Made by a program: the position numbers and the translations under genes
Origin: Dehalococcoidia bacterium
Lineage (GTDB): Bacteria; Chloroflexota; Dehalococcoidia; Dehalococcoidales; E44-bin46
Direction of reading: 5' to 3'
Length of the DNA stretch: 38,725 nucleotides
Assembly (NCBI GenBank): GCA_004376105.1
Contig: SOKA01000043.1
Location: 1 to 38,725 of the forward strand
Shown: positions 1 to 38,725 of the stretch, piece after piece
Numbering within the stretch: position 1 is the first letter of the stretch
How the letters are laid out: each line of letters begins with the position of its first letter
Notes under the pieces: model-generated
The model's database searches: none
Seen by the model: the letters and a program-made list of their open reading frames with translations, nothing else
What the model was told of the DNA's origin: nothing

Positions 1-987
1 CTTCAGCCACGGCATCATCTGGCGCAGCTCTTTGCCCACCAGCTCAATGGGGTGTTCGGCATCCAGGCGTTTTAGGGCATTATAGACCGGGCGACCAGCC
101 TGGTTTTCTAAAATCCACTCCTTAGCAAAACTACCATCCTGAATCTCAGCCAAGATTTGCTCCATCTCATCCTTAACCATATCATCAATAATCCGCGGTC
201 CTCGAGTATAATCACCATACTCAGCAGTATCACTAACTGAGTAGCGCATATAAGATAAGCCTCCCTGATATATGAGGTCAACAATAAGCTTGAGCTCGTG
301 GCAGACTTCAAAATAGGCTATCTCTGGCTGATATCCAGCGTCAACCAGCGTCTCAAAGGCAGCCTTCACCAGGGCAGAAACCCCGCCACATAACACTGTC
401 TGCTCACCGAAGAGGTCAGTCTCAGTCTCCTCAGCGAAGGTTGTTTCTATAATGCCGGCTCGGGAGCAACCGATACCCTTGGCATAGGCAAGGGCCACAT
501 TCTTTGCCTTACCTGAAACGTCTTGATGAACCGCCACTATCGCCGGCGGTCCTGCCCCCTCGATATAAAGTTGCCTCAGTATATGACCCGGGCATTTAGG
601 AGCTATCATGTTAACATCAATGTCGGGTGGCGGGATAACCTGTCCATAATGGATATTAAAGCCGTGAGCAAACATAAGGGTATTGCCCGGGGCTAGTCCT
701 TTTTCAATTGATTGATAATAGATGTCTCGATGCAGGTTATCAGGAGCCAGCATTACAATAATATCGGCTTTTTTTGCCACTTCAACCGCCATCAGCACAT
801 CAAAGCCAGCATCCTTAGCATTCTTCCAGCCCTCACTCCCCTCAGCTTCAGCTACTATCACCTGGCAACCACTATCTCTGAGGTTTTGGGCTTGAGCATG
901 TCCCTGACTTCCATAGCCTATAACGCCAATTACCCTCCCCTCAAGCAAAGTTAGGTCGCAATCACTTTCATAATATATCTTAGCCAT
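1..987 (-). CDS. ilvC: Ketol-acid reductoisomerase, 3' end truncated by window edge
   Basis: Own translation from ATG at 987: [40 protein letters not shown]...; [17 protein letters not shown] Rossmann motif and [19 protein letters not shown] catalytic segment; AGGAGAT ribosome site upstream. Open to the window edge so absent from the ORF track. Confidence 0.96.
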
Positions 988-1124
988 AATTTATCATCTC
1001 CTTTATTTTAATTTATTAACGCTAACTAGTGCTCTGAAGTAAGGGAAGATGGAGAAATACAGGTTTTAGAGAGGATTTTCACCTTAATTTTAAGCCCTTT
1101 CAAGCTTCCCCCGATAAATGAGCT

Positions 1125-1670
1125 TTAAGTTTTTTGCCTTTTGGCCTGAGCTTTGGATGACCTTTTTCCCACTGGTAGCCGCCCTGGACTTCCCCTGGTC
1201 ATAGCTATACGGCCAGTCCTAGTCATTTCCTTAATACCAAAACCACGAAGCAAATTAAATAAAGAATTAATTTTCTCCTCATCACCGGTAACCTCAATTA
1301 TTACCGAATCAGAGGCGACATCTACTATGTTTGCCCTAAATACATCCACAATCTGAATAATCTCGCTTCGGGTAGAGGCAGTGGCCCCTACCTTAATCAA
1401 GGCTAATTCCCGAGCCACTGTGTCATCTGCGGTAATATCAGACACCTTGACCACATTTATAATCTTATCCAACTGCTTTCTAACCTGCTCCACCATCGTG
1501 GTTGACCCATCAATTACAATAGTCATGCGCGCTAGATGAGGCAGTTCACTACGCCCCACAACAATACTCTCAATATTGAAGCCACGCCTTCGGAAAAGGC
1601 TTGCCATCCGGGTAAGCACCCCTGGCTTATCCTCTACCAAAGCAACTAAGGTGTGCTTTGTCGTGGTCAT
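1125..1670 (-). CDS. ilvN: Acetolactate synthase small (regulatory) subunit
   Basis: ACT-domain start HTLVALVEDKPGVLTRMASLFRRRGFNIESIVVG; overlaps ilvB by 4 nt. Confidence 0.95.
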   Translation of the reverse strand: MTTTKHTLVALVEDKPGVLTRMASLFRRRGFNIESIVVGRSELPHLARMTIVIDGSTTMVEQVRKQLDKIINVVKVSDITADDTVARELALIKVGATASTRSEIIQIVDVFRANIVDVASDSVIIEVTGDEEKINSLFNLLRGFGIKEMTRTGRIAMTRGSPGRLPVGKRSSKAQAKRQKT

Positions 1671-3355
1671 ACTGCTACCTCTTTCCCAGGTTCTTCAATA
1701 ATCTCAGCTAAAGCCGCCCCCGGCGGCACCATAGGATAAACATTCTCCTCTGGTTCTACCATAAAATCAATTAGGAAAGGACCTTGTTCCTCCATGGCTT
1801 GCTCAATAGCTGAAACTACTTCCTCCTTACGTTTAACCCTCAGCCCAGGAATTCCATACGCCTCAGCCACCTTTACAAAGTCTGGGCCAGCTAGTGGTGT
1901 AGCTACATATCGCCGTTTATAAAAGAGTTGCTGCCATTGCCTCACCATTCCCAGATAACCATTATTGATAATAGCTATCTTAACCGCCACTTTTTCTTGA
2001 ACTATAGTGGCTAGCTCCTGAATAGTCATCTGGAAACCCCCATCACCAGCAATACACCAAACAATATTATCAGGACAGCCTATCTTAGCCCCCATAGCCG
2101 CTGGAAGCTCAAACCCCATAGCCCCCAAACCTCCTGATGATATCAGGCTATTTGGCTTATTATACCAATAGTGCTGAGCTGCCCACATCTGGTTCTGCCC
2201 TACTCCAGTAACAATTATTGCCTCGCCCTGCGTTACCTCATATATCTTGCGAATGACAAACTGAGGCGGAAGCCCTTCACTGTCTCTAACAAATGTTAAC
2301 GGGTGTTCCTTTCGCCAATCATCAAGCTGCTGAAACCAATCAATATGCTCAGTAGAGATAATTAGTTTATTTAATGCGTTTAGAACAAGCTTCACATCAC
2401 CAACTATAGGCACATCTACACGCATATTTTTACCGATTTCGGCTGGGTCTATATCAATATGAACGATGCTGGCGTGAGGAGCAAAGGCACTCACCTTACA
2501 CGTAGCCCTATCACCAAACCTCATCCCAACAGCAATAATGAGGTCAGCCGCCTCAACCGCCATATTAGCATAAGCTGTACCGTGCATACCCAACATACCA
2601 AAACTTAGAATATGGCTCTCAGGAAAACAACTAATGCCTAATAAAGTAGTAACCACCGGTATTTGTGCTGTCTCAGCTAGCTGCTTAAGCTCAGCATAGG
2701 CTCCGGAGATAATTACCCCCCTACCAGCAATAATAAGAGGTCGCTGAGCCTCATTTATAAGCTTGGCTGCCTTCTTAATCTGCGTCGGGTGCCCCTGAAG
2801 TGTTGGCTTAGAACTAGGTAAATCCACTTTGCTCGGGTAGTGAAACTCCGCCTGCTCTATAAAAACATCTCGTGGTATATCAATAAGTACTGGACTCGGC
2901 CGACCATTCCTAGCTAGATAAAAAGCCTCCTTAACTACTTTAGCCAGGGAACCCACTTCGAGAACAAGATAGTTATGCTTGGTAATAGGCAAAGTAATAC
3001 CGGTAATATCTACCTCCTGGAAAGCATCTTTGCCAATAAGGGATCTGACTACCTGACCGGTTATAGCTACCACGGGGACTGAATCAAGGTGAGCATTGGC
3101 AATACCAGTTACTAGGTTGGTGGCTCCCGGACCAGAGGTAGCCATACATACCCCTACCTTTCCTGTGGCTCTGGCATAGCCATCAGCAGCGTGAGCAGCC
3201 CCCTGCTCATGACGCACTAGAATGTGGCGAAGCTGAGGATATTGAGGTAAAGTATCATATAGGGGTATGACAGCCCCCCCAGGGAGACCAAAGATAACCT
3301 CTACCCCCTCTTTTACCAAGCTCTCACATAGAATCTGGGCACCTGTCATCTTCAT
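1667..3355 (-). CDS. ilvB: Acetolactate synthase large subunit (ThDP-dependent)
   Basis: 562 aa; EGVEVIFGLPGGAVIPLYD, HEQGAAHAADGYARATGKVGVC, ThDP motif GDGGFQMTIQELAT...NNGYLGMVRQWQ. Confidence 0.96.
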   Translation of the reverse strand: MKMTGAQILCESLVKEGVEVIFGLPGGAVIPLYDTLPQYPQLRHILVRHEQGAAHAADGYARATGKVGVCMATSGPGATNLVTGIANAHLDSVPVVAITGQVVRSLIGKDAFQEVDITGITLPITKHNYLVLEVGSLAKVVKEAFYLARNGRPSPVLIDIPRDVFIEQAEFHYPSKVDLPSSKPTLQGHPTQIKKAAKLINEAQRPLIIAGRGVIISGAYAELKQLAETAQIPVVTTLLGISCFPESHILSFGMLGMHGTAYANMAVEAADLIIAVGMRFGDRATCKVSAFAPHASIVHIDIDPAEIGKNMRVDVPIVGDVKLVLNALNKLIISTEHIDWFQQLDDWRKEHPLTFVRDSEGLPPQFVIRKIYEVTQGEAIIVTGVGQNQMWAAQHYWYNKPNSLISSGGLGAMGFELPAAMGAKIGCPDNIVWCIAGDGGFQMTIQELATIVQEKVAVKIAIINNGYLGMVRQWQQLFYKRRYVATPLAGPDFVKVAEAYGIPGLRVKRKEEVVSAIEQAMEEQGPFLIDFMVEPEENVYPMVPPGAALAEIIEEPGKEVAV

Positions 3356-3373
3356 AATAGCCTTGTCCTCTTT

Positions 3374-3481
3374 TTAAGACCTTCGTCGAGCTTTATTTCC
3401 GCACCTGTTCACACGGACGTGTCCTTTTTTATCAACCACCAGCCCTGCTTCTCTCAATTTTTCTTTTCCCTCTTCACTCAT
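3374..3481 (-). CDS. Small ORF (35 aa) between ilvD and ilvB, unknown function
   Basis: ATG at 3481, TAA at 3374-3376: MSEEGKEKLREAGLVVDKKGHVRVNRCGNKARRRS; fills the ilvD-ilvB gap and ends 18 nt before the ilvB start; absent from the ORF track (below length cutoff). Confidence 0.45.
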   Translation of the reverse strand: MSEEGKEKLREAGLVVDKKGHVRVNRCGNKARRRS

Positions 3482-3530
3482 CCTTGAGATTTAGCCACTC
3501 CTTCTTACCACCTACAGGCAACAGCGGCTG

Positions 3531-5210
3531 TTACCGACCAAACACAGCTCCGGTGCTAGCTGAAGATACCATCTCGGCGTAGCGCCTGAGATAGCCTGTT
3601 TTCACCCTAGGCTCAAACTCAGCTAACTGGGTCAAACGCTCAGATACTTCTTTGTCACTAAGCTCAACCTCAAGCTTATGATTAGGGATATCAATCCTAA
3701 TCATGTCCCCATCACTTAAGGCAGCAATAGGTCCCCGGCTAGCTGCCTCAGGGGAGACATGACCAATAGCCGCACCACGAGTTGCCCCGGAAAAACGCCC
3801 ATCAGTTATAAGGGCTACCTCTCTATCCATACCCATACCGCTCAGAAGTGCGGTAGGGGTGAGCATCTCTCTCATCCCAGGCCCTCCTTTAGGTCCTTCG
3901 TAACGAATAACTACCACATCACCCGACTTTATGCTGCCACCCATAATGGCTGCTGTGGCTTCCTCCTCAGAGTCAAATACCTTAGCTGGACCTCGATGAA
4001 CCATCATTTCAGGAACCACCGCTGCTCTCTTCACCACGGCACCATCCGGCGCCAGGTTACCAAAAAGTATAGCAATGCCCCCTGTAGTTGAGTAAGCATT
4101 GGCAATAGAGTGAATCACTTCTTTATCCACAAACCGGCTGCCAGTGATAATTCCAGCCACCGATTTTCCCGATACTGTTCTTGACTCTAGATTTAATAAT
4201 CCTTCTAGCTCCTTCATCACTGCGACTATGCCACCAGCACTGTCCAAATCCTCAAGGTAATGGTCACCGGCAGGACTCAGCTTACACAGATAAGGAGTGC
4301 GCTTACTTATCTCATTTAACATCGGCAGAGGGAAATCAACCCCTGCCTCGTGAGCTATAGCCATAAGGTGCAAAACTGAATTAGTGCTACCACCTAATGC
4401 CATATCAACAGCAAAGGCATTACGAATGGAATCTTTATTTATAATATCCCGGGGACGAATATCACTAGCTAACAATTCTATAACCTGCCGTCCTGCCTCT
4501 TTAGCTAACTGCATTCGCCTGGCATCAATAGCCGGGATAGTGCCGTTACCTGGTAGTCCCATTCCCAGGGCTTCGGTTAAGCAATTCATAGTATTGGCGG
4601 TGAACATTCCAGCACAGCTACCGCGACCGGGGCAAGCAACCTCCTCCAACTGCTCCAACTCCTCCTGACCCATTTCTCCTTTGACTACCCTACCTACTGC
4701 CTCAAAGACAGAACTGAGATCAACATGCTTAACCCCACTGTTACTACTCAGTCGCCCCGCCAGCATGGGACCACCGCTAATGAAGATAGCCGGTAGGTTC
4801 AGCCTCACCGCTGCCATAAGCATGCCAGGGATTATTTTGTCGCAATTAGGGATAAAGACTAAGCCATCAAAGGCATGAGCCTCAGCTACTATTTCCACCG
4901 AGTCAGCTATTAGTTCTCGGCTGGGCAGACTATATTTCATACCTGGGTGGTTCATAGCAATGCCGTCACATACGGCAATGGTATTAACCTCAAAGGGAAC
5001 ACCCCCTCCACTTCGCACCCCTGCTTTCACTGCCTGGGCAATATCTCGCAGATGTATATGTCCAGGGATGATCTCACTAAAGCTATTAATAATGCCTATA
5101 AAAGGCTTATCCATTTCCGTACTCGCCCAGCCTACAGCGTGTAACAAAGACCGGTGCGGAGCCCGCTCCACGCCCCTCTTAACCACATCGCTTTTCATAC
5201 TTTCGCCCAT
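3531..5210 (-). CDS. ilvD: Dihydroxy-acid dehydratase
   Basis: 559 aa; [60 protein letters not shown]. Confidence 0.97.
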
Positions 5211-5221
5211 TCCCTTACCTC

Positions 5222-5251
5222 AATAATTAAAAACCGCCCCTCTGGGGACGG
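5222..5251 (-). terminator. Intrinsic terminator/attenuator-like hairpin just upstream of ilvD
   Basis: Minus strand CCGTCCCC-AGA-GGGGCGG followed by TTTTTAATTATT; 5234-5251 stem-loop, T-rich tract 5222-5233. Confidence 0.65.
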
Positions 5252-5290
5252 ACTAAAACTCTAAAATCCTAGCTTCAACCCCATTGACAA

Positions 5291-5319
5291 AACATAACAT
5301 AGCACTCATTTATTGTCAA
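5291..5319 (-). promoter_or_regulatory. Sigma70-type promoter candidate upstream of ilvD leader
   Basis: Minus strand TTGACA (5319-5314), 17-nt spacer, TATGTT (5296-5291). Confidence 0.5.
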
Positions 5320-5335
5320 GCTAACTCCCATATAA

Positions 5336-5770
5336 TTAGCCTTCCATAGCTCTTATCTTATTTAGCCTCGGCAAGTGTCTTCCACCCTCAAACTCGCTGG
5401 TAAGATAAGCCTCAACGATTTCAGGTATTATATCTTGCTCCTGCTCCACCCCCAAACAAAGGATATTGGCATCATTGTGCTGACGAGCTCGGCGAGCGCT
5501 GAAGGCATCACGACATAGAGCAGCTCTTATTCCCTTAACCTTATTAGCTGCCATACTCATACCAATACCAGTATCGCATATCAAAATACCTTGCTCAAAA
5601 TAACCCGTGGTTACCGCTTCAGCTACCTTTTTAGCAATGTCAGGGTAGTCTACCGACTCAGCGGTATAACAGCCAAAGTCCTCATAAGCATACCCCATTT
5701 CAGTAATTAGCTTCATAATAAATTGCTTGAGATTCAGCCCCTTGTGGTCACAGCCAATAGCAATACGCAC
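5336..5770 (-). CDS. rpiB: Ribose 5-phosphate isomerase B
   Basis: MRIAIGCDHKGLNLK...YPDIAKKVAEAV...GILICDTGIGMSMAANKVKGIRAALC...HNDANILCLG. Confidence 0.95.
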   Translation of the reverse strand: MRIAIGCDHKGLNLKQFIMKLITEMGYAYEDFGCYTAESVDYPDIAKKVAEAVTTGYFEQGILICDTGIGMSMAANKVKGIRAALCRDAFSARRARQHNDANILCLGVEQEQDIIPEIVEAYLTSEFEGGRHLPRLNKIRAMEG

Positions 5771-5773
5771 TAC

Positions 5774-6418
5774 TCAGCCTCCTTTCCTAAACACAATGCT
5801 CCCGCATACCTGCTTGAGCTCTTTCCTGGCTATAGCACCTTCCCGCAAAACTACAGGCGTTTCCTTGGTTACATCAACTATGGTAGATTCCCTACCACCT
5901 GGGCACCTGCCACCATCAATAACCAAATCTATTTTATCACCAAACTGAGAATAGACCTCGTTAGCAGTCGCTGCACTTGGCTTACCACTCAGATTAGCAC
6001 TTGTGCCGACAATAGGTGCCCCCAGACCTTCAGCCAGGGCAACAGGAATAGGATGAGCCGGAATGCGAATGGCTACAGTTATACCCCCGGCAGTGATAAT
6101 ATCGGGGACTGAGTTAGACTTATGTAAAACTAAAGTCAAGGCACCAGGTAGGAATTTTTTAGCCAAGAGCCAGGCAATTTGCGGCACAGGCTCAGCAACC
6201 TCACTTATCTGTGATGTACGAGCTAGCAACAAAGGGAGCGCTATATTCTGCGGTCGCCCTTTCACTCGATAAACCCGCTCCACTGCCTGTTGATTACTAG
6301 CGCAAGCCCCCAAGCCATAGACGGTATCGGTAGGAAAGGCAACTATCCCCCCTTGCTTAAGAATAGAAATACCCTCCTCAACCTGTTTTTGGATATCCGA
6401 AGGCAGTTTATCTAACAT
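5774..6418 (-). CDS. tsaC: L-threonylcarbamoyladenylate synthase (Sua5/YwlC/TsaC family)
   Basis: GGIVAFPTDTVYGLGACA, KGRPQNIALPLLL, PIVGTSANLSGKPSAAT, GRCPGGRESTIVDV. Confidence 0.93.
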   Translation of the reverse strand: MLDKLPSDIQKQVEEGISILKQGGIVAFPTDTVYGLGACASNQQAVERVYRVKGRPQNIALPLLLARTSQISEVAEPVPQIAWLLAKKFLPGALTLVLHKSNSVPDIITAGGITVAIRIPAHPIPVALAEGLGAPIVGTSANLSGKPSAATANEVYSQFGDKIDLVIDGGRCPGGRESTIVDVTKETPVVLREGAIARKELKQVCGSIVFRKGG

Positions 6419-6522
6419 TACCCTGACTACCTACTAAGGATGGTTTTCCTCTTGACGATAGTATATCACAGTGTTATGTCAGCCCCAAACACCCCAGCGA
6501 CTACATACGGCAACTCGGCGAG

Positions 6523-6657
6523 GCTTTGAGTTTAGCTTCTCAAGCGCTCATGCTCTTAACGGCTTGTGGCTCACTGAAGGATGAGTTCATTGTTTATTCT
6601 CTGGTTTTTGGTGGGTTACGAGTAAGCGAGCTAAAGCATCTTCGAAGAAGCTGGTAA
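6523..6657 (+). pseudogene. Remnant of a tyrosine recombinase/integrase (catalytic Arg region only)
   Basis: Plus-strand open frame ALSLASQALMLLTACGSLKDEFIVYSLVFGGLRVSELKHLRRSW*, with the GLRVSELxxLR motif of XerC/D-type integrases; no surrounding full-length ORF. Confidence 0.6.
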
Positions 6658-6739
6658 ATTAGAGGAGAGGACGATAACCGCCCCTTCAAGGGAGAGGGAT
6701 TTTATACGACATTATGGGGGATACTATAATAACAATATC

Positions 6740-8992
6740 CTATTTTTCCACCCACTTTTCAACCTGGAGCAAAGTAGTGTTGGTGCAGAATGCACCAGCT
6801 GGTGATTTGGCATCCTTGGTCAGTACATTGGCGCAGCCGCCGTGGTCTATCCCTTTTTCATCGGGGTCATACCAAGCACCCTGCGGGATATTCACTACAC
6901 CGGGCATTATCCTTTGTGTAACCTCAGCCGGGAGAACCGTTTGTCCCCGGTCATTATAGACTCGAACCAAGTCCCCGTTAGAGATGCCCCTAGCCTGGGC
7001 ATCAGCAGTATTTATCTGTACGCTTTGAGGAATCAGCTCTCTAAGCCAAGGTATATTGTCAAACTGACTGTGTGCCCGTCTACGAGCATGGGTGGTGACC
7101 AGTTGCAATGGATACTTCTTTGCCAGAGGGTCGTTCCGGCCCTCCCAGACCTCAATATACTTTGGAATGGGTGGAAGCTGAGGGTTATCCCAGTCGGCTA
7201 ACTCTTGAGAATATATTTCGATCTTCCCTGAAGGAGTAGGGAAAGGGTGATTCTCCAAGTCTTCGATTTGTTCCTTAAAAGCCACATAGGGCTCATCAGT
7301 TGGGAACCTATAAAGGGCCTTCTTCTTAAGCGTTTCGTAATCGGAACCTTCTCTGTCCTTGGCAAAGACCTCTCTAAATCCCTCTACTATGCCCTTTAGC
7401 CATTCCTCTTCCGTTTTATCGTTATAATCATCGATACCCATTGCCTTGGCTATTCCGCTGGCTATCTCGAGGTGAGACTTAGATTCATAAAGAGGTTCTA
7501 CAGACTTGTTTACCATACCATACCAGGGAGTAGCCCCACCACTGGTAAAATCATTTCTTTCAAAGTAGGTATTGACCGGGAGCAATATATCGGCATACTT
7601 GGCGGTAACTGTCATAAACTGCTCCTGAACAGCAATAAACTCTAGAGCCTTAAAAGCTTCTATGGCCTTGTTAGTATTTAGAACCTGGTTGACATAGTTA
7701 GTATTTGCCAGATAGAGAAGCTTGTAATCGGCAGGATAGCCACCGGCCTTGCCTTTTAATACGGCATCGGCTATCTGACCAACATTTATTTTTACACTGC
7801 TATTCGCTTTAGAGCCGCGTGCTTTAACGGTATCCCGGCGCGTCGGCCATCCCTCCTCAACCGGATTCCTGGGAGCACCCATCCGCCCCTTGGTGCGGGC
7901 TAGAAAAGGCATCTCCCCACCCCAGTACTCGCCACCCCATGACCTGCCGCCGGAACTTCCCCCGCTGATACCTATATTGCCGGTCATAGCCGATAAGGTA
8001 ATAGCAGCGCGGTGATACTGCTCCCCATAGGCAGTACGCCCCGGCGCGATGCCGGTAATCAAGGCTGCCGGCTTGGTGGTAGCGTATTCTCGGGCTAACC
8101 TTTCGATGGTAGCTGCCTTTGCGCCAGTAATGGCCTCAGCCCAGGCGGGCGTCTTTGGTTTACCGTCGTCAATGCCTAATACATAGTCCCTGAATTTCTC
8201 GAAACCTACGGTATATTTGTCGAGGAATGCTTGGTCCTGGAGGTTTTCTGTAATAATCACATAAGCCATGGCAATAAGCATGGCGGCATCAGTACAGGGG
8301 TAAATAGGTACCCATTCATCAGCGAAGGTGGCTGCGGAATCTGTATACCTTGGGTCGATAGCAATGATTCTGGCGCCTGCTTCCTTAGCCTGGGCCAAAT
8401 AGTATGGAGTATTGCAACGGTGGATTGAAACCGCCGGGTCCCACGCCCACATTATTATCAGTCGGGAGTTGAGAAGGTCGTCCCTGGTACTGTTAGTCAT
8501 ATGCGTTCCGTAGGTAGCGCATTCGGCAAAGACGCCACCCTCGTAGGAAAAAAAGCCCCAAAGTGGAGTATAACCTCCGGCCATGCAGAGTAATCTGTGC
8601 ATTGGTGCCATGGTATGGAGAGTATGTACATCAGCCAGTGAACAGAAATAGATAATAGATGCTGGGCCATAGGTATCTCTGACCCGTATTAGCTCTTTAG
8701 CCACCGTGGAAAACGCTTCGTCCCAGGAGATTCGCTCAAACTTGCCTTCGCCCCTGGCCCCCACCCTCTTCATGGGATACTTGAGGCGGTCTGGAGCATA
8801 CAGCCGCTGTCGGTAAGCACGGCATCTTAGACAAGCCCGGAATTGAGGCTCTTCTCCATCATCAGTTTCGATCCTAATAACTGCACCGTCTTTAACGTGA
8901 ACTCTGAGCAGGCACGCTCCCCCGCAGTGGCTATTACATACAGTGTAGATAACCGTTTCATTATTCTCTGTTTGTTGGTTATTTTCGCTCAT
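6740..8992 (-). CDS. Molybdopterin oxidoreductase, DMSO reductase family, no Tat signal
   Basis: 750 aa; N-terminal CNSHCGGACLLRVHVKDG...CLRCRAYRQRLYAPDRLKYPMKRVGARGEGKFERISWDEAF, C-terminal molybdopterin dinucleotide-binding segment VTTHARRRAHSQFDN...NDRGQTVLPAEVT. Confidence 0.93.
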   Translation of the reverse strand: MSENNQQTENNETVIYTVCNSHCGGACLLRVHVKDGAVIRIETDDGEEPQFRACLRCRAYRQRLYAPDRLKYPMKRVGARGEGKFERISWDEAFSTVAKELIRVRDTYGPASIIYFCSLADVHTLHTMAPMHRLLCMAGGYTPLWGFFSYEGGVFAECATYGTHMTNSTRDDLLNSRLIIMWAWDPAVSIHRCNTPYYLAQAKEAGARIIAIDPRYTDSAATFADEWVPIYPCTDAAMLIAMAYVIITENLQDQAFLDKYTVGFEKFRDYVLGIDDGKPKTPAWAEAITGAKAATIERLAREYATTKPAALITGIAPGRTAYGEQYHRAAITLSAMTGNIGISGGSSGGRSWGGEYWGGEMPFLARTKGRMGAPRNPVEEGWPTRRDTVKARGSKANSSVKINVGQIADAVLKGKAGGYPADYKLLYLANTNYVNQVLNTNKAIEAFKALEFIAVQEQFMTVTAKYADILLPVNTYFERNDFTSGGATPWYGMVNKSVEPLYESKSHLEIASGIAKAMGIDDYNDKTEEEWLKGIVEGFREVFAKDREGSDYETLKKKALYRFPTDEPYVAFKEQIEDLENHPFPTPSGKIEIYSQELADWDNPQLPPIPKYIEVWEGRNDPLAKKYPLQLVTTHARRRAHSQFDNIPWLRELIPQSVQINTADAQARGISNGDLVRVYNDRGQTVLPAEVTQRIMPGVVNIPQGAWYDPDEKGIDHGGCANVLTKDAKSPAGAFCTNTTLLQVEKWVEK

Positions 8993-11025
8993 TTTTCCTC
9001 CGATGAAATTGCCTTGTCTGGCAGATGTTTCGGTTTAAATATAATGGAAGGCTTGGTGTTTGATGAATATGTAAAACCAACAGCCTCTTGAATATCTCCA
9101 TGTTTTACCTTCAGTTCTTCTATCGAACCCCAGTCCAAGGCTCGCATAATGCAGGCATCCACGCAGATAGGGTTTTTGTTCTCTTCCAGCCTGTCCAGAC
9201 AAAAGTCACATTTCTCCATCTTTGCCCCTTTTTCGGCTCCAAACTGAGGGACATCATAGGGACATACTCTGAGGCAAAGCCTCCCGGCACAGTTCACGCA
9301 CCTCTTGGCTTCGGTAATGGCCTGCTCCTCACCGTACCCCAGCGCTATCTCGTTAAAACTATGAACCCTTTCCTGTACAGAAAGAGTAGGCATTTCCTGC
9401 CGTTCGGCTTTAACAAGGTCAGCGGGTATCTCAACTTTAATATCTGAGGCTATGATGGGAACATCTATGTAGCTCTTTCCCAGAACCTCCCCCTTCAGAT
9501 AGCGGTCGATGTAGTATGCAGCCCTCTGTCCAGCCGCAATAGCGTCGATAACCCAGGCCGTTCCTGTAACTGCATCTCCCCCGGCAAAGACCCCAGGACG
9601 ACTGGTTTCCAGAGTTTCGGGGGCTACAGCGATGGTGCCACGTTTGGTTACCTTGATGTCGGTGCCCGCCAAGAGGGGGTTTAGCTCTGGAGATTGGCCG
9701 ATTGCGAATATAATCGTGTCTGCCGATAAGACATGCTCGGATCCTTCAATGGCCTCGAGGTGCAATTTCCCATTCTTATCAAACTCCATCCAGCGCAGTT
9801 TAAGGCACTCTACACCAGTAGCATATCCATTTTGGCACACAACTCTGTTGAAGGTGAGTGAGGGGTAAATGATTATTCCCTCCTTCCCAGCCTCAGCAAT
9901 GTCATAGTCTAGCGCTGGCATCTGCTCTCGGGACTCCAGGCATGCCACTTCCGCTTTTTGTGCTCCTAGGCGGAGAGCAACACGGGCACAATCAATGGCT
10001 ATACCGCCACCACCGAGCACTAGGACTCTCTGGCCCAGCTTTATCTTATTACCCAGATTTACGTCGCGCAGGAATGAGGTACCCACCAATACATTATCAG
10101 CTTCAGTGCCAGGAATAGATAGCTTATGGCCATTATGGGCCCCCACCGCAATGAAGATGGCTTTGTAACCCTGTCGAGATAGGTCATCCAAAGTCATCCC
10201 CTTACCTATAGGTGTGTTGGTCCTGATTTCTATCCCCAGACCTTTAAGATACTCAATGTCCCGGTTCAGGACTTCTCTCGGCAGGCGGTAATCAGGAATA
10301 CCGACCGCCATCATGCCTCCTATAACAGGAAGTGCTTCAAAGATTGTAACCTTATAGCCTTTTCTTATCAGATCGTAGGCTACGGAAAGCCCTGCCGGCC
10401 CTGAGCCAATAATGGCCACACCCTGCTCTTTTGTCCTGGGAAGAGGAGCCGTCTTTTCATCAACCACGGCATCATAGGCGAATCGCTTTAGGTCTCTAAT
10501 AGCCAGGGGCTTATCAACTTCACTTCTTTTGCACTCACTTTCACAAGGCTGAGAGCATACCCTGCCCAAAACGCCAGGCAAAGGTAGTTTCTCTCTCATC
10601 AAGTCTAGTGCCTCCTTAAACCTACCTTTACTAATTAGAGCGATATAGCCTGGTACATCCACATGAGCTGGGCAGGTTACCTCACAGGCAGACACATTTA
10701 TCTGGCCATTTCCGTTGGTGACAGTGATACCACAGCGTGCATTCTCCTGACACTTTTCCCTGTCCACTACGACTATGCCGTCCTCTTCTCTTCTGGTTAT
10801 CGCTTCGGCAGGACAAACCACGGCACAGAGAGGGTCCTCACAATGATAGCAGGCAGCGGAAAGGTAGGCCAAGAAAGGCTGAGGGAATTTCCCTTCTTCA
10901 AGTGGGGTTACCCTCCGCCAGTGAGCCGGCCCGGCGGGTATATCATGCCAGTCTTTACATGCTACGCAGCAGGTAAAGCACCCGATACACCTAGTCTGGT
11001 CGAAATAAAAGCCTGTCTGCATCAC
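8989..11025 (-). CDS. DmsB-type 4Fe-4S electron-transfer subunit with internal GltD-like FAD/NAD(P)H oxidoreductase module
   Basis: 678 aa; DmsB-like N-terminus (CIGCFTCCVACKDWHD...CYHCEDPLCAVVCP), GltD-like centre (GVAIIGSGPAGLSVAYDLIRKGYKVTIFEALPVIGGMM), DmsB-like C-terminus (CPYDVPQFGAEKGAKMEKCDFCLDRLEENKNPICVDACIMRALDWG); overlaps downstream molybdoenzyme by 4 nt. Confidence 0.9.
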   Translation of the reverse strand: MMQTGFYFDQTRCIGCFTCCVACKDWHDIPAGPAHWRRVTPLEEGKFPQPFLAYLSAACYHCEDPLCAVVCPAEAITRREEDGIVVVDREKCQENARCGITVTNGNGQINVSACEVTCPAHVDVPGYIALISKGRFKEALDLMREKLPLPGVLGRVCSQPCESECKRSEVDKPLAIRDLKRFAYDAVVDEKTAPLPRTKEQGVAIIGSGPAGLSVAYDLIRKGYKVTIFEALPVIGGMMAVGIPDYRLPREVLNRDIEYLKGLGIEIRTNTPIGKGMTLDDLSRQGYKAIFIAVGAHNGHKLSIPGTEADNVLVGTSFLRDVNLGNKIKLGQRVLVLGGGGIAIDCARVALRLGAQKAEVACLESREQMPALDYDIAEAGKEGIIIYPSLTFNRVVCQNGYATGVECLKLRWMEFDKNGKLHLEAIEGSEHVLSADTIIFAIGQSPELNPLLAGTDIKVTKRGTIAVAPETLETSRPGVFAGGDAVTGTAWVIDAIAAGQRAAYYIDRYLKGEVLGKSYIDVPIIASDIKVEIPADLVKAERQEMPTLSVQERVHSFNEIALGYGEEQAITEAKRCVNCAGRLCLRVCPYDVPQFGAEKGAKMEKCDFCLDRLEENKNPICVDACIMRALDWGSIEELKVKHGDIQEAVGFTYSSNTKPSIIFKPKHLPDKAISSEEK

Positions 11026-11084
11026 TACTCCTCTTCGACTTTTTCAATTTTGAGCCCAAATTTGACACTTATCAGTCTGTGGTG

Positions 11085-11537
11085 TTATTGGTTCGCCCCT
11101 TCACCTACAGTAGGGAATCCTTCTAGCTTCCATCCAATACACCCGCCCGTCATATTATAGACTTCCCAGAAATCAAGCTCCTCCATTATAGCTAAAGCGT
11201 TCCAGCCAGGACCATCACCACATGCGGAAACAGAATAAATGAGATACGCCTTATTCTTATCCAGCTGGTTAAGCTCATCCCTGAAAGTTTCAGAATCCAA
11301 ATCTATGTTGATAGCATTTTCTAAATGCTCATAGGCAAATTCTTCCGGGGTTCGCAGATCAATAATGACAAAATCGGGATTAACCTGGTTTTCCTGGACT
11401 AAGGTAAACGCCTCTTGTGGGGTAACATTTTCAATTATCTGGGCTTTGCCAATACAACCACCAGCTAACACAGCTACAATAACCAGCGATACCGAGAGCA
11501 CCAACATCACTAATTTTTTTAGACTCTTTTTTGCCAA
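11085..11537 (-). CDS. Rhodanese-domain lipoprotein, paralog A (probable TTG start at 11537; ORF track start 11561)
   Basis: Lipobox-type signal AKKSLKKLVMLVLSVSLVIVAVLAGGC; rhodanese core TPQEAFTLVQ...DFVIIDLRTPEEFAYEHLENAINIDL; start chosen by alignment with paralog at 23876. Confidence 0.85.
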   Translation of the reverse strand: MAKKSLKKLVMLVLSVSLVIVAVLAGGCIGKAQIIENVTPQEAFTLVQENQVNPDFVIIDLRTPEEFAYEHLENAINIDLDSETFRDELNQLDKNKAYLIYSVSACGDGPGWNALAIMEELDFWEVYNMTGGCIGWKLEGFPTVGEGANQ

Positions 11538-11553
11538 GGTTATCACCCCCTTT
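11444..11553 (-). repeat. Near-identical ~110-bp inverted copy of 23859-23969
   Basis: Reverse complement AAAGGGGGTGATAACCTTGGCAAAAAAGAGTCTAAAAAAATTAGTGATGTTGGTGCTCTCGGTATCGCTGGTTATTGTAGCTGTGTTAGC matches the 23859 region with only a few differences. Confidence 0.9.
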
Positions 11554-11580
11554 CTTTTCAATTATATTCCGGCGTGCTTG

Positions 11581-12504
11581 TTAATCAGCCCTCCCTATTT
11601 CCAGCATCTTGTCCACAGCCAATTTTGCCTTGAGACGAATCTCTTCAGGAACCTTCACCTCAGGAGACATCTCCTCCAGAGACCACAGTATCTTTTCTAG
11701 GGTGATTCGTTTCATATTAGGGCAGACTGCTTGCTCAGAGGCAGGAATAAATTCCTTGCCCGGGTTTTCCTTTTTAAGCCTATATATAATCCCAATCTCT
11801 GTGCCCACAACTATCTCTTTAGCTTCTGTCTTCTGGGCGAACTTGATCATCCCGCTGGTGCTCAATGCCTCATCAGCAAGAGCAATCACCTCGGGCCTAC
11901 ATTCCGGGTGAACTATTATTTTGGCTTTTGGGTATTCTTGTTTCAGCCTGGTTATTTCCTGTGGCAGTATTCTGGCATGAGTGGGGCAATACCCAGGCCA
12001 CAGTATCATCTTCTTATTGGTCTTGGTTGAGATGTAATTACCCAGGTACTGGTCAGGAACAAATAGTATCTCATTGGCATCAAGACTTTCGATGACCTTG
12101 AGTGCATTGGCCGAGGTGCAGCAAATATCTGATTCTGCCTTAACCTCAGCCGAGGAGTTGACATAGCAAACTACGGTAGCATTTGAGAGCTCCTTTTTCC
12201 TCTCTCTGAGTTTATCGGCAGTAACCATATCGGCCATAGGGCAGCCGGCATTTATATCCGGAAGTAAGACTATCTTATCCGGGCAGAGGATAGAGGCTGT
12301 TTCTGCCATGAAATGAACCCCACAAAATACAATTACCTCGGCATCTGTCTTGGCAGCGTTTTGGCTCAAGCCTAAAGAATCACCGACAAAATCAGCTATG
12401 TCTTGGACTTCGCCCAATTGGTAGTTATGGGCGAGGATAACAGCCCCCCTTGTTTTCTTGAGGCTTAAAATTTTCCCAGTTAGTTCGACATGCTTATTTT
12501 CCAT
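11581..12504 (-). CDS. nadA: Quinolinate synthase A
   Basis: AVILAHNYQLGEVQDIADFVGDSLGLSQ, FCGVHFMAETASILCPDK, HPECRPEVIALAD. Confidence 0.96.
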   Translation of the reverse strand: MENKHVELTGKILSLKKTRGAVILAHNYQLGEVQDIADFVGDSLGLSQNAAKTDAEVIVFCGVHFMAETASILCPDKIVLLPDINAGCPMADMVTADKLRERKKELSNATVVCYVNSSAEVKAESDICCTSANALKVIESLDANEILFVPDQYLGNYISTKTNKKMILWPGYCPTHARILPQEITRLKQEYPKAKIIVHPECRPEVIALADEALSTSGMIKFAQKTEAKEIVVGTEIGIIYRLKKENPGKEFIPASEQAVCPNMKRITLEKILWSLEEMSPEVKVPEEIRLKAKLAVDKMLEIGRAD

Positions 12505-12510
12505 CAGTAA

Positions 12511-12960
12511 CTATCCTCCAGCCCTCTCCAATACCCTTATTGTGTCCCCCACCTTCACCAATCCCCCCCTGATTACCTTGGCAAATACTCCCTCTTTGGG
12601 CATGATGCACTTGCCTATCTGACGATATATGGCACATCCGATATGGCACTCTTTGCCAATTTGGGTGAGTTCCAAGACAATCTCTTCTTCAATACGTATG
12701 TGTGTGCCAACAGGAAGCGAGACCAATTCTATCCCCTCAGTGGTAAGATTTTCGGCGAAATCCCCAGGGCCTACATCAAAGCCCAGACCTCGCATCTTGT
12801 TGATGCTTTCAGTTGCCAACAGGCTTACTTGACGATGGGTACAGCAATCGGCATGAGCATCACCAACAAGACCATAATCGTCCTTAAGGACACCTTTAGC
12901 TACAGGTTTCTTCTTAGTACCTTTTTTCTTGCTCTTACAGACGGCAATTATTTTAGCCAT
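12511..12960 (-). CDS. MOSC domain protein (molybdenum cofactor sulfurase C-terminal type)
   Basis: 149 aa; GDAHADCCTHRQVSLLATESI...GPGDFAENLTTEGIELVSLPVGT...LELTQIGKECHIGCAIY. Confidence 0.88.
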   Translation of the reverse strand: MAKIIAVCKSKKKGTKKKPVAKGVLKDDYGLVGDAHADCCTHRQVSLLATESINKMRGLGFDVGPGDFAENLTTEGIELVSLPVGTHIRIEEEIVLELTQIGKECHIGCAIYRQIGKCIMPKEGVFAKVIRGGLVKVGDTIRVLERAGG

Positions 12961-13015
12961 GTCATCATTACTCCAACCAGCCAGTCAAATGCTTTTCTGG
13001 CGCTTTATCGAAGGC

Positions 13016-13105
13016 GTCTTTTAGCCTCATCAGGCTAGGTTTTACCTGGCGACTAGGAGCTAATAGCTCCTAGTTTCGGCTACCCCGGGTCTTTGTTCCT
13101 AGACC
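13016..13105. other. Cluster of short inverted repeats (hairpins) in the thiS-like/MOSC intergenic gap
   Basis: Perfect 11-bp inverted repeat ACTAGGAGCTA-a-TAGCTCCTAGT (13052-13074) plus AGCCT-catc-AGGCT, AGGT-ttt-ACCT and GGTCT-n8-AGACC. Confidence 0.6.
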
Positions 13106-13140
13106 TCTTTATTTATGATTTTCTTCTTCATTCACTTTAC

Positions 13141-13335
13141 TCATCCCCCTGCTATCACTGGGATTAATGTTACTTTATCCCCTCTCCTTAATCTTCTGTC
13201 CTTTATCGCATCTGGATAGAAAATCTCCCCACTCACCTCCAGCAGGATGGGAGCAGAGGAAAGCTGGAGTTCATCCATAAGCTCCTTTATTGTCTTATCT
13301 TCCTTGACCTCTATCTCCTCAATGCCCACTTTCAT
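13141..13335 (-). CDS. ThiS/MoaD-like beta-grasp sulfur-carrier protein (64 aa from ATG at 13335; ORF track start 13377)
   Basis: [64 protein letters not shown]; terminal GG; ATGA overlap with upstream gene stop. Confidence 0.82.
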   Translation of the reverse strand: MKVGIEEIEVKEDKTIKELMDELQLSSAPILLEVSGEIFYPDAIKDRRLRRGDKVTLIPVIAGG

Positions 13336-14132
13336 TTTCCATGTAAACTGTCTAAGATTCTGGCATGCTGCCCACAAAGCTCATATCCGCTCCCAAGCTG
13401 AGCAAAGATGAGTTCCTCTTGCCAGTGTGCATTATAAAGTCTACAGCCTTTATCCTTGCAAAAGGGGTCGCCGACAAGATAGTAGAAAAGCGCCTGCATT
13501 GCATACCCCTTCACAACCTCGGTCAGCCGCTCATCCTCGTAATCGATGAAACTCGCCTTCAATCTCTCTTTGAGTTCCAATAGGTCCTTTCCCAGCATCT
13601 CGTACTGTTGCTTAACAAGATAGTACTCCCTCGGCTTGGCCGGTGCCTCTACGAGCCCTGTGGTTGAGATAACCGAGGGGACACCATACACGCTTGTCCT
13701 GGCGTGGTACCGTTTGTCGCTCTCCTCCCAAGTGGCAAACAAACGGTTGGTAAAGAAGATGTGAACAAACCCAAGACAACGCTCCTCCCGTGCTACGAGC
13801 TCCGAAAAGACCCTTTGAAGTTGAAACCCGTCGTAGACGACTCCGAAGGCCTTTGTTTTTCCCAGAATTCTTCTTTTTTCATACTGGACCTCGCCATAGA
13901 GAGGTTCCGGCTCGGGTGCTATCTTTCTGCTCGCATCTCGAATCTTGATAGATGCGAGCTTTCTTGCATAATCTGGACTCTTCTCTAGCCGAAAAGCAAA
14001 GGGATTCCCCCTCACCTTGACTTGTACTTTCTTCAGCTTCTCTCTTAAATATCCAGCGATCTCCCCTATATCTAGCGTCTCAACCGCACCTTCATCGTAG
14101 ACGAGAACCTTCTCTATCCTGCGAACTTTCAT
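13332..14132 (-). CDS. Uncharacterised protein, possible metallopeptidase-like family (recalled as DUF6775) with C-terminal Cys/His cluster
   Basis: 266 aa; C-terminal [37 protein letters not shown] resembles a zinc-binding cluster; family assignment from memory, not searched. Confidence 0.5.
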
Positions 14133-14911
14133 CTCAAATTTTCAAGAGCAATCTCAGCCGCCACCTCCCCTGATAGGAGCATAGCCCCAAAGGTTGGCCC
14201 CATCCTGGGCAATCCATAGGTTGTTGATACCGCCATGCCGGTGACAATCAACCCCGGGTGAACCTCTCCGGTGTGCTCAACAACTAGGTCTTCCGACCTC
14301 TCTACCCACATGGCACCTTGACCCTTGGTTTTGATTAGTCCCCTCTCCTCCAATTTCTTCACTACCTGAGCATCATGACCGGTAGCGTCGATAACCACTC
14401 TTGATTCGAGGGCAATGGGATCAACACACGTTATCTCTCTAGGCAATGCCGAGATGGGTGTCCAGTTAATCACGACTCCGGCAACACGATTATCTTCTCT
14501 TATGACTAGGTCATCGAAGTTCGTCATATTGAGAAACTTAACGCCGGCATCACAGGTTGAAGCAATAAGCTTTGAACACGCATGAGGGCCATCGGCGATC
14601 AATAGGTTCTCATTGACAGCCTTGTACGGTATACCAAGCTCGTCCAAGATCCTCTCTCCCGGATGTCTTATGGTTACCGTGTTCATCAGGAAACCTCCAA
14701 TCCAGAAGCCACCCCCCAGGTAGTTATTCCGTTCGACGATAAGAACCCTCTTGCCTGCTGTTGCCAAATTCCTACCTGCCATAAGCCCACTGGGACCGCC
14801 GCCGATGATGATGCAGTCGCTTTCCACATGTTCTTGAAACTGGGCGGCAAATTCAGCGACTATGGCACTACTTATGTCTTTTTCACTCACCGGACCGAAC
14901 TTCTGCGCCAC
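14129..14911 (-). CDS. thi4: Thi4-type thiazole synthase / ribulose-1,5-bisphosphate-forming homolog (GTG start)
   Basis: [44 protein letters not shown]...[13 protein letters not shown]...[29 protein letters not shown] upstream. Confidence 0.9.
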
Positions 14912-15015
14912 TTTAGCACCTCCTTACCAATACTAACCCGTGGGTCTTCCACTCTTAGCATGTCCATCCTCCATTCTCAAAATGTCGATGAGAGATTTTA
15001 CGGACTTCAGGGATT

Positions 15016-15426
15016 TCATAGGCTAACGTTATTTTTTCCCCTCCGATTCTTAGTCAGGTAATCATCTATAGCTGATTTAAGCGCTTCCTCAGCCAAAACC
15101 GAGCAATGCATCTTAATTGACGGCAGCCCATCCAGGGCTTCGGCAACTGCCCGATTGGAGATTTCCAGCGCCTCTCCTATGCTCTTCCCTTTTACCATCT
15201 CGGTGACCATAGAGCTCGTAGCGATGGCGGCTCCGCAGCCGAAGGTCTTGAATTTGGCATCAGCGATGGTGCCATTATTCACCTTGATGTAAAGCTCCAT
15301 GATATCACCGCACACCGGGTTCCCCACATGTCCGACGCCATCAGGATTTTCTATCTCGCCCACATTCCTGGGGTTCTTGAAGTGCTCCATCACCTTATCA
15401 CTGTATAGCGACCATACATTACGCAT
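15016..15426 (-). CDS. nifU: Iron-sulfur cluster scaffold, NifU/IscU N-terminal type
   Basis: YSDKVMEHFKNPRNVGEIENPDGVGHVGNPVCGDIMELYIKV...KFKTFGCGAAIATSSMVTEMVKG. Confidence 0.95.
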   Translation of the reverse strand: MRNVWSLYSDKVMEHFKNPRNVGEIENPDGVGHVGNPVCGDIMELYIKVNNGTIADAKFKTFGCGAAIATSSMVTEMVKGKSIGEALEISNRAVAEALDGLPSIKMHCSVLAEEALKSAIDDYLTKNRRGKNNVSL

Positions 15427-15437
15427 CTTTTCGTCTC

Positions 15438-16604
15438 CTATCTGTGGCTTTTTAGTAGCGGCGACATGGCTCTGAGTTTAGCTACAATTTGGGGTAATAC
15501 CTCCAGAACTCGACCTATATCCTCCTCACTGGTCCATTTCCCTAGAGTAAACCTCAACGAGCCGTGGGCCTGTTCATGGGAAAGCCCTATTGCCAAGAGA
15601 ACATGAGATGCTTCAAGGCTTGATGAGCTGCAGGCTGAACCCGTAGAAGCACAAATGCCCTCCAAGTCAAGATTCAGGACCATTGATTCCCCTTCTACAT
15701 AATCAACGCTTACATTGACATTGTTGGGCAGCCTCTTTTGGGGATGACCGTTTAAACGAATGTGGTCAATCCGCTCCAGAAGACCCTTAATAAGCTGGTC
15801 ACGAAGATAAGTCAGCCGCTCCGCTTCTTCACTCATTTCCTGCTGAGCAAGTTCCACGGCTCTGCCAAAACCCACAATTCCAGGGACATTCTCAGTGCTG
15901 GCCCGTCGCCTTCTCTCCTGCTCACCCCCATGCATAAAGGGAATTAGTTTTGTCCCCTTTCTGATATATAACGCTCCAACCCCCTTAGGACCGTAGAGCT
16001 TGTGGGCTGAGATAGAGAGTAAGTCTACCTCAAGCTCATTCACATCTACCGGGATATGCCCTGCCGTCTGCACAGCATCGGTATGAAAATAGATTCCTGC
16101 GCCCTTGGCAATCCTTCCTATTTCGGCTATGGGCTCTATGGTGCCCATTTCATTGTTAGCGTGCATCACCGAAATGAGAATAGTCTTATTAGTGATAGCC
16201 CTCCTGACATCATCAGGGTCAACCAAGCCATACTCATCCACCGGGAGATAGGTTACACTGAACCTCCTTCTCTCCAAAAACTTGCACGTCTCTATCACTG
16301 CATGGTGCTCAATGGAGCTAGTAATAATGTGATCCCCTTTTTTCTCATTAGCATAGGCCACACCCTTTAAGGCGAAGTTATCTGCCTCGGTGCCGCCACT
16401 GGTAAAGACGATTTCCTCATCCCGGGCACCAATAAGCTCAGCAACCCTGACCCTTACCTCCTGAATAGCCCCCTTTGCCTCCTGCCCACAGGAATAGAGG
16501 CTCGAAGGATTGCCGAAGCTACCGGTGAAGTATGGCAACATAGCCTTCACCACCTCGGGATGCGTGGGCGTGGTGGCAGCGTAATCAAGGTATATCCGCT
16601 TCAT
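15438..16604 (-). CDS. nifS: Cysteine desulfurase NifS/IscS
   Basis: [18 protein letters not shown]...[15 protein letters not shown]...[21 protein letters not shown]...[21 protein letters not shown]. Confidence 0.95.
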
Positions 16605-16607
16605 TGC

Positions 16608-16850
16608 TTATCCCTCTACAATATCGCCAATGACTGGGTCGACCCTTACCCCCTTGCTCGTCACCCAGGCGATGCCCTGCTCGATTTCTTTCTCCTCCCC
16701 CTCCAGCTCCAGCACTACCCAACCTCTATTTTCGGATACATCAGCCCGGCGGATATTGGTCACTACCTTAAACTGGTGACTAAGGTTATAGATGATGGGC
16801 TCCCTAACCAATTCCTGGGGAAAGGTAAACATTACTTGTCTCTTGGCCAT
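16608..16850 (-). CDS. Stand-alone NIL-domain protein
   Basis: 80 aa; TFPQELVREPIIYNLSHQFKVVTNIRRADVSENRGWVVLELEGEEKEIEQGIAWVTSKGVRVDPV. Confidence 0.8.
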   Translation of the reverse strand: MAKRQVMFTFPQELVREPIIYNLSHQFKVVTNIRRADVSENRGWVVLELEGEEKEIEQGIAWVTSKGVRVDPVIGDIVEG

Positions 16851-16892
16851 CTTATCCTCCTTCTTTATATAGCCCAGGTCGAATATCGAGTT

Positions 16893-18116
16893 TCAAGCTC
16901 GCGCACCGAGCACCTCCTCAAATGATTCTAGGCTGGGCTGGACAGTAAGTGGTCGAACGATGTCTGACACTATTTCCTGTGTCTTGGGTCCCGCCCCAGT
17001 GACAAAAGCCACTGTAAGTTCGTTCCTTTTAATTACCCCTGAAGCTGCTAACTTCCTTAGTGCGCCTACTACTACCCCACCCGCTGCCTCAGCAAAGATA
17101 CCCTCAGTTTGAGCCAGCAGCTTCATCCCGGCGATGAGTTCCTCATCGGTGACGGCGCAGGCACCACCGCCCGACTGCCGGGCGACCCGCAGCGCATAGT
17201 AGCCGTCAGCCGGGTTCCCAATGGCTACGGACTGGGCAATGGTGTTCGGCTCTACTGGGTGCACATGGAGAGTGCCCGCGTGAAAGGCGTTGACAATGGG
17301 CGAGCTACCAGCAGCCTGGGTGAGATACATATGAGTATTAGCCGGTTCGATTAAACCAAGCATAGATAGCTCATCCAGGCCTTTCCATATTCGGGTAAAG
17401 AGGAGTCCCGAGGCGGCAGGAGCCACCACACAATCGGGGGCACGCCACCCTAGCTGCTCGGCTACCTCATAGCCCAGAGTCTTGCTCCCCTCGGCGTAAT
17501 ACGGTCTTAGGTTAATATTAATGAATCCCCAGTCATATCTTTGCACCAGCTCAGTACAGAGGCGGTTGACATCGTCATAGCTTCCATTAACCGTCATCAG
17601 GACCGGCTTGTAGATTGCTATCCCTACCAGCTTGCCCGGTTCTACCCCAGCGGGAACGAAAACATAAGCTTTCATATTTGCCTTGGCGGCGTGGGCAGCG
17701 ACACTGGCGGCCAGGTTGCCAGTTGAGGCACAGGCTAAAGTATCAAACCCGAACTCACGTGCTTTGGTGGCAGCAACTGAGACCGGCCTATCCTTGAACG
17801 AGTAGGTTGGATTAAGGCAGTCATTCTTAATATAGAGCTGGTCTAACCCCAGCTCACGGCCGAGGTTATCGGCTTTGAGCAGAGGGGTAAAGCCAGTGCC
17901 AATATCCACCTCCTTGCCTTCCACGGGCAGCATATCGCGATAGCGCCACATGCTCAGCGGTCCCCTAGCCAGCTTCTCCCGATTTAAAGCTCTAGCCATA
18001 GCCTTGTAGTCATAGCTTACCTCCAACGGGCTAAGGCAGAAATCGCACAGGTTGAGAGGCTGCACAGGATACTCCTGCCCACATTTTCGACAACGCAAAC
18101 CTCTGGCATAAGACAT
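16893..18116 (-). CDS. thrC: Threonine synthase with N-terminal zinc ribbon
   Basis: LRCRKCGQEYPVQPLNLCDFCLSPLEV...NPTYSFKDRPVSVAATKAREFGFDTLACASTGNLAASVAAHAA. Confidence 0.92.
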   Translation of the reverse strand: MSYARGLRCRKCGQEYPVQPLNLCDFCLSPLEVSYDYKAMARALNREKLARGPLSMWRYRDMLPVEGKEVDIGTGFTPLLKADNLGRELGLDQLYIKNDCLNPTYSFKDRPVSVAATKAREFGFDTLACASTGNLAASVAAHAAKANMKAYVFVPAGVEPGKLVGIAIYKPVLMTVNGSYDDVNRLCTELVQRYDWGFININLRPYYAEGSKTLGYEVAEQLGWRAPDCVVAPAASGLLFTRIWKGLDELSMLGLIEPANTHMYLTQAAGSSPIVNAFHAGTLHVHPVEPNTIAQSVAIGNPADGYYALRVARQSGGGACAVTDEELIAGMKLLAQTEGIFAEAAGGVVVGALRKLAASGVIKRNELTVAFVTGAGPKTQEIVSDIVRPLTVQPSLESFEEVLGARA

Positions 18117-18127
18117 ATCTCACTCCT

Positions 18128-19270
18128 TCAGCTAGGCTCAAGCGCTTGACCCAAATCCTCAATCAAATCATTAATGTTTTCCAAACCTACCGATAACCTG
18201 ATTAGCTGGTCAGTAATTCCCACTTTTTCTCTATGCTCTTTGGGCATTGAGGCGTGGCTCATTGTCGCTGGATGTTCAGCAAGAGAGGCGACACCGCCTA
18301 GTGACTCCGCCAAGGAAAAGACCTTGATTCTTTCTAGAAAGCTGTTAACCGCCTCAGTCCCACCTTTTAATTCAAATGAGACTACCCCTCCAAAGCCCTT
18401 CATCTGCCTCTTAGCGATTTCATGTCCAGGATGGGACTTGAGTCCAGGATACATCACCCTCTTTACCATAAGATGCCCTTTGAGATAGTTTGCTACAGCG
18501 ATGGCGTTTTTCTCGTGCTGCCTCATTCTGAGCGGGAGGGTTTCAATTCCCCGGATTACCAGCCAGCAATCAAAGGGAGAGGCACAGGTTCCCATAGCAT
18601 TGAGGAGAAATTGAACCCGCTCAGTTAATTCGTCGGTAGTGGTTACCACGGCACCCCCGACAACATCGCAGTGCCCATTGAGATACTTGGTTGTGGAATG
18701 GACAACGAGGTCAACCCCATACTCGATTGGTCTTAAAAAATAGGGAGTGGCAAAGGTATTATCCATCACCGTCATCAGGTTGTGCTGCCTAGCAATACCA
18801 ACCGCCATCTCAATATCAACGATATTTAGCAGGGGGTTGGAAGGGGTCTCCAGCCACAGCATCTTGGTATTTGGCTTTATCGCCTGTTCAATCCTCCTTC
18901 GGTCGTCCATTCTCAAGAAGGTGAACTCCAGCCCAAAGTCACGCATCACATTCTGAAATAGCCTATAGGTTCCCCCATAGACATCATCCCCCGAAATTAC
19001 GTGATCACCAGCCTTAAGCAGGTGCATAACCGTGGCTTCGGCAGCCATCCCGGTGGCAAAGGCAAACCCTGCCTTCCCACCCTCAAGCTGAGCAATGGTA
19101 TCCTCCAGGACCTTCCTTGTCGGGTTTGCTGTGCGGGAATAGTCATAGCCTCTCGTCTTGCCTACATCTTCAAAGACAAAGGTCGATGTCTGGTAGATGG
19201 GTACTGAGACAGCGCCGAATGTCGCATCCGGCCTCTCCCCAGCATGAATGGCTATTGTTTCAAATCTCAT
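18128..19270 (-). CDS. Cystathionine gamma-synthase/lyase family PLP enzyme
   Basis: MRFETIAIHAGERPDATFGAVSVPIYQTSTF...YDYSRTANPTRKVLEDTIAQLEGG...VVHSTTKYLNGHCDVVGG; substrate not decidable by eye. Confidence 0.92.
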   Translation of the reverse strand: MRFETIAIHAGERPDATFGAVSVPIYQTSTFVFEDVGKTRGYDYSRTANPTRKVLEDTIAQLEGGKAGFAFATGMAAEATVMHLLKAGDHVISGDDVYGGTYRLFQNVMRDFGLEFTFLRMDDRRRIEQAIKPNTKMLWLETPSNPLLNIVDIEMAVGIARQHNLMTVMDNTFATPYFLRPIEYGVDLVVHSTTKYLNGHCDVVGGAVVTTTDELTERVQFLLNAMGTCASPFDCWLVIRGIETLPLRMRQHEKNAIAVANYLKGHLMVKRVMYPGLKSHPGHEIAKRQMKGFGGVVSFELKGGTEAVNSFLERIKVFSLAESLGGVASLAEHPATMSHASMPKEHREKVGITDQLIRLSVGLENINDLIEDLGQALEPS

Positions 19271-19297
19271 ATTCCTCCTCCTAGGCTGAACTCACTC

Positions 19298-20053
19298 TCA
19301 ATTTTCCTTCTTCTCTCTTCTCTCCCTCAATTCATCTTCAGGGGCTACTAGTCCGCTTAAACTCTCAAGCCTTTCCAGACGCTCTCCTAACCTTTCCTGG
19401 TCCTCTAGGACAAGCCTTATAGCTTCTGCTACCGGGTCAGGCAACTTCCCGTGCTCTAAGTCCGAGAGTGGCTTATGGCGATCCTCTATGATTCTTCCTG
19501 GGACTCCCACCACCGTAGCTGCGGGTGGAACTGATTTTACTACCACTGAGCCTGAGCCAATCTTGGCTCCATCTCCTATAGTTATAGCGCCCAAAGCCAC
19601 CGCTCCGGTTCCTATTACCACATTATTACCAATTGTAGGATGGCGCTTCTCCTTCTTTAAACTGGTTCCACCCAAGACAACCCCCTGATATATCAGAACA
19701 TCATCGCCTACTTCTGCTGTCTCTCCGATAACCACACCAGCCCCGTGGTCTATAAAGAAACGGCGGCCGATTTTGGCTCCGGGGTGGATTTCAATACCGG
19801 TTAGGAAGCGACTGATATGGGAGCCGAAGCGAGCCAGAAATCTAAGCTTATGGCGCCACAGGAAATGAGCCAAGCGGTGAAACCATAAGGCATGTAGCCC
19901 TGGATAACAGAAGATTACCTCCAGCGTACTCCTCGCTGCAGGGTCTTTAGTAAATACCGTTTGAATATCTTCTTTCAAGGTTTTGAACAAGAAACTATCC
20001 TTTTCCTCTTTTAAATTCCCGGTGCTGCCCGATAAAGCTCCTGGAAGAGCCAA
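19298..20053 (-). CDS. cysE: Serine O-acetyltransferase (5' boundary uncertain; ORF overlaps cysK end)
   Basis: [46 protein letters not shown] hexapeptide repeats. Confidence 0.92.
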
Positions 20054-21024
20054 GTGGATAGGTAGCGCTCACCGGTGTCAGGTAAGACTACCACTATAAG
20101 CTTTCCTGCGCTTTCCTGCCTTTTGGCTACCTCTAATGCTACCCAGGCTGCTGCCCCCGAAGATATGCCGGCCAGTATCCCTTCCTCTTTGGCTAATCGT
20201 CTAGCCATTTTTCCCGCATCTTCATTAGTAACCTTAATAATTTCATCAACCAAATCCATTCGCAAAACATCGGGGACAAAACCAGCCCCGATACCCTGAA
20301 TTTTGTGGGCTCCTGGCTTCCCCCCGGAGAGAACTGGGGAATCGGCGGGCTCAACGGCGATAGCTTTAAACTGGGGTCTCCTAGGCTTGATTGCCTCAGC
20401 TACCCCGGTAATCGTCCCTCCGGTTCCTACCCCCGAGACCAGAATATCCACCTTGCCATCAGTATCTCTCCAGATCTCCTCGGCTGTGGTCAGTCGGTGT
20501 ACCTCTGGATTTGCCGGGTTTTTAAACTGCTGGGGCATGAAGTAGTTGGGGTTTTCTGCCACCAGTTGCTCAGCTTTCCTCACCGCCCCGGGCATCCCCT
20601 CCACCCCTGGGGTTAGCACCATCTCAGCACCGAAAATAGATAGGAGTTGCCTCCGCTCCAGAGACATGGTATCAGGCATGGTAAGGATGAGCCTATATCC
20701 CCTGGCGGCGCAGACAAAGGCCAGGGCAATGCCAGTATTGCCACTGGTGGGCTCAACGATAACCGTATCTTTGTTGATGAGCCCCTTCTCTTCAGCATCC
20801 ACAATCATTGACACCCCAATCCTGTCCTTCACATTCCCAATAGGATTAAAAGACTCAAGCTTGGCCACCACCTCTGCCTTCAACCCCTCGGTTATTCGGT
20901 TCAATCTGACTAGGGGTGTGTTTCCGATTAGCTCGGTTGAGTCCTTGGCTATGCCCCTGGTTAGCTTCGGTATCTCTATAGTCTTATACTGAAGCTTGTC
21001 CACTTTTGGAATTACCTTTGCCAT
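20011..21024 (-). CDS. cysK: Cysteine synthase A
   Basis: [50 protein letters not shown]. Confidence 0.95.
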
Positions 21025-21037
21025 GTTGGTTTCCTCC

Positions 21038-22270
21038 TCATCTTAATCTTTTGACTGGTTCTAAGCTGCTCTCTCTGTTTTGACGTGATAATTTTCCAGC
21101 CTTCGCAATCTTCCCCAAGGCGTGAAGAGTTAGATCAATCTCCTTCGCAGTATTGAAGTACCCCGGACTTAACCGTATGGTACCTAACGGATAAGTGCCC
21201 AAGGTCTTATGAGCCGCCGGGGCACAATGAAGTCCCGTTCTCACTTTAATGTCAAAAGCCTGGTCAAGAATGGCTCCTACCTCCCCTGGCTCATATCCCT
21301 CAATGTTGAAGGAGAGGATAGGTGCTTGCTTAAACCCATCTTTAGCCGGATAAAGAGTTACTTTAGGAATGTTGGCTAAACCTTCAATCAGCCTATCTAT
21401 CAAGTATTGCTCATGAGCATGAATCCTCTCCAAACCTTCACCGAAAATATATTTCAGCCCGGCACCAAGCCCACTAATGCCGACGCTATTCACTGTCCCA
21501 CTTTCGTACCTATAGGGCAGAGTAGCTGGTTGCTCCTCCAGTTCCGAATATGAGCCTGTGCCACCCTCACGCAATGAATCAAGGTCAACCCGGTTACCCA
21601 CATAAAGCACCCCGGTACCTGGAGGTCCTAGTAGTCCTTTATGCCCGGAAAAGGCGAGCAAATCAATGTTACCCGCTTGGACATCAAGAGGATACTTACC
21701 AGCAGTTTGCGCCGCGTCTACCATGAAAATTAGGTTATACTTCCTAGCAACTACCCCATATTCTTCAATGGGTTGAATGACCCCAGTCACGTTAGAGGCA
21801 TGAGTAACTACCACCAGTTTGGTTTCTTTGGTTATCGCTTCCTCAATATCCCGGGCAGACATAACTCCGGCCTCTGGGCAAGGCGGCAATCTGGTGACTT
21901 TGACACCCTGCTGTTCAAGTTTTCTAAGAGGGCGAACCACGGAATTGTGCCCGATACAACTGGTGAGCACGTGATCCCCTGGCCTAAGCAGCCCTTTTAA
22001 CCCCAGGTTCAAGGCATCTGTGCAGTTGAGCGTGAATATAACTCGCTCCGCTTCTGAGGCGTTAATAAGGCGCGCTATAAGCAACCTGGTTTCCTCGACC
22101 GTCTCCCTGGCAGCTACAGCCATACTGTGGCTACTACGACCAGGATTACCGCCTTTTCTTCTCAAGAACTCGTCCATGGTTTGATAAACACTCTCTGGTT
22201 TGGGCCAGGATGTCGCTGCATTATCTAGGTAAATCATGGTATCACTCTCATGTTCCAATGTATTTGGCAT
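21038..22270 (-). CDS. Cysteine desulfurase family protein (class V aminotransferase)
   Basis: [40 protein letters not shown]...[22 protein letters not shown]...[17 protein letters not shown]. Confidence 0.92.
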
Positions 22271-23258
22271 AGAGCCCTCGTGCTAGTGACTCGTCGGTGG
22301 TGTTTTTAACGATAGCCCGTCCGTCAGGAAAGATAACCATTTCTCGACCATCAACTGTAAACTGTAGCATGAACTCGTTATAGGTAACCTCCCCCACCAC
22401 TTTAAGGCGAGTCTCAAGCTCCTTGAAAGAGAGCTTTTCTATATCAGGATTTAGCACCTGCACCGCATTTTGACCGCAAAGTGAAGTGGTTCTTACTCCA
22501 AACTTCCCCTCTAAAAACTCGTATCTGCCCAAGCAAGCGGGGCAATCGTGGCGAGGAATTATTTCAAGCCGCTCAAAGCTCCCTGTCCAAACATCAATAA
22601 GTATAAGCTGTCGATTGATTTCCTTAGCTCCGACGAGTATCTTCATTGCCTCAGCGGTCTGCAGAGAGCCAATAATGAAAGGGGCAGGACCGATTACCCC
22701 TGCTGTATCACAAGTAGGCACTACTCTTGCAGCAAGCTCAGTAGAGCAGAAGCACCGGAAGCAAGGAGTTTCACCTGGGATTATGTTCATAGTCATTCCA
22801 GAAGAAGAGATGGCTCCACCGTAGACCCACGGGATTTTATGCTTTAGCGAGACATCATTGATAAGAAAACGAGTTTCAAAATTGTCCAATCCATCTAGGA
22901 TTAGATCCGCACCAGTGATGAGCCTTTCAACGTTTGTAAAGTTCACATCGGCGACTATGCCTTCAATTTCAACCAAGGAGTTTACCTTCCTCAGATGCCG
23001 CTCGGCGGCTATTGCCTTCGGCAGTCCATTCCGTATGTCATCTTCATCGAAAAGGACTTGCCGCTGCAGATTGTGGTACTCTATGAAATCTCTGTCTATG
23101 ATTCTGACCTTACCCACACCAGCACGCACCAGAGAGGTGGCAATAATTGTTCCTAGGGCTCCACAGCCAATAATCAGCACACAACTATTACCCAATCTCC
23201 TTTGTCCTTCTTCGCCTATACCAGAGAAAAGGATTTGCCTTGAATACCTCTCAATCAT
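22248..23258 (-). CDS. ThiF/MoeB/HesA-family adenylyltransferase (E1-like), with C-terminal extension
   Basis: MIERYSRQILFSGIGEEGQRRLGNSCVLIIGCGALGTIIATSLVRAGVGKVRIIDRDFIEYHNLQRQVLF; CFRCF and CPAC Cys pairs; overlaps desulfurase gene. Confidence 0.92.
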   Translation of the reverse strand: MIERYSRQILFSGIGEEGQRRLGNSCVLIIGCGALGTIIATSLVRAGVGKVRIIDRDFIEYHNLQRQVLFDEDDIRNGLPKAIAAERHLRKVNSLVEIEGIVADVNFTNVERLITGADLILDGLDNFETRFLINDVSLKHKIPWVYGGAISSSGMTMNIIPGETPCFRCFCSTELAARVVPTCDTAGVIGPAPFIIGSLQTAEAMKILVGAKEINRQLILIDVWTGSFERLEIIPRHDCPACLGRYEFLEGKFGVRTTSLCGQNAVQVLNPDIEKLSFKELETRLKVVGEVTYNEFMLQFTVDGREMVIFPDGRAIVKNTTDESLARGLYAKYIGT

Positions 23259-23312
23259 AGAAATGAATTACCTCCTTCGACACACCCTGTCCAAGCTATC
23301 AACCTAGCAAAC

Positions 23313-23756
23313 TTATATGTAGTACATCACCTCGTTAGGCCGCTCTTTCCTTTTTTGTCGCTCGACCAAATCCTGCAAGGTTGTTGACTCCAAAACCCCA
23401 TTCACTGCCTTTTTCAGCTCACCCCAGATGTCCCGGGTAACACATAGTTCAGAGCGAGTACATATCCCTGGGTTATTAACGCACTCCACCGGAGCAATTG
23501 AGCCCTCAAGAAGCTGAATGACTACGCTCAGCCTTACCTCCTCAGGAGGCTTGGCTAACGAAACTCCACCCTTGGCGCCTCGAGTGCTCCGGACTATACC
23601 CCCAGCTATGAGGGGAGCGATCAAATGCTCTAGATACCATGCTGAAATCTGCTGCCTTTGGGCAATATCTTTTAATAGAACCGGTCCCTCTCCCTGGTGA
23701 AGGGCTAAGTCCAAGAGTGCTCTAGTTCCATACCGTCCTTTAGTAGAAAGTTTCAT
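23313..23756 (-). CDS. Rrf2-family transcriptional regulator (IscR/CymR-like)
   Basis: MKLSTKGRYGTRALLDLALHQGEGPVLLKDIAQRQQISAWYLEHLIAPLIAGGIVRSTRGAKGGVSLA; Cys triad CVNNPGICTRSELC. Confidence 0.93.
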   Translation of the reverse strand: MKLSTKGRYGTRALLDLALHQGEGPVLLKDIAQRQQISAWYLEHLIAPLIAGGIVRSTRGAKGGVSLAKPPEEVRLSVVIQLLEGSIAPVECVNNPGICTRSELCVTRDIWGELKKAVNGVLESTTLQDLVERQKRKERPNEVMYYI

Positions 23757-23772
23757 TGACTTCGCTCAATTG

Positions 23773-23802
23773 TTGACAAATATCATCAACATAGTCTATA
23801 AT
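23773..23802 (+). promoter_or_regulatory. Promoter of rhodanese paralog B
   Basis: TTGACA 23773-23778, 18-nt spacer, TATAAT 23797-23802. Confidence 0.75.
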
Positions 23803-23826
23803 ATCATAGACGGGGAAGATTGTCAA
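23798..23826 (-). promoter_or_regulatory. Divergent promoter of the Rrf2 gene, sharing the -10 region
   Basis: Minus strand TTGACA (23826-23821), 17-nt spacer, TATTAT (23803-23798); palindrome GTCTAT-aatatc-ATAGAC at 23794-23811. Confidence 0.7.
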
Positions 23827-23858
23827 TACCCCTTAAGATGTTTAAAGGAACAACCTGG

Positions 23859-23969
23859 AAAGGGGGTGATAACTTATGGCAAAAAAGAGTCTAAAAAAAT
23901 TAGTGATGTTGGTGCTCTCGGTATCGCTGGTTATTGTAGCTGTGTTAGCCGGTGGCTGCGTTGGCAAAG
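23859..23969 (+). repeat. Near-identical ~110-bp partner of 11444-11553
   Basis: Same sequence covering ribosome site, start codon and signal peptide of the rhodanese paralogs. Confidence 0.9.
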
Positions 23970-24340
23970 AAATCGAGACTCCAATTCAAGAAACCCCGAA
24001 CCAAATAATTGAAGGTATCACTACACAAGAGGCATTTAGCTTAATACAGGAAAACCAGAATAATCCCGATTTTGTCATTATTGATCTGCGATGGCCAAAA
24101 TTATTTGCCAATGGGCATATAGAAAATGCTATCAACATAGATATCGATTCTGAAACTTTCAGGGATGAGCTTAACCAGCTGGATAAGAATAAGACGTATC
24201 TCATTTATACCAGTTGCTCATGTGGAGGTATCGGCTGGAAAGCTTTACGTATAATGGAAGAGCTTAATTTCAGGGAAGTCTATAATATGTGGAGCGGGTT
24301 GGATCGATGGAAGGAGGAAGGATTACCTACCACAAAATAG
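23876..24340 (+). CDS. Rhodanese-domain lipoprotein, paralog B
   Basis: MAKKSLKKLVMLVLSVSLVIVAVLAGGC signal; DFVIIDLRWPKLFANGHIENAINIDIDSETFRDELNQLDKNKTYLIYTSCSCGGIGWKALRIMEEL; GGGGGTGATAAC upstream. Confidence 0.9.
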   Translation: MAKKSLKKLVMLVLSVSLVIVAVLAGGCVGKEIETPIQETPNQIIEGITTQEAFSLIQENQNNPDFVIIDLRWPKLFANGHIENAINIDIDSETFRDELNQLDKNKTYLIYTSCSCGGIGWKALRIMEELNFREVYNMWSGLDRWKEEGLPTTK

Positions 24341-24344
24341 AATC

Positions 24345-24617
24345 AATATCATACGAATCTTTGGAAATATATGGTCTCTTTCTAGGCTCCATCCTCTTTT
24401 TTGGGGGTCTCAGCAAGGCCACCTTCAATGATATGAAAAGATAGCGACCTAATGTGCCACCTAACACCGTCAAATAGCGGGGAGTACACAAGGTGTCGTC
24501 GGCCTCCTGCTCCTTCATATAGCGGACGCGGATGAATCGGGAGGGCATCAGTTCCTGGTTGGCGATAGCCTGCTTGGCCTCAGTGATAAGCCAGGGGAAA
24601 ATAGTGCAGTGAGCTGA
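24345..24617 (-). pseudogene. Possible remnant of an unidentified gene
   Basis: Minus-strand frame ...HCTIFPWLITEAKQAIANQELMPSRFIRVRYMKEQEADDTLCTPRYL... is protein-like, lies in a different frame overlapping the 3' end of the hydrogenase protease, and lacks a proper start. Confidence 0.35.
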
Positions 24618-25068
24618 TCTCTTCTAAAACAAGATTTACGACTCTTGGTATAGCTTCCTTTACCTTTTGCGTCATTTCTTCAGTAACCTTGGTTACTTCC
24701 TGAGTGCCTACGGCAAAGACTATAATTTCTCCTGGTATCTGCTCTGCAAAAAGCTTTTTCCCTATTTCAATCGTGGTAGCAAGATTTAAATGGTGCGGTG
24801 AGATAGTCAAACGTACAGGTTCACCAGTATTCTCCGGCTTAAGCCTATATATTTCCCCTACTTTTTCATCCTCAGTCATAATTGCATCAATTACAATCAA
24901 CTTATCGTATCCAACAATGAGCTCTAATAAATTTAAGCCGTCTATGCTGGTATCCTTTACATCAATGTTTTCATCTTTAATTTCCTTAGCTAATTCTTGC
25001 GCAATATGAAACCCTATACCATCATCTCCCAGGATTGGATTACCTATACCTAAAACCAGAGTCCTCAC
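24580..25068 (-). CDS. [NiFe] hydrogenase maturation protease
   Basis: MRTLVLGIGNPILGDDGIGFHIAQELA...LIVIDAI...SPHHLNLATTIEIGKKL. Confidence 0.93.
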   Translation of the reverse strand: MRTLVLGIGNPILGDDGIGFHIAQELAKEIKDENIDVKDTSIDGLNLLELIVGYDKLIVIDAIMTEDEKVGEIYRLKPENTGEPVRLTISPHHLNLATTIEIGKKLFAEQIPGEIIVFAVGTQEVTKVTEEMTQKVKEAIPRVVNLVLEEISSLHYFPLAYH

Positions 25069-25069
25069 G

Positions 25070-26491
25070 CTAACTCCTCAACACTTGACGAATATTTCCA
25101 TCTGGGTCATAAATAGTGATTTCTAGAAGCATCTGACCTAGGGCATGTGTGGAGCAAGAGAGACAGGGGTCATAGCAGCGAATAGCCACCTCGACCCGAT
25201 TAAGTATCCCTTCAGTAACCTTCCCATCTTTGATAAATTCCCTAGCTACTTCATAGACAGCGCGATTCATTGCCAAATTATTATTACCGGTGGCTACAAT
25301 CAAATTGACCTTGCGCATCTTACCACTTTTGTCTACCCAATAATGGTGGAAAAGTGTCCCTCTGGGAGCTTCAATTACTCCTATGCCCTCCTCGTTAATC
25401 TGGCTCGAATTGACCCATATTTCCTTTGAGCAGATGAGTTCGTCTTGTACAAGTGACTTTATCTTTTCAGCGGCATTGAGCATCTCAATCAATCGGGCAT
25501 AGTGGTAGTATAACGACCCCTGCACTACGCCATTGTTGCTCAGTTTCTTGAAGCTAGCAAACTCTTTATTAGCTAGAGGAGTACTGCACCCATCGGCAAC
25601 ATTGAGTCGTCCTAAAGGTCCTACGCGGTACATACCACTGGGGTAACCCAGTTTCTTGTAATAAGGGAACTTAAGATAAGACCAATCCTCAACCTTTTCT
25701 TCAATGATGGAAAGGTAATTCTCAGGAGCTATATTATCTTCCAGGGTAACGCCTTTACTGTCTTTCAATCTCAGCTTTCCGTCATAATACTCAACGTTAC
25801 CATTATTATCTATAAGTCCGAGGTAGCCAGTGCCAAAATTAGCAAAGCTAGCAGCCTCCTCACTATGTTGAGTATAATCCTTAATCAGGTTAACGGCGAA
25901 CTGGCAGTCAGCGATAATATCATCCACTTGGCTTAGAATTTCATCACGCTTATCAAGACCAAGAGCCTTATTCATTCCCCCGGGGATAGCAGCATTGGGA
26001 TGAACTCTCTTATCCCCGAGCATCTCTATTATTTTCTGACCGAAAGCACGAATCTTTATTCCCTTTCTGGCAATTTCCGGCATCTCGGCAATAAGACCCA
26101 TGATATTTCGCTTAGCTGGGTCAGCAGCCATGCCGAAGAGCAGGTCGGGGCTAGCCAAGTAGAAAAAATGAAGGGCATGGGACTGAACAATCTGTGCCAT
26201 GTGAATTAGCCTGCGTAGCATCTCTGCTGTAGGTGTCAGCTTCACCCCCAAGATGACATCTCCAGCTTTAGCTGAAGCGAGGTGGTGACTTACCGGGCAG
26301 ATACCACAGATTCGGGCAGTAATGATTGGCATCTCCCAGAAAAGTCGCCCCTCACAAAACTTCTCGAATCCTCGCACTTGAGTAACATGAAACCTAGCTT
26401 TATCCACATTCCCTCTATCGTCAAGGTGGATGGTTACCTTGCCATGCCCCTCAACCCGGGTAACCGGCTCGATTGTAATCTTTCTAGTCAT
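25070..26491 (-). CDS. [NiFe] hydrogenase large subunit (group 3 / HoxH-like)
   Basis: L1 motif [20 protein letters not shown]2 motif DPCLSCSTH followed by cleavable tail [24 protein letters not shown]. Confidence 0.95.
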
Positions 26492-26514
26492 AATGCCTCC
26501 AGCGTTTTGAAATC

Positions 26515-27054
26515 TTAATCAAACCTCATCATCTCGCTCGGGAGCACTGGAATTCTACCCTCCAGAAGTTCGGTCAGAGCATAGTGAATAGCTTTAGAAG
26601 AGGGTGGGCATCCTGGGACATAACAGTCAACTTTAACTACTTGATTTACCGGCTTAACCTGCTCTAAAAGCGGCGGGATGTCTTCTGAGGAGGGAATCTT
26701 ACCGTTTTTAGTGCTCTCAGTCTCAATATAATACCTACGAAGAACCTCTTCTTTAGTGAATAGGTTGCGCATACTATTTATGCCTCCGAAACAAGCACAA
26801 TCACCCAATACCATCAGTATCTTGCAATTGGCACGCAAGTCTTTAGCTACTTCTTCATCATGAGGATTACTCACTGACCCTTCAATAATCCCAATATCAA
26901 CTGATGAAAATTCTTTAATATCGGTTATGGGAGTGGCGGTGAGTTCCATTACATCTGCCAGATCAATAAGTGCCTCATCCAAATCCAGAAAAGACATATG
27001 ACACCCAGAGCAACAATCTAACCACGCTGTAGCCACTTTTACCTTTGCCAACAT
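26515..27054 (-). CDS. [NiFe] hydrogenase small subunit (HoxY-like)
   Basis: 179 aa; WLDCCSGCHMSFLDLDEALIDL...IGIIEGSVSNPHDEEVAKDLRANCKILMVLGDCACFGG...VPGCPPSSKAIHYAL. Confidence 0.94.
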   Translation of the reverse strand: MLAKVKVATAWLDCCSGCHMSFLDLDEALIDLADVMELTATPITDIKEFSSVDIGIIEGSVSNPHDEEVAKDLRANCKILMVLGDCACFGGINSMRNLFTKEEVLRRYYIETESTKNGKIPSSEDIPPLLEQVKPVNQVVKVDCYVPGCPPSSKAIHYALTELLEGRIPVLPSEMMRFD

Positions 27055-27066
27055 TAGCCTCCCAAC

Positions 27067-29031
27067 TTAGGATAACCGGTGTCCCAATTTTTTGGAAATC
27101 TCTATTAATATTTCTTGATCCTGAGGTAGACCATCTTTGGGCTGAAGCACCTGTTTTAATTCGAGAACACGCCCATCCGTAGTCACATATTTGCCCTCTC
27201 TTTCCGCCCATATCGGCGAGGGCAGAACCACATTAGCCAGAGATGTAACCGATGAGTAATAACTTGTCTGCACTACCAGGAAATCTATTCCCTTAAGCCA
27301 ACTCAATAATTCCTCGCTCTCACGTTCGTCGGCGAGAAGGAGATAGAGTCCCTTCGGCTTGTCCTGCTTTATACCTTTGGCTAACCCTAACTCCCAGGCA
27401 CCACGACTATTAGCGCAGGGCTTAAGCGAGATAACCCTTAGCTCACCTTCAACTTGATTTCCGGTTATATTAGCCAAGTTTAAGATAGTGGTAATCGAGC
27501 TGGCATCATTCCCCTGCAGCAGCCCTTCTCCATAGATGATGACTCCATGCTCAGCCCAGCCATACATCTCCGCCGCCAACTCCAGTCTCTCATTCTCTAT
27601 GCCAGTGGTCCTGCTCACTTCGCCTGTTTCATACTGGCTAAGAGACTGAATAAGCTCGGCTTGTGCCTTTCCTGGCCCGACTAGACCCTTGTCAATAAGA
27701 ATCTTGGCTAGGCCGTTAAGAAGAACTCCTTCACTACCTGCCCTCGGTTTAAGCCAGAGGTCAGTCCAAAGGGGAAAAACATCCCTAGATGAGTCTATCA
27801 CTATCAACTTTGCCTTCCTTTGGCTCACTGCTCGGCGCACGAGAGTACTAATGATGGGATTGGTCTTCTCAGGATCGGCTCCTACTACAATAATGCAATC
27901 TGCCTCCAATATATCCTCAATAGGACACTCAATGTCCAGTCCCCTTCCATTATTCTGAAATAGCCTAATACCCTCGCTAATTATCCGATAGCTTTCTCCG
28001 TCCCGAGTATCAATCGAATCGCTACCTACTACCTCACCGATGAACTTATTAAATAAAGAAAGTGTCTCATTTGGAACCCTTGTAGATATCATACCAGCAA
28101 AGCCGTCTTTTGCCTCTGCCAGTCTCTCGACGATTACCTGCACTGCCTTATCTAGACTACATTCCTCTAGTTCACCTTGCTTACCTCGTACTAAGGGTGA
28201 GGTAATCCTAGGAGGAGTTGGCTCAAGCAACCTAAAGCGTCCCATTCTACACAGTGGCCCCCTTGGCTCTGTTAAGCTAGGCGCTTCAATCCTCACCAAG
28301 TTATTATCTTTCACCAGTACATTCAGTTCACAGCCTACTCCACAGGCAGGGCAAACGGTCTTTATCTGTTGACACTCATCCGTTTTGCCTTTGTAAAGAT
28401 TGAGTTTACTGAAAATAGCACCAGTAGGACATGCCTGAACACAGGCACCGCAAGAAGTACAAGATGATTCGCCTAGTGGTTGCTCCAGGTCGGCAGACAC
28501 CAGCGCTTTCCAGCCTCGCTGACTGAAATCTAGGGTATGACTTGCCGCTACTTCGCTACAGGCTCGAATGCACCTGCCACAGAGGATACAACGATTATGG
28601 TCAATTACCAAGTAATCGCTTAATGCATCCACAGGTAGAGAAGGAAAGGTATAAGGATAGCGCACGTTGTCCATCTGATATCGGTAAGCCAGTTTCTGTA
28701 GTTCACAATCCTCGCTTTGCTCACAGAACATACAGAAATGATTGTGCTCGGTAAATATGAGTTCCAATATCTGGCGACGATATCTCTCCAGCTGCTCAGT
28801 GTTGGTTTTCACCACCAGTCCGTCTCTGGCAAGATAGGTACAGGCAGGAACTGGGCTCCTCTCCTTTTCAATTTCTACCACACACATTCGGCAGGCCCCC
28901 ACATCGCTCAATCCTTCATGATGACAAAGGGTAGGCACATCAATACCATTAGCCTGACAAATCTCAAGAACAGTGTCTCCCTCTTTCCCTTTAACCTGCC
29001 TATCATTGATGGCTAAGGTTATTTCATTCAT
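27067..29031 (-). CDS. NuoG/HydA-like subunit: 2Fe-2S, His/Cys cluster, 2x4Fe-4S and molybdopterin-oxidoreductase-like domain
   Basis: 654 aa; CHHEGLSDVGACRMCVVEIE, HNHFCMFCEQSEDCELQ, CILCGRCIRAC, CTSCGACVQACPTGAIF, CPACGVGCELNVLVKDN. Confidence 0.92.
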   Translation of the reverse strand: MNEITLAINDRQVKGKEGDTVLEICQANGIDVPTLCHHEGLSDVGACRMCVVEIEKERSPVPACTYLARDGLVVKTNTEQLERYRRQILELIFTEHNHFCMFCEQSEDCELQKLAYRYQMDNVRYPYTFPSLPVDALSDYLVIDHNRCILCGRCIRACSEVAASHTLDFSQRGWKALVSADLEQPLGESSCTSCGACVQACPTGAIFSKLNLYKGKTDECQQIKTVCPACGVGCELNVLVKDNNLVRIEAPSLTEPRGPLCRMGRFRLLEPTPPRITSPLVRGKQGELEECSLDKAVQVIVERLAEAKDGFAGMISTRVPNETLSLFNKFIGEVVGSDSIDTRDGESYRIISEGIRLFQNNGRGLDIECPIEDILEADCIIVVGADPEKTNPIISTLVRRAVSQRKAKLIVIDSSRDVFPLWTDLWLKPRAGSEGVLLNGLAKILIDKGLVGPGKAQAELIQSLSQYETGEVSRTTGIENERLELAAEMYGWAEHGVIIYGEGLLQGNDASSITTILNLANITGNQVEGELRVISLKPCANSRGAWELGLAKGIKQDKPKGLYLLLADERESEELLSWLKGIDFLVVQTSYYSSVTSLANVVLPSPIWAEREGKYVTTDGRVLELKQVLQPKDGLPQDQEILIEISKKLGHRLS

Positions 29032-29034
29032 TGC

Positions 29035-32000
29035 TTATCCTCCAACCTCAAGATCGCATCTCAGACATCGTGACGCCTCTTCTCTGGCTTCTTCTGGGCT
29101 ATAGGGCAAAGTAACCTCCTTAAACGATGTTTTTCTTTTGCTCATGGCAATTTCTGAAGCCCTAATTCTGGCTTTTTCTTTTGTTTCTTCATCGCTAGGT
29201 GGTATAGAAGAGATGGCGATGGGTTCATAACCATTACGCTCTACCAAGGGTGCAAGCCCCTTCCCCTGCAGGTATCTTCTTATAGAGGAGGCTGCCCTCT
29301 GTCCGGCAGCAATGGCTTCAATTACTGTTTGAGGGCCACTGGCGGCATCTCCGCCAGCAAAAACGCCCTTTCTCCCGGTAGCCAGTGTCCGCCGGTCCAC
29401 CGCTACTGTCCCACCCCTTCCTGTTTGAATCTCACCATCCTTGATAAAAGAGGTATCCGGCCTTTGCCCTATAGCTTCGATAACCATATCTGTGTTTACC
29501 AAATATTCGGCCCCCTCAACAGGATTAGGGGTTCTTCTACCGCTTCGGTCAAATTCCCCTAGCTCCATAGGGATAAGCTCAAGTCCGCTGACCCTTCCAT
29601 CATTACCCAAAATCTTAGTCGGAGCCGTCAGGAAATGAAAATGGATTCCCTCTTCTTCAGCGGCTTCTGTCTCTTCAGCTATAGCGGGCATATCCTTCTT
29701 TTCCCGCCTATAGAATAGGTGTACTTCCTCAGCCCCCTTTCTTAGAGCCACTCTGGCAGAGTCAATGGCTGAGTTGCCACCACCAATAACAGCCACTCTC
29801 TTACCCACAGGTACTTTTTTGCCTAAATTGACCTCTCTTAGAAATTCAATAGCGTCATAGACTCCCTTCAGGTCTTCACCAGGAATGTTTGCCTTAGTCC
29901 CTTTATGAGCACCGGTAGCGATGAACACTGCTTTATAACCGTCCTTAAGCAAGAATTCAACATCACTAATCGGTGTATTTAGCCTTATATCCACTCCGAG
30001 ATTTTCGATCTCCTGGATTTCCTTCCTCAGAATATCTTTAGGCAGACGATATTCGGGGATAGCCACCGCTAGCATGCCTCCAGCTACCGGGAGCGCCTCA
30101 AATATAGTAACTTGGTACCCCTCCAGGGCCAGGTCCCAAGCGGCTGACAGCCCGGCGGGACCAGCCCCGATGATAGCTACCCTTTCCTCTTTCCCCTCCC
30201 TTATTCTAGGAGTATATTTGACCCCCGAATTGAAAGCGTAATCAGCAATAAATCTCCTAAGATCCCTGATAGCTATTGGTTCATCAATCTGAACTCGATT
30301 GCACTTAAACTCGCAAGGATGGTTACATACCCGACCGCATACAGCCGGTAAGGGATTACGCTGTTTGATTAAACAGTAAGCCTCAGCAAACTTACCCTCC
30401 TTAATCAAACTGACATAACCGGGAATGTCCAACTGTACTGGACAGGTGTGCTGGCACGGGGCTCTAAATAGACCCTGGCAAACGGCAGCGGGGCACTTTT
30501 TATCTATAATATGAGCCTCATACTCCTCACGGAAGTGTCGTAGTGTGGTTAACACTGGATTGGGACTCGTTTGCCCTAGACCACATAGAGAAGCCGAGGC
30601 AACCATTTCCGCTAGTTCTAGTAGGGTGTCTAGCTCTTCCAATGTTGCTTCTCCCCGGCTGACCTTGTTTAGAATCTGCAGCATCTCGGGGATCCCTGCC
30701 CGGCAAGGGATACATTTACCACAGGACTCGTCTCTGGTGAATTGAAGGAAAAACTTAGCTACATCTATCATACAGCTATCCTCATCCATTACAACGAGCC
30801 CGCCGGAGCCCATAATTGCCCCTAGAGCAGTAACAGCTTCATAGTCAATAGGCGTATTGAGATACTCTATAGGAATAACGCCGCCAGATGGCCCACCTAT
30901 CTGAACTGCCTTAAATTTCTTCCCCTCTGGTATCCCCCCGCCGATGTCGAACACAATTTTCCCCAGCGGTGTCCCCAGAGGAACTTCCACTAGCCCAGTG
31001 TTATTCACCTTTCCCACCAGGCATAGGGTTTTTGTGCCCTTGCTTTTCTCAGTGCCAACGCTGGCAAACCAATCAGCATCCCTCAAAATAATTTGAGGGA
31101 TATTTGACCATGTCTCCACATTATTGATGGTAGTAGGCTTGCCAAAGAGCCCTCCCCCAACGTTTGCCGGGAAGGGAGGCCTTTGCCTGGGATTCCCCCT
31201 TTCTCCTTCAATAGAATGCAGAAGAGCGGTTTCTTCTCCGCAGACAAAAGCACCAGCACCAGGGAAGATGTCAAGGGAAAACTCAAAACCGGTGCCTAGG
31301 ATATTCTTGCCCAGAAGTCCATATTCTCGGGCCTGGGCAATGGCGTGGCTTAGAGTCTCAATAGCCAGGGGATATTCAGCTCTGACATAGGCATAGCCCT
31401 GGCGAACATTCCCTATAGCACAGGCTCCGATTGCCATACCCTCGATTATGGAGTGAGGATTGCCTTCCAGAACCGCCCGGTTCATATAGGCACCCGGATC
31501 GCCTTCGTCACCGTTACAAACTACGTATTTTTCCTCACTAGGTGCACTACGAACAAACCCCCACTTCGTGGCCGTGGGAAAGCCGGCTCCACCCCGACCA
31601 CGTAACCCCGCTTTCTTAACCTCATCAATGACCTCCTCAGGCTTCATCTGAGTCAAGACCTTACCCAAGGCTTGATAGCCACCTCTAGCAATATACTGTT
31701 CAATATCCATTGGGTCGAGGTCTTGATTATGCATTACTCTTATCTCTTGAAACTTAAGCAGAGGCTCATCCAGAGCTAACGTCCACTCCTTAACCGGTCT
31801 CCCTCCCACCAAATGCTCTTCAACAATTCGGTGGAGCTTATCCTCATCAAGGTCACAGTAGATAACCTTTTCCTCTCCGGGAGCAATGACTGTCACCACA
31901 GGCTCACGGCCACAGAGCCCTATACATCCTGCCCTCAATACGACAACATCTAATAGCTTGCGTAACTCTACCTCCCTAACAAAAGCATCTAAAATCTTAT

Positions 32001-32133
32001 TTGCCCCCGAAGAGATGCCACATGTCCCCAAATGTACCTTGACTTGAATCTTCTTTTCCTGCTTTGCCAGTCTTGCTTTAGCTTGCCTCTCTAAATTCAC
32101 TAGCTCTTCTACAGAACTGAGTGGACTCATCAT
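29035..32133 (-). CDS. NuoF/HydB-like NADH-binding subunit fused to GltD/NfnB-like flavoprotein module
   Basis: 1032 aa; N-terminal thioredoxin-like 2Fe-2S, GLRGRGGAGFPTATKWGFV, NGDEGDPGAYMNR, ESCGKCIPCRAG; C-terminal ERVAIIGAGPAGLSAAWDLALEGYQVTIFEALPVAGGML. Confidence 0.94.
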   Translation of the reverse strand: MMSPLSSVEELVNLERQAKARLAKQEKKIQVKVHLGTCGISSGANKILDAFVREVELRKLLDVVVLRAGCIGLCGREPVVTVIAPGEEKVIYCDLDEDKLHRIVEEHLVGGRPVKEWTLALDEPLLKFQEIRVMHNQDLDPMDIEQYIARGGYQALGKVLTQMKPEEVIDEVKKAGLRGRGGAGFPTATKWGFVRSAPSEEKYVVCNGDEGDPGAYMNRAVLEGNPHSIIEGMAIGACAIGNVRQGYAYVRAEYPLAIETLSHAIAQAREYGLLGKNILGTGFEFSLDIFPGAGAFVCGEETALLHSIEGERGNPRQRPPFPANVGGGLFGKPTTINNVETWSNIPQIILRDADWFASVGTEKSKGTKTLCLVGKVNNTGLVEVPLGTPLGKIVFDIGGGIPEGKKFKAVQIGGPSGGVIPIEYLNTPIDYEAVTALGAIMGSGGLVVMDEDSCMIDVAKFFLQFTRDESCGKCIPCRAGIPEMLQILNKVSRGEATLEELDTLLELAEMVASASLCGLGQTSPNPVLTTLRHFREEYEAHIIDKKCPAAVCQGLFRAPCQHTCPVQLDIPGYVSLIKEGKFAEAYCLIKQRNPLPAVCGRVCNHPCEFKCNRVQIDEPIAIRDLRRFIADYAFNSGVKYTPRIREGKEERVAIIGAGPAGLSAAWDLALEGYQVTIFEALPVAGGMLAVAIPEYRLPKDILRKEIQEIENLGVDIRLNTPISDVEFLLKDGYKAVFIATGAHKGTKANIPGEDLKGVYDAIEFLREVNLGKKVPVGKRVAVIGGGNSAIDSARVALRKGAEEVHLFYRREKKDMPAIAEETEAAEEEGIHFHFLTAPTKILGNDGRVSGLELIPMELGEFDRSGRRTPNPVEGAEYLVNTDMVIEAIGQRPDTSFIKDGEIQTGRGGTVAVDRRTLATGRKGVFAGGDAASGPQTVIEAIAAGQRAASSIRRYLQGKGLAPLVERNGYEPIAISSIPPSDEETKEKARIRASEIAMSKRKTSFKEVTLPYSPEEAREEASRCLRCDLEVGG

Positions 32134-32148
32134 CTTTGTTAGACCTTC

Positions 32149-32661
32149 CTATCGATAAGAATTCAGAATATCCTCTATCTGGCTGGGTTTGACCTTTCTA
32201 TGGACATCTTCACCAATAGCCATCACCGGGGATAGACCACAGCAGCCTAGGCAGCGGACAGTCTCCAGAGAAAACCTGCCATCGGCAGTAATTCCCTCAG
32301 GTTCGAGGCTCCACTTCTTCTTTAACGTATCCAGAAGCCTCTGCCCTCCCTTAACATAGCAACTGGTACCCATACATACTTGAATAACATACTTACCCTT
32401 AGGCACCATAGAAAAGAAGTGATAAAAACTGATAATCCCATATACCTCGCTGAGAGGAACCTTTAGATCTCTGGAGATAGTCTTTATTACTGGTGCTGGA
32501 AGATAGCCAATTAGCCCTTGTGCCTGCTGCAAAACCCGAATGAGAGCACCAGCTTGCCCACCGGTATCGCCAATTATTCGCTGAACCTGGGCAAAAATCC
32601 TCCCCGCATACCCAATACCAATTTCCCGCCTTGGGGGCACATCAATCTCAATCCGGTCCAT
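32149..32661 (-). CDS. NuoE/HydC-like 2Fe-2S subunit
   Basis: AGALIRVLQQAQGLIGYLPAPVIKTISRDLKVPLSEVYGIISFYHFFSMVPKGKYVIQVCMGTSCYVKGG...VRCLGCCGLSPVMAIGEDVH. Confidence 0.94.
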   Translation of the reverse strand: MDRIEIDVPPRREIGIGYAGRIFAQVQRIIGDTGGQAGALIRVLQQAQGLIGYLPAPVIKTISRDLKVPLSEVYGIISFYHFFSMVPKGKYVIQVCMGTSCYVKGGQRLLDTLKKKWSLEPEGITADGRFSLETVRCLGCCGLSPVMAIGEDVHRKVKPSQIEDILNSYR

Positions 32662-32738
32662 CTTCTGCCTCCTGCTGTGGTTAATAATTATTAGCTCGTT
32701 TGGTCAAGTTGTACTTTCTTACCACATCGTAACGTGGA

Positions 32739-32792
32739 GAGGGCATGTATCGCAAGCTGGTACGCTCCCCATTAACTGCCACACATGCCCTC
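32739..32792. other. 10-bp perfect inverted repeat upstream of the hydrogenase operon
   Basis: GAGGGCATGT (32739-32748) and ACATGCCCTC (32783-32792) separated by 34 nt. Confidence 0.6.
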
Positions 32793-32857
32793 GAAGTGAA
32801 TGGTATTACACAACTCAGCGTTATTGTTATTATCTAATCCCAGCCCCCCGTTTCCAG

Positions 32858-33499
32858 TCACTTCGAAATTGATTTCAAAGAGGTATCAATGCCCTTACCA
32901 AAGAGCTTTATCTGTATCAGCTCGCCGTGGCCATATCTCTTGTAAACCCGGCATACTTCACAGATGCTGGTATCTAGGCCAGTGACCCCATAATCATCCA
33001 GCTTGCAGTAGGTTCCCTGTATCTCCCAGCAGGGCAGAGACCGATACTTAAACGCAGGGCACTCAATTTTTATCGCCTCCGGGCAACGGAACATCTCCCA
33101 GCAGGGTGTCTTCCCTTCCCAGAAGCCCAGAGTTGGCTCCGCCAGAATCCTCCCTTTCACTTCGTTAATGACCCTCCCTACCTCTACAATATCCTCTACC
33201 GTAGTAACGCCCTTCATGATCCCTTCCACCTGTTCAACCACCTTCGTCTTCATTGTCTTCCCCCTCCTTCTATTGCTCGTGCCCTGCGTCTCACCCGCTT
33301 TAGGTAGTATCTCCACCTCACCCTCCCGAAAACCATAAATCTTGCCTGTACGTTCGCCAGAGGTCATCTTGACCCATAAAGGATATACAGTATATTTTTC
33401 GAACTCTTGGATTTGCATATCTACTATCTCCGCATTTTCGCCAACCAGTTCTGGCAGTGAATTGCATTCCCTAATTTTGACTATATCACCTATTTTCAT
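32858..33499 (-). CDS. Two-CW-type cysteine-rich protein with N-terminal small beta domain
   Basis: 213 aa; PCWEMFRCPEAIKIECPAFKYRSLPCWEIQGTYCK...SICEVCRVYKRYG. Confidence 0.75.
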   Translation of the reverse strand: MKIGDIVKIRECNSLPELVGENAEIVDMQIQEFEKYTVYPLWVKMTSGERTGKIYGFREGEVEILPKAGETQGTSNRRRGKTMKTKVVEQVEGIMKGVTTVEDIVEVGRVINEVKGRILAEPTLGFWEGKTPCWEMFRCPEAIKIECPAFKYRSLPCWEIQGTYCKLDDYGVTGLDTSICEVCRVYKRYGHGELIQIKLFGKGIDTSLKSISK

Positions 33500-33724
33500 T
33501 TTCTCCCCTCCTTTCCTACCATTATTTGAGCCCTCTTTCCTTTACTACCATTCATCATTCTCTGCTTCTATTTATATTCAACCATATCGGAAATCTAGCG
33601 CCATCCGCCCTAATGCCTATTTCTCACTTTGCCTTAACGCAAACATCCCGACCGCCTATTAGGCATTTTTACCTAGGTATTTTCACCTAGATGATTACCT
33701 TCATAGCACTCACAATCACTGCGG

Positions 33725-33753
33725 TTGAACGTATTGCTGAAACGGCTTATACT
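33725..33753 (+). promoter_or_regulatory. Promoter of the two-component operon
   Basis: TTGAAC (33725-33730), 17-nt spacer, TATACT (33748-33753); upstream palindrome TACCTAGGTA at 33670-33679. Confidence 0.6.
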
Positions 33754-33773
33754 GGTAGTAGAGAAAGTATGCT

Positions 33774-34439
33774 ATGAATACTATCAGGATTCTACTTGCT
33801 GAAGACCACGTGGTAGTACGAGAGGGTACTCGCCAACTCCTAGAGCGTGAACAAGATTTTGAGATTGTCGGTGAGGCTGGTGATGGTGAGGAGACGGTCC
33901 GACTGGCCAGCCAACTCAAGCCCGATGTGGTCATTATAGATGTCGCTATGCCCAAAATCAGTGGCATCGAGGCTACCAAGCAAATTAAGGCTATCTTGCC
34001 CGCGACCACAGTGCTTGTCCTCACTGGTTATGATTATGATGAATATATTTTCAGCATGCTAGAAGCAGGTGCCGCCGGTTATCTACTAAAGAGTGTGAGT
34101 GGTGACGAGTTGATTAATGCTGTCCGGGCAGTCTATGCCGGAGAGCCGATGATTCATCCTACAGTCCTTCGCAAGTTGATAACCCGCTTCAAAACTCTAG
34201 CTGCTGAACCTGCGCCGGTTCAGCCTATGCAACCCTTGAGTGAACGTGAGATGGAAGTACTCAAGATAGCAGCCCAAGGTATGAGCAATAAGGATATCGG
34301 CAACATGCTCTTTATCAGTAAGCGCACTGTCCAAGCCCATATGAGGAGCATCTTCAATAAGCTGGGGGTAGGTTCCCGCTCTGAGGCAATACTATATAGT
34401 CTAAAAAGGGGGTGGTTTACCATTGAAGACCTCCCTTGA
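33774..34439 (+). CDS. NarL/FixJ-family response regulator
   Basis: [37 protein letters not shown]...[10 protein letters not shown]...[36 protein letters not shown]. Confidence 0.95.
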
Positions 34440-36441
34440 GAAGTCAGCATTTTTAGCTTCACCGATGAAACTTATACGAAATCGTAATTTTTGGCTTATC
34501 CTAGTCTTTTTTGCAGTTTTTAGTGTACTTCACTACGCTGAGCTAATAGGTATTAGCGGCACACTTTACCCCAGCTTCCACTTCGGACTGACCCGACATG
34601 CCCTGGACCGTATGCTTTTCTTGTTGCCCATAATCTATTCTAGTTTCACCTTCAGGCTAAAGGGAGGCTTGATTACGTCTTTTGCTGCGTTGGCTGTTAT
34701 GCTACCCAGAGCCGTTTTTATCTCGCCCGCTCCTACAGATGCCCTTCTGGAGACCGGAGGCGTCCTTGCCATAGGTATACTAGCTTCCTGGGGGATTTGG
34801 ACACGAGCAACGGAAAGGGATAAAACCGAAGCGGCTTTAGCAAAACTACAGTCGGCACACGAGATTCTTCAGCATTATGTCCGGTCAGCGAGGGAGAACG
34901 AAAAACGCCAGACCATACTTAACACCATCTCTACCCTACTAGGCGAGTCTCTGGAGCTTGAGAAGACCTTAGAAAAGGCCATTCGTATGGTATCGGAGTT
35001 AATGGAAGTAGAGGTCGCTGTGATATTTTCTCTAGATGAGGAAAACCAAAAACTGAAGCTTGTTGCCCATGAAGGTGTATCCGATGAATTCGCCCGGGCT
35101 GTAGATGGGCAAAAGATTGGTGAGGGTTTTTATGGAGAGGTAGCCAAGACGTGCCAACCTATGGTAGTGGAAAATGCCTCTCATGACCCCAGGCTGACCC
35201 TGCCTGAGGTTAAAAAGATGCGAATTCAAGTCCAGCTCATTGTGCCAATGGTTCTCAGAGACCAAATTAGGGGTGTACTTTGCGTAGCTATGCGCCGCCC
35301 CAGGCAATTTTCCCTAGAGGATATGGAACTGCTCACCGCCATTGGCGCCCAAATAGCCACCGCCATGGAAAATGCTCGCCTCTATGAGAAAGATCGCCTT
35401 GCGGCACAACGATTAGCTATGTCAGAGAGGAACTATCGGCAGCTGTTCGAAAATGCTAATGATGCTATCTGGGTTCACGACTTGCAAGGCAATATTACAA
35501 CTGCCAATGAGGCAGCTGGAAAACTCGCCGGATACAGCGTAGAAGAAATGAAAAAAATGAACGTGAGGAAGCTTCTGCCAGATGAAAGCCTCAATCTAGC
35601 TGGCCAAATTAAGCACAAACTATTGGAAAAGGAACCTGTGGAACAACCCTACGAACAACACCTGCTCAGAAAGGACGGGACAGAGGCGACTCTGAAGTTG
35701 ACTACCAGTTTAGTTACCGAGAATGGGAAACCTACCGGTTTCCAGCATATAGCCAGAGATGTAACTGAAGAGAGGAGGATGCAGGATGGCCTACGTTACT
35801 ATCTTAGCCAGATTACTAAAGTTCAGGAAGAGGAACGCAAGCGTATTGCTCGCGAGCTTCATGACGATACAAGTCAAGTTCTCTATGCCCTTTCCCGCCA
35901 AGCGGACAACTTCGCCCGCAATAATGCGCAGCTGGCACCAAACACTGCTGCTTTCCTGAAAGAGTTGCGCCAGAAGTTGAACAATACATTGGAGGGGATA
36001 CGTCGTTTTACCCAAGAATTGCGTCCACCCATGTTAGATGACTTAGGCTTGTTGGCAGCGCTACGATGGCAGGTTAACGACCTCGAAAAACAACCTGGGA
36101 TAGAAGCAGATTTGACAGTGTCCGGCATTGAGCGACGCTTCTCGGCAGAGGTGGAACTAATAATTTTCCGCATCGTTCAAGAGGCATTAAGAAATGTCGC
36201 GAAGCATGCCCAAGCTTCAAGAGTGGAGGTTACGATAGAATTTGACGAAGGCAAAACAAAGGTATCTATCTGTGATAATGGTAAAGGGTTTGACCTGGGA
36301 GGAAGTTTGGCAGATTTACCTCGTGCCGGCAAGCTTGGGCTCGCTGGAATGGAAGAGAGGGTTCGCCTGCTATATGGCGGTATGAGAATTGAATCCGAGC
36401 CAAGTAAAGGCACTAGCGTGATGATAGAAGTACCAATATAA
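34423..36441 (+). CDS. Sensor histidine kinase: membrane N-terminus, GAF, PAS, HisKA_3, HATPase
   Basis: 672 aa; EEERKRIARELHDDTSQVLYAL, RQLFENANDAIWVHDLQGNITTANEAAGKLAGYS, VSICDNGKGFDLGG...GLAGMEERVRLLYGG. Confidence 0.94.
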   Translation: MKTSLEKSAFLASPMKLIRNRNFWLILVFFAVFSVLHYAELIGISGTLYPSFHFGLTRHALDRMLFLLPIIYSSFTFRLKGGLITSFAALAVMLPRAVFISPAPTDALLETGGVLAIGILASWGIWTRATERDKTEAALAKLQSAHEILQHYVRSARENEKRQTILNTISTLLGESLELEKTLEKAIRMVSELMEVEVAVIFSLDEENQKLKLVAHEGVSDEFARAVDGQKIGEGFYGEVAKTCQPMVVENASHDPRLTLPEVKKMRIQVQLIVPMVLRDQIRGVLCVAMRRPRQFSLEDMELLTAIGAQIATAMENARLYEKDRLAAQRLAMSERNYRQLFENANDAIWVHDLQGNITTANEAAGKLAGYSVEEMKKMNVRKLLPDESLNLAGQIKHKLLEKEPVEQPYEQHLLRKDGTEATLKLTTSLVTENGKPTGFQHIARDVTEERRMQDGLRYYLSQITKVQEEERKRIARELHDDTSQVLYALSRQADNFARNNAQLAPNTAAFLKELRQKLNNTLEGIRRFTQELRPPMLDDLGLLAALRWQVNDLEKQPGIEADLTVSGIERRFSAEVELIIFRIVQEALRNVAKHAQASRVEVTIEFDEGKTKVSICDNGKGFDLGGSLADLPRAGKLGLAGMEERVRLLYGGMRIESEPSKGTSVMIEVPI

Positions 36442-36444
36442 ATA

Positions 36445-36801
36445 TTGAATAGTTTCCCCGAGATGCTCCTTCTAACACGAGCCGTCGACACAGCACGCAG
36501 GGCACACACCCTGAGTCGCCGGCTTCCCGTTCTTCATAGTTATGGCCTTAGCACAACAAAGACAAAGTTTGAAGTAGAGCCAACCTTCTGCATTCTTTGC
36601 GGGCTATGCGTGCGTTACTGTGAAGAGGTGAAGAAGAAGAATGCCATTGGCTTTATTGGCAGAGGAACAGAACGAGAGGTAGTGTTTTTCCCAGAAATAG
36701 CTCGTGAGGAATGCCCCAACTGTGAGGAGTGCTATTCACTTTGTCCTACAGGGGTGCTTCCATCCCACTATGCCTTAGCCGAGGCGCGTCATTCTACATA
36801 G
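36445..36801 (+). CDS. Two [4Fe-4S] ferredoxin-domain protein (TTG start)
   Basis: CILCGLCVRYCEE and CPNCEECYSLCPTG; resembles the ferredoxin segment of the NuoG-like subunit at 27067. Confidence 0.75.
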   Translation: MNSFPEMLLLTRAVDTARRAHTLSRRLPVLHSYGLSTTKTKFEVEPTFCILCGLCVRYCEEVKKKNAIGFIGRGTEREVVFFPEIAREECPNCEECYSLCPTGVLPSHYALAEARHST

Positions 36802-36817
36802 TCCCTCATGAGGAGGG

Positions 36818-37057
36818 ATGATTTCTTATCCCATCTGCACTCAGAATAGAATGACTGCTGACGAGATTGCCAGACTTCAAATAGGGATACATCCCGCGCT
36901 CATGGCTTCACCAGTAGCCTACCAGCTCATCAACGCAGCGGAACTTGCTGTTAAAGCGAGGAAGTCGGTGAGCAAGAATCAGCAGTTTAACCCTCTTGTA
37001 TCACTTGTTGATGACAGAATAACACCCGCTGGCGACAACATAACACCACTTGAATAA
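36818..37057 (+). CDS. Hypothetical small protein
   Basis: 79 aa ORF with purine-rich AGGAGG just upstream; no recognisable family. Confidence 0.35.
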   Translation: MISYPICTQNRMTADEIARLQIGIHPALMASPVAYQLINAAELAVKARKSVSKNQQFNPLVSLVDDRITPAGDNITPLE

Positions 37058-37085
37058 AAATTAACACAGTGGTAATCTTTGACAA

Positions 37086-38725
37086 ATGGGCAAGCCAAAA
37101 CAAGCCTTAAATGATAGCCGCCGCGTAACTACTAGCGGCGATATTGAAGTCTCCACCTATTTGGAGATTGCTAAGGAGCTTGGCGGTGAGCAGCCCTTGG
37201 CATTAAAAGAAGTTACACCTAGTGCTGAGCGGGAAGCCATAATTGTCATCGATTTCGGCTCACAATATAGCCTGCTCATTGTCCGACGAATACGCGAATG
37301 CCAGGTATACTGTGAGCTACTACCCTATGATACCCCGTGGGAAAAGATAGCCCCGTTGAATCCCAAGGGATTTATCCTCTCCGGAGGACCAGCTAGTGCT
37401 TATAAACCAGGCGCACCCCTGGCTCCAGCCTACATTTATGAAAGCCATCTACCAATATTGGGCATATGCTACGGGATGCAAGTCCTTACCAAGCAACTAG
37501 GAGGAAAGGTTACTCCGGGAGCAAAGTATGAGTATGGTCACGCTATCCTTCACTTGAGTGATATAGATTCACCTCTATTTGCCGATTTATCTTCCTCCTC
37601 CCCGGTATGGATGAGCCACGGTGACCAAATTGAAAAAATGCCACCTGGTTTCACTGCCTTAGCCTATACTGAAAATTCACCTATTGCCGTTATGGGCAAT
37701 GAGAAAGGAATATTTGGTCTCCAATTTCATCCTGAGGTAGCCCATACCCCTCAGGGAAAAACTATCCTAAAGAATTTCGCCTACCGAATATGTGGCTGCC
37801 AGGGAAACTGGACGGTAGGCAACCTCATAGATGAGAGTATATCCAGAATTAGAAAGCAAGTAGGTAAAGGTAAGGTCATCAGTGCTCTCTCCGGCGGAGT
37901 TGATTCCTCAGTAGTAGCCACCCTCATCCACCGAGCTATCGGTGACCAGCTCACCTGTATCTTTGTAAATCATGGGCTACTACGTCGTGAAGAGGTAGAA
38001 AGAACCTTTAATGTCTTCCGGCTTAATCTAGGCATGAATATTATCTATGTTGATGCCAGTAAAAGATTCCTTAGCCGCCTAAAAGGGGTAACAGACCCTG
38101 AGATGAAGCGCAAGGTTATTGGTGAGGAATTTATCAAAGTATTTGAGGAGGAAGCTAGCAAGATAGGTAAGGTTGACTTTCTGGCTCAGGGAACCCTATA
38201 CCCTGATGTTATTGAGAGTGCATTATCAGGCAGTGCCTCAGCCAAAATAAAAACCCATCACAATGTTGGTGGTTTGCCAGCCAAGATGACGCTCAACTTG
38301 CTTGAACCTTTGCGGTACCTGTTTAAGGACGAGGTGCGCCAAGTAGGGTTGGAGCTGGGTCTCCCCGAGGAGATGATATGGCGACAGCCCTTTCCCGGTC
38401 CGGGCTTAGCCATCCGCATTATTGGTGAGGTAACCAAGGAGAAGCTAGAGATACTGCGCGGTGCTGACTGGATTGTAATGAACGAGATTAAGAAGGCAAA
38501 GCTATACCGCCAGTTATGGCAGAGCTTTGCTATACTCACCGATGTCAAATCTGTAGGGGTAATGGGGGACTACAGAACCTATGGCTACCTGGTTGCTGTC
38601 CGTGCTGTAACCAGCGAGGATGCTATGACCGCTGACTGGGCACGCCTTCCTTACGACCTGCTGGCTAGGATTTCAAACCGCATCGCCAACGAGGTGCCCG
38701 GAGTAAACCGGGTAGTCTATGATAT
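37086..38725 (+). CDS. guaA: GMP synthase (glutamine-hydrolysing), 3' end truncated by window edge
   Basis: Own translation: [29 protein letters not shown]...[10 protein letters not shown]...LQFHPEV...[18 protein letters not shown]; open to the edge; start codon uncertain. Confidence 0.95.

Follow-up and report, generated by a model that had tools for sequence, protein, structure and literature searches.

The usual explanation of a modular redox enzyme is that its parts were fused end to end or that subunits were recruited, and enzymes of the DmsA type normally depend on membrane quinol. In DmsABC and YnfFGH, the DMSO/selenate reductases, a Ser-ligated DmsA-type catalytic subunit goes with Tat export and a DmsC anchor. 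Among proteins that hold ferredoxin and GltD parts in one chain, AegA and YgfT of E. coli (PRK12769, PRK12809) have a four-motif HydN-like ferredoxin (residues 12-137) in tandem with an unpermuted GltD (~195-655) that carries the YRR motif; they have been implicated with formate dehydrogenase H (PMC8097209). PRK12771 (NF009410) and DsrL have the GltD module first, followed by a C-terminal two-cluster ferredoxin. In StnC/Nfn-ABC, a permuted GltD ending in RCxEC, with YRR present, is joined end to end to NuoG/FdhF-type domains derived from molybdopterin enzymes; the proximal cluster of StnC has a Lys ligand, K170 (PMC10482914), and its partner is a HydBC-type bifurcating module rather than DmsA. 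The catechol dehydroxylases of Eggerthellaceae with their B subunits (L088-L102) form a more distant DMSO-reductase-family pair.

The window analysed here, a 38,725-nucleotide stretch of a Dehalococcoidia bacterium genome (contig SOKA01000043.1), encodes a B subunit in which these parts are nested (Table 1). The preliminary description had pointed to its open reading frame, leaving unstated that it lies on the minus strand; the start codon is GTG at 11025 or, more likely, ATG at 11022 behind GAGGAG. The domain search that the description had proposed gives, in order, Fer4_20, Pyr_redox_2 and Fer4_11 (573-633), and the NCBIfam model DMSO_dmsB (TIGR02951, E 1.3e-48) matches twice, in separate stretches, once at each end of the chain. 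On these matches, the nested order of the domains is real, and chance falls far short of explaining it. Unlike DmsB, with which it shares the four Cys motifs, an adjoining, overlapping DmsA-like gene and the HMM match on both halves, the protein is interrupted by about 485 aa; unlike PRK12771 and DsrL, it has a DmsB half at the N-terminus that would close with the one at the C-terminus; and the Eggerthellaceae B subunits, whose DmsB-like parts are 40-50% identical to its halves, are uninterrupted (about 248 aa), with catalytic subunits only 29-35% identical.

Table 1. Positions in the window of the split B subunit, its parts and its catalytic partner.
Feature	Position	Strand	Basis
Split B subunit (678 aa), a DmsB-type ferredoxin in which a GltD-like module is nested	8989..11025	-	Domain matches; full-length relatives
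First DmsB part (residues 2-98), with motifs I and II and the first Cys pair of motif III	10732..11022	-	TIGR02951 stretch 3-116; 42-71% identity to uninterrupted relatives
Fe-S motif I: C13 C16 C19 C23	10957..10989	-	Invariant in 11 split and 71 unsplit rows
Fe-S motif II: C59 C62 C67 C71	10813..10851	-	Invariant in 11 split and 71 unsplit rows
Motif III, first half: C92-x5-C98	10732..10752	-	In 58/58 close unsplit relatives without GltD
Inserted module, about residues 99-583, permuted GltD/NfnB-like NAD(P)H-FAD with its own two clusters	9277..10731	-	Fer4_20 and Pyr_redox_2; 40% identity to 9bov_A over 480 structural columns; boundary from unsplit relatives
GltD N-terminal Fe-S region, residues 111-190: C114 C118 C157 C161 C165 K180	10456..10695	-	Fer4_20 E 1e-25; Cys invariant in 19 rows; K180 aligned with StnC K170 (PMC10482914)
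FAD and NAD(P)H Rossmann domains, residues 203-497	9535..10419	-	Pyr_redox_2 E 1.5e-30; alignments
Module tail (residues 541-580) with the helix EEQAITEAKRC576VNC579, counterpart of NfnB's N-terminal segment	9286..9405	-	Aligned with 4ylf_B 6-54 and 5jca_L 7-46
Second DmsB part, residues 584-667: C584 C588 (motif III), C606 C609 C621 C625 (motif IV)	9025..9276	-	Fer4_11 573-633; 42-67% identity to unsplit relatives; Cys invariant
DmsA/YnfE-like catalytic partner (750-aa molybdopterin subunit) with Ser149 in the place of the Mo ligand and without Tat signal	6740..8992	-	ATGA overlap with the B gene

The protein's top NCBIfam match is PRK12771 (457 bits, E 6.5e-137, under the 516-bit cut-off), and with 283 and 234 bits it falls well below the equivalog cut-offs of AegA and YgfT (1003 and 1154 bits). 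Against TIGR02951 it scores 165.1 bits over the two stretches, and unsplit relatives score 189-192 bits; since both lie under the equivalog cut-off of 214.1, the split and unsplit B proteins are, by this measure, a sister subfamily and not DmsB proper.

The insertion point can be read from about 60 uninterrupted relatives of roughly 185 aa, which are 42-71% identical to either half. Aligned with these, the insert of about 485 aa separates the second Cys of motif III from the third, where the relatives have a gap of 2-3 residues. The 16 ferredoxin Cys, in four motifs in the order I-IV, match those of the relatives and are kept in the 11 split and 58 close unsplit proteins, while another seven Cys and one Lys match the clusters of GltD/StnC; all 23 Cys are invariant in the eleven split proteins. 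The domain matches, the relatives that align to both halves and the structural model described below support the earlier reading of a nested insertion rather than an end-to-end fusion. Its boundaries have moved: the first DmsB-like half, thought to end near residue 92, runs to C98, the second Cys of motif III, and the insert starts behind it, spanning about 9277-10731 instead of about 9301-10749. The second half, put at residues ~576-678, is DmsB-like from C584 onward, and the RC576xxC579 pair before it is by homology the tail of GltD. The fear that the C-terminal Cys region might be nothing but a GltD tail therefore held for that pair; for the region as a whole it is rejected, as C584 onward matches the uninterrupted DmsB relatives (Table 1).

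Could the ligands have been exchanged instead? The spacing C576-x2-C579-x4-C584-x3-C588 is by itself that of a complete Fe-S motif, and this stretch can be aligned from end to end with NfnB, so that these four Cys might make up the whole of motif III, with C92 and C98 serving the distal cluster of GltD; the electron path would be unchanged, and the anatomy of the metal sites would differ. However, C92/C98 are kept in unsplit relatives that have no GltD, and C576/C579 are kept in permuted GltDs that have no DmsB (7/7 GltD rows without DmsB motif III, two of which, L017 and L018, also lack a C-x5-C-type pair ahead of C114). The latter pair lines up with the RCxxC of NfnB, whose C39 and C42 are distal-cluster ligands (PMC7596348), and the GltD domain of StnC (102-565) has the same RCLEC end (PMC10482914). 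Because each pair is kept in proteins with just one of the two parts, no swap is needed. A transfer of C92/C98 to GltD was dropped on this conservation, and we regard it as unlikely; homology assigns C576 and C579 to the inserted module and not to DmsB.

An assembly chimera or a dead fusion had also to be considered, as the source genome is a MAG of 91 contigs. A search for the same architecture, suggested in the preliminary description, found full-length relatives (49-80% identity) in ten other distinct genomes, which excludes a chimera: there are eleven distinct split proteins, the window included (a twelfth, L024, is a 99% copy), from independent assemblies, with one shared insertion point and 23/23 Cys invariant. 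The probability left to this explanation is negligible. The hosts are five Chloroflexota genomes (the window's among them), Deltaproteobacteria, one Pseudomonadales MAG and two Lokiarchaeia, and each of the eleven genes adjoins a DmsA-like gene. A quick tree unites the split proteins in one clade (SH-aLRT 87); a careful tree gives two changes, with a single origin in only 11% of bootstraps, and in a tree of the insert L015 falls outside the other split members. A single origin of the insertion is neither demonstrated nor excluded by these trees. The catalytic partners do not form a single clade (AU p = 3e-8), and therefore, on these phylogenies, the B subunit is one that has been re-paired with catalytic subunits in the course of evolution.

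An AF2 model of the 678-aa chain alone has mean pLDDT 92.7 and pTM 0.91, with both DmsB halves mostly at pLDDT 88-98, and drew on unsplit relatives in which the last two Cys of motif III were aligned to C114/C118; in an earlier run without unsplit sequences, both halves were under pLDDT 50. A PDB fold search with the model is no test of ferredoxin closure, since its top 50 were all GltD-type proteins. The nearest solved relatives of the inserted module are StnC/Nfn-ABC (8oh5, 9bov, 9n5u), at 37-40% identity.

The insert had been described as a complete GltD/NfnB-like module with its own Cys clusters and dinucleotide-binding motifs, and so it appears: besides the Fer4_20 and Pyr_redox_2 matches, the Rossmann motifs GSGPAG (207-212) and GGGGIA (338-343) are present, and motifs and ligands are found for the Rossmann domains of FAD and NAD(P)H and for two [4Fe-4S] sites. 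The canonical GltD N-terminal RCxxC is missing ahead of CxxxCP, its segment standing at the C-terminus (541-580), permuted as in StnC. At the place of YRR, which by the published rule marks NADP binding (PMC7596348), the protein has CLESRE, and a change of the CLE type is seen in 9/11 split proteins (L015 keeps YRR and L016 has neither motif). This one motif suggests NADH over NADPH as the cofactor.

The homology of the module to NfnB, together with R247 (in GIPDYRL), the equivalent of NfnB R201, raises the question of whether the flavin bifurcates as in NfnAB, sending one electron to the Mo centre and the other to ferredoxin. We think this very improbable. The proximal cluster has Lys in 10/11 split proteins (K180; Arg in L015), as in the non-bifurcating StnC, versus the Glu ligand of NfnB (PMC10482914), and no NfnA-like second flavin subunit was recognised next to the A/B pair.

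The partner scores 686 bits against TIGR02166 (DmsA/YnfE; cut-off 778), and its Ser149 aligns with the Mo-ligand Ser147 of DMSO reductase and is invariant in 21 homologues. A loose RR (Tat-like) motif occurs in 2/75 N-termini, none of those flagged belonging to partners of split proteins, and no recurrent cluster of membrane-anchor or TM genes was found near split or unsplit pairs. The Tat export and DmsC anchor of DmsABC/YnfFGH were thus not found in the partners and neighbourhoods of the split proteins. A separate GltD gene was searched for next to unsplit pairs, and none was found. MoaA is present in the source genome. The neighbours in the window (a rhodanese lipoprotein, NadA, Sua5 and IlvD) give no hint of the substrate.

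We consider it likely, from the sequences, that the pair is a soluble cytoplasmic DmsAB-like Mo (or W) enzyme that uses NAD(P)H, most plausibly NADH, in place of the quinol pool. Electrons would pass from NADH to FAD, to the proximal [4Fe-4S] cluster (C118, C157, C161, K180), to the distal one (C114, C165, C576, C579), then to the FS4/FS3 lobe (motifs II and III), to FS2/FS1 (motifs I and IV), and finally to FS0 and Mo-bisPGD in the partner, which would reduce an organic or inorganic oxide. The insertion point itself should hold both cluster chains inside tunnelling distance, because the module enters and exits beside its own distal cluster, with C579 five residues away from C584. In related enzymes, electrons pass FS0 to FS4 in order, with FS3:FS4 in one domain (PMC8840923, PMC8301774). 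Entry of the flavin at the middle of the four-cluster wire, as had been proposed, is in spatial terms probably wrong: motif III lies, by homology with NarGHI/DmsABC, in the FS3/FS4 lobe, the docking side of DmsC/NarI, so the flavin probably feeds the distal, anchor-facing end and stands in for the membrane anchor.

The flow might also be reversed, in a substrate dehydrogenase or hydroxylase whose Mo centre would deliver electrons to NAD+ by way of the wire and the flavin. GltD-type flavins are reversible in principle, relatives of DsrL reduce NAD+ (PMC7596348), and the neighbourhoods of some relatives hold catabolic-type genes (enoyl-CoA hydratase, thiolase, CoA ligase, VOC). Against this, the A subunit is nearest to DmsA/YnfE and to S/N-oxide reductases with a Ser ligand, and the wires of related enzymes hold clusters far above -320 mV (PMC8840923), which favours flow from NADH to substrate. 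Reverse operation thus seems doubtful, and the net reaction of the proposed soluble enzyme is probably NADH-dependent substrate reduction.

No account of such nesting turned up in literature searches. As the same protein is found again in Lokiarchaea and in bacteria of distant lineages, the nested architecture is real and apparently undescribed, and a probable way to link cellular NADH to a molybdenum enzyme. A whole flavoprotein stands between two Cys of one Fe-S motif with neither set of cluster ligands lost, and uninterrupted relatives are available for direct comparison. We would give even chances to a broader proposal, that the nested subunit is a transferable plug-in which makes a quinol- or ferredoxin-fed DmsB wire NADH-fed at its anchor-facing end, and which has been exchanged among several catalytic lineages of bacteria and Lokiarchaea, giving soluble NADH-driven molybdo- or tungsto-reductases with different substrates. 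From the architecture, a soluble route for NADH into enzymes of the DmsA type is predicted; its nesting would represent a natural design rule by which flavin and Fe-S modules are wired at tunnelling distance, and it points to uncharacterised, putative NADH-dependent molybdoenzymes in Chloroflexota and Lokiarchaea MAGs that are open to a search for their substrates.

The 678-residue open reading frame of the preliminary description exists, but on the minus strand. It may start at a GTG at 11025 or, more probably, at an ATG at 11022, which is preceded by GAGGAG. Pfam matches Fer4_20, Pyr_redox_2 and Fer4_11 along the chain (table). The NCBIfam model DMSO_dmsB matches in two stretches, one at each end of the chain (E 1.3e-48), and the top whole-chain NCBIfam match is the GltD-type family PRK12771 (E 6.5e-137), under the family's cut-off. 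From the order of these Pfam and NCBIfam matches, a DmsB-type protein lies on both sides of a GltD-type module.

Features of the split ferredoxin gene, its surroundings and the hydrogenase-like operon (bp of the window unless residues are stated)
Feature	Position	Strand	Remarks
DmsA/YnfE-like partner gene	6740-8992		750 aa; its start overlaps the split-protein stop as ATGA
Split DmsB-type ORF	8989-11025	minus	678 aa
Fer4_20	residues 111-190 of split protein		Pfam
Pyr_redox_2	residues 203-497 of split protein		Pfam
Fer4_11	residues 573-633 of split protein		Pfam
Rhodanese-domain protein	11085-11561	minus	lipobox LAGGC in a lipoprotein-like signal; immediately upstream of split gene
MOSC-domain protein	12511-12960	minus	molybdenum cofactor sulfurase C-terminal type; few genes upstream of molybdoenzyme pair
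Operon like multisubunit [NiFe] hydrogenase, HydABCSL type	24580-32661	minus
NiFe large subunit	25070-26491		HydABCSL-type operon
ORF in small-subunit position	26515-27054		179 aa; HydABCSL-type operon
NuoG-like	27067-29031		HydABCSL-type operon
NuoF fused end to end to second GltD module	29035-32133		1032 aa; HydABCSL-type operon
NuoE-like	32149-32661		HydABCSL-type operon

The nesting is borne out by uninterrupted relatives, ferredoxins of about 185 aa without the GltD insert (L033-L087 and L093, found by scanning 84,980 species genomes), which are 42-71% identical to the first half of the split protein and 42-67% to the second; a partner of the same kind adjoins most of them. Their third Cys motif reads KC-x5-C-x2/3-C-x3-C(P)Y..PQF in 50 proteins; the remaining 24 depart from it, most of them as members of more distant subfamilies and some with longer gaps. 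In the split proteins, motif III runs C92-x5-C98, then about 485 residues, then C584-x3-C588-PY..PQF. The insert therefore spans approximately residues 99-583 (DNA 9277-10731), and this alignment fixes the insertion point exactly. Next to the uninterrupted pairs, many of which lie on short contigs, no free-standing GltD gene was recognised. The closest characterised analogue, AegA/YgfT, also combines a four-motif ferredoxin with GltD, but in tandem: read directly, the E. coli protein has its motifs at 12-137 and an unpermuted GltD at about 195-655, with YRR kept.

The split gene is single-copy in its genome. The full-length architecture occurs in 5 of 393 sampled genomes of the class (the window's, and G034, G103, G042 and G349 at 80, 58, 57 and 50% identity) and, in a phylum sample of 400 genomes, in the window's genome and G034 only. 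The wide scan adds L025-L027 (Deltaproteobacteria), L028 (a Pseudomonadales MAG) and L030 and L032 (Lokiarchaeia), besides a 99% copy, L024, from another Dehalococcoidia MAG. In all, 11 distinct split proteins align end to end with 23/23 Cys invariant, and a DmsA-like gene lies within 154 bp of every split gene, usually overlapping or abutting it. An assembly chimera is excluded, since the architecture recurs in 11 distinct proteins, all with a DmsA-like neighbour. The architecture is almost certainly real and conserved, built from known modules, and apparently not previously described; searches of an open-access library gave no account of a GltD nested in a DmsB motif.

From an input of split and GltD proteins alone, AF2 could resolve the inserted module, and the DmsB halves stayed at pLDDT below 50. 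An input that also included 71 uninterrupted relatives gave a mean pLDDT of 92.7 and pTM 0.91, with lower confidence chiefly around residues 91-110 and 511-520 and in the tail. This second model drew on the uninterrupted relatives, and their final two Cys of motif III were paired in the alignment with C114/C118. It is in line with both ends building one compact ferredoxin. The module's top Foldseek matches were Nfn-ABC, StnC and NfnB, StnC and Nfn-ABC being its nearest solved relatives.

In NfnB, the distal cluster is bound by C39, C42, C47 and C100 and the proximal one by C51, C90, C96 and E117 (PMC7596348). C114 and C118 align with C47 and C51, C157/C161/C165 with the next three, and C576/C579 with C39/C42, because the N-terminal NfnB segment (ER..F.E..GY.EEQA..EAKRC..C) lies at the C-terminus of the split protein, where StnC also has it. 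K180 is the counterpart of StnC K170, a proximal-cluster ligand (PMC10482914). The simplest assignment would let each module retain its own ligands: C92, C98, C584 and C588 for motif III; C114, C165, C576 and C579 for the distal cluster; C118, C157, C161 and K180 for the proximal. A swap, in which C576-C579-C584-C588 would form a complete motif III and C92/C98 would serve the distal cluster, is unlikely and not needed, as C92/C98 are kept in 58/58 close uninterrupted relatives without GltD and C576/C579 in 7/7 GltD rows without motif III.

The partners of the split proteins do not form one clade (5 label changes on the tree); a tree constrained to one clade is worse by 658 log-likelihood units (AU p 2.7e-8). 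On a quick tree of the ferredoxin halves the split proteins fall in one clade, and a careful tree leaves one versus two or three origins unseparated; the inserts group nearly together in their own tree. It is safe to say that the A and B subunits have different histories, so that split B subunits have re-paired with several A lineages or have traded places with unsplit B subunits. A single insertion event is favoured, though not proved, by the shared insertion point. Other large fusions with permuted GltD modules, L017 (G029) and L009 (G002), fall near the inserts, carry a CLE/PES-type NAD motif instead of YRR, and are possible sources of the insert. In L030 and L032, a split and an uninterrupted pair share a locus on opposite strands, a few kb apart; the genes between them encode a MaoC-like protein and a regulator-like protein that contains a ferredoxin.

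Ser149 of the partner, invariant in 21 homologues, aligns with DMSO reductase Ser147, the Mo ligand; the partner scores 686 bits against the dmsA_ynfE cut-off of 778, and the genome encodes MoaA. VOC proteins, an OYE-type reductase, CoA enzymes and a branched-chain ABC transporter, named by sequence reading, neighbour the relatives and hint weakly at organic substrates. VOC-superfamily-like genes recur beside DmsA-like genes in L021, L022, L046 and L056, a possible substrate clue; L022 also has a branched-chain-type transporter and OYE-type reductase.

In NarH, motifs I and IV supply FS1/FS2 and motifs II and III supply FS3/FS4, FS4 lying closest to the membrane anchor. In NarGHI-type enzymes electrons pass from FS0 to FS4 in order (PMC8840923), and FS1:FS2 occupy one lobe, FS3:FS4 the other (PMC8301774). 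An insertion in motif III would therefore let the GltD module join the wire at its anchor-facing end, not in the middle. The preliminary observation stands, sharpened, and its interpretation holds in part, being probably wrong on where the flavin enters. By this analogy, the placement would agree with two absences: the DmsA-like partners of the split proteins carry no Tat signals, and no anchor gene recurs near split or uninterrupted pairs. The uninterrupted relatives, also without an anchor, are therefore probably soluble too and fed by another donor. The NADP-binding motif of NfnB is YRR (PMC7596348); that position is CLE-like in 9/11 split proteins, the window's among them, which suggests NADH as donor. 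The split protein and its partner would quite probably constitute an NADH-fed soluble molybdo/tungsto-reductase.
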